In this document: in pieces, positions 1-64,000 of the stretch | Position numbering within the stretch: the first letter of the stretch is position 1 | Layout: every line of letters starts with the position of its first letter | Source: Phycisphaerales bacterium | GTDB taxonomy: Bacteria; Planctomycetota; Phycisphaerae; Phycisphaerales; UBA1924 | Assembly (NCBI GenBank): GCA_035627955.1 | Contig: DASPKU010000022.1 | Coordinates: 1-64,000 of the forward strand | DNA: 64,000 nt | Direction: 5' to 3' | The notes under the pieces: model-generated | Told to the model about the DNA's origin: nothing | The model's input: the letters and a program-made list of their open reading frames with translations, nothing else | Database searches by the model: none | Position numbers and translations under genes: made by a program

Positions 1-1073
1 GCCCCCGTGCGACGCTCGCCCTCGCGCGCGGAGTCCCCGCCGGCGGCGGGCGCCGCGCTCCCACCCCCCACCTCCGACCTCCCACCGCGCGCCATGGCGC
101 GCTCCGCCCGCAGCGCCGCGGCCATCCTCCGGATGTGCTCCGGCGTCGTCCCGCAGCAGCCGCCCACCAGCCGCACGCCGTCCTGCTCGATGAACCGCTG
201 CATCGCCTCGACAAACGGCCCCGGCTGCAATGGGTACTCGGTGCGGCCTTCGTGCAGGATGGGCAGCCCGGCGTTGGGCAGGCACGAGACGTATCTCGGG
301 AGCGAAGCGCCGCCGCGGAGCGGCTGGCCACCCTGGCCCCAGTTCTTGCCCAGCCACCCCACGTGCTCGCTCATCTCCACCGGCCCCGTCGCGCAGTTCA
401 GGCCCAGCGACAGGATCGGGTACCCCGCCAGCGCGGTCGCCGCCGCGGCGATCTCCGTGCCCAGCAGCATCGTCCCCGTCGTCTCGATCGTGACGCTCAC
501 CATGACGGGAACATCGAGCGGCGTCTTCCCGCGCTCCTCGATGGCCGCGAGGGCGCCGTTGATCGCGCACTTGGTCTGGAGCAGGTCCTGGCACGTCTCG
601 ATGATGAGCGCGTCGACGCCGCCCGCGAGAAGCCCGCGGGCCTGCTCGCGGTAGCTCTCGAACATCTTGTCCCAGTCGATCTGGTTGAGCGTGATGAGCT
701 TGGTGCCCGGTCCCATCGAGCCCACCGCAAACCGCGGCTTGTCCTTCGTCGAGTGCTTGTCGCACGCCGCCCGCGCCACCTCCGCCGCGGCCTGGTTCAG
801 CTCGAAGCAGCGGTCCTGCAAGTCAAACTCCGCGAGCACATGTCGCGCCCCGCCGAAACTGTCGGTCTCAACCGCGTCCGCCCCGACCGCCAGGAACGAC
901 TCGTGGATGGCGCCGACGACGTCGGGACGGGTCTTGGCCAGCAGGTCGACGCAGTTCTCGCACCCGCAGTAGTCACGCTGAAGGTCGAGCTCAACCTTGT
1001 GCAGGCTGGTCCCCATGGCCCCGTCGAACACCAGAACGCGCCGGGAGAGAGCATCGATGAAGGGGCTGGGCAT
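1..1073 (-). CDS. metH: Homocysteine S-methyltransferase domain of methionine synthase (3' end outside window)
   Basis: Transfers a methyl group to homocysteine in methionine synthesis. The ATG at 1073 is followed by DGAMGTSL, then ETDSFGG, GLNCATGP and GGCCGTTPEHI. The Cys of GLNC and the two Cys of GGCC are the zinc ligands of this family. The reading frame is still open at the window edge after about 357 codons, so it is either full-length MetH (pterin, cobalamin and SAM domains beyond the edge) or a stand-alone domain; the low-complexity sequence after GGCC does not decide this. A stretch of about a dozen residues around GGQPLRGGA interrupts the usual path from the GLNC helix to the YVSCLPNAGLP strand and is encoded by a dispersed DNA repeat. 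A palindrome lies 28 bp upstream of the start. Confidence 0.88.
   Translation of the reverse strand, partial: MPSPFIDALSRRVLVFDGAMGTSLHKVELDLQRDYCGCENCVDLLAKTRPDVVGAIHESFLAVGADAVETDSFGGARHVLAEFDLQDRCFELNQAAAEVARAACDKHSTKDKPRFAVGSMGPGTKLITLNQIDWDKMFESYREQARGLLAGGVDALIIETCQDLLQTKCAINGALAAIEERGKTPLDVPVMVSVTIETTGTMLLGTEIAAAATALAGYPILSLGLNCATGPVEMSEHVGWLGKNWGQGGQPLRGGASLPRYVSCLPNAGLPILHEGRTEYPLQPGPFVEAMQRFIEQDGVRLVGGCCGTTPEHIRRMAAALRAERAMARGGRSEVGGGSAAPAAGGDSAREGERRTG
309..333. repeat. REP-like repeat A, copy inside the metH reading frame
   Basis: These 25 bp (GCCGCCGCGGAGCGGC followed by TGGCCACCC) are identical to positions 4968-4992, the right arm of an intergenic inverted doublet. Read on the minus strand they encode residues of the GGQPLRGG insertion in the methionine synthase domain. 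An exact intergenic and coding match suggests insertion of a mobile palindrome into the gene. Confidence 0.75.
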
Positions 1074-1101
1074 GCGGGTTCTCGGGCCTCTGGAAGTGCT
1101 C

Positions 1102-1119
1102 CATCCGTTTATCCGGATG
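1102..1119. promoter_or_regulatory. Palindrome upstream of metH, operator candidate
   Basis: CATCCG-tttatc-CGGATG has perfect 6-bp arms and a 6-bp spacer, 28 bp before the metH start codon. ArsR-type regulators of the SAM/SAH cycle are known to control metH through short inverted repeats in other bacteria. A 5' UTR hairpin is the alternative. The binding protein is not identifiable from this window. Confidence 0.45.
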
Positions 1120-1200
1120 AATGGATGAATGCAAGCATACCGCGTGATTCGACCGCTGTCGAGGGATGACCAGTCGCGCCAGTTGCCCGGGAAAGGGGAA

Positions 1201-1286
1201 TGGCCCCGGTGGGACTCGAACCCACACACCCCTTGCGGGATAGCGGATTTTAAGTCCGCTGCGTCTACCAGTTCCGCCACGGGGCC
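1201..1286 (-). tRNA. tRNA-Leu (anticodon UAA)
   Basis: Read on the minus strand, the acceptor stem GGCCCCG pairs with CGGGGCC and is followed by discriminator A. The anticodon stem-loop GCGGA-CTTAAAA-TCCGC gives anticodon UAA. There is a long class II variable arm (CCCGCAAGGGG) and a TTCGAGT T-loop. CCA is not encoded. It lies between prpB and metH, on the same strand. Confidence 0.96.
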
Positions 1287-1312
1287 GCGGCGTGAAGGGT
1301 AACCGGATCGCG

Positions 1313-2227
1313 TTAGCCCTGGCGGTGCGTGGAACTGGGGAACTCCCACGGCGTGCCGGGCTTGTACTGCGTGAGGGCGTACAGCTCCTGGCGGGTCTGC
1401 ATCTGGTCGATGAAGCCGGACACGCTGCCGTCCCGCTTGAGCTGCTCTAGGGCGCGGGTGACCGCGCCCATCGCGACGCGCAGCAGCGACACGGGGTAGA
1501 TCACGCAGGTGTAGCCCATCGCCGCGAACCGCTCCTGCGGGATGATCGGCGTCTTGCCGAACTCGGTCATGTTGGCCAGCAGGTAGGGGCCGCCGCGCGG
1601 GGCGGGGCCGTCGAGCCGCTGCATGGCTTTGGCGAAGAGCGCGAACTCCTCCTCGTTGGCGAGGCCCTCGGGGAAGATCATGTCGGCCCCGGCGAGGGTG
1701 TAGGCCGCGGCCCGGTTCACCGCCGCCTCAAACCCATCCACGCCACGGGCATCGGTACGGGCGCAGACCACGAAGTGCGGGTCGCACGCGGTGCGGGCCT
1801 TGGCCGCCCACTGCACCTTCTCGATCATGTGGTCGGTCGGCACGAGCTCCTTGCCGTCAAGGTGGCCGCAACGCTTGGGGAACTTCTGATCCTCTAGGTG
1901 CAGCCCCGCGGCCCCCGCCCGGGAGTACTCGATCACGGTCCGGCGGACCATCTCGGCCTCGCCGAAGCCCGTGTCCGCGTCAGCGAGGACTGGCAGCCCG
2001 GAGGCGTCCGCGGCCTCGCGGATGCACCGGCAGAAGTGCTCCAGGCCGAGCAGCCCCACGTCGGGAACGCCCGCTGAGACGCTAGTGGCCGCGCCCGAGA
2101 TGTAGCACGCCTGGAACCCCGCCTGCGCGATGGCGCGGGCGCAAAGCCCGTTGAACGCGCCGGGCGTGCCCACGCAGCCCTGGTTCATGAGGTCGCGAAA
2201 ACGCTGGCCGGGGGTCCTGGTGGTCAT
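1313..2227 (-). CDS. prpB: Methylisocitrate lyase (PrpB, isocitrate lyase/PEP mutase family)
   Basis: Cleaves 2-methylisocitrate to pyruvate and succinate in the methylcitrate route of propionate breakdown. The 304-residue protein has the family N-terminus (FRDLMNQG...PGAFNGLCARAIAQAGF), the DADTGFG metal-binding segment and the active-site motif KRCGH. The ATG begins 3 bp after the gcvT stop and has no clear Shine-Dalgarno site, so translation is probably coupled to gcvT. No prpC or prpD is present nearby. Related lyases such as oxaloacetate decarboxylase or PEP mutase share the fold, but KRCGH fits the lyases. Confidence 0.9.
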   Translation of the reverse strand: MTTRTPGQRFRDLMNQGCVGTPGAFNGLCARAIAQAGFQACYISGAATSVSAGVPDVGLLGLEHFCRCIREAADASGLPVLADADTGFGEAEMVRRTVIEYSRAGAAGLHLEDQKFPKRCGHLDGKELVPTDHMIEKVQWAAKARTACDPHFVVCARTDARGVDGFEAAVNRAAAYTLAGADMIFPEGLANEEEFALFAKAMQRLDGPAPRGGPYLLANMTEFGKTPIIPQERFAAMGYTCVIYPVSLLRVAMGAVTRALEQLKRDGSVSGFIDQMQTRQELYALTQYKPGTPWEFPSSTHRQG

Positions 2228-2230
2228 CGG

Positions 2231-3355
2231 TCAGACTTTCTTCGCCGCCTTGTAGAACGGCATCGTGGTCACCGCCGCCTCGAGCACGCCCTTGCCCGTG
2301 TCGATCTCAACCTTTGTCCCCACGGCGTGCAGGTCCTTGTCGAGGAAGCCCATGGCGATGCACTTGCCCAGGGTGGGGCTGGGGCAGCCGCTGGTGACGA
2401 CGCCCACCGTCTTGCCCCCCTGCTTGATCTCCATGCCCTGACGGGCCGAGCGCTTGCCCTCGATGAAGAACCCGGCGAGCTTGCGGGCGGGGCCCCCTTC
2501 GGCCTGCGTGCGCTTGAGGGCCTCCATGCCGATGAACTTCTCGCCGCGCTCGTCCTGGTCCTTGTCCATCGCGATCGCGAAGTCCACGCCGCAGGAGAGG
2601 GCGTTGAACTCCTCGTTGAGCTCGTGCCCATAGAGCGGCATGCCCGCCTCCACGCGGAGGGTGTCGCGGGCGCCCAGGCCCGCGGGGCGGATCACCGCGC
2701 CCGGCTTCTTCATGTCGATGTCGGCCAGCAGCAGCTTCATCGCCATGCCCACGGCCATGTTCGGCAGGATCACCTCGACGCCGTCCTCACCCGTATAGCC
2801 CGTGCGGCTCACGATCAACTTCGCGATCATCAGGTTCTTCACCGCGAAGCGGTACTTCTTCAGCGTCGGCACCTCCGAGCTCACCTTCGCGACCAGGTCC
2901 ATCACTTTGGGGCCCTGGAGGGCCACCATCGCGGTGGACATCGTCTGGTCGTCGATCTTGAAGTTGAGGTCGCCCTTGTTCTCGCTGAAGTGGGCGAGCA
3001 GCTTCTCGCGGTTGCTGGCGTTGACCACCACGAGGAACTCATCATCATCCAGGCGGTAGACGATCACATCGTCCTTCACCCCACCCTGCTCGTTGCACAC
3101 CAGCGAGTAGCGGCACTGGCCGGGCACCATGTCCGTGATCTTGCGGGTGCAGATGCGCTCCAGGAACCGGCGGGCGTGACGCCCGGCGACCTTGACCCGC
3201 CCCATGTGCGAGACGTCGAAGAATCCCCCGGAGGTGCGGACCTGGTGGTGCTCCTCGGTCAGGCCGAAGTAGGTGAGGGGCATCTCCCAACCGGCGAAGG
3301 GGACCATCTTGGCGCCCTGGTCGAGGTGGAACTGGTAGAGCGGCGTCTTGTGCAC
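2231..3355 (-). CDS. gcvT: Aminomethyltransferase, glycine cleavage T-protein
   Basis: Transfers the methylene group of aminomethyl-lipoyl H-protein to tetrahydrofolate. Visible family features are KTPLYQFHLDQGAKMVPFAG at the N-terminus, a DVSHMG motif, GYTGEDG and, near the C-terminus, TSGCPSPTLGKCIAMGF. I place the start at GTG 3355 because GGAGGA lies 7 bp upstream and the family N-terminus begins there (374 residues); the longer upstream reading frame adds unrelated sequence. It is first in a tight pair with prpB. The other glycine-cleavage genes are not in the window. Confidence 0.93.
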   Translation of the reverse strand: MHKTPLYQFHLDQGAKMVPFAGWEMPLTYFGLTEEHHQVRTSGGFFDVSHMGRVKVAGRHARRFLERICTRKITDMVPGQCRYSLVCNEQGGVKDDVIVYRLDDDEFLVVVNASNREKLLAHFSENKGDLNFKIDDQTMSTAMVALQGPKVMDLVAKVSSEVPTLKKYRFAVKNLMIAKLIVSRTGYTGEDGVEVILPNMAVGMAMKLLLADIDMKKPGAVIRPAGLGARDTLRVEAGMPLYGHELNEEFNALSCGVDFAIAMDKDQDERGEKFIGMEALKRTQAEGGPARKLAGFFIEGKRSARQGMEIKQGGKTVGVVTSGCPSPTLGKCIAMGFLDKDLHAVGTKVEIDTGKGVLEAAVTTMPFYKAAKKV

Positions 3356-3390
3356 AGAGGTCCTCCGAAGCCCGCAGGACCCACGGCTCA

Positions 3391-3422
3391 TCAGCGAGCC
3401 GGCGCGCAAGCGAGGGTCTTCC
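3391..3422. repeat. Dispersed repeat, copy 1
   Basis: The segment from TCAGCGAGCC to AGCGAGGGTCTTCC, in the gcvT-panC gap, matches 45948-45980 at about 28 of 33 positions. The rest of this roughly 120-bp gap shows nothing else. Confidence 0.5.
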
Positions 3423-3472
3423 CGGGCGGGAGGAGGGTAGGAGCGGAGCGGTTGGCTTTCCGGCTGAGGGCT

Positions 3473-4348
3473 CTAGCGCCGCGCCGTCCAGGGCGCGTTG
3501 TCGATCAGCCGCACCGACCCGATCCGCGCGGCGATCAGCGCCCGCCACTGCGTCTCCGGCGTCACGTCCGCCGGGCGGGTCAGCGTGGTCGCTTCACGCA
3601 CCACGGCGTACTCAGGCTTGATGCCGAACTCCGTCAGCACCAGCCGCATGACCTCCTCAGCGGCCTCGGGGTTCGCAGCCCCGAGCGACTGCCGCAGCGC
3701 CCGCGAGATCGCCAGCGCCTGCTCGCGGTCTTCGGGCGAGAGGAACCGGTTGCGGCTGCTCATTGCCAGCCCATCAGGCTCGCGAATAGTGGGGGCCCCG
3801 AGCACCTCCACCGGCAGCCGCAGCTCCTTCGCCATCCCCTTGATGACCTGCAGCTGCTGCCAGTCCTTGTCGCCGAACATCGCGGCCGTGGGCTTCACAA
3901 TCTCGAACAATCGCTTGACCACCTGGCACACGCCCGCGAAGTGGCCGGGCCGGTGCGCATCCTCCAGCCCGGGCTGCGTTGCCACGGCCGGCAGCTTGGG
4001 GACCTCCACCTTCTCGTCCGGCGGGTAGATGTCATCCTCCCGCGGGGCGAACACGCACGCCGCCCCCGCCTGATCGCAAACCTTCAGGTCTTCATCCAGG
4101 TCGCGCGGGTAGCGCTCGTAGTCTGAACGTTCGTTGAACTGGGTGGGGTTCACGAAGATGCTGACAACGCACCCGCCGGGCATCTCCCGGTTCTTTGCCA
4201 GGGCGGACCCGGCTCGGATGAGGGCCGCGTGCCCCTCGTGCAGGGCTCCCATCGTGGGGACGAAGACGCAGGGCTCGTTATGAACGCGGGCAAGGTCGGC
4301 TTTATTGAGGGCTACACGCACGGCCAAAGAGTCGCCGCGCTTTTGCAC
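3473..4348 (-). CDS. panC: Pantothenate synthetase
   Basis: Condenses pantoate and beta-alanine with ATP in coenzyme A synthesis; cytosolic. The HIGH-type nucleotide-binding motif is in PTMGALHEGHAALI (residues about 31-44). VSIFVNPTQF, YPRDLDEDL, FGDKDWQQLQVIKGM and the KMSKS-like MSSRNRFLS are all present. The 291 residues are normal for the family. The start used is GTG 4348; GTG 4321 is a plausible alternative because the conserved region starts shortly after it. It is transcribed away from the PilZ-like gene. Confidence 0.95.
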   Translation of the reverse strand: MQKRGDSLAVRVALNKADLARVHNEPCVFVPTMGALHEGHAALIRAGSALAKNREMPGGCVVSIFVNPTQFNERSDYERYPRDLDEDLKVCDQAGAACVFAPREDDIYPPDEKVEVPKLPAVATQPGLEDAHRPGHFAGVCQVVKRLFEIVKPTAAMFGDKDWQQLQVIKGMAKELRLPVEVLGAPTIREPDGLAMSSRNRFLSPEDREQALAISRALRQSLGAANPEAAEEVMRLVLTEFGIKPEYAVVREATTLTRPADVTPETQWRALIAARIGSVRLIDNAPWTARR

Positions 4349-4404
4349 CCCGTCAAGCCCGGGTCATATTGATGCTGGGTGAGACGGCGCACATCGGGAG
4401 CACG

Positions 4405-4454
4405 GGTTATCGGATAACCGAACGCCGGTTGCGCCGCGCCGCCATCAACCGGCG
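4405..4454. promoter_or_regulatory. Two palindromes in the panC / PilZ-like divergent promoter region
   Basis: GGTTATC-g-GATAACC occupies 4405-4419 as a perfect 15-bp palindrome. CGCCGGTTG (4423-4431) pairs with CAACCGGCG (4446-4454) across 14 bp. The first looks like a protein-binding site. The second could be a hairpin in the leader of the rightward gene, 14 bp before its start. Confidence 0.45.
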
Positions 4455-4468
4455 CTGCAGTTCGGCCG

Positions 4469-4885
4469 ATGCTCACTTGGATGTGGAACGAGGACCGCTC
4501 CAAGCAGCTGGCCCCCGGGCATGACACCGCCACGGGCTTCGAAGCCCCCGCGGCCCTGCGCCCGCGCGTTCCCGGCCACCCCTTCAAGGCCGACATCGAC
4601 CTTGCGGAACTCGACGACCGCCAGCGGCCCGGCCCCGCGTGGGCGGCCCGCGCCCAGACGCTCAGCCGCTCGCACATCGTGGTGCTGTCGCGCCGCATGA
4701 GCTACCCCAAGCGGCTGATGCTCGTGGCCGTGCACCTCATCGACGCCAAGCCCACGCCGCTCATGGGCAAGGTCATCGAGTGCGAGTACCACTCCGACGG
4801 CCTGTACCGAATCGTTCTCGAGCTGCTGCCGCTTCCCGAGGCCGATGTGCTGGCGCTGTGGTTCCCGGCGGGAAGCCTCAAGTAA
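4469..4885 (+). CDS. PilZ-like domain protein (degenerate)
   Basis: A 138-residue protein. The second half alternates strands as in the PilZ beta-barrel: SRSHIVVLSRRMSYP, then LMLVAVHL, MGKVIECEY and GLYRIVLEL. The c-di-GMP ligands of canonical PilZ (RxxxR and D/NxSxxG) are not recognisable, so binding is doubtful. The first 60 residues have no recognisable domain. The gene is divergent from panC and ends 4 bp before a palindromic doublet. The assignment rests on the fold pattern only. Confidence 0.55.
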   Translation: MLTWMWNEDRSKQLAPGHDTATGFEAPAALRPRVPGHPFKADIDLAELDDRQRPGPAWAARAQTLSRSHIVVLSRRMSYPKRLMLVAVHLIDAKPTPLMGKVIECEYHSDGLYRIVLELLPLPEADVLALWFPAGSLK

Positions 4886-4889
4886 CCAT

Positions 4890-4992
4890 GGGTTGCCCGC
4901 CGCTCCGCGGCGGGTGTTGACCGTGCGGCTCCGAAGGCGTGAGGCGACTCTGTGACGTCTCAAGTCAGCCGCCGCGGAGCGGCTGGCCACCC
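4890..4992. repeat. REPIN-like inverted doublet, family A
   Basis: The left arm (4890-4914) and right arm (4968-4992) are imperfect inverted copies built around CCGCCGCGGAGCGGC, separated by 53 bp. The element fills nearly all of the space between the convergent PilZ-like gene and pyrG and could act as a bidirectional terminator. Its right arm recurs exactly inside metH. Confidence 0.7.
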
Positions 4993-4996
4993 AGAA

Positions 4997-6964
4997 TCAA
5001 ACCGTCGTCGCCGCCTGTGCCTTCGCCTGGATCATCCAACGGTTGAGGTCCGCCGCCCACGGGTCGCGCGGGTCGATCGACGCCCCGTACTTCCGCTGGA
5101 TCGCCGCGGCCACCAAACCCATGAACATCGGCTGCGGGCGCAGCGGTCGGCTGGTCAGCTCAGGGTGGAACTGCCCGCCGATGAAGAACGGGTGCGTGAC
5201 GACAGGGCCGCCTGGCGTCTCGGGGCCGCTGCCCGGCTGCCGCAGCTCCATCATCTGCATGATCGGGCGCGTCGGGTGCTTGCCGCTGAACACCATGCCC
5301 GCGGCCTCCAGCCGCTCGATGTACTGCGGGTCCACCTCGTAGCGGTGGCGGAACCGCTCGCGCACGCTCGCCTTCCCGCCGAACAGGTACGACGCGATGG
5401 TCCCCGGCACCACCGTCATGTCCTGAGCGCCCAGCCGCATCGTGCCGCCCAGCCCCTCGATCTGCTTCTGCTCCGGGAGCTCGCTGATCACCGGGTGCGG
5501 CGCGGTAGGGTGGAACTCGGTCGATGAGGCGCCCGTCAGCCCCAGCACATTGCGGGCAAACTCGATCACCGCCACCTGGAACCCAAGGCAGATGCCCAGG
5601 TACGGCAGCCCCCGCTCACGGCAGTACTTCACGCAGGCGATCTTGCCCTCAACGCCGCGGGTGCCGAACCCGCCGGGGACGATGACGCCGTCGAGCCCCG
5701 CGAACTCGGTCTCGACGGAGGAGTCGGTCACGTCGGTGGTGTCCAGGAACTCCATCTCCACGCGCGTTCCAAGGTTGGCCGAGCAGTGCTCGATGGCCTT
5801 GTCGATGGACGCGTACGCATCGCGGAGGTTGGCGTACTTGCCGGCAACGCCGATGCGGACGCTGCGCTGCTTCTTGGCGGTCAGGCGGCGCACAAAGCCG
5901 GTCCAGCGCTCACGATGGCGGTCCTCCTGGGCGAAGTCCACCTTGTCGTGCAGATTGAGGATCGAAAGGATCTCGCGGTCGAGCCCCTCCATCCGCATCT
6001 CTTCGGGGATGGTGTAGATGCTCTCGCGGTCGTGCAGGCTGAACACGCGCCGCAGCGGCACGTTGCTGAACATCGCGATCTTCTGCGCCACCTTCTCGCC
6101 CACGGGGTGGTCCGCACGGCACGCGATGATGTGCGGCTGGATGCCCGCTTCCATCAGCCGCTTGATGCCCAGCTGCGCCGCCTTGCTCTTCTGCTCGCCC
6201 AGCGCGGGCGGTTCGATGATGTACGTCAGGGCCACGAAGCAGCACGAGCCCGGGCCCTCCTCGAACGCCAGCTCGCGCATCGCCTCGATGTAGAACCCGT
6301 TCTCGTAGTCGCCCACCGTGCCGCCGACCTCGACGAACACCACGTCGGCCGGCTTGGTGCCGTCACCTCTCACAGCGAGCTCGCGTAGCTTCCGCTTCAC
6401 CTCGCCGGTGACGTGGGGGATCATCTGCACGTCACGCCCCAGGTACGCGCCCCGCCGCTCGCGCTCCAGGATCTCGCCGAAGATCTGCCCGCTGGTGATG
6501 AAGTTCCGCTTGCTGAGGTTCTGGTCCAGCAGCCGCTCGTACGTGCCCAGGTCCATGTCGCACTCGGTGCCGTCGTCAAGGACAAACACCTCGCCGTGCC
6601 GGTAGGGGTTGAGCGTGCCCGAGTCGATGTTGAGGTAGCCCTCCATCTTGATGGGGGCGACCGCGAGGCCCTTCTCCTTCAGCATCTTGGCCAGGCTGCT
6701 CGCGAAGATGCCTTTGCCCAGCCCGGACATGACCGTGCCCAGCACGATTACGTACTTGTGCGCACCCCGCTGATAGCCCTCCGGGATCGGGCTGTAGAAC
6801 TCGCTGTCGGTCGATGTCTCGGCCAGGTCGGCCAGGCACGCGGACCGCTCCGGGTTGGCCTGAAGGTTCAGCCGCTTGGGACCCGGTGAAGAGGTGGGGG
6901 AACCGTGTTGTTGAAAGGGTTTAGGCTCGGGCTGGCCGGGGTTCTGGCTGGGCGAGGGGGGCAT
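4997..6964 (-). CDS. pyrG: CTP synthase
   Basis: Aminates UTP to CTP using glutamine. The synthetase domain starts near residue 70 (HKYVIVLGTVMSGLGKG), followed by KMEGYLNIDSGTLNPYRHGE. The glutaminase domain has GGFGTRG and the nucleophile Cys in YLGICLGFQ, and ends with GGQFHPE. At 655 residues it is longer than the usual 540-550 because of a polar, Pro/Ser-rich N-terminal extension. The nucleotide loop differs from the common GGVVSSLGKG, and the usual KxDPYLN is KMEGYLN, so it belongs to a divergent branch. No Shine-Dalgarno precedes the ATG. Confidence 0.95.
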   Translation of the reverse strand: MPPSPSQNPGQPEPKPFQQHGSPTSSPGPKRLNLQANPERSACLADLAETSTDSEFYSPIPEGYQRGAHKYVIVLGTVMSGLGKGIFASSLAKMLKEKGLAVAPIKMEGYLNIDSGTLNPYRHGEVFVLDDGTECDMDLGTYERLLDQNLSKRNFITSGQIFGEILERERRGAYLGRDVQMIPHVTGEVKRKLRELAVRGDGTKPADVVFVEVGGTVGDYENGFYIEAMRELAFEEGPGSCCFVALTYIIEPPALGEQKSKAAQLGIKRLMEAGIQPHIIACRADHPVGEKVAQKIAMFSNVPLRRVFSLHDRESIYTIPEEMRMEGLDREILSILNLHDKVDFAQEDRHRERWTGFVRRLTAKKQRSVRIGVAGKYANLRDAYASIDKAIEHCSANLGTRVEMEFLDTTDVTDSSVETEFAGLDGVIVPGGFGTRGVEGKIACVKYCRERGLPYLGICLGFQVAVIEFARNVLGLTGASSTEFHPTAPHPVISELPEQKQIEGLGGTMRLGAQDMTVVPGTIASYLFGGKASVRERFRHRYEVDPQYIERLEAAGMVFSGKHPTRPIMQMMELRQPGSGPETPGGPVVTHPFFIGGQFHPELTSRPLRPQPMFMGLVAAAIQRKYGASIDPRDPWAADLNRWMIQAKAQAATTV

Positions 6965-7097
6965 AGCACATCGTATCAGGAGGGCGCGGCAAACGCGAGC
7001 CCCAGACGGGCTTGTGTGCATATCTCGCGCCCGCAGTCGCCCCCTCCGCGGGACAGGCCGGGATGAGTGAATGGCCCGGGTGCGATAAGCTAGGCCC

Positions 7098-9041
7098 ATG
7101 AACGCACGCTTCATCCTGGCCCTGGCGCTCGCCGGGCTTTCATGGGCCCCCGCCGCGGCCCAGACCACGCCCGAATCCGACCCGCGGATCGACGACGAGA
7201 CCGGCCGTCTGCTGGCCACGTGGCCCAAGGACCGCCTCTTCGACCACATCCACATGCGGCTGGAGCTCACCTTCCCGGACATGGGCAAGCCGTACCTGGA
7301 GGGCGTGGAAACGCTCACGATCGCCCCGGTCGGCGCCGGCCGCTCGCGGATCACGCTGGACTGCAACGGCCCGTCGGTCACCCAGGCGCTGCTCAACGGC
7401 GACCCCTGCCGCTTCGAGCAGCAGGGCAAGAAGCTGGTGGTGACCTTTCCCCGTGAGCTGCCCAGGGGCGCGGCCGCGGACCTCACGCTCCAGTACACGG
7501 TCGACTTCGGCAAGAACAAGGGCGAGGGGCTGACCTACAGCCGCGCCCGCAAGGACGGCAAGGGGCTGACCGAGCAGTCCCCGCAGATCCACGCCCAGGG
7601 CGAGGCGGAGCTGAACAGCCGGTGGTTCCCGTGCCTGGACCACCCATCGGAGAAGCTCACGACGGAGCTGGTTGTGGACGTCGAGGATGGGTACGAGGTG
7701 GTGTCGAACGGCCGCCTGGTCTCGCAAGAGGCGGGGCTCCCCGGGCGCACGAAGTGGCACTGGCGACAGGATCAATCGCACACGGCCTACCTCGTGACGC
7801 TTGTGGTGGGGCGGCTCGCCCGCGTGGATCTCATCGAGGCTGACGGCTCCTCGCCGCGGGTGCCGATGCCGGTCTTTACGCCCATCGGCACCGAGGACAA
7901 CATCCGCCGCACCTTCGCGGGTGTGCCGGAGATGATGCGTTTCTTCGAGGAGCGGTTCGGCGTGCCCTACCCCTGGGACAAGTACGCCCAGTGCAACGTG
8001 CGCGACTTCGCCGCCGGCGGCATGGAGAACACCAGCTGCACGCTGCTGAACGCCCGCATGGTGACGATGGACGCGCCCGAGGGGACGTTCGATGACCTGC
8101 TGAGCCACGAGCTGGCGCACCAGTGGTTCGGCGACCTGATCACGTGCAAGTCGTGGGACCACCTGTGGATTCAGGAAGGCTGGGCGACGTACTCCGAGGC
8201 CCTGTGGAACGCCCACAAGGGGTCGAAGGACGGCGAGGAGAAGGCCCGCGCGGCGTACCACAAGACCATCCTCTCGCTCGCCCGGAGCCAGCAGCGCCGC
8301 AACCGCGGCCACGCACCGGTCGCGCCCGCGGTCGTCAGCAACCGCTACAAGAACCCCGACAGCGTGTTCATGAAGTCCGACGACCCCTACTCCAAGGGCG
8401 CGATGGTGCTGCACATGCTGCGGCAGCGGCTGGGTGACAAGGCCTTCTTCGAGGGCACGACGCTTTTCCTGCGGCGGTTCGCGTACAAGAGCGTCGAGAC
8501 CGACGACTACCGGCGCGTGCTCGAGGAGGTCTCGGGGCAGAGCCTGGAGCGGTTCTTCGACCAGTGGACGCGCCGGCCCGGGCTGCCGCGGCTCTCCGTG
8601 ACGCAGGCGTGGGACGAGGCGAGCGGCATGCTGACCCTGAACGTCGAGCAGACCCAGAAGATCGACCGCCACAACCCCGCGTACGCCATCACCGTCCCGG
8701 TGCTGATCAAGCTGACCGACACCGATAGCCGCTGGCTGCACATCGACATGGACGCGCGCACCGCGAGCGGGTCGATCAAGCTGCCTGGAAAGCCCGTTGA
8801 CCTGTCGGTTGACCCCAACCTGACCGTGCTCGCGGCCGTGAAGGTTGAGAAGCCCGAGGCGATGTGGCGGCACGAGGCCGAGCACGGCCCGACGCTCGCG
8901 GCCCGATGTCGTGCGGTCGACCACCTGCGCGCGGTCGACAGCCCGGGCGCGCAGGAACTGCTCGCACGAATCGCCTCTGACGCAAACGCCGATGAACTCC
9001 TCAAGCAGGCCGCGGCCGACGCGCTCGCCGCCCGCGACTAA
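7098..9041 (+). CDS. Exported M1-family metallo-aminopeptidase
   Basis: A zinc aminopeptidase with a signal peptide (residues 1-21, ending AAAQ), so it probably acts in the periplasm. The exopeptidase motif GGMEN is at residues 307-311. The zinc site HELAH is at 337-341, with the third ligand Glu360 in QEGWATY. The catalytic-tyrosine region is in DDPYSKGAMVLHMLR. At 647 residues it lacks the long helical C-terminal domain of large M1 enzymes. GATAAG lies only 8 bp before the ATG, which would suit a leaderless transcript. A paralogue follows 21 bp downstream. Confidence 0.93.
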   Translation: MNARFILALALAGLSWAPAAAQTTPESDPRIDDETGRLLATWPKDRLFDHIHMRLELTFPDMGKPYLEGVETLTIAPVGAGRSRITLDCNGPSVTQALLNGDPCRFEQQGKKLVVTFPRELPRGAAADLTLQYTVDFGKNKGEGLTYSRARKDGKGLTEQSPQIHAQGEAELNSRWFPCLDHPSEKLTTELVVDVEDGYEVVSNGRLVSQEAGLPGRTKWHWRQDQSHTAYLVTLVVGRLARVDLIEADGSSPRVPMPVFTPIGTEDNIRRTFAGVPEMMRFFEERFGVPYPWDKYAQCNVRDFAAGGMENTSCTLLNARMVTMDAPEGTFDDLLSHELAHQWFGDLITCKSWDHLWIQEGWATYSEALWNAHKGSKDGEEKARAAYHKTILSLARSQQRRNRGHAPVAPAVVSNRYKNPDSVFMKSDDPYSKGAMVLHMLRQRLGDKAFFEGTTLFLRRFAYKSVETDDYRRVLEEVSGQSLERFFDQWTRRPGLPRLSVTQAWDEASGMLTLNVEQTQKIDRHNPAYAITVPVLIKLTDTDSRWLHIDMDARTASGSIKLPGKPVDLSVDPNLTVLAAVKVEKPEAMWRHEAEHGPTLAARCRAVDHLRAVDSPGAQELLARIASDANADELLKQAAADALAARD

Positions 9042-9062
9042 CCGACCAACGGAGATGTGTCG

Positions 9063-11702
9063 ATGCCCCGCCTGACCCACCCGACCGCCCGCACCGCCCT
9101 CTCGCGCGTGCTGCTGCTCGCTCTTGCCGCCGACCTCGCCCTCCCCGCGCTCGCGGGCGGCGGTCACGAGGGCTGCCTCGAAGGCCGCACCCTCTTCGTC
9201 CCCGCTGCCAAGTCCGCCGCGTTCGACGAGGACAGCGGGCGCGACCTGCGGAACTTCCCCCCGCACCGCCTCGCCGACCTCACGCACATGCGGCTGGAGA
9301 TCCTGATCGAGGACATGAACACGCCGCGCTTCACGGCCACGCAGTCGCTGCGGCTCGCCGCCCTCGGCCAGCCGCTGGAGACGCTCACGCTCGATGCTCG
9401 CGGACTCAGCATCGCGTCGGTGGCGATGGCAGGGCGTGAAACGCGCTTCTCGCACGACGGGCGGGCGCTCACCGTCACGTTCGCGCCGGCGCTCCAGCCC
9501 GGCGAGATTGGCGAGCTCATCACCGAGTACAGCGCCAACGACCCGGCCCTCGGCCTGATCTGGACACCCGAGTCCCCCGCGTTCCCCGGCCGCCCCGCGC
9601 AGCTGCACACGCAAGGCCAGCCCGAGACCAACAGCTTCTGGTTCCCCTGCCGCGACTTCCCCAACGAGCGCCTGACGACCGAGCTGCTGGTGACCGTGCC
9701 CGCCGGCTACACCGTCAGCGGCAACGGCTACCTGGCGGATCGGCGCCGCGAGATCCGCACGGCGAAGACCGCCGCGGGCGACCAGCGGATGAGGCCCTAC
9801 GACACGTTCCACTGGGTGCAGGACAAGCCGCACGTGCCGTACCTCGTGTCGCTGGTGGTCGGCAAGTTCGATGTGGTCGACGTCGGTTCCAAGCAGCTCT
9901 CGATGCCCGTGTACGTGCCGCCGGGCCAGGGCCCCTGGGTGCAGGGGACCTACGGCCGCACCAGGGACATGGTCACCTTCTTCGAGCGCGTCACCGGCCA
10001 GCCCTACCCCTGGGCGCGGTACGCGCAGCTGGTGGTGTGGAACTTCGGCGCCGGCGGCATGGAGAACACCTCGGCCACGACGCTGTACGACACGGCCGTG
10101 TTCCGCCCCGATGCCCTGATCGACCATGACCTCGACGGCCTGATCAGCCACGAGCTCGCGCACCAGTGGTTCGGCGACCTCGCGACGTGCAACTCGTGGG
10201 AGCACATCTGGCTCAACGAGGGCTTCGCGACCTACATGACCGACCTGTGGTTCGAGCACCGCGACGGGCGCGACCGCTACGAGGCCGAGATGATCGGCCA
10301 GTTCGACGGCGTGATCGGCGCGGACAAGGCTGAGGCGCCGGCCGCGCAGGGCATGGCCAGCAAGGTCTACACGCACCCGTGGGAAGTCTTCCGCCGCCCC
10401 GCGAACCCCTACGGCAAGGGCGCCTCGGTCCTCCACATGCTGCGCCGCGAGCTGGGCGATGAGCAGTTCTTCGCGGGCGTGCGGCTCTACACGCAGCGTT
10501 ACGCCCTCAAGACCACCGAGACCTCGGACCTGCGCTACGCGCTCGAGGAGGTCTCCGGCCGCTCGCTCGAGCAGTTCTTCACCCAGTGGTGCACCCGCCC
10601 CGGCGTGCCGCTGCTGACCGTGACACCCGCCTGGGACGCGGCCAGCAGCACCCTGACCGTCACGGTCGAGCAGACTCAGCCGATCAACGGCGACAACCCG
10701 GCCTTCGAGTTCGACCTGCCTATCGCTATCAGCACCGGCTCCGCGGCCTTGCAGCAGCACGAGGCCGCGGTGACCGGCCGCACGGCCACCTGGTCAACCA
10801 AGCTCGACCAGGAGCCCGTGTTCATTGCGGTCGACCCCGACATGCACGTGCTCGCCGGGATCACCATCAAGCAGGAGGAGCCCGCCCTGCTGCGGCAGAT
10901 CGCCAATGGTCCCACGCTCTACAGCCGCGTGCAGGCGTGCCGCACGCTTTCTTCGCAGAGCGGGCCGGTATCGATGCAGGCCGCCGCTGCCCTCAGCCGC
11001 GTCGTGCACGACCGTGCCCTCCATTATCGACTGCGGCAGGAGGCCGTGCGTGCACTTGTCGCTCGCGGCGCCCACGCCGACGTGCGATCCCTCGCCACCA
11101 CCGCGACCGACCACTGGGAGGTGCGCGTCACCACCACCGAGGCCCTCGCCCAGGTCGCCAACTCCGATCCGCTGAAGGACAACTCTCGCGCCCGCGACGC
11201 CATCGGGGCACAGCTCGCCGAGCGCGCCGCCAAGGACAAGAGCACCAAGGTCCGCGCCGCAGCCATCCGCGCTCTTGCCGACGCGAAGACCTCGCACACA
11301 CTGCCCGCCGTGCTCGCGGCTCTCAGAGTGGAATCACAGAGCGATGCCATCCGCCAGGCCGCGCTCGACGCCCTCGCCAAGCTCGACGCCCCCGACACCA
11401 TCCAGCACGCGATCGCCTACAGCATGCCGGGCAACGACTCGCGTACACGCCCCACGGCCGTGGCCGCGATGGCGAAGCTCGCGCGTCAGAACAAGGACCT
11501 GGCCATCCGCACCCTCACCGACCTGCTGCACGACCGCCAGCTGCGCACTCAACGCGCGGCCGGCGACGCGCTGGCGGAGATTGACGACCCCCGCGCCGCA
11601 GAGGCGCTGCGCAGTGCCGCCGAAGCCCCGCGCTCCGAGGAGCACCGGGCGATGTACAGCGAGTGGCTGGAGAAGATCGACGCAAAGAGCAACGGCGGGT
11701 GA
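9063..11702 (+). CDS. Exported M1-family aminopeptidase with C-terminal HEAT repeats
   Basis: Paralogue of the preceding gene: signal peptide (to about LALPALAGG), GGMEN, HELAH at residues 363-367 and Glu386 in NEGFATY. After about residue 600 it continues as Ala-rich helical repeats of HEAT type (for example KVRAAAIRALADA, IRQAALDALAKL, RTQRAAGDALAEI) that the first copy lacks. The start at ATG 9063 is preferred over GTG 9057 because GGAGA lies 7 bp upstream. The two genes probably form one transcript ending at the palindromic doublet downstream. Confidence 0.92.
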   Translation: MPRLTHPTARTALSRVLLLALAADLALPALAGGGHEGCLEGRTLFVPAAKSAAFDEDSGRDLRNFPPHRLADLTHMRLEILIEDMNTPRFTATQSLRLAALGQPLETLTLDARGLSIASVAMAGRETRFSHDGRALTVTFAPALQPGEIGELITEYSANDPALGLIWTPESPAFPGRPAQLHTQGQPETNSFWFPCRDFPNERLTTELLVTVPAGYTVSGNGYLADRRREIRTAKTAAGDQRMRPYDTFHWVQDKPHVPYLVSLVVGKFDVVDVGSKQLSMPVYVPPGQGPWVQGTYGRTRDMVTFFERVTGQPYPWARYAQLVVWNFGAGGMENTSATTLYDTAVFRPDALIDHDLDGLISHELAHQWFGDLATCNSWEHIWLNEGFATYMTDLWFEHRDGRDRYEAEMIGQFDGVIGADKAEAPAAQGMASKVYTHPWEVFRRPANPYGKGASVLHMLRRELGDEQFFAGVRLYTQRYALKTTETSDLRYALEEVSGRSLEQFFTQWCTRPGVPLLTVTPAWDAASSTLTVTVEQTQPINGDNPAFEFDLPIAISTGSAALQQHEAAVTGRTATWSTKLDQEPVFIAVDPDMHVLAGITIKQEEPALLRQIANGPTLYSRVQACRTLSSQSGPVSMQAAAALSRVVHDRALHYRLRQEAVRALVARGAHADVRSLATTATDHWEVRVTTTEALAQVANSDPLKDNSRARDAIGAQLAERAAKDKSTKVRAAAIRALADAKTSHTLPAVLAALRVESQSDAIRQAALDALAKLDAPDTIQHAIAYSMPGNDSRTRPTAVAAMAKLARQNKDLAIRTLTDLLHDRQLRTQRAAGDALAEIDDPRAAEALRSAAEAPRSEEHRAMYSEWLEKIDAKSNGG

Positions 11703-11711
11703 GGACTCAGG

Positions 11712-11817
11712 ACCGGGGAGGCGGGCTTTCAGCCCGCAGCCCTCTCCGTTCAATCTGCATGCGCTCCCAGGGAGAAAGCGAAGACTTGAGTGCGGGCTGA
11801 AAGCCCGCCTCCCCGGT
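11712..11817. repeat. Inverted doublet, repeat family B; likely bidirectional terminator
   Basis: 27-bp arms at 11712-11738 and 11791-11817 are perfect reverse complements, and each arm contains its own palindrome GCGGGCTTTCAGCCCGC. It lies exactly between the convergent aminopeptidase gene and kdsB. A single arm recurs at 31853-31879, also between convergent genes. Confidence 0.8.
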
Positions 11818-11819
11818 TG

Positions 11820-12563
11820 TTAGCCCCGCCGCGCCTTCCAACGCGCGACAAACGCCTCATACTGCTCCGGGGTATCAATCCCCTGCGTTGCGCACGCCCT
11901 CACCGCCACGCCGATCCGGTACCCGTGCTCCAGGACGCGCAGCTGCTCGAGCATCTCGCACTGCTCCAGCGGCGTCGGCGGCAGGTGCACGTACTGCGAC
12001 AGGAACGCCCGCTGGTACACGTACAGCCCCACGTGCTTCAGCGGCGCGACCGCCGTCCCGCCCGCCCGCGGGTGCGGGATCAGCGACCGCGAGAAGTACA
12101 GCGCGTGCCGGTCCGCCCCCGTCACGACCTTCACAATATTTGGATTCGCCGGGTCCTCGCCGGGCATGAAGGGCGACGCCACCGTGGCGACCTCACACCC
12201 GCCGCTGAGCATCACCTCAACCGCCGCGTCGATCACCGCGGGCTCGATCTCCGGCTCATCCCCCTGCACATTCACGACCACCGCATCATCACCGAGCCGC
12301 AGCCTCGCCGCGGCCTCCGCCAGCCGGCTCGTCCCATTGGGATGCTCGATGCTCGTCATCACCGCGTCGCCGCCGAACCCCTTCACCGCCTCCTCGATCC
12401 GCCGGTCGTCGGTCGCCACCACCACCCGCGACAGCGACCCCGCCCGCTTCACCGCCTCGTACACGTGCTCCACCAGCGGGTTCCCGGTGCGATCAAGCAG
12501 CATCTTCCCCGGCAGACGCGTCGAGGCCATGCGGGCCGGGATGATGGCGATGATCGGCGGCAA
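11820..12563 (-). CDS. kdsB: 3-deoxy-manno-octulosonate cytidylyltransferase
   Basis: Activates Kdo with CTP for lipopolysaccharide core synthesis, which implies an outer membrane. The N-terminal IIAIIPARMASTRLPGK nucleotide-binding motif is present, followed by VVVATDD, EHPNGTSRLAEA, VVNVQGDEPE and HVGLYVYQRAFL. The frame is open further upstream, but that part is translated repeat DNA. A TTG at 12563 gives the family length of 247 residues and starts just before the conserved motif. A ~100-bp inverted repeat ends 21 bp upstream and so forms the 5' UTR or promoter region. Confidence 0.93.
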   Translation of the reverse strand: MPPIIAIIPARMASTRLPGKMLLDRTGNPLVEHVYEAVKRAGSLSRVVVATDDRRIEEAVKGFGGDAVMTSIEHPNGTSRLAEAAARLRLGDDAVVVNVQGDEPEIEPAVIDAAVEVMLSGGCEVATVASPFMPGEDPANPNIVKVVTGADRHALYFSRSLIPHPRAGGTAVAPLKHVGLYVYQRAFLSQYVHLPPTPLEQCEMLEQLRVLEHGYRIGVAVRACATQGIDTPEQYEAFVARWKARRG

Positions 12564-12584
12564 TCGGAACGAACCCCAAAGACT

Positions 12585-12682
12585 AACCACAGAGACACAG
12601 AGGCACAGAGAAAGGCAGTTGGGATGGAAGATAATCACGAAGACAAAGACACTCCTCTCTGTGTCTCTGTGCCTCTGTGGTT
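12585..12682. repeat. Inverted doublet of CACAGAG-type motifs
   Basis: Arms 12585-12611 and 12656-12682 are inverted copies with 25 of 27 matching positions, made of CACAGAGA/CACAGAGG units. The 98-bp element sits between the TPR gene stop and the kdsB start. It resembles an empty version of small inverted-repeat elements that can carry a gene. Confidence 0.7.
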
Positions 12683-12690
12683 CAATCCTT

Positions 12691-14196
12691 TTACTTCGCC
12701 CGCAGCTCCGTCAGGGCCTTCTTGATCTGCTCCCGCCGCGCCCGAATGTCCTTGAAGCTGATGGACTGCACCGCGATCCCCGACGCGATCTTGTCCGCCT
12801 CCTCCAGCGTCGCCAGGTCCCGCGTCTCGGTCGCCTTCTGCTGCAGCGCCACCATCAGCGAGTACCGCATCTCCAACTGCATCTCCGCGGACGTCTCACG
12901 CATCTCGAGCCCGCGCCGGAAGGTCTCCACCGCCTCGTCGTTCCACCCGATGTTCAGGAACGACTGCCCCAGGTACAGCAGGCTGGGTGCCCGGTTCTTG
13001 GGGTCCTGCTGGCTCTCCTGGAACAGCTCCACCGCCTCGTTGTACCGCCCCGCGTTGTAGTACCGCTTCCCAAGCTCGAACTTCCGCACCAGGTCCGTCG
13101 GGTAGTTCGCCACCCGCAGCTTGTGCTCCTCGAGCTCCAGGTTCGCGTGGTCGGTCTGCTGCTGGGCCAGCATCCGCTGCACCATCTCGTTCTCCGGCGC
13201 CTTCTCCAGCATCTGCTGCAGCTCGACCACCTTGCGGCGGCTCTGCCGGATGCGGATATCACCCGCCTGCTCGCGGAAGCGGAACTGCTTGGTCGCCTCG
13301 AACGCCTCCATGAACAGCTTCCACGCCTTCTCTTCGTCGCTCGGCCGCCCGCGCTCTAGCAGCAGCTTGCCCAGCTTGTCGATCGTCGGCAGGTCCGTGG
13401 GCCGCTTCTTGTACTCCTCGACCGCCGCCACCAGCAGCCGGTCGATCGTCTCGTCGGTCTTGACGATCCGCTCAGAGTCCTCCAGCATCCGCTGCTTGTC
13501 CGCATCGCGGATGTTCTGCCGGAACCCGCCCGCCTCGCCCGACCGCTCATACCCGCCGCGCGCCATCGTCGCCTGGGCCGCCAGCGTCCGGATGTACGCC
13601 CCCAGCTGCCCGTCCGTCGGGTCCACGCGGTGCGCCGCCTCCGCCGCCTTGATCGCGCGGTCGAACGACCCCACGCGCTCGAAGCTCTCGCAGCACTTCA
13701 TGATCAGGTCTTTCCGCGGCTTGGGCTGGCTGATCGCCGTCGCGAACGCCCGGTCGCCCACCCACAGCGTCGGCTCGGGCTGCCCGACCTTCGCCGTCGC
13801 CTCAAACGCCCGCACCGCCAGCGTCGCCTCCTTGGGCTTCAGGGCCCACTCCAGGATCGCCAGCAGGAACTTGTCGACGTCCGTCTTGCCCGACACGCTC
13901 TTGATGACGTCTTTATCAAGGCCCTTCTTGCTCGCGGGGTCATTGAGGAACTTCGGCACCGCCGCGAAGAACCCTTGTAAGCCCGTCATCGACCCCGGGT
14001 CCCACCGCAGCCCGTTCAGCCACAGCTGGATCGCGTACTGGAGGTTGCCCGTCTCCTCCACCGTGCGGGCGTGCTCGAAGAACTTGGTCGCCTTCTCGGG
14101 CGAGAAGACAATGGGAGCCTTGTCCTTGTCTTTGTCCTTGTCAGGACCGTCGTCGTCGGGGAAGCCGGTAGCTGTTTTCTTTCCGAAGAACGCCAA
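12691..14196 (-). CDS. Tetratricopeptide-repeat protein
   Basis: A 501-residue, mostly helical cytosolic protein without a signal peptide. A short charged linker (DKDKDKDK, about residues 19-26) follows the N-terminus. TPR-type helix pairs are visible, for example FFEHARTVEETGNLQYAIQLW, KFELGKRYYNAGRYNEAVEL and LYLGQSFLNIGWNDEAVETF. A charged coiled-coil-like stretch lies around residues 330-375. It is probably a scaffold or adaptor; the partner is unknown. It reads toward kdsB but is separated from it by a palindromic element. Confidence 0.75.
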   Translation of the reverse strand: MAFFGKKTATGFPDDDGPDKDKDKDKAPIVFSPEKATKFFEHARTVEETGNLQYAIQLWLNGLRWDPGSMTGLQGFFAAVPKFLNDPASKKGLDKDVIKSVSGKTDVDKFLLAILEWALKPKEATLAVRAFEATAKVGQPEPTLWVGDRAFATAISQPKPRKDLIMKCCESFERVGSFDRAIKAAEAAHRVDPTDGQLGAYIRTLAAQATMARGGYERSGEAGGFRQNIRDADKQRMLEDSERIVKTDETIDRLLVAAVEEYKKRPTDLPTIDKLGKLLLERGRPSDEEKAWKLFMEAFEATKQFRFREQAGDIRIRQSRRKVVELQQMLEKAPENEMVQRMLAQQQTDHANLELEEHKLRVANYPTDLVRKFELGKRYYNAGRYNEAVELFQESQQDPKNRAPSLLYLGQSFLNIGWNDEAVETFRRGLEMRETSAEMQLEMRYSLMVALQQKATETRDLATLEEADKIASGIAVQSISFKDIRARREQIKKALTELRAK

Positions 14197-14316
14197 AACA
14201 GATTCCTTCTGGTGGTGAGCGGTGGGGTCGTCCGGCCCGGGAGCCGCGGGGGCCGTGATTCTAGTGAAACCGGCTCAGGCCCGCATTGTTGCCTTCCTCC
14301 TGATCCGGCGGGAAGA

Positions 14317-14485
14317 GAACGCGGAGTACGCGGACGGGAGCGGAGGGGCGCGGAGCCGAGGCTGAATCGGGCAATCCCCGGCCTCCCTCCGTCTTCCTCC
14401 GACGCCCTCTGCGAACTCTGCGTTCTGTTCCTACTCCCCCTGGCTCTCTCCGCGTGCCTCCGCCGCTTCCGCGACCTCCGCGTTC
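14317..14485. repeat. Inverted doublet, GCGGAG family, copy 1
   Basis: The left arm (14317-14355) and the reverse complement of the right arm (14448-14485) align along their whole length, both starting GAACGCGGAG and ending GCGCGGAG/CACGCGGAG. It lies between the divergent TPR and def genes and makes up most of their roughly 310-bp gap; nothing else is evident there. Related copies are at 27427-27526 and 59651-59790. Confidence 0.65.
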
Positions 14486-14510
14486 GCTTTACGTTCCATA
14501 CGATTTCAAG

Positions 14511-15110
14511 ATGCCCCCCGATCCCGCCAATCCCGCACCCATCGACCCCAAGTCCCTCCGCCTCCGCACCTACCCCGACCCCATCCTGCGGCAGAAGGCC
14601 CGCCCCGTCCCGCAGGTGAACGACGAGGTACGCGCGGTCGCCAAGGCCATGCTGCGCATCATGGTCGAGGAGGAGGGCATCGGCCTCGCCGCCCCCCAGG
14701 TCGGGCTCCCCTGGCGGCTCTTCGTGGTTGACATCCCCGAGGGCGAGGGCCGCTCCGCAACCGGCGACCCCCACGCAAACCCGCCCACCCCCCCCAGCGC
14801 CACCCACGGCCCGCAGGTCTACATCAACCCCGTCCTGTCGAAACCCACCGGCGGCGTCGAGCCCTATGAAGAAGGCTGCCTCAGCCTCCCCGACATCCGC
14901 GGCGACGTCCTCCGCCCACCCACCATCACCATCACCGCCCTCGACATCGAGGGCAACCAGTTCACCCACACCGCCACCGGCCTCCTCGCCCGCTGCTGGC
15001 AGCACGAGTTCGACCACCTCGACGGCGTCCTCATCATCGACAAGATGACGGCGCCCTACAGGCTCAAAAACAGAAGCGCCATCAGGGACCTGGAACGCGA
15101 AGCCCTCTAG
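14511..15110 (+). CDS. def: Peptide deformylase
   Basis: Removes the formyl group from the initiator methionine. The three metal-site motifs are present: GIGLAAPQVG, EEGCLSLP (ligand Cys) and QHEFDHLDG (two His ligands and the catalytic Glu). The start is ATG 14511, because the frame upstream runs through repeat DNA. The 199 residues include a Pro-rich insertion of about 20 residues between VVDIPEG and the PQVYINP strand. Confidence 0.95.
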   Translation: MPPDPANPAPIDPKSLRLRTYPDPILRQKARPVPQVNDEVRAVAKAMLRIMVEEEGIGLAAPQVGLPWRLFVVDIPEGEGRSATGDPHANPPTPPSATHGPQVYINPVLSKPTGGVEPYEEGCLSLPDIRGDVLRPPTITITALDIEGNQFTHTATGLLARCWQHEFDHLDGVLIIDKMTAPYRLKNRSAIRDLEREAL

Positions 15111-15301
15111 GCGAAGTCGGAAGTGGGAAGTCGGACATCGAGTTCAGACAAAGGATGGCATGCTCACTGTTCTGCGTGAGCATGCTTCTTTCCGCGGACA
15201 CAAGTCGACGCTTTGCATCGCCTCCTGCCTCGGCCGCGGAAGCGGCGCACGGCTTCAGCCGGGGCGTGGCGTCTTCGACACCCCCCGAATCAAATGCGGC
15301 C

Positions 15302-15919
15302 CTAATCGCGGAGCGACTTCCGGAGCGCTCCGCAGATCTCCGCCGTATCAAGCGTCGACGAGTATCTCCCAACGCCATCGCTCAGGTCGCGCTCGGCCCG
15401 CCCATACGCGATCAACTCTGCGTTCGTCATGCCGTCCATCCCCCATGTATACACGACGTAGCATCCATTGGCGTCCTTGCGAGGCGACCTGGGGTCGTCG
15501 AACTCGATCGCGACGGACCAGTCAATGCCCGGGTCTAACAGGGCTGCCAGGCGTCGAGTTGCCTGTGTTTCGGTCCCAATTGCGCGGACCTCAGCAAGGC
15601 GGAACGTGAAGGGGCCTTCGGGCGGTGTACGAAACTGGAACCGTTCGTCCGGCACCGCTTCGAAACGCGTCCCGTCAAGAATTCGGCGCACCTTCCATTG
15701 GCTCACGCTGCCAATGTTGAACTCACCATCCAGCGTCTGTTTCGGTTTGAGTTTGATGTACTCCTCGCGGCGACGGCTGTCGGCCGTGTAGGCGTCCATC
15801 ATTAGCGTAAGGCAGCGCACCTCGGTCTCCCTCCACCTCTTCTCCTTTAGATGGCCGAATAACGCATGCCCGCCGGCCCCGACGAGAATGATGGAGGCGA
15901 TCGCAATAATCCAGCGCAT
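15302..15919 (-). CDS. Membrane-anchored protein with a degenerate staphylococcal-nuclease-like fold
   Basis: 205 residues with an N-terminal membrane segment (IIAIASIILVGAGGHALF). The C-terminal half follows the SNase strand order: VRRILDGTRFEA, FTFRLAEVRAIGTET, VAIEFDD, GCYVVYTWGMDGMTNAELIAYGRAER. The position of the second catalytic Arg (usual YGR motif) is occupied by NGC, so nuclease activity is unlikely. The start is the ATG just before the hydrophobic segment. A 71-residue ORF on the same strand ends 20 bp upstream. The fold assignment is inferred from pattern. The 190 bp toward def hold no evident feature. Confidence 0.6.
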   Translation of the reverse strand: MRWIIAIASIILVGAGGHALFGHLKEKRWRETEVRCLTLMMDAYTADSRRREEYIKLKPKQTLDGEFNIGSVSQWKVRRILDGTRFEAVPDERFQFRTPPEGPFTFRLAEVRAIGTETQATRRLAALLDPGIDWSVAIEFDDPRSPRKDANGCYVVYTWGMDGMTNAELIAYGRAERDLSDGVGRYSSTLDTAEICGALRKSLRD

Positions 15920-15938
15920 ACGGCGAAGACTACCTCTT

Positions 15939-16154
15939 TCAGCCTCTGGCCTCAACCAGGGACTGGAGCCGCTCCAAAGAACCGATGGGCACGAACCGGT
16001 TGTCCTTGTCATATCCCACGAGTGCCCCGTCGGGCTTCGTGCAGACGAAGGTGAGCTTGGCCCCCCAAGGCGGCAGCCATGCGCCCCGCATTCCGGGTAC
16101 CCGTTTATCCAGCCATTCGATGCACTCAATCCGCTCAGCGATTGTCATGCCCAT
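15939..16154 (-). CDS. Hypothetical 71-residue protein
   Basis: Begins MGMTIAERIECIEWLDKRV and ends SLERLQSLVEARG: a short helix, a mixed central part with WLPPWGAKLTFVC, and a C-terminal helix. Composition is balanced and unlike a frame shadow. It has no recognised domain and no clear ribosome-binding site. It is on the same strand as the SNase-like gene, with a 19-bp gap, so the two may be cotranscribed. Confidence 0.5.
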   Translation of the reverse strand: MGMTIAERIECIEWLDKRVPGMRGAWLPPWGAKLTFVCTKPDGALVGYDKDNRFVPIGSLERLQSLVEARG

Positions 16155-16459
16155 ATATACGGACGACGAGGGGTCAGGTGATTGCGCAAACCGTCAGCTT
16201 TTCAGTAACCGCATGGTCGAGCGGGTGGCACAGGAACTGGACGGCGCAATCGATGGTTGGGCGTGGGTCGCGGCGAAGACCATTAATGCGCCGCGGACCG
16301 ACGCCGCGGGTTTGGCGCGGCGTCACTCGCCGCGGCGGTTGATGGCACCCATCACGGATTGCCATGATGGTCCCGCTGTACGACGACGCGCCCGCACCAT
16401 CGCCCCGCTTGCCCCCGGGAAACGACGACGCGCCGTTGCCATACGAAGACACAGCCGGG

Positions 16460-16578
16460 GCGCATCGTCGTACACCCCCGGCGCGCGACGACACAGTCAT
16501 AGCGCATCGTCGTACAGCGGCGGCGCGCGACGATACGGCGGCGGCGCATCGTCGCGCGCCGGCGGCGCGCGGGCATGG
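16460..16578. repeat. 21-bp tandem repeat (42-bp alternating unit)
   Basis: Five full 21-bp units and part of a sixth alternate between GCGCATCGTCGTAC-type and GCGCGCGACGAYAC-type sequence, so neighbouring units are partly reverse-complementary. Degenerate copies may extend upstream to about 16380. Translation gives a 14-residue repeat in several frames on both strands, so no frame can be preferred. The surrounding 16155-16712 holds no other gene I can support. Confidence 0.65.
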
Positions 16579-16712
16579 ACCCCCACCCCCTTGTGCTTGT
16601 CTGTGCGATCTGCGCGGTTTATCCGGGCGGTTGGCGAACCAATCCGGGGAGTTCATGTGCTGATGGGCATGCGGAGGCCCGGAACCGCCCACAAACACAC
16701 GCTGCCCAAACC

Positions 16713-17474
16713 TCACGGCCTGAACGTGTAATCCGCCGTCACATTCCCGTAGTCCGTTCCCTGCGGCGCCGGCACGCGCACCCGCATGCGCGAGTGGCCG
16801 TCGACGTACAGCAGGTTGGCCTCGACCTGGCCCTTCTTAAACCAGTACATGCCCTTATCCCCGCCCTGCTGGTAGTTGTAGATCGTGTGCGTGCCGATCA
16901 TCCACGTCTTGCTGGTGTTGTTCACCATCGGCATCTTGCCGCCGCCCAGCGGCACGAGCGTGGCCTGGTCCTCGCCGTCGAGCGTGTGGTCGTTGAGCGT
17001 GTAGCTGGAGCCGACGAGGTCGTACATCGACTGCGTCTTGTCCATGCCCGGGATGGGCACGCCGGTGTCCTCCGCGCCCTTGTCCACCGGCGACTTGAAG
17101 AACGGCAGCTGGACGACCTCGGGGTCGGCGTCGGGCGGCACCTTGGAGTCGTTCACGTACGCGTTCAGCGGCCGCCCCTCGGCCCCGATGGTGTCGATGC
17201 CGTAGAAGGGCAGCTGCCCCTTCTTGCCGCCGAACAGCGCGCCAATCACCGCCTCGCCCCCGCCCGGCAGCGGGCCCATCTTCTGCGGCAGCGTGTCCTT
17301 GAAGTCCACGAGGTACGCGCCGGTGCCGACGCCCAGCTGCTGGAGACGCGCGCCACACTGCGTCACCCGCGCGGCCGCGCGGGCGGCGCCGAGGGCCGGC
17401 AGCAGGATGCCGATCAGCAGCGCGATGATCGCGATGACAACCAGCAGTTCGATGAGTGTGAAGGCGCGGGGCAC
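16713..17474 (-). CDS. Pseudopilin-like protein with prepilin N-terminal methylation motif
   Basis: 253 residues beginning [20 protein letters not shown]. The short basic leader, the F at the cleavage point and the Glu at +5 of the mature protein are the type IV prepilin signature, followed by [13 protein letters not shown] as is typical of planctomycetes. A prepilin peptidase would cleave and methylate it, and it would sit at the inner membrane or in a secretion pseudopilus. Near the C-terminus the LYVDGHSR segment resembles the end of the planctomycete DUF1559/H-X9-DG group. The cargo is unknown. Confidence 0.85.
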
Positions 17475-17523
17475 GGGCCAGAGGATACGGCAGAAAGGCC
17501 GATTCAGGTAGCGAAGCCCGTGG

Positions 17524-18240
17524 TCAGGGGATGCCCGCCCGCTTCTCGGACGCTTCCACCGCGGCCGCCCCCACCAGCCGCGTCAACGCCTCCGTCAGCG
17601 TCCGCTTCACCTCCTCGAAGGACGGGCACCTCTCCCCCAGCTGCTGCCGCATGCTGGTCACCGGCCGCCCCACCAAGCCACACGGGACGATCAGGCCGAA
17701 GTGGTCAAGGTTGGTGGTCACATTGAGGGCAAGGCCATGCAGCGAAACCCACCGTCGGACGCGCACACCCATCGCCGCGATCTTGGCCGGCTGCCCGTGG
17801 ATCGCCGAATCGAGCCACACACCCGTGGCCTTGGGATCGCGGTGCGTGCGCAGTCCGTACGCGGCGCACGTGTCCATCACCGCCTGCTCCAGCAGCCGCA
17901 TGTAGTCGTGCAGCCCCAGGTTCAGCAGGTTGAGGTCCAGGATCGGGTACGCGACCAGCTGGCCGGGGCCGTGATAGGTGATGTCCCCGCCGCGGTCGGT
18001 CTCGGCGACGTTGACGCCGTGCTGCGCGAGCAGCTGGGGCGTTGCGATGAGGTTGTTGGCGGCCCCCGCACGACGCGAGATCGTGACCACCGGGTCATGC
18101 TCAACCAGCAGCAGGTAGCCCGGATTCGGCTGCCCCGACTCCCGCGCCGCCATCACCTCTTCCAGGTGCGCAAGCTGGGCCTGGTACGCGGGCTCGTACG
18201 CGACACGCCCAAGGTCTTTCACAGGCAACGCAAAGGGCAC
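17524..18240 (-). CDS. lipB: Octanoyl-ACP:protein octanoyltransferase (LipB)
   Basis: Moves octanoate from acyl carrier protein to lipoyl domains, the first step of lipoate synthesis. Motifs are [26 protein letters not shown]...[18 protein letters not shown] (catalytic Lys in AKI) and VPCGL, containing the catalytic Cys. Start GTG 18240 gives 238 residues, normal for LipB; the frame upstream overlaps another gene. It follows the preceding gene by 14 bp on the same strand. Its product would serve the glycine cleavage H-protein (gcvT is in this window) and 2-oxoacid dehydrogenases. Confidence 0.95.
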
Positions 18241-18254
18241 GCGAGAAGCGTAGT

Positions 18255-19034
18255 TCAGTGCCCGCCGCCCGCGGGCTTGGCCTTGTCCCCGGACTTCTTC
18301 GGGTCCGCCTTCTTGTCCTTTGGCTGCTCCGACGAGGGCTCCACCGGCCGCGGCAGCGTGTCCGTCGCCAGATTGAACGCCGGCCCGCGCGTGGGCGCCG
18401 GAGGCTCCCGCAACAACAGGTACGCCCACACCCCACCCGCAAGCAGCAGGGTGTTCACGGCCAGCAGGCCTGTCGCCACACGAAAGGGGCGCGGCCTGCT
18501 CGCAAGCGGTGACGAAAGCCGCTCAAAGAAACGGAAGAGCGGGCCGGTAGTTGAGGGTTCCTCCACGATCGCCGCCATCGAGGGTTGCGAGCCCGCCGGA
18601 GCACTCGCAGTACTCGCCGGATTGGCAACCGCCGCGGCAGCCGGCGGCACGACAGGTGCACTCGGCGGCTTCACGGCCACCGGCGGTGCCGCGGGCGCGA
18701 GCGGCGCCGCCGGAACTACAGCCGCTGCCGCGTGCTGTTCTGGCTCTGCCACCGGAGCCACCGGCTTGTTGGGCTCGAGCAGCTCCGCCGTCAGCTCCGC
18801 AAGCTGGGCGTCAAGGTTGTCCAGCGCCTGCAGCGCCTCCGTGGAAGGCAGCGCCGGGGCCGGCTGGTCCAGCAGCGACTTCACGTCCGACGACAACGCC
18901 GCCGCCGGCGCGGCCGCCGCCTCCACGCGGTTGGCCGTGGTGTCGATCTTGCCGAGCAGGGAATCGATATCGGCCTGGAGGTTGGGGGTCCCATCCGGCG
19001 CGGCGGTACCCTTGTTGTCGGCCGCGGGTGTCAT
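18255..19034 (-). CDS. Ala/Pro-rich single-pass membrane protein, function unknown
   Basis: 259 residues. The N-terminal 90 residues are helical (IDSLLGKIDTTANRVEA, LDNLDAQLAELTAELL). A long Ala/Pro/Val linker follows, then one membrane segment (VATGLLAVNTLLLAGGVWAYLLL, about residues 187-210) and a Lys-rich tail ending PAGGGH. There is no signal peptide, so the N-terminus is probably cytoplasmic. It is upstream of lipB on the same strand and divergent from rsmE. No family recognised. Confidence 0.7.
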   Translation of the reverse strand: MTPAADNKGTAAPDGTPNLQADIDSLLGKIDTTANRVEAAAAPAAALSSDVKSLLDQPAPALPSTEALQALDNLDAQLAELTAELLEPNKPVAPVAEPEQHAAAAVVPAAPLAPAAPPVAVKPPSAPVVPPAAAAVANPASTASAPAGSQPSMAAIVEEPSTTGPLFRFFERLSSPLASRPRPFRVATGLLAVNTLLLAGGVWAYLLLREPPAPTRGPAFNLATDTLPRPVEPSSEQPKDKKADPKKSGDKAKPAGGGH

Positions 19035-19092
19035 AACCGTGGAAGATGATCGGCGTTGTGAGGCCTGGACTCAAGGGGCATCGGGAGGGTGG

Positions 19093-19815
19093 ATGGGCCA
19101 TCGAGTGTACTTTCCCAGCCTCGAGACCGTGGAATCAGGGCTGATAACCGTGACGGGGGAGGAGGCCCACCACGCCCTGCGGGTCAAACGGCTGGCGGTG
19201 GGGGACGCCATCGACGTCCTCGACGGCCAGGGGCGCGTCGCCCGCACCCGCATCGCGACCACCGACAAAACCCGCGACGGCTGGGCCATGGGGCTGGAGG
19301 TGGGCTCGCTCGACCGCGTCACACAGGTGGCCCCACTCGTCACCGTTGCCGCCGCGGTGCCCAAGGGCGAGCGGCTGGAGTGGATCATCGACGGGCTCTC
19401 GCAGGTGGGCGCCGCGGCATGGCGACCCTTGTCGACGCGCCGGTCGGTCGTCGACCCTCGCGAGGGCAAGCTGGAGCGGCTGCACCGCGTCGCGATCGAG
19501 GCGATGAAGCAGTGCGGCCGCGCGCACGTGCTCCAACTGCTGCCGATCGCGTCGCTCGCCGAGTCACTGAAGACCGGCAGAGTGGTGATCGCGGACGCCT
19601 CCGGCGGCGAGTATCAGCCCACCGGCGCAGACGCGATCACGCTTCTGATCGGCCCCGAGGGCGGCTGGGAACCCGCGGAGTTGGAAGCGGCCGCCGGAGC
19701 GGGAGCGATCATCGCGCGGTTCGGTCCCCACGTGATGCGGACAGAGATGGCCGCCGTGGTGGCATGCGCCGAGGTGCTCAGTGTTGAGAAGCGGTCTCGG
19801 GCACGGGCCGTATAG
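19093..19815 (+). CDS. rsmE: 16S rRNA (uracil-1498-N3)-methyltransferase
   Basis: A SPOUT-class methyltransferase acting on the small ribosomal subunit. The N-terminal PUA-like part has EEAHHALRVKRLAVGD. The knotted SAM site is formed by LLIGPEGGWEPAELEAA and the C-terminal RTEMAAVVACAEVL. The ATG at 19093 has GGGAGGG 3 bp upstream, and 240 residues is the family length. It is followed 32 bp later by an exported repeat protein. Confidence 0.94.
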   Translation: MGHRVYFPSLETVESGLITVTGEEAHHALRVKRLAVGDAIDVLDGQGRVARTRIATTDKTRDGWAMGLEVGSLDRVTQVAPLVTVAAAVPKGERLEWIIDGLSQVGAAAWRPLSTRRSVVDPREGKLERLHRVAIEAMKQCGRAHVLQLLPIASLAESLKTGRVVIADASGGEYQPTGADAITLLIGPEGGWEPAELEAAAGAGAIIARFGPHVMRTEMAAVVACAEVLSVEKRSRARAV

Positions 19816-19847
19816 TCCCAGGGGTGCCTCATGGCAGGAGAACTCAG

Positions 19848-21119
19848 ATGACGCGTCTCGCAGCAGCGGCAGTGGCGTTGATGGTGTTCGCAGGCGGAGT
19901 GGTGGGCGAGGTTCAGCCGGCGCCAGCACCCGCGACGAACGTCGCCCCCGCCGCCAAGCCCGACGCCGCGGCCATGGCCGCGAAGGCCATCGCCTACCTC
20001 AAGAGCCAGCAGGACCAGGCCAGCGGCGGCTGGGCCGTCAACCCGCAGGGGCCGAGTTTCCCGGCGATCACCGGGCTGGTGGTATCGGGGATGCTGTCGG
20101 ACCCGAGCATCAAGCAGGACGACCCGGCGGTAGCCGCGGGCGTTAAGTACATGCTCGACAAGGTGCAGCCCGACGGCGGCATCTACGACAAGGTGCTGCC
20201 CACGTACAACACGGCCATCTGCCTCTCGGCGCTCTCAAAGGTGAGCAGCCCGCCGCAGGTGAAGTCCGTCATCAAGAACGCGCAGGACTTCCTCAAGACC
20301 CTCCAGTTCGGCGAGGGCGCCGTTGTCCGCCCGGACCTCAGCGAGTCCGCCCGCCCCGTCGACAAGTCGCACGCCTTCTACGGCGGCTGGGGCTACGGCA
20401 GGCACGGCCGGCCCGACCTCTCCAACACCGGCTTCGTGCTCGAGGGCCTGCGCGACTCCGGCGTGCCAAGCGATGACCCCGCGTTCCAGCGGGCGCTCGT
20501 GTTCCTCCAGCGCACGCAGATGATCGAGCAGCACGACGGCATGAAGATCAACGAGGCGCCGTACGCCAAGGGCAGCAGGCAGGGCGGCTTCATCTACGCC
20601 ACCAGCGTCAACAAGGACGAGGTCGGCGTCGGCCAGACGCAATCGACCCTCGGCCCTGTCGAGGAGACCCTCGACGACGGCACCAAGGTCAGCCGCCTGC
20701 GCGCCTACGGCTCGATGACCTACGCCGGCTTCAAGAGCTACGTGTACGCCGGGCTCAAGAAGGACGACCCCCGCGTGCAGGCCGCGATGGACTGGATCAG
20801 CCGCAACTACACCCTGACCGAGAACCCCGGCGCGGGCGAGGACGGCCTGTACTACTACTACGTGATCTTCGCCCGCGCCATGCAGGCCCACGGCGAGCCG
20901 ATCATCCGCGTCGTCAACAAGGACGGCTCCACCACCGAACGCCGCTGGGCCGCGGACCTGGTCGAGCAGCTCGCCAAGCTCCAGGAGCCCGACGGCTCAT
21001 TCCGCCCCATGAAGGACGGCGCCCGCTGGATGGAGGACAACAAGGTGCTCATCACAGCGTACTCGCTGGTCGCGCTGGAGGCCGCCCGCGCGGACCTCGA
21101 AAAGCACCCGGTGAAGTGA
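19848..21119 (+). CDS. Exported prenyltransferase/squalene-cyclase-like alpha-alpha toroid protein
   Basis: 423 residues with a signal peptide (MTRLAAAAVALMVFAGGVVG). It carries repeated segments of the type AIAYLKSQQDQASGGWA, GVKYMLDKVQPDGGIYD, YNTAICLSALSKV and LVEQLAKLQEPDGSFRP, which build the toroid of the terpene cyclase fold. The cyclase DxDD and prenyltransferase zinc residues are not evident, so it is not assigned an enzymatic role. AGGAG lies 7 bp before ATG 19848. Planctomycetes are known to carry several such exported proteins of unknown role. A 30-bp palindrome ends the gene. Confidence 0.8.
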   Translation: MTRLAAAAVALMVFAGGVVGEVQPAPAPATNVAPAAKPDAAAMAAKAIAYLKSQQDQASGGWAVNPQGPSFPAITGLVVSGMLSDPSIKQDDPAVAAGVKYMLDKVQPDGGIYDKVLPTYNTAICLSALSKVSSPPQVKSVIKNAQDFLKTLQFGEGAVVRPDLSESARPVDKSHAFYGGWGYGRHGRPDLSNTGFVLEGLRDSGVPSDDPAFQRALVFLQRTQMIEQHDGMKINEAPYAKGSRQGGFIYATSVNKDEVGVGQTQSTLGPVEETLDDGTKVSRLRAYGSMTYAGFKSYVYAGLKKDDPRVQAAMDWISRNYTLTENPGAGEDGLYYYYVIFARAMQAHGEPIIRVVNKDGSTTERRWAADLVEQLAKLQEPDGSFRPMKDGARWMEDNKVLITAYSLVALEAARADLEKHPVK

Positions 21120-21132
21120 GTGGAATGCGAAG

Positions 21133-21162
21133 AAAGCCCAGGGATCATGATCCCTGGGCTTT
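21133..21162. terminator. 30-bp perfect palindrome, terminator-like, copy 1
   Basis: AAAGCCCAGGGATCA is followed directly by its reverse complement. It lies between the convergent toroid-protein gene and the CPBP gene. The flanking A and T runs suit termination in both directions. The identical 30 bp occur at 45341-45370. Confidence 0.8.
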
Positions 21163-21169
21163 GGGATGG

Positions 21170-22681
21170 CTACTTGATCGCGACCAGCACCCCGATCTGC
21201 ACCGCGGTGATGGTGCCGTTGTGCAGCGCGTGCGCCAGCATCGGCCCGATGATGCTCCCGCGCCACTCCCGCAGGTAGCCGTACACCAGCCCGCCCAGCG
21301 CCACCTGGATGATGCCCTGCGTGCCGTACGGGTGCACGATCCCGAAGATCACCGCGCTGCTCAGCACGCGGGCGACCAGCGGGAGCTTCGTGGGGAACGC
21401 CCGGTGCAGGCAGCCGCGGAAGAAGATCTCCTCGAACACCGGCGCCCAGATGCACGCGCTGATGGCCCCGAAGATTACAGGGATCCAGCTGTTGCTCAGC
21501 GGCTGCTCGAACATCGGGAACCTGGTATCCGTCGCCGGGTCCTCGCCAGCATCACCGGTGAACATGCCCAGCAGCAGGTAGTACCCAAAGAGCAGTGCCA
21601 CACCCGCGAAGTACCCCACCAGCCCTGCCGAGATCTCGCGCCCGATCCCGTCCTCACCCGCGGTCAGCCCGATGTCAACGCGCAGCTCCTCCGCCGTCAC
21701 CCCCCGCAGCAGTGGGCAGAACACCGCCAGCACGGCCGTCCACAGCATCAGCTCGTGCACCACGAACGCCCACGCCGCCGTCTCCCCGAGCAGAAGCAGG
21801 CCCACGCAATCCATGGTCACAAAGCCCAGCAGGAACAGCGCGAACGCCTCCGCGTACACGTGGCGCGGCACCGTTGTTACCGGGATGCCGTGGCTGTGCC
21901 CGCGCATCTTCAGGAGCAGGATCACGGCCAGGACCACGCCAAGGAACAGCCCGACCCATTCCCACAGATTGATGAGCGTTCGCAGGGTGCTGAGCTTCCC
22001 CGCACCGGTCATCGTCGCCCACCGCAGCGGCTCGCCCGCGGGCTGCTGGTGCGAAAGCGCGAGGTCGGCGAACCACTCGTGGCGCGAGCGAAGCGACTCC
22101 TGCACCTCCGCCGGCAGCGGCTCGAGCCTCCCCTTCGCGGCATTCTCGTACCACGGCTTCAGCCACCCGATGTCCCTGGCCAGGTCCCCGCCCGGGCTCG
22201 CCTCTTCCGAGAGTTTCTGGAGCCGCTGGGCCGTCTCCGCCGGTCCGAGCAGTTCCCCGGCGACGATGGCCGCGCGGAACCGGTCGGTGCGGCTGACCGC
22301 CAGCCTGTCGATGTCGGTGATCGCCTCCCTCGCGACCTCGCGCGGGACTGCGATCCCGTCCCAGCGGTCCGGATGCTCGATGTCACCCCAAGGCTGCCGG
22401 CTCGACTTACCTGAAGGGTCGTTGCGGTGCAGTACGTGGAATACCTGCTTTACCAGCATCTTCGACGTGACGGTCAGGTCCGCGACGCCCGGGTCGGGCA
22501 CGTCCTCACTCCGAACGACCTCCGCCATCGGCGCGTTGGTCGTCTGCGAGTGGAACGACGACGTCAGCTGCTGAAGCAGGATGACCAGCGGGAGCAGGAC
22601 GAGCACGGCGATCGGCGCTGCCCGCTTCATCCATACGTTGAAAGGGTCATCCTCTTTGTAGGCCGAAGGGAAAAGAGACAT
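21170..22681 (-). CDS. CPBP-family intramembrane metalloprotease
   Basis: 503 residues with about eight membrane segments. The C-terminal half has the CPBP (Abi/CAAX-like) motifs EEIFFRG (residues near 418), FGIVHP and HALHN, which supply the catalytic Glu and the metal-binding His/Asn. An N-terminal anchor (IAVLVLLPLVILLQQL) is followed by a soluble region of about 180 residues unrelated to the protease core. Substrates are not predictable. It ends 7 bp from the palindromic terminator. Confidence 0.88.
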   Translation of the reverse strand: MSLFPSAYKEDDPFNVWMKRAAPIAVLVLLPLVILLQQLTSSFHSQTTNAPMAEVVRSEDVPDPGVADLTVTSKMLVKQVFHVLHRNDPSGKSSRQPWGDIEHPDRWDGIAVPREVAREAITDIDRLAVSRTDRFRAAIVAGELLGPAETAQRLQKLSEEASPGGDLARDIGWLKPWYENAAKGRLEPLPAEVQESLRSRHEWFADLALSHQQPAGEPLRWATMTGAGKLSTLRTLINLWEWVGLFLGVVLAVILLLKMRGHSHGIPVTTVPRHVYAEAFALFLLGFVTMDCVGLLLLGETAAWAFVVHELMLWTAVLAVFCPLLRGVTAEELRVDIGLTAGEDGIGREISAGLVGYFAGVALLFGYYLLLGMFTGDAGEDPATDTRFPMFEQPLSNSWIPVIFGAISACIWAPVFEEIFFRGCLHRAFPTKLPLVARVLSSAVIFGIVHPYGTQGIIQVALGGLVYGYLREWRGSIIGPMLAHALHNGTITAVQIGVLVAIK

Positions 22682-22708
22682 GCAGGGGCAGGATAACAGG
22701 AGCCCGGC

Positions 22709-23629
22709 TTACCGACGCGGCCCGGAGCTTTTCCGCCCTCTGAAGTGCTCGGCCTCGGCCTTGGCAGCCGCGACCATTGCCTTCCGCAGCCTCTCGAACT
22801 CCTCGACGTCCGCGTCTTCTTCGAACTCGTACGAACCATCGCTGAACGAGAACTTGCCCGCCCTAGCATGCAGGAACTCGAGATAAGCGACCGTCGCATC
22901 AGCCGTCTGGGTGCGGAACTCGCAGTCCTTGACGGCATCGCCCAAGTCACCCAGTTCGCCGCGGAACTCGGCGACGAGCCTCCCGAGGTGCTCGTCCGGG
23001 CACCCTTCCTGCCGGAGCACTTGAAGGTACTTGGCCTCGGCGCTCGTGATGATGGCGCAGTTGTTGCGGTTGCTGCCCTGCATCGCTTTCGCCAGCGTCA
23101 GGCGGCTGGCAATTTCGGCGTCCTCCGTGAGAGTTGCCGGCCTGACCCCGCCCGCAGCCGCAAATGCATCGGCGTCGGCGCGGTACTTCTTTGCGCCCGC
23201 GATCATGTCGTCCGCGAATCGGCGCGACGCGCGCTTTGAAGCTTCTACCGCTTTCTGCCCCTCCGCGACGAGCTGCCGGCCCCGCTCGACGTTCTCCGCA
23301 CGCCTGACGGAGATCCAACCCAGAAACCCAAAGAAGGCAAGCATGCACACCACGAGCGTGATGTTAAAGACGCGATTCGACTTCCCCGAGATCCCGTACG
23401 CGATCGCTGACACGATGAGCCCCACGAGGATCGCCGCGACCGGCGTGAGGACGCCCACGAAGGTCGCGTTCACCTCCGCCTTCCCGGTCAGCACGCCCGT
23501 CACCCACAGGGATGCCAGAACCGCCGCGCCCATCAGCAGTGCCGGCGCTGGATGGAGGCGCAGGCGATGGGCGCGCTTCGGAGCCGCCCCGGGTTCACCA
23601 GCGGGCTTCCCTTCGGTCGGTCCGCTCAC
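22709..23629 (-). CDS. Three-TM membrane protein with a helical cytoplasmic domain
   Basis: 306 residues. Membrane segments lie at about residues 31-50, 57-78 and 89-110, followed by a long charged helical region (EGQKAVEASKRASRRFADDMI and onward) that ends RKSSGPRR. The start GTG overlaps the thrS stop by 4 bp (GTGA), so it is translationally coupled to thrS. No domain recognised. Confidence 0.7.
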   Translation of the reverse strand: MSGPTEGKPAGEPGAAPKRAHRLRLHPAPALLMGAAVLASLWVTGVLTGKAEVNATFVGVLTPVAAILVGLIVSAIAYGISGKSNRVFNITLVVCMLAFFGFLGWISVRRAENVERGRQLVAEGQKAVEASKRASRRFADDMIAGAKKYRADADAFAAAGGVRPATLTEDAEIASRLTLAKAMQGSNRNNCAIITSAEAKYLQVLRQEGCPDEHLGRLVAEFRGELGDLGDAVKDCEFRTQTADATVAYLEFLHARAGKFSFSDGSYEFEEDADVEEFERLRKAMVAAAKAEAEHFRGRKSSGPRR

Positions 23630-25830
23630 GGCCTTACCCCCGGCACCGCCCCGCGCTCCGTGATTTCGCGCTGCACTTCCTCCACAAACCGCGCCAGCGG
23701 CATCGCCCCCAGGTCCTTCTCAATGCCGCGGCAGCGCACCGAGACGTTGCCGCCCTCGGCGTCGCGCGGGCCGACGATGAGCATGTAGGGCACCTTCATG
23801 TCCGCCGCTTCCTTCACCTTGCCCTGGATGCGGTCAGGCCCCGCGTCGATGGTGGCGCGCACGCCGACGGCCTTGAGCGCCTCGAGCACCTTGTGGGCGT
23901 ACTCGTTGGTCTTTTCGCTGATGGGCAGCACGCGGACCTGCTCGGGCGCCAGCCAGGTGGGGAACGCGCCGGCGAAGTGCTCGATGAGCACGCCGCAGAA
24001 CCGTTCCATGCTGCCGAACGGCGCGCGGTGGATCACCACGGGCCGGTGCGGCTTGTTGTCAGGGCCGACGTACGACAGGTCGAAGCGGATCGCCATGTTG
24101 TAATCGACCTGCACGGTGCCGAGCTGCCACTCGCGACCGATCACGTCCTTCACCACGAAGTCGATCTTGGGCCCATAGAACGCGGCCTCGCCCGGCTCCT
24201 TGCTGAACGGCACGCCCAGCGACTCTGCGGCGGCGATGCAGGCGGCTTCCGCCTTGTCCCAGTTCTCCTTGGTGCCGGTGTACTTGTTGCTGTCGGGGTC
24301 GCGCAGGCCGACGCGGACGCGGTAGTCCTTCATACCCAGCACGTTGAAGATGATCTTGACCAGCGACAGGCAGCCCTGCACCTCCGCGGGGATCTGATCC
24401 TCGGTGCAGAACAGGTGCGCGTCGTCCTGGGTGAAGCCGCGCACGCGGGTCATGCCGTTGAGCTCGCCCGACTGCTCCCAGCGGTAGACGGTGCCGAACT
24501 CCGCCAGCCGCACCGGCATGTCGCGGTAGGAGTGGGGGGCCGAGGCGAAGATCTTTGCGTGGTGCGGGCAGTTCATGGGCTTGAGCATGAACCCCTCGAC
24601 CAGCTGATCGTCGGGCATCACGCGCGACTTCTCGATGGTCTCCTTGCCGGTTCGCTCGTTGATGCCGCGGGCCAGCCGCTCCGACACACCTTCGACGCGG
24701 TGCATCACCTCTGAGCACGAGCAGGTGGCGAGGCGGTCGAGGGTGTCGCGCTCGATGATCGGGGGGAACTGGCTGTCCTTGTAGTACGGGAAGTGGCCCG
24801 AGGTCTTGTACAGCTCCAGACTGCCGATGTGCGGGGTGAACACCTCGGTGTAGCCCTGTTTCTTGAGCTCGGCTGCGATGAAGGTCTGCAGCTCCTTCCG
24901 CACGATCGAGCCGTTGGGGGTCCACAGGATCAGCCCCTGCCCCACGGCCTCATCGATATGGAACAGCCGCAGGTTCTTGCCAATGACGCGGTGGTCGCGG
25001 GCCTTGGCCTGCTCGAGCTGGTTGAGGTACGCATCAAGATCGGCCTGGCTGGCGAACGCGGTGCCGTACACGCGGATGAGGCGGTCGGAGTTCTCGTCGC
25101 CGTGCCAATAGCTCGAGGCGAGCGACATCACGCGGGCCGCGCCGATGCGCCCGGTCGAGGGCACGTGCGGGCCGCGGCAGAGGTCTTCCCAGTTCTTGCC
25201 CGGCTCGCCGGTGGCGTAGAACGAGAGCGCGTTGCCCCTGGTGGCACCGGTCTCCTGACCGGTGTTCTTTTCGGCCTGCTTCGGACCCTTGTACACGCTG
25301 CTGGGCATCCCCAGCGCCCGCTCCGCGTTGTCGACCTTGTACTTGTTGCCCTCGGCGCGGAGCTTCTGCAGCCCCTGCTGCGAGTCGATCTCGTAGCGGG
25401 TGAACCGGCGGTCCTCCTTCACGATCTCTGCGATCCGCCTGTTGATCGCCTCGAACTGCTCGCTGGAGATCTTCTTGCCCTCGGGCACATACATGTCGTA
25501 GAAGAAGCCGGTGTCGGTGGGGGGGCCGTACGCGAGCAGCACGTCCTTGCCGATCACGTCCTGGATGGCCTCGGCCATCACGTGCGCGGCCGAGTGCCGC
25601 ATGAGGTACAGGGCGTCGGCACTGGCCTGCTGCCCCGCACGCGGCGCGGTGACGATCTCGAGCTTCGCGTCGCTGGTGATGGGTGCCGAGAGGTCGCGCA
25701 GCTGGCCGTCAACCTTGACGCCGATCGCGGCCTTGGCGAGGCCCGCGCCGATGCTGGCGGCGACCTCCGCGCCGGTCACGGGTTGATCGAAGGACTTGGT
25801 CTTGCCGTCGGGGAGGGTGATGGTGGGCAT
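23626..25830 (-). CDS. thrS: Threonyl-tRNA synthetase
   Basis: Class II synthetase. The N-terminal TGS domain (ITLPDGKTKSF) is followed by the editing domain (MRHSAAHVMAEA with HSAAH). The catalytic core has MKPMNCPHH, RVRGFTQDDAHLFC and VVIHRAPFGSMERF, and the C-terminal anticodon-binding domain follows. The start is ATG 25830; the upstream frame is not family-like. At 734 residues it is longer than the usual ~640, with insertions in the editing region and in the core between RLATCSCSEV and LKPMNCPHH. No T-box leader is seen. Confidence 0.96.
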   Translation of the reverse strand: MPTITLPDGKTKSFDQPVTGAEVAASIGAGLAKAAIGVKVDGQLRDLSAPITSDAKLEIVTAPRAGQQASADALYLMRHSAAHVMAEAIQDVIGKDVLLAYGPPTDTGFFYDMYVPEGKKISSEQFEAINRRIAEIVKEDRRFTRYEIDSQQGLQKLRAEGNKYKVDNAERALGMPSSVYKGPKQAEKNTGQETGATRGNALSFYATGEPGKNWEDLCRGPHVPSTGRIGAARVMSLASSYWHGDENSDRLIRVYGTAFASQADLDAYLNQLEQAKARDHRVIGKNLRLFHIDEAVGQGLILWTPNGSIVRKELQTFIAAELKKQGYTEVFTPHIGSLELYKTSGHFPYYKDSQFPPIIERDTLDRLATCSCSEVMHRVEGVSERLARGINERTGKETIEKSRVMPDDQLVEGFMLKPMNCPHHAKIFASAPHSYRDMPVRLAEFGTVYRWEQSGELNGMTRVRGFTQDDAHLFCTEDQIPAEVQGCLSLVKIIFNVLGMKDYRVRVGLRDPDSNKYTGTKENWDKAEAACIAAAESLGVPFSKEPGEAAFYGPKIDFVVKDVIGREWQLGTVQVDYNMAIRFDLSYVGPDNKPHRPVVIHRAPFGSMERFCGVLIEHFAGAFPTWLAPEQVRVLPISEKTNEYAHKVLEALKAVGVRATIDAGPDRIQGKVKEAADMKVPYMLIVGPRDAEGGNVSVRCRGIEKDLGAMPLARFVEEVQREITERGAVPGVRP

Positions 25831-25840
25831 GGGCAAATCC

Positions 25841-25867
25841 GCAAAGGGCAAAGGGCAAAGGGCAAAT
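25841..25867. repeat. 7-bp tandem repeat in the thrS leader
   Basis: Three copies of GCAAAGG plus a partial fourth lie 11-37 bp upstream of the thrS ATG (CCTTTGC on the coding strand). Length changes here could alter expression, but no evidence of phase variation is visible. Confidence 0.5.
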
Positions 25868-25880
25868 AGGAATCGGCAGA

Positions 25881-26117
25881 TTAGCTGGGATTGCTGGGGG
25901 CGTAGAGGCGGAGGGCTTCGCACTCGGGGCAGCGGTAGGCGACGACCTTGTAGCCCTGTTTGACCTGCGAGCGCTTCGCGTCCCCGGACCAGAAGCTCGC
26001 TTCCGGCGTGCCGGGGCACCAGCGCGGCAGGTGGATGGAGTCATAGTGTCCCATGTCGGTCAGGAATCCGGGCTCCATTTCCTTCTGGCACACGAGGCAC
26101 ACAGGTTTACCCGCCAT
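25881..26117 (-). CDS. Small zinc-ribbon protein (DUF6487-like)
   Basis: 78 residues with two Cys pairs, CLVC near the N-terminus and CPEC near the C-terminus (YRCPECEALRLYAP), arranged to bind one zinc. Between them is LPRWCPGTPEASFW, as in the family of short bacterial proteins with W/F-rich centres. The role is unknown. It is 50 bp upstream of thrS on the same strand, and a terminator separates it from the next gene upstream. Confidence 0.72.
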   Translation of the reverse strand: MAGKPVCLVCQKEMEPGFLTDMGHYDSIHLPRWCPGTPEASFWSGDAKRSQVKQGYKVVAYRCPECEALRLYAPSNPS

Positions 26118-26137
26118 TGGTCGAAACTCCTGCTACG

Positions 26138-26164
26138 AAAAAAGCCCGGTCATTGCCGGGCTTT
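26138..26164 (-). terminator. Rho-independent terminator
   Basis: On the minus strand the stem GCCCGG-caatga-CCGGGC is followed by six T. It terminates the membrane/zinc-ribbon gene at 26285-26677. The rest of the gap to 26284 shows nothing clear. Confidence 0.85.
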
Positions 26165-26284
26165 GTGGGATCGGTGCTGGCCGCGGTTGCCGGTTAGCCG
26201 CGGTGTCGGTCAGGGGTCGTCGTCGTAGTCGTGGTGGTGTTTGCCCGCATACTGGCCAAGCGTAGGCACGCACTGCTCCGCGGG

Positions 26285-26677
26285 TCAGGCGGAGGCGCTC
26301 CCGCACTCAGGGCACGCTGTAGAGGGCGGCAGCCCCGTGCGGTCGTACCCGCACCGGCACCTCGCGGGGCCGCTCAGCGTTCGGTTGATCACCACCCGCC
26401 GCAGGGCCTCCCAGGAGAGGGCTCCCGCCGCGACCGCCGGCACGACCGCACACAAAGCGGCGATCGCATCGCCCCCGCGCCCGTGCAGTTTCGCTGTGAG
26501 CCCGGTTCTGACCAGCACCATGGGCAGTATCACCAGAACCGCGAACGTGACCACCATGAACAGGAAGAGGCCAACCGTTGCGCACCAGCCGCTGTTGAAC
26601 CGCTGGAGGTAGTGCCACCGCTCCCTCTTTGGCAGGTGAGCCAATGCCGGGTGCTTCATGGGCGAGCGGAGGTCCAT
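26285..26677 (-). CDS. Two-TM membrane protein with C-terminal zinc ribbon
   Basis: 130 residues: membrane segments at about 33-56 and 76-94, then a cytoplasmic zinc ribbon CRCGYDRTGLPPSTACPECG, a hallmark of many uncharacterised planctomycete membrane proteins. ATG 26677 is used; ATG 26659 (MKHPALAHLPKRERW) is equally possible. It ends in a rho-independent terminator. No function is known. Confidence 0.7.
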   Translation of the reverse strand: MDLRSPMKHPALAHLPKRERWHYLQRFNSGWCATVGLFLFMVVTFAVLVILPMVLVRTGLTAKLHGRGGDAIAALCAVVPAVAAGALSWEALRRVVINRTLSGPARCRCGYDRTGLPPSTACPECGSASA

Positions 26678-26704
26678 TGGATGATCACCAGTGCCGTCAC
26701 GCTG

Positions 26705-27379
26705 CTACTTCGCCATACCCACCACCGCGTCCACCATCTTGCCGATGCCCTCGAACACCTCGTGCGGCCGGGCGTCGAACATGTACGCGGGCGTCGTCAC
26801 GACGCGGTTGACCTCGTCGGTGTAGGCCTCGGCCACGCTGCGGGGCACGTGCGTCGCCCCCATCGTCTTGATCGCCTCGGCGGTCTGCTCGTCGGTGCCG
26901 ATGGTGACTTTCACGCCCGGGCCATCCTTCCGCGTGCCGAGCACCCGGGCCGCGAGCACCGGCGCGATGCAGCACAGGCCCACTGGCTTCTTTGCGCCGT
27001 GGAAGGCCTTGAGGACGCGGCTGATGTCGGGCAGCACCTCGCAGTCATGGCCCTTGCTGGCGAAGTCGCACAGGTTCTTGGCCGCGCCGTAACCGCCGGG
27101 CAGGATGGCCGCGGAGAACTGGGCGGGGTCGAGCTTTTCGAGCGGCGTGATCTCACCGCGCGTGATCCGCGCCGCCTCCACCATCATGTTCCGGGTGTGG
27201 CCGGGCTGGGCTTTGTTGGTCGCGTGGTTCACCACGTCCTGCTGCGGGGCATCGGGCGCGAAGCACCGGAACTCGCGCCCGTGCTTCGACAGGTGGATGA
27301 GGATGCTCACCGCCTCCTGGATCTCGCTGCCGTCCATCTTGCCGCAACCAGACAGAATCACCGCGATTGGGAGAGGCAT
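26705..27379 (-). CDS. elbB: ElbB-like DJ-1/PfpI superfamily protein (glyoxalase III-like)
   Basis: 224 residues. The N-terminus AVILSGCGKMDGSEIQEAV and the segment PGGYGAAKNLCDFA are characteristic of ElbB/ElbA. The nucleophile-elbow Cys is in GLCCIAPVLAARV. ElbB of Escherichia coli has weak glyoxalase activity and was linked to isoprenoid synthesis; the physiological role is unsettled. It is downstream of pyrD on the same strand but separated from it by a palindromic element. Confidence 0.88.
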   Translation of the reverse strand: MPLPIAVILSGCGKMDGSEIQEAVSILIHLSKHGREFRCFAPDAPQQDVVNHATNKAQPGHTRNMMVEAARITRGEITPLEKLDPAQFSAAILPGGYGAAKNLCDFASKGHDCEVLPDISRVLKAFHGAKKPVGLCCIAPVLAARVLGTRKDGPGVKVTIGTDEQTAEAIKTMGATHVPRSVAEAYTDEVNRVVTTPAYMFDARPHEVFEGIGKMVDAVVGMAK

Positions 27380-27426
27380 GGTGTGCTCCTGGATTGCAGA
27401 TAGTACATCGCTGACGCGAAGGCCCT

Positions 27427-27526
27427 ACCGCGGAGGTTGCGGAGTAGGCGGAGTTCCGCGGAGAAAAAACTAGATCAGAGTTTCAGACTCCGCGCGACTC
27501 CGCCCCCTCCGCGAAACTTCCGCGGT
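27427..27526. repeat. Inverted doublet, GCGGAG family, copy 2
   Basis: Left arm 27427-27463 and right arm 27488-27526 are near-complete inverted copies of ACCGCGGAGG...GGCGGAG...CGCGGAG with a 24-bp A/T-richer loop. It fills the elbB-pyrD gap and could act as a terminator or mRNA-end hairpin. Confidence 0.7.
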
Positions 27527-27544
27527 GGTGCCTTGAACTCCCGC

Positions 27545-28555
27545 TCAGAGCCGCAGCCCACCCACGAGGTCCCCGATGCTCGCCGCGTGCTGCCGCGTGA
27601 GCCACTTTTCCAACCCTATGGCCACCTTGTGCGGCGTCTTGGGGTCCGCAAACAGGGCCGTGCCGATCTGCACTGCGCTCGCCCCCGCCAGAATGAACTC
27701 CGCCGCGTGGTGCCAGCGCGTCACGCCGCCGATCCCGATCAGCGGCGTCTGCGTCTGCTTGGCGATGGTCCGGTGCACGTCGTACACCAGCTTTACGGCG
27801 ACATTGTGCACCGCCGGGCCCGAGAGCCCGCCCGTCACGTTCGCCAAACGCGGCCGTCTCGTCTCCACATCAATCGCCATCGCGGGGATCGTGTTGCTGA
27901 TGCACAGCCCATCCGCCCCCGGGCGCGAGTTAGGCCCGCCCGGCTCGCCACCGGGTTCGATGGCGGCGCGGGCGATCTCCGCCATGCCTGGCTTGCCGCT
28001 GGCGATGGGCGAGAGCTTTACGAACAGCCGCTTGGTCTTCAGCACCGGGCGCACCTCGCGGATGAGCTGCGAGAGCTGCTCGGTATCCGCCGAGAACTCG
28101 CACCCGCCGTGCACGTTCGGGCACGACACGTTGAGCTCCAGCGCCGGGATCGACGGGATCGGCTCCAGCGCCGCCGCCACGCGGCAGTAGTCCTCGATCG
28201 AGTACCCCGCCACCGACGCGATCACCGTCGTCGGCACCTGCGGTACCCGCGGTGCGTAATCGCGCACGAAGGCGTCCACGCCCACGTTCGCCAGCCCGAT
28301 CGCGTTCAGCATCCCCGCGTCCGTCGGCAGGATGCGCCACGTCTGGTTTCCGTCGCGTGGCTGGGCGGTGATCGACTTGGTCACCACCGCGCCCACCCGC
28401 GAGAGGTCGAGCACATCGGCGAGCTCGCTCAGCGTCCCCGCGGTCCCGGCCGCGAGCATTATGGGCGAGAACAGCGGGATCCCGGCAAGATTGGTGGAGA
28501 GCGAGGGCACGCCCAGAGCGTACCCGGCAGGATCAGCCGGGGTGCGACGGGTCAC
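27545..28555 (-). CDS. pyrD: Dihydroorotate dehydrogenase, class 1
   Basis: Oxidises dihydroorotate to orotate with FMN in pyrimidine synthesis. It has LFSPIMLAAGTAGT, NAIGLANVGVDAF, LELNVSCPNVHGGCEF (catalytic-base Cys, typical of class 1), VKLSP, GGLSGPAVHNVA and GIGGV, with ILAGASAVQIGTALF near the C-terminus. Soluble, no membrane anchor. GTG 28555 gives 336 residues; GTG 28510 also fits the family start. It follows a small polar-protein gene by 12 bp. pyrG, another pyrimidine gene, is 20 kb away. Confidence 0.93.
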   Translation of the reverse strand: MTRRTPADPAGYALGVPSLSTNLAGIPLFSPIMLAAGTAGTLSELADVLDLSRVGAVVTKSITAQPRDGNQTWRILPTDAGMLNAIGLANVGVDAFVRDYAPRVPQVPTTVIASVAGYSIEDYCRVAAALEPIPSIPALELNVSCPNVHGGCEFSADTEQLSQLIREVRPVLKTKRLFVKLSPIASGKPGMAEIARAAIEPGGEPGGPNSRPGADGLCISNTIPAMAIDVETRRPRLANVTGGLSGPAVHNVAVKLVYDVHRTIAKQTQTPLIGIGGVTRWHHAAEFILAGASAVQIGTALFADPKTPHKVAIGLEKWLTRQHAASIGDLVGGLRL

Positions 28556-28567
28556 CGCCCGCGCCGC

Positions 28568-28870
28568 TTACTCCGACCGTCGAATCCACCCCGGAGGGTC
28601 GCTCGCCGGGAACGACTCCTCCGAGGCTTCCGTCACCACGTCATCGATGTTCGCTGCGTTCCCGCCCTTCCGCTCGCCGCTCTCCTCCCTGGCCACGGGC
28701 TCGGGCTTGGGGTACTGGTGCGGCGGCGGGTTGATCTCCCGCCCCGGCGTGTTCGTCGGCTGGGCCGACGCCGGTGACGGGCTGGTGGTGGGGGTGTTGT
28801 AATCGGACGAGGTGGGGCGCTTGCCCTCGCTCTCCCGGTTGTGCTCGTACTGCGGGCTGCGGTCCTGCAT
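28568..28870 (-). CDS. Small hydrophilic protein with EESFPASDPPGW motif
   Basis: 100 residues, very polar and Pro/Ser/Asn-rich, probably disordered (YNTPTTSPSPASAQPTNTPG). The C-terminal VVTEASEESFPASDPPGWIRR contains the short motif EESFPASDPP found at the ends of many small bacterial proteins of unknown role. ATG 28870 is chosen because a strong GGAGGA stands 5 bp upstream. Possibly cotranscribed with pyrD (12-bp gap). Confidence 0.72.
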   Translation of the reverse strand: MQDRSPQYEHNRESEGKRPTSSDYNTPTTSPSPASAQPTNTPGREINPPPHQYPKPEPVAREESGERKGGNAANIDDVVTEASEESFPASDPPGWIRRSE

Positions 28871-29117
28871 GGAGTCCTCCTTTGGTCTCTTCATACGCGA
28901 CCGGTACAAGCGCGGCCGGTAGTCGAGGTCAGCAGAGTCTCAACTCAGCGGGAATCGGATTGAGGAACACCAAGTGGGGCACACGCACCCGGGCCAAACA
29001 CGGGAGATTCATCGATGCCTTAGCGGTGGCAGTGAGAGTGTGGGTTCAGGAGCGGTGTTCACATCAAGCACAGAGCCCGCACGCGGTTACAGCGGGCACA
29101 TCACAAGGAAGAAACGC

Positions 29118-29717
29118 ATGAAACGCATCGCAGTTCTCACCATCGGGGCGATGATGCTGGCCGGCTTCACGGCCTGCGAGCAGTCCAACGACAACAACGC
29201 CGCCCGGCGCGGCAACGTGCAGCGCAACCAGGGCACCACCACGACGACGCCCAGCCCCAGCGCGACCAACAACGACCTCAACACCGGCGCCGGCAGCAAC
29301 CGTGGCACCAGCGGGTCCAGCGGTAGCAGCCAGACCGCCATGCACACGCAGATGCTGACTCAGTGGAAGTCAGAGATCGGCGACGTGCAGACCCGCGTGC
29401 AGGGCCTGCAGACGCGCATCGACAGCTACCAGGGCACCGACAAGGACCAGATCCAGCAGCAGTACAAGGACCTCCAGCAGCAGGTCCAGCAGCTGAACAC
29501 CCAGGTGCAGACCTTCAACGTCAGCGACACCGGCAGCTTCGATCAGTTCAAGAATGACTTCACCACCAAGATGAACCAGATCAACCAGCAGCACCAGCAG
29601 CTGGAGCAGAAGCTGAACCAGGCGCCGATGAGCGACCCCAGCACCCCGCCCTCGGATACGCAGCCGACCGAACCGGCCCAGCCCGAGAGCGACCCCGCGA
29701 CGCCGCGCAACCCCTGA
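29118..29717 (+). CDS. Coiled-coil lipoprotein, function unknown
   Basis: 199 residues with a lipoprotein signal (MKRIAVLTIGAMMLAGFTAC, lipid-modified Cys20). A Thr/Ser/Asn-rich spacer of about 60 residues leads into a Gln-rich coiled coil (IQQQYKDLQQQVQQLNTQVQ) and a Pro/Thr/Glu tail. AAGGAA lies 7 bp before ATG 29118. The 28871-29117 gap upstream must hold its promoter, but I see no convincing -35/-10. A terminator follows 39 bp after the stop. Confidence 0.82.
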   Translation: MKRIAVLTIGAMMLAGFTACEQSNDNNAARRGNVQRNQGTTTTTPSPSATNNDLNTGAGSNRGTSGSSGSSQTAMHTQMLTQWKSEIGDVQTRVQGLQTRIDSYQGTDKDQIQQQYKDLQQQVQQLNTQVQTFNVSDTGSFDQFKNDFTTKMNQINQQHQQLEQKLNQAPMSDPSTPPSDTQPTEPAQPESDPATPRNP

Positions 29718-29756
29718 GCCGCGCCGCGTGACACTTGAACAGAGCTGAAGACCAGG

Positions 29757-29789
29757 GCCCCCTCGCGGGAGGGGGCTTCTTTCGTTTTG
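29757..29789 (+). terminator. Rho-independent terminator
   Basis: Stem GCCCCCTC / GAGGGGGC (29757-29764 and 29769-29776) with a four-base loop, then TTCTTTCGTTTT. It ends the coiled-coil lipoprotein transcript. Confidence 0.85.
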
Positions 29790-29823
29790 CTCCGCGATGC
29801 ACTTGCCGCACCCGCAGGCTGTT

Positions 29824-30012
29824 TCACCGCTCCGGTGTATCCGGGCTGTTCAGCGGCGTCGCCCCGAACCCGCCCGTGTCGTGCGATTGATCGGACTGCT
29901 GCTGGTGCGGCCGCGGCAGCGGCGGCGTAAACCCCCGCTCCTCGTCGGCGGGGTTGTAGCAGCCCGCGATCGGCAGCAGCACGAGGCACGTCACGACGGC
30001 GATGGATCGCAT
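29824..30012 (-). CDS. Small lipoprotein
   Basis: 62 residues: MRSIAVVTCLVLLPIAGC is a lipoprotein signal with lipid-modified Cys18, followed by a short polar Pro/Gln-rich tail (PPLPRPHQQQ, PLNSPDTPER). No domain. It is convergent with the preceding lipoprotein gene. Confidence 0.65.
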   Translation of the reverse strand: MRSIAVVTCLVLLPIAGCYNPADEERGFTPPLPRPHQQQSDQSHDTGGFGATPLNSPDTPER

Positions 30013-30153
30013 GCCTCAAAGGTGCCACAGGTTGGGCTACTCGCACACGGACCACGACCGTCCGGGCACGGTCGTGCCAGGTTCCCCGCGAATGAAGCTG
30101 GATTCGACCCGGTCACACGCGAGCCGGTGGGTTGGGCGGGGTATGGTGTAGGC

Positions 30154-30507
30154 ATGAGCGGGGCCCAGCAAGTGCTGACATGGACGGTGCTTCTCTCCCG
30201 GTGGATGGAGTTCGCCAAGTCCTCCGTTGCCCTGCCCAAGGGCGGCGAGGCCGGACGCGTTCGGCGGGCCGTGCCCGCCCTCATCGGCCTCCAGGCCGTG
30301 ACGTACGCCCTCGCCGAGGTCCCGCTCCTGCCCTCCGAAGAGCAGAGCTTCGCCCGCGACCGCGCCGAGGTGCTCATCAAGCGCTACCAGGCCGAGCTCC
30401 ACGGCATCTGGGAGGGCGAGCCCCTGCCCGAGGCCATCGAAGAGAGCGTTAGCGACGCCCTCGCCTCCCTCGCCGTGCTCGAGGCGAGCCTGCACAACTG
30501 GGCCTGA
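30154..30507 (+). CDS. Hypothetical 117-residue helical protein
   Basis: Mostly amphipathic helices (VLTWTVLLSRWMEFAKSSVAL, ALIGLQAVTYALAEVPLLP, FARDRAEVLIKRYQAELHGIW) and a C-terminal helix EESVSDALASLAVLEASLHNW. No signal peptide or recognised domain. Codon use is GC-rich at third positions like its neighbours, so it is probably a true gene. ATG 30154 is used. Confidence 0.65.
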   Translation: MSGAQQVLTWTVLLSRWMEFAKSSVALPKGGEAGRVRRAVPALIGLQAVTYALAEVPLLPSEEQSFARDRAEVLIKRYQAELHGIWEGEPLPEAIEESVSDALASLAVLEASLHNWA

Positions 30508-30617
30508 GCAACCGCCCGCCGCCCCGTCTGCGGCGTTCTCGGGCCTCCGGTTTGCCTGCACCGGCGGCAAATATTTCGTAACTTCCCATCAGCGGCGTGG
30601 ACTTCGAGGAGTCTGCC

Positions 30618-30806
30618 ATGCGCAAGCTCGGCGTGCTGATGATCGCTCTCGGGATGCTGCTCTTCCTCGGCCCTGTCGTCGGGGCCAGAGTCGAACTCCT
30701 CCGCTGGACCGCGGCCGTGGACACCTGGGGCCCCATGGTCGGCCTCATGATCAAAACCGTGGTCCTGGTCATGGGCGTGGTCATGTCGCTCTCGAGCAAG
30801 GCCTAG
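30618..30806 (+). CDS. Two-TM small membrane protein, paralogue 1
   Basis: 62 residues: MRKLGVLMIALGMLLFLGP and VGLMIKTVVLVMGVVMSL are the two membrane helices. GAGGAG lies 6 bp before ATG 30618. It shares the pattern MRxxG...LxW...WGxxxG...GxVM with the next gene, so the pair looks like a tandem duplication. Function unknown. Confidence 0.7.
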   Translation: MRKLGVLMIALGMLLFLGPVVGARVELLRWTAAVDTWGPMVGLMIKTVVLVMGVVMSLSSKA

Positions 30807-30871
30807 CTCGAAGGCCCGGTCCCGGTATGCTGGACCCGGCCCGCGCCAGACCCGCGGGCCGGGGAGGCACC

Positions 30872-31105
30872 ATGCGAAGCTGGGGCATCTGGTTCATCAT
30901 CATGGGCGCGGGCTCGTTCCTGCTGCACTACATCAACATGGAGTTCATCCTGCTGAGCTGGGTGGACCTGTGGGGTGCCACCATCGGCAACGTCATCCGC
31001 GTCGGCTTCATCGCGCTGGGCATCGTCATGGTCGCCCTGGGCCGCCCCGACGCCGACGCCCCCGTGCAGAGCACCCGCCCTACCGACCAGCCGCCGCGGC
31101 CGTAA
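30872..31105 (+). CDS. Two-TM small membrane protein, paralogue 2
   Basis: 77 residues. WGIWFIIMGAGSFLLHYI and VIRVGFIALGIVMVALG form two membrane helices, with a Pro/Arg-rich C-terminal tail. GGGGAGG lies 4 bp before ATG 30872. Paralogous to the previous gene. recO starts 9 bp downstream, so cotranscription is likely. Confidence 0.7.
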   Translation: MRSWGIWFIIMGAGSFLLHYINMEFILLSWVDLWGATIGNVIRVGFIALGIVMVALGRPDADAPVQSTRPTDQPPRP

Positions 31106-31114
31106 CCTCTCCGC

Positions 31115-31849
31115 GTGGCGATGGTCACCGACATCGGCGTGTGTATCCGTCAGTGGGACTGGTCCGAGACCAGCCAGACGGTGTCCATCTTCGGGCGTGA
31201 TATCGGCATCGTCCGCGGCCTCGCCAAGGGCGCGAAACGCGAGAACGCCCGCTTCTCCGGCGGGCTCGAGGTCATGACCCGCGCCGAGTACATCGTCTCG
31301 CTCAAGCCCACCGAGGGCCTGATGACCCTCGCCGCGTGGGACCTCCAGGAGACCTTCCCCGCCGCCCGCGCCTCGCTCTCGGCCTTTTACTCGGGCATGA
31401 CCATGCTCGACCTCGTGCACCACGCCCTCCGCGAGCAGGACCCGCACCCGGAGCTCTTTGACGCCCTCCTCGCCGGTCTTCGCGGCCTGGGCACCCCGGC
31501 CGGCGATCGCGTCAGCCTGCTTCGCTTCCTCTGGGCCGTGCTCGGGGAGACCGGCCACCAGCCCGAGCTGGTGCGCGACGTTGACAGCGGAACCGAGCTC
31601 GCGCCCGCACGCTCCTACGCCTTCAACGCCCGCCTGGGGGGCCTCACCCGCGACGCTGGCGAGGGTGGCACCGGCGTCTGGCGCGTGCGTGCCGAGACCG
31701 TCGAGCTGCTGCGGGCCGTGGCCTTCCAGCAGTCCCTCGAGGCGGGCGATCTCGCGGGCGTCGAGCGCGCGACCAAGCTCCTCGCCCTCTACTTCCGCGA
31801 GGTCTTCGCCTGCGAGCTGCCCTCGATCAAGGTCTGGCTGAAGGACTGA
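31115..31849 (+). CDS. recO: DNA repair protein RecO
   Basis: Recombination mediator that works with RecR in RecA loading. The N-terminal OB fold has the strand pattern DIGVCIRQWDWSETSQTVSIF...GRDIGIVRGLAKGAKR, followed by a helical C-terminal domain. The C-terminal Cys zinc cluster of many RecO proteins is absent (only one Cys near the end), as in other RecO lineages. GTG 31115 gives 244 residues; ATG 31121 is an alternative. A family B repeat follows 3 bp after the stop. Confidence 0.82.
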   Translation: MAMVTDIGVCIRQWDWSETSQTVSIFGRDIGIVRGLAKGAKRENARFSGGLEVMTRAEYIVSLKPTEGLMTLAAWDLQETFPAARASLSAFYSGMTMLDLVHHALREQDPHPELFDALLAGLRGLGTPAGDRVSLLRFLWAVLGETGHQPELVRDVDSGTELAPARSYAFNARLGGLTRDAGEGGTGVWRVRAETVELLRAVAFQQSLEAGDLAGVERATKLLALYFREVFACELPSIKVWLKD

Positions 31850-31852
31850 GGA

Positions 31853-31879
31853 CCCGGGGAGGCGGGCTTTCAGCCCGCA
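31853..31879. repeat. Repeat family B, single copy
   Basis: 26 of these 27 bp match one arm of the doublet at 11712-11817, including the palindrome GCGGGCTTTCAGCCCGC. It lies between the convergent recO and M16 peptidase genes and probably forms a terminator hairpin. Confidence 0.75.
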
Positions 31880-31895
31880 CGATCAGTCCGAAATA

Positions 31896-33125
31896 TCACG
31901 CCGGGATCAACCGCCCCGTCGTGCAAGGCTTGATCGGGAACGCCGCGGCCGTCGCCCGCAGGTCGTCCAGCGTTACCGCCCGGATCTTCGCCAGCTCCTC
32001 CTCGAGCGTCGAGTACTTCCCCAGGTACGTCCACTGCCGCCCCAGCCGGTGCATGCGGTCGTGCGGCCGCTCTCCGCCGATGGTCGCCCCCGTCGCCAGC
32101 TTGTTGAGCAGACGATCCAGGTCCTCCTGCGAAAGCGACGCCACCAGCCCATCGAGCTGCTTCTCGATCTCGGCCCAGATCTCGTCCGCACGCTCCGGAT
32201 CACCGGATGCGTACACGAAGAACTCGCCGAACCCGTCGTGCGGGTCGAAGCTCGCCTGCGCATCCTCCGCCAAGCCCGTCTCGATCAGCGACCAGTGGAA
32301 TCGCGAGTTGTCCGGCGCGCCCACGATCTGCGCCAGCAGCGCCGCGGCGTACCGCCGCTGGTCCGCCATCGCCGGCGCCCGGCACAGCCCCAGCATGTAC
32401 GCCCGGTTCACCTTCTCGCTCTTGATCACCAGCTCACCGCCCGCGATCGGCGGGTCGGCGTTGTCCCGCCCGATGCTCGTCGATTGCCACCGCCCGCACA
32501 GCGCCTCGATCTGCCGGCCCACCTTATCGAAGTCCATGTTCCCCGCCAGCGCCACGATCGTGTTGTTGGCGCTGTAGCGATTCTCGAAGTAGGCCATCAT
32601 CTCGTCGCGCTTCATCGCCTTGATGGAGTCGTCTGTCCCCAGCACGCGGTGCGACAGCGGGTGCGTGCCGAAGTGCTTCTCCAGCGTCGCCTCGTACAGC
32701 ACCCAGAACGGGTTGTCCTTGTACATCGCGATCTCTTCGAGGATGACGCCTTTCTCCATGTCGAAGTCGGCCTGCCGCAGCGCCGGCCGCATCATCTGCC
32801 CCAGCATGTCCATGCCCGACTCCAGGTACTCCGGCAGCACGTGCGCGTAGAAGCAGGTCATCTCGTTGCTGGTGAACGCGTTGTTCCGCGCCCCGATCTC
32901 GTCAAAGCGACGGTTCAGCTCGTCGGCCGAGATCGTCTCCGTCCCCTTGAACATCATGTGCTCGAGGAAGTGCGACACTCCCATCAGCGGCGTCGACTCG
33001 TCCCGCGCCCCCGTCTTCACGAAGAAGCCCGCGGCCGCGGTGTGGGCGTTCCGGTCCACCTCCGCGATGATCGTGAGTCCGTTGGGGAGCCGGTGCTGCT
33101 GGAACGAGACGGTGCCTGTCGCCAT
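31896..33125 (-). CDS. M16-family zinc peptidase (pitrilysin-like)
   Basis: 409 residues. The inverted zinc motif HFLEH (HxxEH) is at about residues 51-55, with the distal Glu in the following helix (DMEKGVILEEIAMYKD). YMLGLCRAPAM and an R-Y-like C-terminal region fit the family. There is no obvious signal peptide, so it is probably cytosolic. The single-gene, about 400-residue form resembles the processing-peptidase/PqqL half that dimerises. Convergent with recO. Confidence 0.92.
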   Translation of the reverse strand: MATGTVSFQQHRLPNGLTIIAEVDRNAHTAAAGFFVKTGARDESTPLMGVSHFLEHMMFKGTETISADELNRRFDEIGARNNAFTSNEMTCFYAHVLPEYLESGMDMLGQMMRPALRQADFDMEKGVILEEIAMYKDNPFWVLYEATLEKHFGTHPLSHRVLGTDDSIKAMKRDEMMAYFENRYSANNTIVALAGNMDFDKVGRQIEALCGRWQSTSIGRDNADPPIAGGELVIKSEKVNRAYMLGLCRAPAMADQRRYAAALLAQIVGAPDNSRFHWSLIETGLAEDAQASFDPHDGFGEFFVYASGDPERADEIWAEIEKQLDGLVASLSQEDLDRLLNKLATGATIGGERPHDRMHRLGRQWTYLGKYSTLEEELAKIRAVTLDDLRATAAAFPIKPCTTGRLIPA

Positions 33126-33181
33126 GGTCCGAGTGTACGGGCACGACCGCTGCCGGTGGGGAGGGCAGGTGAGCGCGGCCG

Positions 33182-34066
33182 CTAACGTGCCGCGGGTTTT
33201 CCGGACGCGGGTTCACTCGCAGCCGGCTTCACCGGAGTCTTCGCCCCGGGCGCCGCCTTCGTCTCGGTCCTCGGCTGGTCCTTTGCCGCGGGCGTCCCCG
33301 CCCGAAACTCCACCACCCCCCAGCGCTCCGGCAGGTGCATGTCGATCAGCCCCATCGGCGACCACACCCAGTTGTGCTCGGGCCTGCCGGGCACCTTCAC
33401 GTACTTCCCGTGCTCGATCGTCGTGTCCCACTCCACGCGGGAGAAGTTCACCTTCCACTGCTCGCCGTGCTTGGGCGCCTGCCGCTGCTCGCCGGCGTTG
33501 AGTGCCGGCTCGTGCACGGTGAACGCCGCCCATGGCAGCGCGATCTCCACATCCCACCCGCGGTCCGTGTCCGACGGGTCGTTGGTGGTCCCGTGCACCT
33601 TCACCGCCGTCTTCAGCCCCGCAATGTCGAACTCGTTCTCCCCCTTCCCGCCCTGCCGGTACGGCTTCCGCAGCAGCAGGTCCCACACCGTGTTCAGCGC
33701 GTTGACCTCCAGCTCGTAGTAGTTCTTCGTGTCGCACGAAGGGTTGAGGAACACCTCGAAGTCGTTGTCGTGGAAAATCACCGAGTCCCGCTGCGTGAGT
33801 GTCGCCCACACGTGAGGCTCTTCCATCTCGGCCGCGATGTAGAAGTGCGTGTCGTCCCAGCACATCTTGACCCGTGTGCGGTGGCGCGGGCGCGGCTTCA
33901 GGTCCCCCTCAATGTCCACGAAGTCGTCGGTCCACTGGAACGCAGCCCACTCGGGCTTGCCGATATCGCCGTCGATCACGATCGCCGTTGGCGTCCGCTC
34001 GCACGCGTACGTCTTGAAGGCCGGAGCTGGCGGCAGTGGGGGAGGCGGGGGCGGGGGCTCGAACAT
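33182..34066 (-). CDS. CBM9-like carbohydrate-binding domain protein
   Basis: 294 residues. A poly-Pro N-terminus (MFEPPPPPPPLPPAP) is followed by a CBM9-type beta-sandwich: IDGDIGKPEWAAFQWT, VKMCWDDTHFYIAAEMEEP, VIFHDNDFEVFLNPSCDTKNYYE, WDVEIALPW and WKVNFSRVEWD. The C-terminus is a Lys/Ala/Pro tail. No signal peptide is evident. Divergent from the beta-mannosidase gene 23 bp away, which suggests a shared role in glycan use. Confidence 0.82.
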   Translation of the reverse strand: MFEPPPPPPPLPPAPAFKTYACERTPTAIVIDGDIGKPEWAAFQWTDDFVDIEGDLKPRPRHRTRVKMCWDDTHFYIAAEMEEPHVWATLTQRDSVIFHDNDFEVFLNPSCDTKNYYELEVNALNTVWDLLLRKPYRQGGKGENEFDIAGLKTAVKVHGTTNDPSDTDRGWDVEIALPWAAFTVHEPALNAGEQRQAPKHGEQWKVNFSRVEWDTTIEHGKYVKVPGRPEHNWVWSPMGLIDMHLPERWGVVEFRAGTPAAKDQPRTETKAAPGAKTPVKPAASEPASGKPAAR

Positions 34067-34089
34067 GGGCCGATGGTACCATCGCACCC

Positions 34090-36453
34090 GTGCACACCGT
34101 GGACCTCAGCGGCAACACCTGGACCGTGCGCACCGACAGCGCGGAAGCTCCTGCGCACGTGCGCGCCCGCGCCTTCGCCGCCCTCGTCCCCGGCTGCGTG
34201 CATACCGACCTGCTGCGCGCGGGCGCCATCCCCGACCCGCTCGTCGGCACCAACGAGCGCGAGACGCTCTGGATCGGCGAGTGCGACTGGGTCTACGAGC
34301 GGACCTTCACGGTCGCCCACAGTCACACCGAACGCCCCCGCCTCGAACTAGTCTGCGACGGCCTCGACACCATCGCCGAGCTGCACGTGAACGGCACGCC
34401 CATCGGCACGGCCGCGAACATGCACCACCCGCACCGGTTCGACCTCCGCGCCGCCATACAAATTGGCGAGAACCGCATCGCCATCACCTTCCGCTCCCCC
34501 CTCAAGCACATCCGCACCGAACAGTCCCGCCTCGGCCCCCGCCCCGTCAACGGCGACTGGGACCCCTACATCTTCATCCGCAAGCAGGCCAGCAGCTTCG
34601 GCTGGGACTGGGCCCCCAAGCTGCCCACCAGCGGCATCTGGCGCCCCCTTCAAATCGAAGCGTGGAGTATCGCGCGGATCGCCTCCGTCCGCCCGCAGGT
34701 CATGCGACTGGACGCGGAGCGCTGGCGCGTCTCAACGCACATTCAACTCGAGTGGGCGGACGCACAAACCCAGGCGAGCAACCTCCTGCTCGGCGCCTGC
34801 CTGCGGGGACCGGACAATAACGGCCCCAATAGATGCGATGAGTGGGACTCGGTCGTGCCAACGCCCGGACAGACAGAGTTCACGCTGGTGCACGAGGTTG
34901 ACCGCCCGCGCCTGTGGTGGCCCCGTGGTTACGGCCAGCAGCCGCTGTACGCCCTCGACGTGGCCCTCCATACCGATGAGCCGCGCGAGCCCTGGGGCGT
35001 GGCCGACGGGTGGAACGGGGCCATCGGCTTCCGCGAGGTGCGGCTGCGGACCGACCCCGACGCCCACGGCACCTCCTTCGAGCTCATTGTGAACGGCAGG
35101 CCCATTTTCTGCCATGGCGCTAACTGGATCCCCGAAGGTCCGTACGCCGCAACTGCAAGTGACGAAACCGTGCGGCAGCGCGTCCAACAGGCCGCGTCGA
35201 TGGGCCTGAACATGCTCCGCGTCTGGGGCGGCGGCATCTACGAGTCCGACGAGTTCTACAAGGCCTGCGATGAAGTGGGCATCCTCCTCTGGCAGGACTT
35301 CATGTTCGCCTGCGCCATGTACCCCGAGGAGCCGCCCTACCCCGCGCTCATCGAGGCCGAGGCCCGGCAACAGGTCTCGCGCCTGTCGCCGCACCCCAGC
35401 GTCGCCCTCTGGTGCGGCGGTAACGAGTGCACCTGGGCGTACGAGGCCTGGGGCAACGCCCCCGGCGAGCGGCCGTGGAAGGAGCGCCTCGACGGCCGCA
35501 CGTGGGGACGCGGCTACTACCTTGACCTTCTGCCGCGCATGGTCAAGGAGCTCGACCCCACGCGCCCGTACTGGCCCAACAGCCCCTGGCCCGGGCGTGA
35601 AGGACTCGGCGGCAACTCGCCGGCTCACGGCGACCGCCACACCTGGGACCTCTCGCTCGACGGTTACACCACCATCGTCCCGCGCTTCGTGAGCGAGTTC
35701 GGCCACCAATCCCCGCCGGCCCGCGCCACGCTGCTGCAAGCTCTCACCCCCGAAGACCTCACTTTGCGATCCGCCGCTCTCGAGCACCACCAGCGGGCCA
35801 CCGGCGGCACCGAGCGTCACATCAACGCCGCCATCCGCGCGACCTTTGGCGAGCCGCGCGACTTCGATCAGTGGCACCTCTGGGCGCAGCTGCTCCAGGC
35901 CCGCGCCGTCTACACCGGCTTCGCCTGGGTGCGGGTAAACCGCCGCCGCTGCATGGGCGCCCTCGTGTGGCAGCTCAATGACTGCTGGCCCGGCATGAGC
36001 TGGTCGCTGATCGACTCCGCGGGCATCGAAAAGCCCGCCGCGGCGGCCGCCAGGCACGCCCTGCTCCCCCGACAGCTCTTTCTGTTGAACGTCAGCGGAT
36101 CGCCGCACCTCTACTCCGTCAACGACACGGACGAGCCATGGGACGCGCCCGTCACCGTGCAAAGGCTGAGCTTCGCAGGCGAGGTGCTCGCGCACACCAG
36201 TCTCGCGCTGAGCCTCCCTGCGAGGGCAGCCCTGCACCTCGGCCGCATGCACGACATTGTCGGATCGCCGCACCGCCCCTCCGCCGAGTTCTGCACCGCC
36301 GCGGCCGCACCACTAAAGGCCAGCGCGTTCTACGTGCCCGACAAAGAGCGCGAACAACCCGCCCCGCTCTCTGAGATCGACGCCCTCGCCATCAATCACT
36401 GGCGCAACACGGCTGCCATCAAGGACGCCAATCTCGCTACCCTCCACCCATGA
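34090..36453 (+). CDS. Beta-mannosidase-like glycoside hydrolase, family 2
   Basis: 787 residues in GH2 order: an N-terminal jelly-roll (WVYERTFTV, ELHVNGTPIG, FGWDWAPKLPTSGIWRP), an Ig-like domain and a TIM barrel. The barrel has NMLRVWGGGIYESDEFY, LLWQDFMFAC, the acid/base Glu in WCGGNECTW and the nucleophile Glu in FVSEFGHQS, all typical of beta-mannosidases. GTG 34090 is used because the divergent gene and poor conservation exclude the longer frame. No signal peptide, so it probably acts on imported mannosides. Its stop overlaps the next gene. Confidence 0.93.
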   Translation: MHTVDLSGNTWTVRTDSAEAPAHVRARAFAALVPGCVHTDLLRAGAIPDPLVGTNERETLWIGECDWVYERTFTVAHSHTERPRLELVCDGLDTIAELHVNGTPIGTAANMHHPHRFDLRAAIQIGENRIAITFRSPLKHIRTEQSRLGPRPVNGDWDPYIFIRKQASSFGWDWAPKLPTSGIWRPLQIEAWSIARIASVRPQVMRLDAERWRVSTHIQLEWADAQTQASNLLLGACLRGPDNNGPNRCDEWDSVVPTPGQTEFTLVHEVDRPRLWWPRGYGQQPLYALDVALHTDEPREPWGVADGWNGAIGFREVRLRTDPDAHGTSFELIVNGRPIFCHGANWIPEGPYAATASDETVRQRVQQAASMGLNMLRVWGGGIYESDEFYKACDEVGILLWQDFMFACAMYPEEPPYPALIEAEARQQVSRLSPHPSVALWCGGNECTWAYEAWGNAPGERPWKERLDGRTWGRGYYLDLLPRMVKELDPTRPYWPNSPWPGREGLGGNSPAHGDRHTWDLSLDGYTTIVPRFVSEFGHQSPPARATLLQALTPEDLTLRSAALEHHQRATGGTERHINAAIRATFGEPRDFDQWHLWAQLLQARAVYTGFAWVRVNRRRCMGALVWQLNDCWPGMSWSLIDSAGIEKPAAAAARHALLPRQLFLLNVSGSPHLYSVNDTDEPWDAPVTVQRLSFAGEVLAHTSLALSLPARAALHLGRMHDIVGSPHRPSAEFCTAAAAPLKASAFYVPDKEREQPAPLSEIDALAINHWRNTAAIKDANLATLHP

Positions 36454-37184
36454 ACCTCACCCGCACACCTTTCGGCGTCGCCGTCAACCTCCCCTCCGGC
36501 GAGCTCCTGCCCATCCGCCACATCATCGGCATCGGCATGAACTACGCGGCCCACGCCAAGGAGCAGGGCAAGGGCGTCCCTGAGCGGCCTGTGCTGTTCA
36601 CCAAAAACCCCTTCGCCGCGAGCCTCAGCGGCGACGACATCCGCATCCCCAAGGTCTGCCAGGACCGCCCGCAGGTCGACTTCGAGGCCGAACTCGGCGT
36701 GGTCATCGGCACGCAGCCCGGCGGCGCGTTCGTGCGCGACGTGCCGAAGGACAAGGCCCTCCAGTGCGTCCTCGGCTACGTCTGCGCCAACGACGTCTCC
36801 GCCCGCTGGTGGCAGAAGGAAGGCTCGGGCGGCCAGTTCTACCGCGGCAAGTCCTTCGACACGTTCTGCCCCATCGGCCCCAAGGTCGCCACACCCGAGC
36901 AGGTCGGCGACCCCAACGCCGGTGGGGGGCTCCGCATCCGCTGCCGCGTCAACGGCCAGTTGATGCAGGACAGCACCACCGCCGACATGATCTTCAATGT
37001 CACAACCCTCATCAGCGAAATCAGCCGCGGCCACACCCTCCTCCCCGGCACGCTGATCGTCACCGGCACCCCCAGCGGCGTCGGCATGGCCCGCACCCCC
37101 GCCGTCTTCCTCAAGCAGGGCGACACCGTCGAGGTCGAAATCGAGAAGATCGGCACGATCACGAACCGAGTGGTCCAGGAGTAA
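36450..37184 (+). CDS. Fumarylacetoacetate hydrolase family protein
   Basis: 244 residues with the FAH fold signatures IGIGMNYAAHAKE, LFTKNPFAASLSGDDIRIP, the metal-binding Glu/Asp of VDFEAELGVVIG, GYVCANDVSAR, KSFDTFCPIGP, TPSGVGMAR and KQGDTVEVEIEKIG. Family members cleave C-C bonds of beta-diketo acids or act as acylpyruvases or oxaloacetate decarboxylases; the substrate is not fixed by sequence. It overlaps the beta-mannosidase stop by ATGA, so the two are translationally coupled. Confidence 0.9.
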   Translation: MNLTRTPFGVAVNLPSGELLPIRHIIGIGMNYAAHAKEQGKGVPERPVLFTKNPFAASLSGDDIRIPKVCQDRPQVDFEAELGVVIGTQPGGAFVRDVPKDKALQCVLGYVCANDVSARWWQKEGSGGQFYRGKSFDTFCPIGPKVATPEQVGDPNAGGGLRIRCRVNGQLMQDSTTADMIFNVTTLISEISRGHTLLPGTLIVTGTPSGVGMARTPAVFLKQGDTVEVEIEKIGTITNRVVQE

Positions 37185-37246
37185 CCCGACTTCTCCTCTC
37201 CCCTCCTCTGCCTTCCTCTGCACTCCCCCGCGCTACCGTTCCCCAG

Positions 37247-37726
37247 ATGGCCAAGAAAAAGGCTGACCAGGACCACACACCCTCCATCGAGAACCGCAAG
37301 GCCCGGTTCGATTACCACATCGGCGACACGCTCGAGGTCGGCATCGTGCTGCGCGGCTCGGAAATCAAGGCCGTGCGCGACAGCCAGGTCTCCCTCGGCG
37401 AGGGCTACATCCTCGCCCGCGAGCAGCCTCTCGAGCTCACCCTCCTCAACGTCAACATCGGCGAGTACGCCCCCGCCGCGGCCCTCGGTCACAAGCCCAC
37501 CCGCGCCCGCCCTCTCCTCGCCCACAAGCGCGAGATCATCAAGCTCGCCCACGAGGTCAGCAAGAAGGGCATGACCATCGTGCCCCTCAAGCTGTACTTC
37601 AAGAACGGCTTTGCCAAGCTGCTCATCGGCGTGGCCAAGGGCAAGGCCAGCCACGACAAGCGCCAGACCATCGCCGAGCGCGAGAGCAAGCGCGACATCG
37701 ACCGCGCGATGTCACGCCGCCGCTGA
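37247..37726 (+). CDS. smpB: SsrA-binding protein (trans-translation)
   Basis: Binds tmRNA and rescues stalled ribosomes. 159 residues with ENRKARFDYHIGDTLEVGIVL, GSEIKAVRDSQVSLGEGYI, HKPTRARPLLAHKREI and the basic C-terminal tail KASHDKRQTIAERESKRDIDRAM. ATG 37247 lies behind a polypyrimidine tract and has no Shine-Dalgarno. The tmRNA gene itself is not in the window. Confidence 0.96.
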   Translation: MAKKKADQDHTPSIENRKARFDYHIGDTLEVGIVLRGSEIKAVRDSQVSLGEGYILAREQPLELTLLNVNIGEYAPAAALGHKPTRARPLLAHKREIIKLAHEVSKKGMTIVPLKLYFKNGFAKLLIGVAKGKASHDKRQTIAERESKRDIDRAMSRRR

Positions 37727-37757
37727 TATCCGCCCGTGACATCCAGCAAGCCGGGAC

Positions 37758-37994
37758 TCAGCTCTTCCCCCCCGGCCCCTTCGCGCCAGCCTTCCCATGC
37801 CCGCCCTGCTGCGGCGTCTGGTTGTGCAGGGTGCCGCGCGCCATCGCGTCGGTCTGGTTCTCGTCGGCCTCGTAGTTCTGCGCGGGCTGATCGCTGCCAA
37901 TGCCCGCCTTGCGGCCCTCGTGCGCCTGCCGCTTGTCGTCGTGGTCGCCCTTGCCAAAGCCGGGGGTGGGGGGCGTGTTGCCGGGGTTCGCCAT
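37758..37994 (-). CDS. Small hydrophilic Gly/Gln-rich protein
   Basis: 78 residues, no hydrophobic core, rich in Gly, Asp, Lys, Gln and Asn (GNTPPTPGFGKGDHDDKRQAH, HNQTPQQGGHGKAGAKGPGGKS). ATG 37994 is chosen over the longer frame because GGAGGA lies 5 bp upstream. It resembles the polar protein at 28568-28870 in composition and in having an unusually strong ribosome-binding site. Possibly a hydrophilin-like stress protein; this is inference only. Confidence 0.62.
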   Translation of the reverse strand: MANPGNTPPTPGFGKGDHDDKRQAHEGRKAGIGSDQPAQNYEADENQTDAMARGTLHNQTPQQGGHGKAGAKGPGGKS

Positions 37995-38081
37995 GTGATC
38001 CTCCTTCACAGAGGAGTGTGCGCACCGCGCCTCGGCGTAGGCTGAAATCGAGCCTCAAACACCGCCCACCGGCACACCGGC

Positions 38082-40112
38082 TCAGGTGCGGAACCGCTCC
38101 CCTTCCTTCTTCCGCGCCTTCTCCACCTCGTCATCCGTCGCCGGCGTGATCGGCACGATCTTCGGCGCGGGCCGCGTCGGGTCCGGCGCGGCCACCACAT
38201 CCGCCCCCTTGGGCTGGATCACCACCAGCTCACGATCTTCGGGCGACTCCGGCCGCTGTGCAATCTCCGAAGCGGACTTCGCTCCCTGAATACGCGCCTT
38301 GAGCTGATCGATCTCCGTCGCGAACGCCGCCCGGGTCCCCCCCGCCTGCTGGATCAGCTGGAGCGCACCCACCACCTCCGAATACGTGAAGTTCAGCCCC
38401 GGCCGCGGGTCCTCCGGCGTGGGCTTGTGCGCCATGTACTCGATCAGCTTGGGGAGCCGGCCGCTCACCGTGCTGATGATCGGGCGCGCCCCATTGGCGG
38501 GCTTGTAGTACACCCGCACCTTGTCCGTCGTCTCCTCCGCCGTGAGCATCAGCCGGTCGCCCCACGCCGACACCACCGCCGGGCGTCGCATCTCGTTGTT
38601 CTCACCAAACAGCACCACCCGCGGCTGCCCCTGCTGGCTGATATAGATCAGCGGCTCGCCCACCGGCACGATGTCCAGGAAGAACTTGTCCGCCACGAAC
38701 TCCCGCTCGATCCCCTGAATCGTCCGGCCCGACAGGTTCCGGCTCGCGATCAGCTGCAGCTGCGTCGGAGAGATCCGCGCCTCCGCCGAGTCCGGGTTCG
38801 CCCGCTGCATCGCCTGCAGCCGCCGCAGCTGCGTGCGTTCGGCCCGCCCCGCCAGTGCCTCGTACGCCGCCACGCGCACGCTCAGCTCCGGCTGCGCCAG
38901 CAGGTCCTTGAGCGCCTCGTCCACCGTCGGCCCCGTGGCGTTGATCTGCCCCAGCAGCGCGATGGCCTGCAGCTGCACCGGCCCCTCGCGCTTGAGCGCG
39001 AGCTCCTTGAGGTGCGGCGCCGCCAGCGGGTCCTCCAGGCGCGCACCGGTCCGCAGGGCGGCCAGCTGCACGCGCGTCTCCGGAAAGTCGTACAGCTCGC
39101 GCACGAACGGCAGCGACTTGACGCCGATCGCCTCCAGGCACCACGCCATCTCGTCGGCGAGCACCGGTTCGTTCTTCATTCCTTCGACGTAGCGGCGGGC
39201 GTACTGCTCGGGGAATCCCTGCTCGATCTGCAGGTGCCGGATCAGGCTCAGGAACTCGCCGGGCGTCTGCCGGAAGCGGTTGGGCACGTGCAGGGCGATG
39301 CTGCCGCCCGCGCCCGTGCGGTCGTCGGGGCCGCTGCGGCCGCGTGCCGTCGCGACCGGGTCACCCGGCCCCGCGGGGAAGCGGCTGTTGATCGCCGACA
39401 CCATCGCCCGCGCCCGCGCAAAGCTCGGGTTCATCAGCACCATCTCGATTGCCAGCGGGTTCGCCACCCGTCCGCCGGCGAGAATGCGCCCGCTTACACG
39501 GGCCGGCGACGGTGCACCTTCTTCCTGCTTCTCGAAGGGGTTGATGAAAATGGGTCCCTTGGCCACGGCGATCCGGCGCGCCTGCACACCGCCGAACGCG
39601 TTGGCCTGCCCCAGCCGCAGGTCGGTCGTCCACAGCGTGCCGCCCTCCAGGCTCGATGCGTTCAGCGCCTGAACGTACACGTCAAACGTCGCGTTAGCGG
39701 GCGCGCCCGGCGGGATCGCCGCCTGCACCAGCACCACCGCCACGTTCTTGTCCCTCAACACCTCGCGCGGGCTCTTCCCAGTGATCGCGTCGTTGCCCAG
39801 CTCGTTGGCCTTGCCGATCTCGTTGAGCCCCATCTCCCGTTCCATCGTGGCCGCGATGGAATCAGGCAGTACGTCGCCGCCTGTGCCGTTCAGCCCTACG
39901 ACCAGCCCGTAGCCGGAGACCAGGACCGGCTCGATGCCGCGGAACTCGACTTCCGCCCCGATCGTCCCCCGCAGCAGCGCCGGCACCTCCTTGACGGGCA
40001 CCTGCACCTGGCGGGGCTTGGGCTTCTCGCCCGATGAGCAGCCAACAACAGCCAGGGCCGCCAGGGCCAAAGCGGGGAACATCGCCAGCGCAGGGGCGCT
40101 CTTCAAGGTCAT
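38082..40112 (-). CDS. Lipoprotein with FlgI (P-ring)-like domain and helical repeats
   Basis: 676 residues. A lipoprotein signal (MFPALALAALAVVGC) is followed by a FlgI-like module: ALLRGTIGAEVEFRGIEP, LVSGYGLVVGLNGTGGDVLP, KNVAVVLVQAAIPPGAPANATFDVYVQALN and SLEGGTLWTTDLR. Next comes a region with HEAT-like helices (LKELALKREGPVQLQAIALL, VRVAAYEALAG), then a beta-rich and charged C-terminus. No other flagellar gene is present, so the domain is probably reused in an envelope structure. ATG 40112 is chosen because GGAG lies 6 bp upstream. Confidence 0.82.
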   Translation of the reverse strand: MTLKSAPALAMFPALALAALAVVGCSSGEKPKPRQVQVPVKEVPALLRGTIGAEVEFRGIEPVLVSGYGLVVGLNGTGGDVLPDSIAATMEREMGLNEIGKANELGNDAITGKSPREVLRDKNVAVVLVQAAIPPGAPANATFDVYVQALNASSLEGGTLWTTDLRLGQANAFGGVQARRIAVAKGPIFINPFEKQEEGAPSPARVSGRILAGGRVANPLAIEMVLMNPSFARARAMVSAINSRFPAGPGDPVATARGRSGPDDRTGAGGSIALHVPNRFRQTPGEFLSLIRHLQIEQGFPEQYARRYVEGMKNEPVLADEMAWCLEAIGVKSLPFVRELYDFPETRVQLAALRTGARLEDPLAAPHLKELALKREGPVQLQAIALLGQINATGPTVDEALKDLLAQPELSVRVAAYEALAGRAERTQLRRLQAMQRANPDSAEARISPTQLQLIASRNLSGRTIQGIEREFVADKFFLDIVPVGEPLIYISQQGQPRVVLFGENNEMRRPAVVSAWGDRLMLTAEETTDKVRVYYKPANGARPIISTVSGRLPKLIEYMAHKPTPEDPRPGLNFTYSEVVGALQLIQQAGGTRAAFATEIDQLKARIQGAKSASEIAQRPESPEDRELVVIQPKGADVVAAPDPTRPAPKIVPITPATDDEVEKARKKEGERFRT

Positions 40113-40340
40113 AACCATCTCCAGCACGGCCGCTTTGGTCACCGGGCACGCACGTCGGCACGCCCAGTTCACCACGGCCTTGGGCCTCCAATGTACGGAT
40201 TCCCGAGCCGGTTGGCCTCGCCCCAGACTCCCCAACAGCCCCGATCCCACCACGCCGCAACCCCTCCGCCCTGTCGGTTGCACGCCCTTCATGTGGAAAA
40301 ACCGCCCACAGACAGCTTGCCGGTACCCGAACAGGCCGGT

Positions 40341-40360
40341 TGTGGATTCTTCCATCCACA
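40341..40360. promoter_or_regulatory. TGTGGAT palindrome with nearby DnaA-box-like sequences
   Basis: TGTGGAT-tcttcc-ATCCACA is a perfect inverted repeat with a 6-bp spacer. TGTGGAAAA at 40292-40300 is another near match to the DnaA box TGTGGATAA. It lies inside the 638-bp gap 40113-40750 between the divergent FlgI-like and dcd genes. The rest of that gap holds a small hairpin near 40400 (CCCCGCG-tgaa-CGCGGGG) and one promoter candidate. Confidence 0.4.
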
Positions 40361-40477
40361 CCCGACCCCGTTCCTCAGCGGTTTTTCATCGCTTCCCAAC
40401 CCCGCGTGAACGCGGGGCTTGCGCCCTGCCGACAGAGTTTCCCCGAATTTGACCACCGGATTTTGGGTCTGACCCCG

Positions 40478-40505
40478 TTGCACCTACGATAGGTAGTGGT
40501 ATCCT
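40478..40505 (+). promoter_or_regulatory. Candidate promoter upstream of dcd
   Basis: TTGCAC, a 16-bp spacer and TATCCT resemble a sigma-70 promoter. It would give a leader of about 240 nt before dcd. No other good candidate is visible in the gap. Confidence 0.3.
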
Positions 40506-40750
40506 CGCCCCCGTCAACACAACTGGTCGCGTGTCGGTCAAGGGTGTTCGCAGGACCTTCACACGCGAAGCAGGCGTCAACGAGAGTTTGTAGGATGGGC
40601 GCGTCGGGTGGGAGCCCGCGACGCTTATTCGGGTAGTGTTTGGACTTCACTCGGGCCGAAGGACCTCGGCTCAGCGTGGTCGGCGGTGACATTCCGCGCC
40701 CCCTCGCAAGGGCGGCGCACACCGGGTCGGCAAGCGGGAAAGGGTGGTCT

Positions 40751-41323
40751 GTGGGCGTTCTTTGTGACAGGCAGATCCGGCAGCTGGTGAAGATCACCCC
40801 CTTCGAGGAGGCGGTGAAGCGCCCCGGCAAGATCTCCTACGGCGTCTCCAGCTACGGCTACGACGTCCGCGTCGGCACCCACTTCAAGATCTTCACCGCC
40901 ACGCCACGCACCGGCGGCATCACCGTCGTCGACCCCAAGCGCTTCAGCGACGACCTCATGGTCGAGATCGACACCGCGAAGATCCACGCCGACCACATCA
41001 TCATCCCCCCGCACAGCTTCGCCCTGTGCGAGACCGTCGAATACCTCGAGGTCCCGCGCGACGTGCTCGTCATCTGTGTCGGCAAGAGCACCTACGCCCG
41101 CTGCGGCCTCATCGTGAACGTCACGCCCCTCGAGCCCGAGTGGCGCGGCAAGGTCACGCTCGAAATCTCCAACACCACGCCCCTCCCGGCGCGGGTGTAC
41201 GCCAACGAGGGCATCGCCCAGTTCGTGTTCCTCAAAGCGGACCAGGTCTGTGAGAAGTCGTACGCGGACAAGGGCGGCAAGTACCAGGACCAGGGCGGGC
41301 TGACGCTCCCCAGGGTTGATTGA
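40751..41323 (+). CDS. dcd: dCTP deaminase
   Basis: Deaminates dCTP to dUTP for dTMP synthesis. [47 protein letters not shown] (catalytic Glu and structural Arg regions), [13 protein letters not shown] and [12 protein letters not shown] match the family. GTG 40751, just after AAGGGTGG, gives 190 residues, the family length. It lies next to nrdJ, so both deoxynucleotide supply genes are together, apart from an inserted inverted-repeat unit. Confidence 0.95.
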
Positions 41324-41326
41324 ACG

Positions 41327-41780
41327 TTAGAAGAAGGCATCGAGGCAGCAAGGCATAAGGCATCGAGGCGTGAGTGTCCGACCCGATCAAGTCATATCAG
41401 GACCTCGTGGCATGGCAACGGGCCTTCACACTTGGAAAAGCGCTTTACGCCCTCTCGGGGAAGTTCCCCGACGGAGAGCGGTTCGGGCTGATGAACGCGG
41501 TGCGTCGGGGCGCCTACACGGTTGCGAGCCACATCGCTCAGGGCTATGGGCGAGGCAACACACACGACTATGTCTGGTTCCTCAAGCAGGCACGCGGCGA
41601 ACTCTACCAGCTCGACACTCAGCTCCTCTTTGCACTCGACTTCAAGTACATCTCCGACGACGAGCATCGAAGAGTGAAGCAGCAGTTGGATGAAGCCGAA
41701 CGCGTTCTCGCAGGATTGATCAGGAGTCTGGGCGGCTAACTCGGTGCCTTGGTGCCTCATGCCTCGGTGCCTTCTTCTAA
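41327..41780. mobile_element. Inverted-repeat unit carrying a four-helix-bundle gene
   Basis: The left end TTAGAAGAAGGCATCGAGGC (41327 on) and the right end, read from 41780 on the minus strand (TTAGAAGAAGGCACCGAGGC), match at 19 of 20 bases. The similarity continues imperfectly to about 40 bp on each side in tandem AAGGCA(T/C)CGAGG-like units. The 454-bp unit starts 4 bp after the dcd stop, ends 17 bp before the nrdJ start, and encloses one gene with no spare sequence. No target-site duplication could be recognised. Confidence 0.7.
41374..41739 (+). CDS. Four-helix-bundle protein (23S rRNA intervening-sequence/S23 family)
   Basis: 121 residues from GTG 41374. SYQDLVAWQRAFTLGKALY, FGLMNAVRRGAYTVASHIAQGYGR, YVWFLKQARGELYQLDTQLL and VKQQLDEAERVLAGLIRSL correspond to the four helices and the invariant R-x-A-x-S-x-x-x-N/Q-I-A-E/Q-G region of the family. 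These proteins are encoded in intervening sequences of 23S rRNA in some bacteria and also occur singly in genomes; the Avd proteins of diversity-generating retroelements share the fold. Biochemical role unknown. Flanked by inverted repeats. Confidence 0.9.
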   Translation: MSDPIKSYQDLVAWQRAFTLGKALYALSGKFPDGERFGLMNAVRRGAYTVASHIAQGYGRGNTHDYVWFLKQARGELYQLDTQLLFALDFKYISDDEHRRVKQQLDEAERVLAGLIRSLGG

Positions 41781-41796
41781 GTTTCAAGGCGGCAGT

Positions 41797-44700
41797 ATGA
41801 AGATCACACGCAAGTTCACCACGGCTGGCAACGACCCCTTCGCTTCGGTCAAGTGGGTCACCCGCTCCTCCAAGATCACCAACCCCGATGGCTCCATCGT
41901 CTTCGAGATGAAGGACGCCGAGGTGCCGGAGAGCTGGTCCCAGCTCGCCACCGACATCATGGTGAGCAAGTACTTCCGCAAGGCCGGCGTGCCCGTGCGC
42001 GACGCCGCGGGGGCGCAGCTCAAGGATGACAAGGGCAAGCCCGTCACCCGCGGCGAGAAGTCCGCCCGTGAGGTCATCCACCGCCTCGCCGGCTGCTGGC
42101 GCTACTGGGGCGAGACCCACGGCTACTTCGACACCGCGCAGGACGCTCAGGCGTTCTACGACGAGCTCGCCTACATGATGGTGCACCAGATGTGCGCCCC
42201 CAACAGCCCGCAGTGGTTCAACACCGGGCTCAACTTCGCCTACGGCATCACCGGCCCCGCGCAGGGCCACTGGATCGTCAACCCCAAGACGGGCGAGCCC
42301 GAACTCGCGGATGACGCCTACACCCACCCGCAGCCCCACGCCTGCTTCATCCAGAGCGTGAGCGACGACCTCGTCAACGAGGGCGGCATCATGGACCTGT
42401 GGGTCCGCGAGGCACGCCTCTTCAAGTACGGCTCGGGCACCGGCACCAACTTCAGCAACCTCCGCGGCGAGGGCGAGAAGCTCTCCGGCGGCGGCAAGTC
42501 CTCCGGCCTCATGTCCTGGCTCCGCATCGGCGACCGGGCCGCGTCGGCCATCAAGTCCGGCGGCACCACCCGGCGCGCCGCCAAGATGGTCTGCCTCGAC
42601 ATGGACCACCCCGACATCCAGGACTTCATCAACTGGAAGGTCCGCGAGGAGATCAAGGTGCAGGCGATGGTGGAGGGGCTCAAGCTCCTCAAGAAGCACA
42701 ACAAGGACATCGCCGAGCAGGCCGACAAGTACGACCTCAAGCTCGACTACGACTTCAACGGTGAGGCCTATCAGACGGTCGCCGGCCAGAACAGCAACAA
42801 CTCCGTCCGCATTCCCGATTCCTTCTTCGAGGCCGTGGACCAGAACGCCGACTGGGTCACGCACTTCCGAACTAACCCCAGCAAGACCAAGAGCTACAAG
42901 GCCCAGGAACTCTGGGACGACATCGGCTTCGCCGCGTGGCGGTGTGCCGACCCCGGCGTGCAGTTCGACAGCACCATCAACGCCTGGCACACCTGCCCCA
43001 ATGGCGGCCGCATCAACGCCAGCAACCCGTGCTCCGAGTACATGTTCCTCGACAACACGGCCTGCAACCTCGCATCGCTGAACGTTCTCAAGTTCTACGA
43101 CGCCCAGAAGCGCACCTTCGACATCGCTGCCTACGAGCACGGCATCGACCTGTGGACGATGGTGCTGGAGATCAGCGTCCTCATGGCCGCGTTCCCCAGC
43201 CGCGAGATCGCCGAACTGAGCTACAAGTACCGCACGCTGGGGCTGGGCTACGCCAACCTCGGCGCCATGCTCATGCAGGCGGGCATCCCCTACGACAGCG
43301 ACGAGGGTCGGGCCGTGTGCGCCGTGCTCTCCGCCATCCTCACCGGCCGCAGCTACCGCATGTCGGCCCTCATGGCCGGCGAGCACGGCGCCTTCCCCGG
43401 CTACCACGCCGACAAGGACAACATGCTGCGGGTCATCCGCAATCACCGCCTCGCGGCGATGGGCGAGGCCCGCAGCTCCAAGAAGTATGAAGCCCTGAAG
43501 ATCACGCCCGTCCCCACCGACCACGCGATCTTCAAGGCCGGCAAGGTGAACATCGCCAATAGCAAGGACCTCCTCGCCCACTCCGTCAAGGCCTGGGATG
43601 ACGCCCTCAGCCTCGGCGAGAAGCACGGCTACCGCAACGCCCAGACCACGGTGATCGCGCCGACGGGCACCATTGGCCTGCTGATGGACTGCGACACCAC
43701 AGGCGTCGAGCCCGACTTCGCGCTCGTCAAGTTCAAGAAGCTCGCCGGCGGCGGCTACTTCAAAATCGCCAACGAGAGCGTCCGCCCCGCCCTCAAGGCC
43801 CTGGGCTACAGCGACGCACAGGTCAAGGACATCATGGAGTACATCCTCGGCACCCTCAGCCTGGATGTCCCCGTCCCCGGTTCCGCCCGCAACGAGACTC
43901 TGAACGGGTTCCTCAAGAGCAAGGGGCTCTCCGATGCTGATCTCGAGAAGATCTCTGACACTCTGCCGGGCGTGTTTGAACTCTCCTTCGCGTTCTCGGC
44001 GTGGGGGCTCTCCGACGTGGCGCTCAAGGCGTGCGGCGTGGACCCCATGGCGGCCAAGGCCGACCCATCCTTCAACCTCCTCAGCGCGCTCGGCCTGACC
44101 GCCCAGCAGATCGAGGAGCTCAACCTCACCATCTGCGGCACCTCCACCATCGAGGGCGCCCCGCACCTCAGGCCCGAGCACCTGCCCGTCTTCGACTGTG
44201 CCAACAAGTGCGGCAAGCGCGGCCAGCGCTTCATCCACCCGCACGGCCACATCAAGATGATGGCCGCGGCTCAGCCGTTCATCAGCGGCGCCATCAGCAA
44301 GACCATCAATCTCCCCAATGAGGCGAGCGTGCAGGACATCAAGGACTGCTACCGCCTCTCGTGGGAACTGGGCCTCAAGGCCAACGCACTCTACCGCGAC
44401 GGCTGCAAGCTCAGCCAGCCGCTCTCCGCCACCGCCGACGAGGCGAAGAAGGAGGCCGGCAAGGCTGAGGCCGTGATCGACACGGCCGTCAAGAAAGTTG
44501 GGCAGGACCTGGAACCATCCTCCTCAACGAAGGCGGCCTCGGCTGGGCCGGTCCCCGCCGCATCGGCCCCTGTGGCGACGCAGGGTGCGAAGTTTGAGCT
44601 CCCTGGAATCACGGCGGAGGTCAAGCCGCGGGCCCAGCGCCGCCGCCTGCCCGACACGCGCCTGAGCAAGACGCACAAGTTCAACGTCGCCGGCCACGAG

Positions 44701-45336
44701 GGCTACCTCACCGTCGGCCTCTATGAGGACGGCCAGCCCGGCGAGCTGTTCATCACCATGAGCAAGGAAGGCTCCACGATCGGCGGCCTGATGGACAGCC
44801 TGGGCACCGCCACCAGCGTCGCCCTCCAGTACGGCGTGCCCATCAGCAGCCTGGTCACCAAGTTCAGCCACCAGCGCTTCGAGCCCGCGGGGATGACCGA
44901 GAACCGCGACATCCCCTTCGCCAAGAGCCTGGTCGACTACATCTTCCGCTGGCTGGGCATGGAGTTCATCCCCGGCTACCGCGAGAACAACTCGCCCCGC
45001 GCCATCGCGGAGGCGGCAAACGGACACACACCCGAGGAGAAGGCATGGAAGACATCCGAGCGCGTCTCGATCGTCCCGCCTGTCACGGACCGTCCTCACG
45101 CTGGGGACGGGTCGAAGAAGCCCGGTCAGGCTGGGGAGGTGATGAGCACGCCCGCGATCGTGATGAAGGAGACGCTCACCATCACGGAGACGGTGGGGGG
45201 CCTCGCGAGCACGCTCTCGATCGCGATGGAGAGCATCAGCGACGCGCCCGCGTGTGACGTGTGCGGCACCATCACGGTCCGCAACGGCACCTGCTACAAG
45301 TGCGTCAACTGCGGCAACAGCATGGGCTGCAGCTGA
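41797..45336 (+). CDS. nrdJ: Adenosylcobalamin-dependent (class II) ribonucleotide reductase
   Basis: Makes deoxyribonucleotides with a B12 radical. 1,179 residues: the catalytic barrel has MMVHQMCAPNSPQWFNTG, GSGTGTNFSNLRGEGE, NPCSEYMFLDNTACNLASLN (active-site N-x-C-x-E), and TVIAPTGTIGLLMDCDTTGVEP. A flexible Ala-rich linker (about 880-950) leads to a TSCPD domain (THKFNVAGHEGYLTVGLYED) and a C-terminal Cys cluster CDVCG...CYKCVNCG, which regenerates the active-site disulfide. The start is ATG 41797 after AAGGCGG. No cobalamin riboswitch is seen. It needs no oxygen. Confidence 0.96.
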   Translation: MKITRKFTTAGNDPFASVKWVTRSSKITNPDGSIVFEMKDAEVPESWSQLATDIMVSKYFRKAGVPVRDAAGAQLKDDKGKPVTRGEKSAREVIHRLAGCWRYWGETHGYFDTAQDAQAFYDELAYMMVHQMCAPNSPQWFNTGLNFAYGITGPAQGHWIVNPKTGEPELADDAYTHPQPHACFIQSVSDDLVNEGGIMDLWVREARLFKYGSGTGTNFSNLRGEGEKLSGGGKSSGLMSWLRIGDRAASAIKSGGTTRRAAKMVCLDMDHPDIQDFINWKVREEIKVQAMVEGLKLLKKHNKDIAEQADKYDLKLDYDFNGEAYQTVAGQNSNNSVRIPDSFFEAVDQNADWVTHFRTNPSKTKSYKAQELWDDIGFAAWRCADPGVQFDSTINAWHTCPNGGRINASNPCSEYMFLDNTACNLASLNVLKFYDAQKRTFDIAAYEHGIDLWTMVLEISVLMAAFPSREIAELSYKYRTLGLGYANLGAMLMQAGIPYDSDEGRAVCAVLSAILTGRSYRMSALMAGEHGAFPGYHADKDNMLRVIRNHRLAAMGEARSSKKYEALKITPVPTDHAIFKAGKVNIANSKDLLAHSVKAWDDALSLGEKHGYRNAQTTVIAPTGTIGLLMDCDTTGVEPDFALVKFKKLAGGGYFKIANESVRPALKALGYSDAQVKDIMEYILGTLSLDVPVPGSARNETLNGFLKSKGLSDADLEKISDTLPGVFELSFAFSAWGLSDVALKACGVDPMAAKADPSFNLLSALGLTAQQIEELNLTICGTSTIEGAPHLRPEHLPVFDCANKCGKRGQRFIHPHGHIKMMAAAQPFISGAISKTINLPNEASVQDIKDCYRLSWELGLKANALYRDGCKLSQPLSATADEAKKEAGKAEAVIDTAVKKVGQDLEPSSSTKAASAGPVPAASAPVATQGAKFELPGITAEVKPRAQRRRLPDTRLSKTHKFNVAGHEGYLTVGLYEDGQPGELFITMSKEGSTIGGLMDSLGTATSVALQYGVPISSLVTKFSHQRFEPAGMTENRDIPFAKSLVDYIFRWLGMEFIPGYRENNSPRAIAEAANGHTPEEKAWKTSERVSIVPPVTDRPHAGDGSKKPGQAGEVMSTPAIVMKETLTITETVGGLASTLSIAMESISDAPACDVCGTITVRNGTCYKCVNCGNSMGCS

Positions 45337-45340
45337 CGCG

Positions 45341-45370
45341 AAAGCCCAGGGATCATGATCCCTGGGCTTT
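45341..45370. terminator. 30-bp perfect palindrome, terminator-like, copy 2
   Basis: Identical to 21133-21162. It starts 4 bp after the nrdJ stop and can fold into a 15-bp hairpin ending in TTT. Presumed to end the nrdJ transcript. Confidence 0.8.
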
Positions 45371-45390
45371 CGGTGAGGGCTTCGGTGAGA

Positions 45391-45715
45391 GTCAGTGCAC
45401 ACGGTTGGTCGACGGGGCGCCCACTTGGTCCGCGGGGCGGAGGGCGTTCCCGGTTGGAGAAGGGCCGGTTCGCGAAGGGATGCGCGCCGGGGCAAGGGTC
45501 GAGGACCGACCCCGCCCACCGCCCGGACATTCGCGGGACCAGACGGCAAGTGGCATGGGGCGTCGCAACAGCATCGCTTCTGCCAGTCCGAGGAGAGTCG
45601 GCGCCCCGTCCGCAAGGACGGCCGCCAAGCCACGGAGGCTCCCGCAGCGTCCCCACACCACGGAGCGTCTTCCAATGAACGGAAACACGCCCCGTCGCCA
45701 ACCCTGTGCACTGAC
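45391..45715. ncRNA. Candidate structured RNA or inverted-repeat element (325 bp)
   Basis: The ends 45391-45419 and 45688-45715 form a 28-bp imperfect inverted repeat (27 matches, one bulge), beginning GTCAGTGCAC. Nested inside are CCACTTG (45421-45427) with CAAGTGG (45547-45553), GGTCCGC with GCGGGACC, GGGGCG with CGCCCC (45557-45562, 45602-45607), and CCGTCC-GCAA-GGACGG with a GNRA tetraloop (45606-45621). No protein-coding frame is convincing. A terminator follows at 45899-45929. I could not match it to RNase P RNA, tmRNA, 6S or SRP RNA. Strand unknown; plus is favoured by the terminator. Confidence 0.5.
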
Positions 45716-45898
45716 TGACAAAGCAAGCTGGACAACAGAACGATCGACGGAGACATCAGACTGAACAACACCCCGCGGTAACCCGCAGCACCTCCTACTC
45801 CGCTTTCCGGTTTCCGCCTTCCGGTTTCAAATGCCTCCCACCCGCAGGGCCAGAGCGCGGCGGTCCACCCCCGCCATTGTCGCCGGCCCTGCACCCCA

Positions 45899-45929
45899 AA
45901 ACCCCCGGGCTCCACCTCCCGGGGGTTTT
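45899..45929 (+). terminator. Rho-independent terminator
   Basis: AAACCCCCGGG / CCCGGGGGTTT stem with an 8-base loop followed by TTTC. It lies 529 bp after the nrdJ palindrome, so it probably ends a separate transcript, perhaps the structured unit at 45391-45715. Nothing else is evident in 45716-45898. Confidence 0.8.
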
Positions 45930-45947
45930 CTTTCGCGCTCACCTCGC

Positions 45948-45980
45948 TCAACGAGCCCGACGCGCCAGCGAGGGTCTTCC
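45948..45980. repeat. Dispersed repeat, copy 2
   Basis: TCAACGAGCC through AGCGAGGGTCTTCC matches 3391-3422 at about 28 of 33 positions; it precedes the 2-hydroxyacid dehydrogenase gene. Confidence 0.5.
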
Positions 45981-46023
45981 GCGCCCGCACGCACCCGCCC
46001 CCAACCCCTGCTAACTTCCCCCC

Positions 46024-46986
46024 ATGCCCCACCCCACCGTCGCCATCTGCCGCGCCCTCCCCGGCACCATTGATCTTCCCGGCGCCGAGGTCCGCATGGG
46101 CACCGAGCGTGCCCTCCCGCGCCAGCAGCTCCTCGAGTTCGTCCGCGGCGCCCACGTCCTCATCACCTGGGTCTCCGAGAAGGTCGACAACGAGCTCCTC
46201 GACGCCGCCGGCCCGCAGCTCAAGGCCGTCTGCAACTTCGCCGTGGGCACCGACAACATCGACCTCAAAGCCTGCGCCGCCCGCGGTATCAAGGTCACCA
46301 ACACCCCCAACGCCGTCACCGAGGGCACCGCCGACCTCGCGTGGCTGCTCATCATGGCCGTGGCGCGCCGTCTCATCGAGGCCGACCGCTTCGCCCGCTC
46401 ACCGCTCTACCCCCAGCACGGCCCGCTCGGCCCCACCGAGCTCGTCGGCCAGGACCTCACCGGCAAGACGCTCTGCATCGTCGGCGCCGGCCGCATCGGC
46501 TACGCCACCGCCATGCGCTCGCTCGCCTGGGGCATGAAGCAGCTCTACGTCGCCCGCTCCCGCCACTGGGACTTCGAGCTCGCACCGCTCAACTCCAGGC
46601 GCGTCACACTCGAAGAAGGCCTCGCCCAGGCCGACGTCGTCAGCATCCACTGCCCCCTCACCCCCCAGACCCGCGGCCTCATCAACGCCCGCGCCCTCGC
46701 CCTGATGAAGCCGTCCGCTATCCTCGTCAACACCGCCCGCGGCCCCATCGTAGACGAGCAGGCCCTCGTCGACGCCCTCAAGGCCGGCAAGCTCTACGGC
46801 GCCGGCCTCGACGTCTACGAGCGCGAGCCGCAGGTGCACCCCGATCTCATCACCATGACCAACGTCGTTCTCACACCCCACATCGGCAGCGCCGCCGCAC
46901 GCTTCCGCGCCGCTATGACCGAGATGGCCTGCGCCAACGCACGCGCCGTGCTCGCGGGCGTCGAGCCGCCCAACCGAGTCGTCTAA
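46024..46986 (+). CDS. D-2-hydroxyacid dehydrogenase (glyoxylate/hydroxypyruvate reductase-like)
   Basis: 320 residues, NAD(P)-dependent. Present are VCNFAVGTDNIDLKACAARGI, NTPNAVTEGTADLAWLLIM, the Rossmann motif GKTLCIVGAGRIGYATAMR, the catalytic Arg in NTARGPIVDE, the Glu in the GAGLDVYEREPQ stretch and the His in LTPHIGSA. The fingerprint fits the glyoxylate reductase branch, but substrate cannot be set by sequence. The ATG lies directly after a pyrimidine-rich stretch with no Shine-Dalgarno. Confidence 0.92.
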   Translation: MPHPTVAICRALPGTIDLPGAEVRMGTERALPRQQLLEFVRGAHVLITWVSEKVDNELLDAAGPQLKAVCNFAVGTDNIDLKACAARGIKVTNTPNAVTEGTADLAWLLIMAVARRLIEADRFARSPLYPQHGPLGPTELVGQDLTGKTLCIVGAGRIGYATAMRSLAWGMKQLYVARSRHWDFELAPLNSRRVTLEEGLAQADVVSIHCPLTPQTRGLINARALALMKPSAILVNTARGPIVDEQALVDALKAGKLYGAGLDVYEREPQVHPDLITMTNVVLTPHIGSAAARFRAAMTEMACANARAVLAGVEPPNRVV

Positions 46987-47010
46987 CGCTGAAAAGCTGG
47001 GCACTTCCGA

Positions 47011-47039
47011 TTGTGAGATTCCCCAACTTGGGGTACACT
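47011..47039 (+). promoter_or_regulatory. Sigma-70-type promoter with internal palindrome
   Basis: TTGTGA, a 17-bp spacer and TACACT. The spacer ends in the perfect palindrome CCCCAA-c-TTGGGG (47021-47033), so a bound protein would block the promoter. The -10 is 8 bp before ATG 47048, which fits a leaderless mRNA. Confidence 0.6.
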
Positions 47040-47047
47040 GAAGATGG

Positions 47048-47452
47048 ATGGGCTTCACCTACACCGTGGATGAGTCGCTCGGCCTCGCGCGCGTCGTGTG
47101 GACCGGCGATGTCACACCCGAACTCGCGGGCGAGGCCATCCACGCCGTCTCGTCCGACCCGCGCGTGAAGCCCAGCTTCTGCCGCCTCGTCAACATGCAG
47201 GCCGCCCGCATCCAGATCCCCCGCAACAGCAACCGCGACCTCGCCGCCGCGAAGGCCAACGGCCACGACGCGAGCAGCGCGAAGACCAACGGCAAAACCG
47301 CGATCGTGGTGGGGGACGAGCTCAGCTTCGGCATCGCCAGCCAGTACGCCGCGTACTCCGAGCTCCAGGGCTTCCCCACGGAAGTCTTCCGCGACATGGG
47401 AAGCGCGGAGAAGTGGCTCGCTCTCGGCTCGTCAGTCGCCGCGACGGTCTAA
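47048..47452 (+). CDS. SpoIIAA/STAS-like small protein
   Basis: 134 residues. The order of elements, FTYTVDESLGLARVVWTGDVT, ELAGEAIHAVSSDP, FCRLVNMQAA, TAIVVGDELSFGIASQYAAY and EVFRDMGSAEKWLAL, resembles STAS/SpoIIAA-like domains, with an Asn/Lys-rich insertion (ANGHDASSAKTNGK) in the middle. The phosphorylatable Ser of anti-anti-sigma factors is not evident. It has its own promoter and palindrome. The fold is inferred. Confidence 0.6.
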   Translation: MGFTYTVDESLGLARVVWTGDVTPELAGEAIHAVSSDPRVKPSFCRLVNMQAARIQIPRNSNRDLAAAKANGHDASSAKTNGKTAIVVGDELSFGIASQYAAYSELQGFPTEVFRDMGSAEKWLALGSSVAATV

Positions 47453-47469
47453 GGCACGGACCAGACGAT

Positions 47470-47844
47470 TTACCGCCGCCCGCTGCCGCTTCCCGTGTGC
47501 CCGAAGTGCAGCTCCAGGTACCGCGCCACATAGTCGACGATCGATGACGCCTCCGGGATGTCCGGGTTGCTGGTCATGCCCATCGGCTCGAACCGCATCC
47601 CCTTGAACCGCACCACCGCGTCCTTCACGCTCAGCCCGTGCTGCAGCGACAGGCTGAACGCACGGCAGAAGGCCTGCGCCATCCCCGAGATCGTCGAGCC
47701 TTCCTTCGACATCTTGATGAAGATCTCTCCCGGCCGGCCATCCTCATAGAGGCCGATCGTGAGGTACCCCTCGTGCAGCCCGATCGCGAACTTGTGCGTG
47801 ATCGAGTCGCGGGTCACGGGGAGCGATTGGCGGGTCGCGACCAT
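47470..47844 (-). CDS. Stand-alone TSCPD-domain protein
   Basis: 124 residues from ATG 47844, chosen because GGAGAG lies 7 bp upstream; ATG 47901 would add a His-rich N-terminus (HGHTRAHHHDS). ITHKFAIGLHEGYLTIGLYE, PGEIFIKMSKEGSTISGMAQ and MRFEPMGMT...IVDYVARYLELHFG align along their whole length with the TSCPD segment of NrdJ encoded 2.5 kb upstream. It lacks the Cys cluster. Such proteins accompany class II reductases in several phyla; a regulatory or thiol role is possible but unproven. Confidence 0.82.
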   Translation of the reverse strand: MVATRQSLPVTRDSITHKFAIGLHEGYLTIGLYEDGRPGEIFIKMSKEGSTISGMAQAFCRAFSLSLQHGLSVKDAVVRFKGMRFEPMGMTSNPDIPEASSIVDYVARYLELHFGHTGSGSGRR

Positions 47845-48146
47845 GTCTGAACTCTCCGAAGAGTCGTGGTGATGGGCACGGGTGTGGCCGTGGTCGCTCA
47901 TAGGGGTCGAATGTAGCCGGACGGGAGACAGAAGGAAGGAAGATTCGCGACGAGGGACTATCGGACAGGCGGCCGCCCCTTCCACCACAGAAATCCCACA
48001 GCGTGTCCACGCCACCACCCGCTCCCCGGCTCGCTCCGGCCCCAAGTCGTTGCTCCGCAAGCCTCACACGCGGCCCTGAACCGGGTAAAAAACGGGGATC
48101 GCCCTCGTGCCCGGGGGGTGTCGGCTCGATATCCTGTTGATTCGCA

Positions 48147-48494
48147 ATGAACCCCGTGACCGGAACCCTCAAACCTTCGCCCATGCGGGCCGCGCTGGGA
48201 GGCATCACCCTCCTGCTGCTGGTCGCGGTGGCGTTGCAGGGTTCCCCGGGGGAGCGGGCCGACGCCCCCGGGCAGCGTCACGGCCCCGTTGTCCGCATGC
48301 TCGCCGAGGCCGTTACCCGCCGCATGGACCGTCAGGTCCGCCGGCAGGATGAACGCCCCGCCGTCGCCGCGGCCCACCCCGCCGTCACGCCCGACCGATC
48401 TGCTCTGCGTCCCATCGCGACCCCCGACCTCGGGGTCGCAGTCCGTTGCCTGTCGCCCTGGCTGACCGACCTCCCGCCGCCCGCGCTGGCCTGA
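48147..48494 (+). CDS. Small exported protein upstream of secA (secretion-monitor candidate)
   Basis: 115 residues: an N-terminal export signal or anchor (LGGITLLLLVAVALQGS, about 17-33), an Arg/Ala-rich middle, and a C-terminus ending WLTDLPPPALA. Third-position GC is high, as in true genes here. It is the only gene between the TSCPD gene and secA; secA starts 176 bp after its stop. Size, signal and position parallel SecM, the arrest peptide that controls secA in Escherichia coli, and PPP is a ribosome-slowing motif, but no known arrest sequence is present. Function is a hypothesis. Confidence 0.6.
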   Translation: MNPVTGTLKPSPMRAALGGITLLLLVAVALQGSPGERADAPGQRHGPVVRMLAEAVTRRMDRQVRRQDERPAVAAAHPAVTPDRSALRPIATPDLGVAVRCLSPWLTDLPPPALA

Positions 48495-48670
48495 TCCCAG
48501 CAGTCGCCCCGCGCACGACGCGCAGGGCTGGTGGCCTCCATCCATTCCAGAGTCGGTCCAACCGCCCGCACGCACCAGCGTGCGCGGCGTTCACTCCCCG
48601 TCACATCCCGGCGTTCGCCCCTGCCGCGGTGCCTCTCGCACCCCGCGCGGGCGCGCCAAGCGAGCAAGCC

Positions 48671-51600
48671 ATGGCAGAGCAGCAGGGCATCCCGTTCATC
48701 GGTCCCATCCTCAACAAGATCATCGGCACCCGCAACGAGCGGTTCGTCAAGAAGTACACCCAGCGCGTCAACGAGATCAACGCGCTGGAGCCCAAGGTCA
48801 TCCAGCTGACCGACGAGCAGCTCCGCGGCAAGGTCCACGAGCTCCGCGCCCGCGTCGACAAGGGCGAGAAGGCCGACGACCTCATCCCCGAGGCGTTCGC
48901 CTACGCCCGCGAGGCCATGGACCGCGGCGTCGGTATCCGCAACATCTTCAACCCCGCCGCCAACTTCGACGTCTCCCTCCTCCCCCCGCCCATGCGGGAC
49001 CTCTACGCCAAGGTCAAGGCCGAGATGGACGCCCGCGAGCCCCTGCACCCAACCGGTGAGTGGCAGGGCTGGACCATCCCCATCGAGGGCTGGCGGCAAC
49101 TGGACATCCCCAACGAGCTCTACGCGGCCGTGAAGGCCCTCTTCCCCGAATCGCGGCCCCCCTTCCGCGCCCGCCCCTTCGACGTCCAGCTCATCGGCGG
49201 CATGGTGCTCTGCCAGGGCAAGATCTCTGAAATGCGCACCGGCGAAGGCAAGACCATCGTCGCCCCGCTCGCCTGCTACAAGGCCGCGATCGAGCGCATG
49301 AAGGTCCACGTCGTGACCGTCAACGACTACCTCGTGCAGCGCGACCGCGACTGGACCGCGCCCTACTTCCGCGCCCTGGGCATGACCGTCGGCGCCATCC
49401 ACCCCCAGCACATGCAGGACGAGGACGAGAAGCGGGTGATGTACCGCTGCGACGTGGTCTACGGCACCACCGCCGAGTTCGGCTTCGACTACCTCCGCGA
49501 CAACATGAAGAAGTCGGTGGACATGCAGGTCCAGAAGAAGCGCGAGTTCGCCATCGTCGACGAGGTTGACTCGATCCTCATCGACGAGGCCCGCACGCCT
49601 CTGATCATCTCCGGCGAAGCCCACAGCAACTCGCCCCGTTACGACCTCGCGGACCGCCTGGCCCGCCACCTCGTCGAGCGCCAGAAGCCCTGGGCCGAGG
49701 CCGACGAGAAGGTCCAGAAGTGCAAGATGCGCATCAAGGGCTTCGAGGGCGACATCCGCCAGGCCCGCGACAAGGCCCAGATCCCCACGCTCCAGGAGGG
49801 CCTCCGCCAGGCCAAGGCCGAGCTGCCCATGCTCGAGAAGGAGCGCGACAAGCACACGCAGTACTTCGAGGTCAAAATGGAGCGCAAGAGCGCCCACCTC
49901 ACCCACGACGGCGTGAGCGAGGCCCAGCGCGTCGCCCAGATCGGCTCGCTGTACGTCGACGAGAACATCGACCTGCCGCACCTGCTGGAGCAGTCGCTCC
50001 GCGCCTTCACGGTCTACGAGCGCGACCGCGACTACGTGGTCATGCCCGCGCAGAACCCCCAGACCGGGCGCATGGAGCCCAGCATCGTCATCGTCGACAC
50101 CAACACCGGCCGCCCCATGATCGGCCGCCAGTGGTCCGACGGCCTGCACCAGGCCATCGAGTGCAAGGAGAAGGTGCCGATCAAGGCCGAGACGCAGACG
50201 GTCGCCACCGTCACCATCCAGAACTTCTTCAAGATGTACAAGCGCCTCGCGGGCATGACCGGCACGGCCGACACCGAGGCGCAGGAGTTCCACGACATCT
50301 ACCACCTCGACGTCGTGGCCATCCCCACCAACAAGCCGGTGGTCCGCAACGACTTCGACGACGTCGTCTTCCTCTCCGCCAAGGACAAGTGGAACCAGAT
50401 CGTCGATGAGATCAAGGCCTTCCACGACGTGGGCCGCCCCATCCTCGTGGGCACGACCTCCGTCGAGAAGAGCGAGACCCTCAGCAAGCTCCTCACCGCC
50501 CGCCACCAGATCCAGCACGAGGTTCTCAACGCCAAGCAGCACGAGCGCGAGGCCCACATCGTCGAGAACGCCGGCCAGATGGGCGCGGTCATGATCGCCA
50601 CCAACATGGCCGGCCGCGGCACCGACATCAAGCTGGGCAAGATCACCCGCGAGAGCCAGCTCGACCACTGGCTCCGCCGCGGCATCTGCCCCCGCACGGT
50701 GACCATCGAGTCCACCGTTGACCAGCTCCGCGAGGGCGTCTACCGCAAGATGGCGCCCAAGGAGCTCAACATCCAGAAGCGTGACGCCGAGTCCATGGAC
50801 TTCGCGCAGCTGGAGCTTCAGCTGCTCCGCCACTGGGCCCAGAAGTTCACGTGGATGGACCCAAAGAACATCGAGCGTGCCAACGCCGAGGAGCTCCGCA
50901 CCGCCCTTGATGAGAACGGACGCTTCCTCATCCACCGCCTCCGCTGGTTCGACTCCATCGAGGACATGGGCGGCCTCCACGTCATCGGCACCGAGCGCCA
51001 CGAGGCCCGCCGCATCGACAACCAGCTCCGCGGCCGCTCCGGCCGCCAGGGCGACAAGGGCTCCTCGCGCTTCTTCGTCAGCCTCGAGGACGACCTGATG
51101 AAGATGTTCGCCGGCGAGACCACCATGCGCATCCTCGCCCGTCTGGGCATGAAGGAGGGCGACGCCATCGAGCATCCCATGCTCACCAAGAGCGTCGAGC
51201 GCGCCCAGCGCAAGGTCGAGGAGCGCAACTTCCAGTACCGCAAGCAGGTGCTCGAGTACGACGAAGTCATGGAGCACCAGCGCCGCGCTTTCTATGGCCT
51301 CCGCCAGCGCGTCCTCGAGGGGCGCGACATGAAGGCCCTCATCTTCGACTTCATCAAGAGCACCGTCGACGGCGCGGTCGACACCTACCTCGACCCCGAG
51401 TACCCCGCCCAGTGCGCCGCGGAGTACGCCAAGAGCAAGCTCGAGTGCTCGATCGCCCCCGACCGCCTCCGCGGGAAGGAAGTCAGCGAGATGGAGCGCG
51501 TCATCCTCGAAGACGCCGCCCACGAGGCCCGCCAGTCCATCGAGCTCACATTGGGCGAGTACATGCCCATGGAGGGCTCCGAGGTCAGCGTCGACTTCGA

Positions 51601-52654
51601 CTCCGCCGGCCTCATCGGCTGGGCCAGGTCCCGCTTCGGCGTCGAACTGCACTCCGAGGACCTCCGCACCGGCGGTGCCGAGGAGCGCCACCGTGTCAAG
51701 GATCTGCTCGTTCACGCCGCCGTGGAGCAGATCGAGCAGGCCGACCTCTCCGGCCTCAACGCCTATACCGAGCCCAACTACGGCGCCAAGGAGCTTTCCT
51801 CCTGGCTCCGCGACAAGCTCACGCTGGACGTCCACGCCGACGAGATCGTGCAGGTGCACAAGGCCGGCGAGCGCGACCGCACCGTCACCGACCTCATCAT
51901 GGAGAAAGTCGAGGCCCTCTACCGCAAGCGTGAGATCGAGTACCCCGTCGACTTCGCCCTCCAGATCACCAGCCTGCTCTTCCAGCGCGGCGCCCGTGAC
52001 GAGGCCGCGGCCAACCTGGTCGCCTGGGCCAACGCCCGCTTCAAGATGGGCTGGGACTCCACCGTGTTCAAGAAGAACCCGGCGGTGGTCCGCAGCGAAC
52101 TCCTCGCCGAATCCGAGAAGTTCGTCGCCGAGGGCCGCATGGAGAAGGAGATCGACGCCGCCCTCAAGTGCACCACCGACGAGCAGCTGGAGGCCCACCT
52201 CCGCGAGCGCTTCGGCCAGGAGCTGCCCGAGAACATGCGGCACCTCCCCGAGGACGAGCGTCCCGACAAGATCCGGGCCAAGGTCGAGAACATCCTCCGC
52301 CCCGAGCTGCTCCAGCTCGAGCGCGGCATGCTGCTGGAGACCCTCGACACCGCGTGGAAGGACCACCTCTACGCGATGGACCAGCTCCGCGACTCCATTA
52401 ACTTCCGCGCCTTCAGCCAGCAGGACCCGCGCATCGAGTACAAGAAGGAAGGCTCGCACCTGTTCAACGGCATGATGGAGAGCGTGCGTGCCCGCGTCAC
52501 CGAGTACGTCTTCAAGGCCCGCATCTCCCTGCCGGGCATGGGCGGCCCGCCCCGCCCGATGGCCACGCCGATGCCCCGCCCAGCCGCGGCCCCCGTCATG
52601 GCCCCCGGCGGCGCAAGCATCATCGGCCCCGGCATCGACGGCGGCGTCGCGTGA
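48671..52654 (+). CDS. secA: Preprotein translocase ATPase SecA
   Basis: Motor of Sec-dependent export. 1,327 residues against the usual 800-950. Walker A GEGKT is at residues 191-195 and the DEVD box at 297-300; VVTVNDYLVQRD, TGTADTEAQEF, NMAGRGTDIKLG and LRGRSGRQGDKGSSRF follow. A charged helical insertion (about 340-410, DEKVQKCKMRIKGFEGDIRQ) and a long extra segment near the C-terminus account for the size. The normal C-terminal Cys zinc finger is missing; the tail is Gly/Pro/Met-rich instead. ATG 48671 has no Shine-Dalgarno and is preceded by a GCACGC-acca-GCGTGC hairpin. Confidence 0.96.
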   Translation: MAEQQGIPFIGPILNKIIGTRNERFVKKYTQRVNEINALEPKVIQLTDEQLRGKVHELRARVDKGEKADDLIPEAFAYAREAMDRGVGIRNIFNPAANFDVSLLPPPMRDLYAKVKAEMDAREPLHPTGEWQGWTIPIEGWRQLDIPNELYAAVKALFPESRPPFRARPFDVQLIGGMVLCQGKISEMRTGEGKTIVAPLACYKAAIERMKVHVVTVNDYLVQRDRDWTAPYFRALGMTVGAIHPQHMQDEDEKRVMYRCDVVYGTTAEFGFDYLRDNMKKSVDMQVQKKREFAIVDEVDSILIDEARTPLIISGEAHSNSPRYDLADRLARHLVERQKPWAEADEKVQKCKMRIKGFEGDIRQARDKAQIPTLQEGLRQAKAELPMLEKERDKHTQYFEVKMERKSAHLTHDGVSEAQRVAQIGSLYVDENIDLPHLLEQSLRAFTVYERDRDYVVMPAQNPQTGRMEPSIVIVDTNTGRPMIGRQWSDGLHQAIECKEKVPIKAETQTVATVTIQNFFKMYKRLAGMTGTADTEAQEFHDIYHLDVVAIPTNKPVVRNDFDDVVFLSAKDKWNQIVDEIKAFHDVGRPILVGTTSVEKSETLSKLLTARHQIQHEVLNAKQHEREAHIVENAGQMGAVMIATNMAGRGTDIKLGKITRESQLDHWLRRGICPRTVTIESTVDQLREGVYRKMAPKELNIQKRDAESMDFAQLELQLLRHWAQKFTWMDPKNIERANAEELRTALDENGRFLIHRLRWFDSIEDMGGLHVIGTERHEARRIDNQLRGRSGRQGDKGSSRFFVSLEDDLMKMFAGETTMRILARLGMKEGDAIEHPMLTKSVERAQRKVEERNFQYRKQVLEYDEVMEHQRRAFYGLRQRVLEGRDMKALIFDFIKSTVDGAVDTYLDPEYPAQCAAEYAKSKLECSIAPDRLRGKEVSEMERVILEDAAHEARQSIELTLGEYMPMEGSEVSVDFDSAGLIGWARSRFGVELHSEDLRTGGAEERHRVKDLLVHAAVEQIEQADLSGLNAYTEPNYGAKELSSWLRDKLTLDVHADEIVQVHKAGERDRTVTDLIMEKVEALYRKREIEYPVDFALQITSLLFQRGARDEAAANLVAWANARFKMGWDSTVFKKNPAVVRSELLAESEKFVAEGRMEKEIDAALKCTTDEQLEAHLRERFGQELPENMRHLPEDERPDKIRAKVENILRPELLQLERGMLLETLDTAWKDHLYAMDQLRDSINFRAFSQQDPRIEYKKEGSHLFNGMMESVRARVTEYVFKARISLPGMGGPPRPMATPMPRPAAAPVMAPGGASIIGPGIDGGVA

Positions 52655-52709
52655 GCATGCCTGAGTTCGTTGCCTTGAGTTTGTGACCAACCCTGATCGC
52701 AACCCCTCG

Positions 52710-52740
52710 GGGCCTCCGCATTGGAGGCCCCGTTTTCGTT
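52710..52740 (+). terminator. Rho-independent terminator of secA
   Basis: GGGGCCTCC-gcatt-GGAGGCCCC followed by GTTTTCGTT, 55 bp after the secA stop. Confidence 0.88.
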
Positions 52741-52778
52741 GCGCACCCGCTGCACCTCCCACCCGCTACACTGCCCCC

Positions 52779-53192
52779 ATGCTGAAGCGGGCCGGGCTGC
52801 TGCTGTTGATCGTGGGCTTTGGGCTGGGCGCCGGCGGCTGCCTCGAGCGCCGCATGACCATCACCTCCGAGCCGCCGGGCGCCACCGCGACCGTCAACGG
52901 CGTTGAGGTCGGGCGCACGCCCGTCTCCGCTTCCTTTGTTTACTTCGGCAAGTACCAGGTCGAGCTGGAACGCGACGGTTACGAACCCCTCCGCACCGAG
53001 GCCAAGGCCACAACGCCCCTCTACGAGTACCCGCCCATCGACCTGCTCGCCTCCGCGGTGCCCCTCAACATCACCAGCAACGTCAACTGGCACTTCGTCA
53101 TGGAGCCGGAGAAGTCCGCCCGCGGCTCGACCGAAGCCACCGACGCCGCCCTGCTCGAGCGCGCCCGCGAGCTGCGGAAGCAGGTGCAGTAG
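52779..53192 (+). CDS. PEGA-domain lipoprotein
   Basis: 137 residues. The lipoprotein signal MLKRAGLLLLIVGFGLGAGGC is followed by a PEGA domain (ITSEPPGATATVNGVEVGRTP, YQVELERDGYEPL), a short beta-fold common in envelope proteins. The C-terminal helix is charged. The next gene starts 3 bp after the stop, so the pair is probably cotranscribed. Confidence 0.88.
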   Translation: MLKRAGLLLLIVGFGLGAGGCLERRMTITSEPPGATATVNGVEVGRTPVSASFVYFGKYQVELERDGYEPLRTEAKATTPLYEYPPIDLLASAVPLNITSNVNWHFVMEPEKSARGSTEATDAALLERARELRKQVQ

Positions 53193-53195
53193 CCC

Positions 53196-53744
53196 ATGGC
53201 CGACCACGCCGTGCAAGGTTCTTCCGCCGCGATGCCCTACCGCATCGCCTGCCTCTGCGACCTGCGGGACACGCAGGGGCGCGTGCTGCTGCTCCGCCGC
53301 CTCAAGGCGCCCAACCAGGGCCTCTGCTCGCCCATTGGCGGCAAGCTACACGTCGATGAGGGCGAGTCGCCCGCCCAGTGCGCCCAGCGCGAGATCCTCG
53401 AAGAGGCCGGCCTCAGCGTCCCCATGGACCGCATCCACCTGATCGGCCTCGTCGCCGAGACGGCCTTCGAGGGCAAGGGCCACTGGCTCATGTTCGTCTA
53501 CCGCGTGCTTGGCCCCGTCGAGGTCGAGCCCCACGACATGCGCGAGGGCCGCCTCGAGTGGTTCACGCCGCAGGAGGTCGAGCACCTCCCGCTCCCCGAG
53601 ACCGACCGCAAGATCATCTGGCCCCTCATGAAGCGAGCCGACCCGCGGACAGCGAATGGCCGCCCCGGCTTCTTCGCCGTGCACATCGACTGCCGGGGCG
53701 ATCAGCTCAAGTGGACCGTCGAGCAGGAAGTCCCCGGCACCTGA
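53196..53744 (+). CDS. Nudix hydrolase
   Basis: 182 residues. The Nudix box GGKLHVDEGESPAQCAQREI followed by LEEAGL has the invariant G-x5-E-x7-R-E-x2-E-E-x-G spacing that binds metal and hydrolyses nucleoside diphosphate-X compounds. The fold N-terminus ACLCDLRDTQGRVLLLRRL is present. The substrate cannot be inferred; MutT-type oxidised nucleotides are one option. Follows the PEGA lipoprotein gene by 3 bp. Confidence 0.9.
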   Translation: MADHAVQGSSAAMPYRIACLCDLRDTQGRVLLLRRLKAPNQGLCSPIGGKLHVDEGESPAQCAQREILEEAGLSVPMDRIHLIGLVAETAFEGKGHWLMFVYRVLGPVEVEPHDMREGRLEWFTPQEVEHLPLPETDRKIIWPLMKRADPRTANGRPGFFAVHIDCRGDQLKWTVEQEVPGT

Positions 53745-53765
53745 CTTCGGAACGCTCGTGGCGGG

Positions 53766-54617
53766 CTAGAACGCCCACGCCGGCTCCCGGTCCGCCACCA
53801 GCCCGAGCGCCCGCGCCTCCGCGATGAACGCGCCCACCGCCTCGCGCTCGCGCTCCCCGACCTCGAAGCGCAGCAACTGCGTCAGGTACCGCTCCGCCTC
53901 CTCCGCCGGCCAGCGCGACGCCGGCTGCCGGCGCGCGATCACCCAGTCCAGGCGCGTGGCGTTGTGCCGCCGGTGCCGGTCGAGCAGCGCCGTCGCGGCC
54001 TTCACCTTCTGCGAACCAACATCCTCGCGCCGGCACATCCACACCGCGTACGCAAACGGCAGCCCCGTGAGCGCCTTCCACTGCTCGCCGAGATCGAGCT
54101 GGTACGGGTACCGCGACGCCGGCGGGCAGTCCGTCACCACCTTGTCACCGATCAAGAGAACAGTGGGGGGCCAGCTCTCCTCGATCGACCCCGAGGGCGC
54201 CGCCCCCTCCAGCGGCATCCGCTCCCGCGCATCAAACCCGATCACTCGCGGCCTCACCCCATACCGCCGCGACAGAATCACCTGCGCCAGGATCACCGAC
54301 GTGTGGCTGTCCGTGTCCGCGTGCAGCGTCGTCACCTGCTCGAACGGCACCGCCGAGAACACCCGCACCGTCAGCGTCGGCCCGTCGCACCCGATCATCC
54401 CCGCCGGCACCAGCGCCAGCGCCGGGTCATCCGACCCCGGCAGCCCCACCGCATCCACCACCGAGCACAGCCCCAAGTCCGCCTCTTCGCTCCGCACCAT
54501 CCCGGCGATCACCGACGGCACGGCCGGGACCAGCGTCAGCCCCTGCACCTTCTCCAGTCCTTCAACCAGGGGAGCGGTGTTCAGGTAACGCACGCACGCG
54601 ACGCGGATCGGCTCCAT
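53766..54617 (-). CDS. mqnA: Chorismate dehydratase (MqnA), futalosine menaquinone pathway
   Basis: First committed enzyme of the futalosine route to menaquinone. 283 residues with a periplasmic-binding-protein-like fold: RVACVRYLNTAPLVEGLE, LGLCSVVDAVGLPGSDD, TLHADTDSHTSVILAQVIL, LLIGDKVV and LGEQWKALTGLPFAYAVWM. Other mqn genes are not in the window. Convergent with the Nudix gene and divergent from the acetyltransferase gene. Confidence 0.92.
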   Translation of the reverse strand: MEPIRVACVRYLNTAPLVEGLEKVQGLTLVPAVPSVIAGMVRSEEADLGLCSVVDAVGLPGSDDPALALVPAGMIGCDGPTLTVRVFSAVPFEQVTTLHADTDSHTSVILAQVILSRRYGVRPRVIGFDARERMPLEGAAPSGSIEESWPPTVLLIGDKVVTDCPPASRYPYQLDLGEQWKALTGLPFAYAVWMCRREDVGSQKVKAATALLDRHRRHNATRLDWVIARRQPASRWPAEEAERYLTQLLRFEVGEREREAVGAFIAEARALGLVADREPAWAF

Positions 54618-54678
54618 GCGCGAAGGGTAGGTTCAGGAAAGACAATGTGTTGGCACGCGCTTTGCCGATCTTGGCCCC

Positions 54679-55305
54679 ATGCACCCAGCGGGGAAGCGCA
54701 AGCTGATCGTCATCGGTGGGGGTGGTCACGCGCTGGTCGTGACCGAGGCCGTGCAGGCCGCGGGCGTGCAGCCCGAGGGCTTCTACGACGACAACCCCGA
54801 GGCCGTGCTCGGCCAGCGCCTCAGCATCAACTACCTCGGCCCACTCTCCGCGGCCAAGGTCGGCGACGAGGACCTCTACATCGTCGCCCTGGGCGACGTG
54901 CAGCTCCGTCGGCGCGTGCTGCAGGGGCTGCCCTACGACCTCGCGGCCACCATCATCCACGCCGAGTCCTTCGTCGCGCCATCCGCAACGCTCGGCACCG
55001 GCATCTTCGTCGCACCCAAGGCGATGGTGCACTCGTTCGCCAGCATCGACGACCACTGCATCATCAACTCCGGCGCGATCGTCGAGCACGAGTGCGCCAT
55101 CGGTGAGAACACCCACATCGGCCCCGGCGCGGTGCTCGGCGGCGGCGCCCGCGTGGGCGCTCAGACACTCGTCGGCCTGGGCGCCCGCGTGCTCCCCGGC
55201 GTGCGGATCGGCTCGGGCTGCGTGATCGGCGCCGGCGCGGTCGTGGTGCGCGACATCCCCAGCGACACCAAGGTCGTCGGCGTCCCGGCTCGCGTGATGT
55301 CCTGA
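54679..55305 (+). CDS. NeuD/PglD-like sugar O- or N-acyltransferase
   Basis: 208 residues. An N-terminal nucleotide-binding-like segment (KLIVIGGGGHALVVTEAVQA) is followed by a left-handed beta-helix of hexapeptide repeats (VAPSATLGTGIFVAPKAMVH, ENTHIGPGAVLGGGARVGAQ, VRIGSGCVIGAGAVVVRDIP). The His in VEHEC is where the catalytic base lies in this family. It probably acetylates a sugar nucleotide for surface polysaccharide; no glycan cluster adjoins it. Confidence 0.88.
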   Translation: MHPAGKRKLIVIGGGGHALVVTEAVQAAGVQPEGFYDDNPEAVLGQRLSINYLGPLSAAKVGDEDLYIVALGDVQLRRRVLQGLPYDLAATIIHAESFVAPSATLGTGIFVAPKAMVHSFASIDDHCIINSGAIVEHECAIGENTHIGPGAVLGGGARVGAQTLVGLGARVLPGVRIGSGCVIGAGAVVVRDIPSDTKVVGVPARVMS

Positions 55306-55326
55306 TTGACGTGGTAAGCGGAAGGC

Positions 55327-55947
55327 CTACTCGTCGCCCGCCAGATTCGCCGCGATGTACTTCCGCGCCCGCGACTTGTTGTCGCGCGCTGAAATACGGC
55401 TGCCGTCCGACCGGAACCGGATCACCTGCCCCGAGCGGCACAGCTTCGCCAGCGCCTGGTTGATGCTCGACTTCAGCGACGTCGGCGCCGCGTTGGAGCG
55501 GTACCCCGTCTCCGGCAGCGCATCGCCGATCTCCTCGGTCGTCAGCTGCTCCTGGTAGCGGTCCAGCGACCAGATCGCCAGGATCGCATCCGCGATGTTC
55601 ATCTTGCCGGCCGTGGGCCGCCCCGCGCCCGCGCCGCCAGATCCGCCGTTACCGACGCGACGCTGCCCGACGTTGTTCCGTCCCTGGTCCTTGTTCAGCA
55701 TGCCGCTGAAGGACGAGACCTTGCGGTTCTGGGCATCCACCAGCTGCTGGGCGTACTGGCGGATCTGAGAGACCGACGACTCCACCTGCTGCGCCACCGC
55801 CGTGTACGCGGCCCGCGCCTCGCGCTCCTTCACCCGCTGCGCCTCGATCCAGCTCGTCACCTTCTCCAACTGCTCGGCAATCTCGACAAGGCTCATCTCA
55901 TTGACGGGCTTGCCCGCAAGGAACGGGAGGCGTTCATCAGGTTGCAC
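55327..55947 (-). CDS. Coiled-coil protein with C-terminal winged-helix-like domain
   Basis: 206 residues from GTG 55947, chosen for the GGAG 7 bp upstream. An N-terminal coiled coil (SLVEIAEQLEKVTSWIEAQR...) is followed by a Gly/Asn-rich linker (about 100-125) and a C-terminal domain with helices NIADAILAIWSLDRYQEQL, TTEEIGDALPETG, SSINQALAKLCRSGQV, and a wing-like IRFRSDGSRI. It may bind DNA; no family is recognised. The roughly 300-bp divergent gap to the pseudopilin gene holds no motif I can name. Confidence 0.65.
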   Translation of the reverse strand: MQPDERLPFLAGKPVNEMSLVEIAEQLEKVTSWIEAQRVKEREARAAYTAVAQQVESSVSQIRQYAQQLVDAQNRKVSSFSGMLNKDQGRNNVGQRRVGNGGSGGAGAGRPTAGKMNIADAILAIWSLDRYQEQLTTEEIGDALPETGYRSNAAPTSLKSSINQALAKLCRSGQVIRFRSDGSRISARDNKSRARKYIAANLAGDE

Positions 55948-56247
55948 TATGTAGCTCCAGGGAGTGACCCAACCGTCCCGAGCAGCGGGCGTCGACAAGA
56001 GCCCCGCGTCCCGAACAGGGGGGCACATCAATAGCACTCGCAACGAAGGTGCGTCAACAGTGTGACAGAAGACTGTTGGTAAAGCTACTGCATATCCATG
56101 CACCCATCCGTCTTTGAATCCTTTTCCCCCCGTGTCCGTACCGTATTGGCGCAGAGGTTGCCCGGGCTCTGTTGGGTGCTGTTCGGGAAATCCGGGTGCA
56201 TTGCAGGAAACTTCCGGGTACGCTTGGGCTGCAAACAGGAGACGACC

Positions 56248-57111
56248 ATGGCACGCCGCACACCCCGCCTCGTCCACACCGCCCGACGCGCCTTCACGCT
56301 CATCGAGCTCCTCGTAGTCGTCGGCATCATCGGCGTGCTGGTCGGCCTCACCCTCTTCGTCGGCACCCAGGTCGTCGGCGGCGGCAAGCAGCGCACCACC
56401 CAGCAGATCATCCAGGTGCTCGACCAGGCGATGCAGACCTACATCACGTCCACCGGAGACAACCCGACCGCGATCTACGTCCACCGCGACCCGGCCGGAA
56501 CTCTCACGTACTTCCCCATCGGCGACGTGCGAGACATGACCACCAACGCTGTTGCCGTCCCCGGCGAGTTCCCGGGTGGGCACCCGATGGTCAATGCCGT
56601 CGGAATGTTCTACGAGGAAGCACGGACAAAGCCTGAAGTCAGCAAAATCCTCGACAAGATCCCCCAGCAATACGTCCGCATGTACGACATTGACGGCACC
56701 GGGCCGCAGCCTGCCCTCCTGACGGTCTTCGACGCCTGGGGCAAGCCCATTCGTTACGTACATCCCACGTTTCAGGGTGTTTACTCCGACGACCCTACCA
56801 ACAACTCGCCCAACCCAGCCACCGCCCGCCCGACCATTGCCGTGTGCCCGCTCCCCGCGGGTCTCCCCGCCGGCACCGCCTACTCGGTCCCAAACATCCG
56901 CCGCAACAACGTCCCCACCGGCACCGGCACCGCCGCCGACAATCAGCCCGACGGGGACGGCGGCATGTGCGTCGGCCACCGCCCGTACTTCTACTCCCTC
57001 GGCCCCGACGGCCTCTGCGGCGTCAAGAAGTCAGGCTCCCCGGGCACGGTGGTCGAGAACTACAACGCGGACAACATCTACACCACCATCCCCAACTTCG
57101 TCGACAAGTGA
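56248..57111 (+). CDS. Pseudopilin-like protein (type II secretion GspG-like N-terminus)
   Basis: 287 residues from ATG 56248 (AGGAG 6 bp upstream). A basic leader MARRTPRLVHTARRA precedes [20 protein letters not shown], with Phe at the cleavage point and Glu5. The mature part contains a long helix (TTQQIIQVLDQAMQTYIT) and DAWGKPIRYV, as in GspG-type major pseudopilins. A second pseudopilin is at 16713-17474; no secretion apparatus genes are adjacent. Confidence 0.88.
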   Translation: MARRTPRLVHTARRAFTLIELLVVVGIIGVLVGLTLFVGTQVVGGGKQRTTQQIIQVLDQAMQTYITSTGDNPTAIYVHRDPAGTLTYFPIGDVRDMTTNAVAVPGEFPGGHPMVNAVGMFYEEARTKPEVSKILDKIPQQYVRMYDIDGTGPQPALLTVFDAWGKPIRYVHPTFQGVYSDDPTNNSPNPATARPTIAVCPLPAGLPAGTAYSVPNIRRNNVPTGTGTAADNQPDGDGGMCVGHRPYFYSLGPDGLCGVKKSGSPGTVVENYNADNIYTTIPNFVDK

Positions 57112-57161
57112 ACGCCCGGCGGGCGTGGCGGCCCCGAGCGGCCTACCATCGTCCCTGCACC

Positions 57162-57236
<75 letters not shown>

Positions 57237-57250
57237 TTGGAAAGCACAAC

Positions 57251-57287
57251 GCCCCGCAGGGACCAACCCTGCGGGGCTTGTTCTTTT
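57251..57287 (+). terminator. Rho-independent terminator of tRNA-Pro
   Basis: GCCCCGCAGGG / CCCTGCGGGGC stem (57251-57261, 57267-57277) with a 5-base loop, followed by TTGTTCTTTT. Confidence 0.9.
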
Positions 57288-57292
57288 CCGCC

Positions 57293-57332
57293 GCCTCGAT
57301 GCCTTGGCGCCTCCTGCCCTGATGCCTCTCTT
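57293..57332. repeat. Solo terminus related to the four-helix-bundle element
   Basis: GCCTCGATGCCTTGGCGCCT and the next 20 bp match the right end of the unit at 41327-41780 at about 27 of 33 aligned positions. No gene and no opposite end accompany it. It lies between the tRNA-Pro terminator and the TetR gene. Confidence 0.55.
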
Positions 57333-57344
57333 CCACCCGCCCTT

Positions 57345-58013
57345 TCAGCCTCCCCTACGCCGAGACGCTGCCTCCCGCAACGCCCCCTCCACCAGCATCT
57401 CCACCGCCCACGCCTTCACCTTCCGCGCCGCCGGCTCGGGCATCCCCAGCACATCCGTCAGCACGATCATCGACTCGGTCCCGAACACCAGCGCCAACGC
57501 CGCGCACAACTGCCGGTACGTCTCCCGCCCCAGCTTCGCCCGCACCGGCTCCAGCGCCGCCTCGATCAGCGGCGTCCGCCGGTTCTGCCGCAGCGGCACC
57601 CCGCGCTCCCCATCCAGCACCCGTGTGACCGACGCCGCCAGCATCAGCCGCAGCTGCGCCGCGTTCGCGTACACCACCTCGTGCATCGCCGCCTCGGCCC
57701 GAAGCGCCCGCTCCACCGGGTCCGTCGATGTGTCCCCCTCAAAGAACGCGGCGGACTCCGGCACGGCCCGATCCACCGGCGCCTCGGCCAGCAACGCCTC
57801 CACCGTCGGGAAGTACCGGTAGGCCGTCGCCCGCGAGACCCCCGCCTCCATTGCCACCTCGTCCATATCCGGGCTGCGCCCGCTCTTCAACAGCCGCGCC
57901 GCCGCGGTGAGCAGGTCCTTCCGCGTGCGTGCCCGCTGGTTCGCCCGCCCGCCCCCTTGCCCAACCGCTTGCCCGCCCGCACGCCCAGCTGCTGCTTGTT
58001 TCACTCGTGCCAT
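57345..58013 (-). CDS. TetR-family transcriptional regulator
   Basis: 222 residues. The N-terminal helix-turn-helix is RKDLLTAAARLLKSG...MDEVAMEAGVSRATAYRYFP, about residues 30-75, followed by an all-helical ligand-binding domain. A Gly/Ala-rich N-terminal tail (AAAGRAGGQAVGQGGGR) precedes it. It starts 5 bp after the SnoaL-like gene stop and is transcribed with it from the promoter at 58496-58523, whose -10 is covered by a TetR-type palindrome, so autorepression is likely. Confidence 0.92.
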   Translation of the reverse strand: MARVKQAAAGRAGGQAVGQGGGRANQRARTRKDLLTAAARLLKSGRSPDMDEVAMEAGVSRATAYRYFPTVEALLAEAPVDRAVPESAAFFEGDTSTDPVERALRAEAAMHEVVYANAAQLRLMLAASVTRVLDGERGVPLRQNRRTPLIEAALEPVRAKLGRETYRQLCAALALVFGTESMIVLTDVLGMPEPAARKVKAWAVEMLVEGALREAASRRRGG

Positions 58014-58018
58014 GTGGT

Positions 58019-58441
58019 TCAGTCCTGCGGCAACTGCTGAAGAATCGCGGCCATGTCCAGCCACACCTGCTCGCGCCCGATCTGCCCGTCACCGGTGAAC
58101 TCCACCACGTGCAGTAGCCGGAAACGCAGCGGCCGGTTCCGCCCCTCCAGCCCGAACGGCCGGCCCGGCGCCCGCCCCTCCCACATCGACTCGTCAATCA
58201 GGAAGTTGTCGCCGTACAGCCGCTTGATCATCGTCGTGCGGCTCTCCGCGAGGTCCTTGAACATCTGCTTGTAGAAGGGCCGAGCCGCGTCGCGCCCTAC
58301 GGTGGGCCCCGTCGGGTAGCCCACGATGTCGTGCACCGCATCAGGCGCGAGCGTGGCGACCACGCCGTCCACGTCATCCGTAGCCTCAAACCCGAAGTGC
58401 TCGTCGATCTTGCGGTCCATCTGCGCGGGCGTCAGCGGCAT
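58019..58441 (-). CDS. SnoaL-like (NTF2 fold) protein
   Basis: 140 residues with the NTF2-like helix-sheet pattern: MDRKIDEHFGFEATDDVDGV, LAPDAVHDIVGYPTGPTVGR, ARPFYKQMF and FRLLHVVEFTGDGQIGREQV. The family includes small isomerases and hydrolases and many stress-linked proteins; no substrate is predictable. AGGAG lies 7 bp before the ATG. First gene of a two-gene unit with TetR. Confidence 0.83.
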   Translation of the reverse strand: MPLTPAQMDRKIDEHFGFEATDDVDGVVATLAPDAVHDIVGYPTGPTVGRDAARPFYKQMFKDLAESRTTMIKRLYGDNFLIDESMWEGRAPGRPFGLEGRNRPLRFRLLHVVEFTGDGQIGREQVWLDMAAILQQLPQD

Positions 58442-58490
58442 GGCTCATCTCCTGGTGCGTCTTTTCCGTTCGTGCGACGAACGTCGCTTC

Positions 58491-58523
58491 GTGAGACAGT
58501 AGTCTCACAGCGGGCAAAGGCAA
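58491..58523 (-). promoter_or_regulatory. Promoter and TetR-type operator of the SnoaL-tetR unit
   Basis: On the minus strand: -35 TTGCCT (58518-58523), 16-bp spacer, -10 TACTGT (58496-58501). The perfect palindrome GTGAGAC-tact-GTCTCAC (58491-58508) covers the -10. A second palindrome, GCGACG/CGTCGC, lies just downstream. Confidence 0.65.
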
Positions 58524-58524
58524 G

Positions 58525-58548
58525 CCCGCGGGACCCTCATCCCGCGGG
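58525..58548 (-). terminator. Terminator of the AHSA1-type gene
   Basis: Minus strand: CCCGCGGGA-tgaggg-TCCCGCGGG followed by CTTGCCTTT, 23 bp after the stop of the gene at 58572-59573. Confidence 0.7.
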
Positions 58549-58571
58549 CGTGTTCTGAACTGCGATTGCGC

Positions 58572-59573
58572 CTACCGCCGCCCCAGCCGCCCCACATACC
58601 CCGCCAGCTGTTCGAACGTCCCGCCCCAGCCGCCGCTCATTGACGCGTGCCCATCCTCGAACGCTCTCCGCTCCGCCGCCGTGGCGTTCGTCGGCGTCCA
58701 CGTGACCGTCACCACCGTGCCCCCGCCGATCCCCGCGTGCGGCTTGAACGTGACCTCCGACAGCCACTCCAGCGGCCACGTCTCATCGAAGAACGCCCGC
58801 ACCGGCTCGCCCCGCTCATCCGCGAACGACACCAGGAACAGCAGCCGCTCCGGCGGCGTGATCTCGCGGAACACCCACCGCCCGAAGTGCGCCGACCCGT
58901 CCGCCATCCCCATGCGGTACACCATCCGCCCGCCCGGCCGCAGCTCCATCTCGCTCACCGTCAGCCGCGTCCCCTTGGGCCCGAACCACTGCTCCAGGTG
59001 CTCGCGCTCGGTCCACAACTGGTACACGAGCTCCACCGGCGCCTGGATCACGCGCGTGATGACGAACGGCCTGCCCTCGCCCTCCACGCCCGCACCACGC
59101 CTCCGCATCGCCGCGGCCTCCGCCAGCCGCCCCAGCGTCTGCTTGCCGCCTTCCAGGGCCCCGTACTTCGCGATCACCGCTTCCTTCACCGCCGCCGACG
59201 AGAACGTCATCCGCAGCGTCACCAGCGTGTTCTGGTCCGCGGCACCGGCGGGCTCGAAGGTGGCCGTGGTCTGGAAGTCGATGGGTTCGCCGCCGGGCGT
59301 GCCGCCGTGCTTGTAGGTGAGTCGCTCGGGCCGCGTCACCTCGAGGTACGTGATCAGGTTGTCGTAGTCGCGCCCATCCGGCCCGTGCATCGTGAACCGC
59401 CACGACCCGCCCGCCCGCACGTTCATCGAGCTTGTTGTCGTCGTGAACCCCTGCGGACCCCACCACGCCCCGATCTCCTCCGGGCTCGTCCACAAGTCAA
59501 ACACCAGCTCGCGCGGCGCCTCGATCAGCTTCGTCAGAACAATCTCCCGGTCAGCAGTTGCAGAGGTCGACAT
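58572..59573 (-). CDS. Tandem AHSA1/SRPBCC-domain protein
   Basis: 333 residues containing two AHSA1-type START-like domains in tandem. Domain 1 (about 8-155) begins IVLTKLIEAPRELVFDLWTS and has EIGAWWGPQGFTT. Domain 2 (about 175-330) begins FVITRVIQAPVELVYQLWTE and has HLEQWFGPKGTRL. Usually these are single-domain genes, so this is a fusion or internal duplication. AAGGAAG lies 7 bp before ATG 59573. It sits in a cluster with ArsR, SRPBCC and DUF1579 genes. Confidence 0.88.
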   Translation of the reverse strand: MSTSATADREIVLTKLIEAPRELVFDLWTSPEEIGAWWGPQGFTTTTSSMNVRAGGSWRFTMHGPDGRDYDNLITYLEVTRPERLTYKHGGTPGGEPIDFQTTATFEPAGAADQNTLVTLRMTFSSAAVKEAVIAKYGALEGGKQTLGRLAEAAAMRRRGAGVEGEGRPFVITRVIQAPVELVYQLWTEREHLEQWFGPKGTRLTVSEMELRPGGRMVYRMGMADGSAHFGRWVFREITPPERLLFLVSFADERGEPVRAFFDETWPLEWLSEVTFKPHAGIGGGTVVTVTWTPTNATAAERRAFEDGHASMSGGWGGTFEQLAGYVGRLGRR

Positions 59574-59650
59574 CTCAGCACTTCCTTGGCACACGCGCGC
59601 ACATCACCCACGCGCCACAGACGGGCGCACGTTCTCGAATGAAGACATCC

Positions 59651-59790
59651 ACCACGGAGGAACGCGGAGGAAGCGGAGTCACGCGGAGTCTGAGGTAGAA
59701 TCAAGAGGAGCGTGGGCCAGGGTGCAAACGAGCGCGCCCAACCAAAGCCTTCCTCCGCGAAACTCCGCCCCCTCCGCGCCCCTCCGCGGT
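59651..59790. repeat. Inverted doublet, GCGGAG family, copy 3
   Basis: Arms 59651-59688 and 59753-59790 are inverted copies with about 31 of 38 matches, built of CGCGGAGG and GCGGAGT motifs. It fills much of the 275-bp gap between the DUF1579 and AHSA1 genes. Confidence 0.65.
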
Positions 59791-59848
59791 AGAGACTTCC
59801 TCTTCGCGCCTTCGCGCTTCCTTCGCGATCTTCGCGTTCAACCGGCTC

Positions 59849-60313
59849 TTACTTCAGTCGCCGGTAGTGCGCCTGCATGAACTGGTTCCAGTTCCCATCA
59901 TCCCCCAGCATGAACGACGTGAGCGTGCGGTAGTCGTCATTCACGAACTCGATCACGTCCCGGTACTGCGCCAGCGCCCCCGGCTTGTCGAACCGCGGCC
60001 CCTCGGCGCTCAGCGTCAGCCGGTTGCCCTCCAGCTTCCCGTCGTACACCCACAGGTTGCTCATCATCGAGCCGATCCACGTCCCCACGAACTTGTCGCG
60101 CAGCGTGTCGTAGCCCAAAGACATGATCATGGTGTGCGAGGCCCCGCCTGGCATCTCGCCCTTGCCCTCACCGATGTACCACAGCCCGCCGATGGACCGG
60201 AACGACTCGGTCCCGCGGCTCTTCTTGCCCGGCTCACACTCCATCTCCGATTCCCAGTCGCCCAGGAGTTTGTTCAGCCACTGATGGTTCTTGTTGGGGG
60301 TCTCGGGTTGCAT
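59849..60313 (-). CDS. DUF1579-family protein
   Basis: 154 residues. The family pattern is clear: HQWLNKLLGDWESEMECEPG, FRSIGGLWYIGEGKGEMP, MIMSLGYDTLRDKFVGTWIG, MMSNLWVYDGKLEGNRLTL and the C-terminal MQAHYRRLK. It forms a lipocalin-like barrel; the role is unknown. Such genes often stand with AHSA1/SRPBCC genes and ArsR regulators, as here. Confidence 0.87.
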   Translation of the reverse strand: MQPETPNKNHQWLNKLLGDWESEMECEPGKKSRGTESFRSIGGLWYIGEGKGEMPGGASHTMIMSLGYDTLRDKFVGTWIGSMMSNLWVYDGKLEGNRLTLSAEGPRFDKPGALAQYRDVIEFVNDDYRTLTSFMLGDDGNWNQFMQAHYRRLK

Positions 60314-60369
60314 TGCCTTGCTCCTTTTGTGCCTTCTCTCGACGGTGAATGACTCTGACTAGGAACGGT

Positions 60370-60819
60370 TCAGAGCCGCCGCTCCGCCCGCTCGCGGATC
60401 TTCTCGAGCTCGTACTCCCACCCCTCCGAGACGCCCGTGCGGTGCTCCTCGGTGATGGTGCCGAAGGCCCGGTGGCACAGCGTCAGCAGCGTACCCGCCC
60501 CGTCCTCCTTGAGTCGATACTGGATGTGCGAAACCGCCGCGTACGACATGAACATCGGCCCGTGCAGCTCCAGCAGCGCCGGCGGCTTGATCACCTGCAC
60601 GTGCGCCCAGTGGTGCCCGGTGTTGTTGCCCAGGTCCCGGTACCACCGCCCGCCCGGCCACGCCTCCAGCTTCATCGGGAACGGCTGCCCGCCCGGCATC
60701 TCGCTCGCCGGCCCCAGCGTGTCCAGCAGCGCCTGCCACGAATCCTGCACGGGGGCCTTGATCCGCACCTCGCGCTGGATGTGCAGGGTCGAAACGGCGT
60801 CTTCGATCGCGGTCGTCAT
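60370..60819 (-). CDS. SRPBCC (AHSA1-like) protein paired with ArsR
   Basis: 149 residues. The START-like fold is shown by HIQREVRIKAPVQDSWQALL, FPMKLEAWPGGRWYRD, ALLELHGPMF and HRTGVSEGWEYELEKIRERA. The ATG overlaps the ArsR stop by 4 bp (ATGA), so the two are translationally coupled. ArsR-SRPBCC pairs are widespread; the ligand is unknown. Confidence 0.88.
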   Translation of the reverse strand: MTTAIEDAVSTLHIQREVRIKAPVQDSWQALLDTLGPASEMPGGQPFPMKLEAWPGGRWYRDLGNNTGHHWAHVQVIKPPALLELHGPMFMSYAAVSHIQYRLKEDGAGTLLTLCHRAFGTITEEHRTGVSEGWEYELEKIRERAERRL

Positions 60820-61184
60820 TGGCTGTTCTCCGGTTTGTTGTTCGCCACCGCCCGCTGCTTCGCGAGCGCCTCGGCGCGCTCCTTCAGGCGGTCCAGCTGG
60901 TGGTCCCAGAATCGCTCGAAAGTCTTCGTCCAGTCGTGCACGGCCTTCAGCTCCCTCGCGTTCACGCTGTAGATCCGCTCGCGTCCGCGACGCGTCACCG
61001 CCACTAGCCCGACCTGTCGCAGCACCGCGAGGTGCTTGGACACCGCCGGTTGCGGCATGCGAAGCGAAGCCACGATGTCGTTCACCGGCCGCTCGCCCCG
61101 GCGGGCGAGCAGCTCCACGATCTCGCGCCGCGTGGGCTCGGCGATCGCGGAGAACACATCAGAGGTTGTAGAGGCCCGAGGCAC
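60816..61184 (-). CDS. ArsR-family transcriptional regulator
   Basis: 122 residues with a winged helix: VFSAIAEPTRREIVELLARRG, VNDIVASLRMPQPAVSKHLA (recognition helix), VLRQVGLVAVTRRGRERIYSV, then a C-terminal helical part. There is no Cys metal site, consistent with the non-metal ArsR group that pairs with SRPBCC proteins. GTG 61184 lies 5 bp from a TATATT -10, so the mRNA is probably leaderless. It likely represses its own cluster through the palindrome at 61193-61212. Confidence 0.92.
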   Translation of the reverse strand: MPRASTTSDVFSAIAEPTRREIVELLARRGERPVNDIVASLRMPQPAVSKHLAVLRQVGLVAVTRRGRERIYSVNARELKAVHDWTKTFERFWDHQLDRLKERAEALAKQRAVANNKPENSQ

Positions 61185-61189
61185 GCCTC

Positions 61190-61217
61190 AATATATTCCG
61201 CAATGGGAATATGTCAA
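61190..61217 (-). promoter_or_regulatory. Near-consensus promoter overlapped by an ArsR-type palindrome
   Basis: Minus strand: TTGACA (61212-61217), 16-bp spacer, TATATT (61190-61195). ATATTCC-cattgc-GGAATAT (61193-61212) spans the spacer and touches both elements. A start point 6-7 bp after the -10 would fall on the GTG start codon. Confidence 0.75.
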
Positions 61218-61362
61218 GGCCCCCGCCGACGGACTCGACATCGCCCTGAACGCGCGCTCACATACGACGCAACCTGTGCCCGCAGGATGAACGTGCGCTC
61301 ACGCCGGTTCTCGATACTGGCCCGTGCACGGGGCACAATGATCGGGTCCCGCGGAGGTGTCA

Positions 61363-62732
<1,370 letters not shown>

Positions 62733-62736
<4 letters not shown>

Positions 62737-64000
62737 TCCCGCTGGACGATCGGCTGCGGACCCTGGCAAGCACGCCCATCCTGCTGGTGGCGTGCGACTT
62801 CGACGGCACCCTCGCGCCGATCGTGGATCACCCCGAGAAGGCACAGCCCGACGAGGAGTCGCTGCTCGCCACCACCGCGCTGGCCAACATGCCGCACACC
62901 TACGGCGCGGTGATCTCCGGGCGCGCCCTCAGCGACCTCACCAAAATGGTGCAGGGCGCCAACAAGATGTGGCTCGTCGGCAGCCACGGCACCGAGTTTG
63001 ACCGCAACTTCGCGGCGTCCCTTCCCCAGACCATCGTCGATCTCCGCGCCCGCGTCCGGGGCGAGCTCGTCCGCGCCGCCGCGGGTATCGACGGCATGTG
63101 GATCGAGGACAAGCCCGTGAGCGTCGCGCTGCACTACCGCAACGCCGACGAGCGGGCCGCGCGACCCGTGCTCGAGCAGCTGATGGCCGGGCCCGCGAAG
63201 TGGGACGGCGTGATCGTGCGACCGGGTCTCAAGGTGCTGGAGTTCAGCGTCGCGCCCGGGGACAAGGGTCGGGCCCTCGCCGCGATCCGCCACCGCGTGG
63301 GCGCCACCGCCATCGTCTTCATCGGCGACGATGCCACCGACGAGGACGCCTTCGGGACGCTGGGCCCCACCGACCTGGGCATCAAGATCGGGCCCGGGCC
63401 CACCCGCGCCGAGTACCGCATCGGAAGCGTTGACGAGGTCCCCCACCTGCTCGCCCGTCTGATGCTCCTGCGCAACGACTGGCTCCAGGGGCGCGACCTT
63501 GTTCCCATCGAGCACCACTCGCTGGTCTCGGACCAGCGGACCGCCGCGATGGTTGACCCGCGCGGACGCGTCGTGTGGTTGTGCCTGCCGCGGATCGACT
63601 CGGCCTCGATGTTCGCGGAGATGCTTGGCGGCCCCTCGCGCGGGTTCTACGAGGTCCGCTCGCTGAACGCCAAGACGCCTCCGCGCCAGAAGTACCTCAA
63701 CGACAGCTTCGTGCTTCAGACGCAGTGGTCCGACATGTCTGTGACCGACTACCTCGACTGCGCGGGCGGGCGGCCCTTCCAGCGCGCGGGCCGCTCGGAC
63801 CTGCTGCGGGTGATCGAGCGGGCGCCGGGGATCGAGGGCTCCGTGCGAGCGCTCGTGCGCTTCGCGCCGCGCCTGGACTTCGGGCGCGTTGCGACCAACC
63901 TGATCATCAGCCCCGACGGCCTCGAGGTCGAGGGCTCGCACGACCCCATGGTGCTCTACGCGCCGGGCATCAAGTGGAAGCTGGTGCAGGACGGTCTGCA
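62733..64000 (+). CDS. otsB: Trehalose-6-phosphate phosphatase fused to a GH15 domain (3' end outside window)
   Basis: The N-terminal 240 residues are a HAD phosphatase: VACDFDGTLAPI (nucleophile Asp), YGAVISGRALSDL, GSHGTEF and IVFIGDDATDEDAF. From about residue 255 the sequence becomes a glycoside hydrolase family 15 N-terminus (IEHHSLVSDQRTAAMVDPRG, VVWLCLPRIDSASMFAEMLGG) and stays open to the window edge; its catalytic barrel is not visible. It overlaps otsA by ATGA. GH15 includes glucoamylases and some trehalases, so the fusion could make and degrade trehalose. Confidence 0.92.

Follow-up and report, generated by a model that had tools for sequence, protein, structure and literature searches.

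The genomes compared here suggest that short genes of the S23 / 23S rRNA IVP family, one of which lies between dcd and nrdJ in a planctomycete genome of the order Phycisphaerales, belong to a class of probably mobile elements. Each element consists of a single S23 gene between inverted arms made of tandem 7- or 8-mers, and the S23 protein would spread both the unit and gene-less copies of its arms. Four observations carry this reading: a common architecture, the presence or absence of units at otherwise near-identical sites, the dispersal of gene-less arms, and the co-variation of the arm motif with arrays elsewhere in the genome. From these observations, we infer that S23 acts on the arms.

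Architecture of the S23 unit between dcd and nrdJ

The window, i.e., the whole 64,000-nt stretch of DNA analyzed, contains the following features.

40754..41323, + strand: flanking dcd, given as its match region plus the stop codon at which the unit starts
41327..41369, + strand: left arm module, an array of AAGGCATCGAGGC-type 8-mers in tandem (the inverted repeat itself spans 41320-41367)
41374..41739, + strand: S23 / 23S rRNA IVP family gene, 121 aa, GTG start, matching PF05635, TIGR02436, and XCC0516 (2gsc)
41740..41787, - strand: right arm module, an inverted copy of the left arm that pairs with it in the RNA fold
41797..45336, + strand: flanking nrdJ (ribonucleotide reductase), downstream of the unit
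57293..57335, - strand: gene-less solo copy of the window unit's arm, just past a tRNA gene and a terminator-like hairpin

An earlier sequence-only reading had described a unit of about 454 bp with inverted tandem-repeat ends (41327-41780), starting right after the dcd stop and enclosing an S23/intervening-sequence gene, and all three points were confirmed. The arms (41320-41367 and 41740-41787) are 48 nt long, 77% complementary, and 372 nt apart. Both are tandem 8-mer arrays of AAGGCAYCGAGGCA-like units, and the exact 13-mer AAGGCATCGAGGC occurs at 41334 and 41357. The arm score was 21.5, whereas none of 1000 dinucleotide shuffles exceeded 11.0, and in the RNA fold of the unit, the arms formed one long stem enclosing the gene (z = -5.75). 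The left arm starts about 4-9 nt beyond the dcd stop, and its innermost GAGG (41365-41368) can act as a ribosome-binding site for S23, which is the sole gene inside the unit; no IS transposase is present in it. On the minus strand, a 952-aa open frame (41392-44250) runs antisense to S23 and nrdJ and is most likely a GC-rich shadow ORF.

The protein is a member of the S23 / 23S rRNA IVP family: in profile searches, it scored 85 bits against PF05635 (curated cut-off, 33.8) and 75.8 bits against TIGR02436 (curated cut-off, 24). It departs from the family at two nearly invariant positions (N47H and E50Q). Sequence searches found a single relative with a solved structure, XCC0516 of Xanthomonas campestris (2gsc, E 2e-18), which is a homopentameric ring (PMC4990558). 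The likeness to Avd that had been suggested earlier held only in part. The fold is a related helical bundle and the Avd profiles matched weakly, but the link is distant, with both Avd models below their cut-offs (23.7 bits against 40, and 29.6 bits against 80). Profiles other than S23 and these weak Avd models did not match, including that of the Y1/HUH (TnpA_REP) transposase, and profile searches recognized no nuclease or polymerase domain. At the limit used, no relative was found in phage records.

Inverted 7- and 8-mer arms at S23 loci

Inverted arms were found at 163 of 209 S23 loci pooled from many phyla; this pool includes 30 Xanthomonadaceae loci and some orthologues, so that the loci are not all independent. 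The period was 7 or 8 in 155 of the armed loci (119 loci with a best lag of 7 and 36 with one of 8), the G-rich strand pointed inward in 156 of the 163, and the median number of units per arm was 5.4. Among related genomes, 71 of 94 loci were armed above the threshold, which 3.9% of mismatched pairs also passed, and 53 of 73 loci across bacteria and some archaea were armed (null, 1.4%). Inverted arrays were present at 11 of 12 plasmid loci, 11 of these loci being cyanobacterial and one from Azospirillum. About one-fifth of the S23 loci lacked arms by the method used. In the loci examined, which span many phyla, S23 was the only gene seen between the arms.

The comparison of flanks around other S23 genes, which the sequence-only reading had proposed, revealed a common architecture but not a common arm sequence, as every unit is built on a 7- or 8-mer of its own. 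The arms are complementary even though their letters vary from unit to unit, indicating that pairing and period, rather than letters, are kept. Two candidate common denominators were rejected: a single arm sequence for all units, because the arms differ even among units of one genome, and G-quadruplexes, because many arms (e.g., TTAGCTG and AGTCAGG) have no G-runs.

Many bacterial genomes have more tandem heptamers than expected (PMC4692102, PMC4679880), and short tandem repeats might therefore flank S23 by accident or through low complexity. We consider this scarcely credible. The window arm score lies far above those of the 1000 shuffles, arms recur across phyla, and a control with windows shifted by ~1 kb in the same loci gave arms in 11 of 492 cases, none of them with lag 7 or 8, compared with 95 of 123 at S23 itself, 91 of them with lag 7 or 8.

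Gene-less arms and the dcd-nrdJ locus in relatives

The search of the source genome for further ends, also proposed from the sequence, did find them, and the window unit is not alone there: six S23-like genes, three of which score above the curated cut-off, each adjoin inverted short-repeat arrays, and dozens of gene-less arm copies are dispersed over the genome. The repeat differs per unit (AAGGCATCGAGG in the window unit, GGAGTGAC in L001, and AAAGTGAAAATGG in L003). For the window-arm family, a strict pattern for the ~44-bp gene-less copies gave 13 matches, one of which was the unit itself, and its reversed control gave none. Dispersed arm copies with low E-values were also found for four of the five other S23 genes. 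The solo arms often sit directly past stop codons or terminators. In the window, a tRNA gene (57162-57235) is followed by a terminator-like hairpin with a T-run and then by the solo arm at 57293-57335, and the solo arms L010 and L017 are likewise downstream of terminators. Three longer, divergent S23-like ORFs of this genome (L004, L005, and L006; open frames of 186-224 aa) fall below the cut-off, and the inverted short-repeat arrays adjoining them are in part compact hairpins that flank the gene on one side.

Among relatives, S23 genes with related arms lie between dcd and nrdJ in G011, G013, and G017, and also in G003, where the gene is broken by a frameshift. Meanwhile, G025 has a sister S23 with 7-mer arms at this junction, G004 has an unrelated S23, and G023 has a distant S23 beside an (AGACGGC)n array. 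The junction has no S23 in G002, G006, G010, G021, and G022, in which dcd and nrdJ are 39-132 bp apart. The earlier proposal to look here for an empty site was thus answered in two ways: several relatives lack S23, but the window copy seems to have descended together with its locus and not to be a recent insertion, and S23s 65-69% identical to it, with related arms, occupy the same junction in three other genera. For the window copy, dN was well below dS. From the S23 tree, only strongly supported local groupings were used. Within the family sample, window-type solo arms occurred only in G000, G003, G011, G013, G017, G025, and, once, G029, i.e., almost only in genomes having such an S23. The gene and the arm family thus look co-inherited in this group.

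Filled and empty sites

The view that units of this class live outside rRNA and insert was supported on plasmids up to 97.8% identical, where filled and empty sites can be compared directly. The unit on plasmid C of Trichormus variabilis is exactly absent from the 97.8% identical conjugative plasmids of other Nostocales (Nostoc linckia, N. carneum, and others). The empty junction reads AAAAA[GTAATTAA]CAAAT, and the filled junction reads AAAAA[GTAATAAA]-unit-[GTAATTAA]CAAAT. At the same junction, a plasmid of Nostoc C052 has a decayed remnant, reduced to the left arm plus the beginning of the gene. Further filled/empty pairs were found for Nostoc C052 pD, ATCC 53789 pNsp_c (at the adjacent junction in that operon), Nostoc MS1, Picosynechococcus PCC 7003 versus 7002 (in a CRISPR operon), and Calothrix versus N. 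carneum. In six filled/empty pairs examined for target-site duplication, two showed duplications, of 8 bp with one mismatch and of 7 bp, and the others were unclear. A non-exhaustive look found no ends matching those of an IS in the loci covered. The insertion sites are operon junctions, often within or beside a stop codon, a placement that may be explained by selection against harmful insertions. The arrays change length by whole units, the Trichormus and Scytonema copies differing by exactly two heptamers.

Gene-less inverted arm pairs are also present or absent between related Nostocales plasmids, at a neighboring junction. One such pair, at the orf321/orf441 junction of a Nostoc C052 plasmid (L185, 21-370), is apparently nested in the loop of another. 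The movement of gene-less pairs with the same arms shows that S23 is dispensable in cis, and raises the alternative that the arms are MITE-like ends moved in trans by an unrelated transposase or reverse transcriptase, with S23 as a cargo that has some other role and no action on the arms. The lack of a recognized nuclease or polymerase domain in S23 fits such an arrangement, and so does the fact that these Nostocales plasmids also carry TnpB and group II intron genes. However, S23 is the sole gene seen between arms of unrelated sequence in loci from many phyla, and a single cargo so widely kept would be unlikely; furthermore, the motif of dispersed arrays tracks the arm motif of the S23 unit. 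We therefore regard a passive S23 as unlikely and prefer a role of S23 itself in the spread.

Units L174, L177, and L373 occur within CRISPR operons, in the orders cas10-S23-cmr3 and cas6-S23-cas4. A published list of CRISPR-linked proteins includes 23S rRNA IVP (PMC10910872), but the cas10-cmr3 junction has no S23 in Picosynechococcus PCC 7002, so that the published link may reflect passive insertion. Nucleotide-metabolism junctions also recur, as nrdB-S23-nrdA in Nostoc edaphicum (L172) and dcd-S23-nrdJ in the window. Units L218, L219, and L222 of Xanthomonadaceae/Rhodanobacter follow an apparent accB, judged from the upstream C-terminus. Function should thus be assigned by association with caution, as S23 genes found in operons for CRISPR or nucleotide metabolism have likely inserted there.

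Co-variation of S23 arms and genome-wide arrays in Xanthomonadaceae

Xanthomonas genomes contain about 185 GGGAATC arrays, including 70-75 convergent pairs, the role of which was left unexplained (PMC4692102). In X. vasicola, we found GGGAATC arms on both sides of the XCC0516 orthologue. Across 99 Xanthomonadaceae genomes, 2474 GGGAWTC array sites were counted in the 44 genomes with S23 and 76 in the 55 without it. At least 25 sites were present in 25 of the 44 and in none of the 55 (Fisher p 8e-12, with genomes treated as independent despite their kinship). The genome was array-rich at 13 of 14 S23 loci with GGGAWTC-type arms, compared with 6 of 16 loci with other arms (p 0.002). In two Rhodanobacter genomes, the arms differ in one base (GGGATTC and GGGAATC), and the same base differs genome-wide.

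The arm-motif rule was then used to predict array motifs, which were counted in the genomes. Predicted GGGACNS sites numbered 280, 179, 88, and 7 in the four genomes with such S23 arms; of six GGGAWTC genomes, five had 0-3. Predicted GTGAWTC sites numbered 321, 29, and 25 in the three genomes with arms of that type, and 12 of 13 others had none. There were three exceptions: G107 has matching GGGACNS arms and only the 7 sites; G111 has two S23 genes and three motifs; and the xanthomonad genome G072 has 108 GGGACNS sites with no S23 found at E 1e-8, representing a recent loss of S23, an assembly gap, or a counter-example. An outer TGARGCC and an inner GGAAAAGC are common to the dispersed arrays and the arms of the S23 unit itself. 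Of 40 dispersed-array places sampled, 16 were convergent pairs. Because the genome counts are not phylogenetically independent, S23 and the arrays may simply be co-inherited.

In this family, S23 is a single-copy gene at a conserved locus with dN/dS values of 0.03-0.20. Such purifying selection is also what would be expected if slippage-born arrays were regulatory or transcript-processing signals bound by S23 as a host protein, the likeness between arms and arrays being due to gene conversion and not to spread. The change of array length by whole units, as between Trichormus and Scytonema, and the location of published arrays in transcribed intergenic regions (PMC4692102) point in the same direction. 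In contrast, slippage is not what placed whole units and gene-less pairs cleanly at new plasmid sites, or a unit in 23S rRNA (see below), and the arrays carry the outer and inner motifs with them. A pure host function is accordingly quite unlikely in our judgment, and we retain spread by S23 as the preferred explanation.

Link to 23S rRNA intervening sequences and a possible mechanism

The S23 unit of Azospirillum lipoferum (L179) is located within a 23S rRNA gene and has arms that are heptamer arrays. The unit stands in place of a 19-nt hairpin tip, which another rrn copy of this strain retains intact between flanks that are 100% identical over 793 and 735 bp. A screen of nineteen other S23 loci placed none of them in rRNA. 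In the intervening sequence (IVS) of Coxiella, tandem GACAGAT heptamers vary in number by strain, and a 28-bp terminal stem is cut by RNase III (PMC4990558). The Azospirillum unit and the Coxiella heptamers therefore place the rRNA elements and the intergenic units in one architectural class, in agreement with the kinship to 23S intervening sequences that the sequence-only reading had pointed out.

We propose that the S23 protein, a homopentameric ring in Xanthomonas, recognizes the arm hairpin mainly through repeat period and fold, and less through the actual letters. As each arm typically has 5-6 units and the ring is pentameric, one repeat unit per subunit would be a guess. S23 may help to spread its own unit and, in trans, the gene-less arm modules, as RAYT does for REPINs. 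By the precedent of the 23S IVSs, the long arm stem might let RNase III excise the unit from polycistronic mRNA or rRNA, so that a unit inserted at an operon junction or in an rRNA loop would do almost no harm. In many hosts, such as Xanthomonadaceae and probably those with the dcd-nrdJ unit, S23 is now a resident gene, vertically inherited under purifying selection, and the motif of its arms drifts along with the arrays elsewhere in the genome.

A broader proposition, which we advance tentatively and hold to be possible rather than probable, is that S23 is an unrecognized machinery of intragenomic repeat spread, unrelated to known transposases, in which the pentamer reads a 7-/8-nt period and copies the unit and its arms, many heptamer arrays and 23S IVSs being its products. 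We know of no catalytic domain in S23. The association gives a family with a solved structure but no assigned function a concrete partner, the inverted heptamer arms, and joins three puzzles, namely the 23S intervening sequences, the heptamer arrays (GGGAATC of Xanthomonas and probably those of cyanobacteria), and stray four-helix-bundle genes in operons. It also makes the origin of heptamer arrays directly testable through the removal of one small gene.

Comparison with known systems

The class of tiny S23 elements is apparently undescribed: the open-access literature, to which the search was confined, contained no report tying S23 to heptamer arms outside rRNA or to dispersed arrays. Published work on heptamer arrays (PMC4692102, PMC4679880) neither connects them with S23 nor associates them with mobile elements. 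Of the arrays described in Xanthomonas and Nostoc (PMC4692102), TAACTGA of Beggiatoaceae (PMC4679880), and the cyanobacterial STRR, only those of Xanthomonas are tied to S23 here, GGGAATC being the same as the arm motif of the local S23 unit; our Nostocales comparison covered plasmids, and the GGGGAYT arrays of Nostoc thus stand outside the match. The Avd proteins of diversity-generating retroelements share a related helical-bundle fold, but their profiles stay below the cut-off.

The 23S IVSs with an S23 ORF, as in Coxiella and Leptospira (PMC4990558), resemble the window unit in their length of 400-500 nt, their S23 ORF, and their terminal inverted repeats, which form a long stem around the ORF. 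Unlike them, the window unit lies between two protein genes and not inside a 23S rRNA gene, a location seen in the related Azospirillum unit; and dispersed gene-less arms matching a unit's own arms are not described for IVSs in the open literature searched.

The REPIN-RAYT system (PMC3116915, PMC8049555) is similar in having a resident, mostly single-copy gene that is flanked by its own repeat, vertically inherited, and under purifying selection, together with hundreds of short dispersed repeats, many of them inverted pairs, whose type tracks the gene type. The S23 units share both the flanking by an associated repeat and the dispersed, type-tracking repeats, with G072 as an exception. They differ in that S23 is a four-helix bundle and not a Y1/HUH transposase, and in that the repeat is a tandem 7/8-mer array, whereas a REPIN is a tagged palindrome. 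As far as the genomes show, the window unit is therefore a free-standing relative of the 23S intervening sequences that works like REPIN-RAYT with an unrelated protein.
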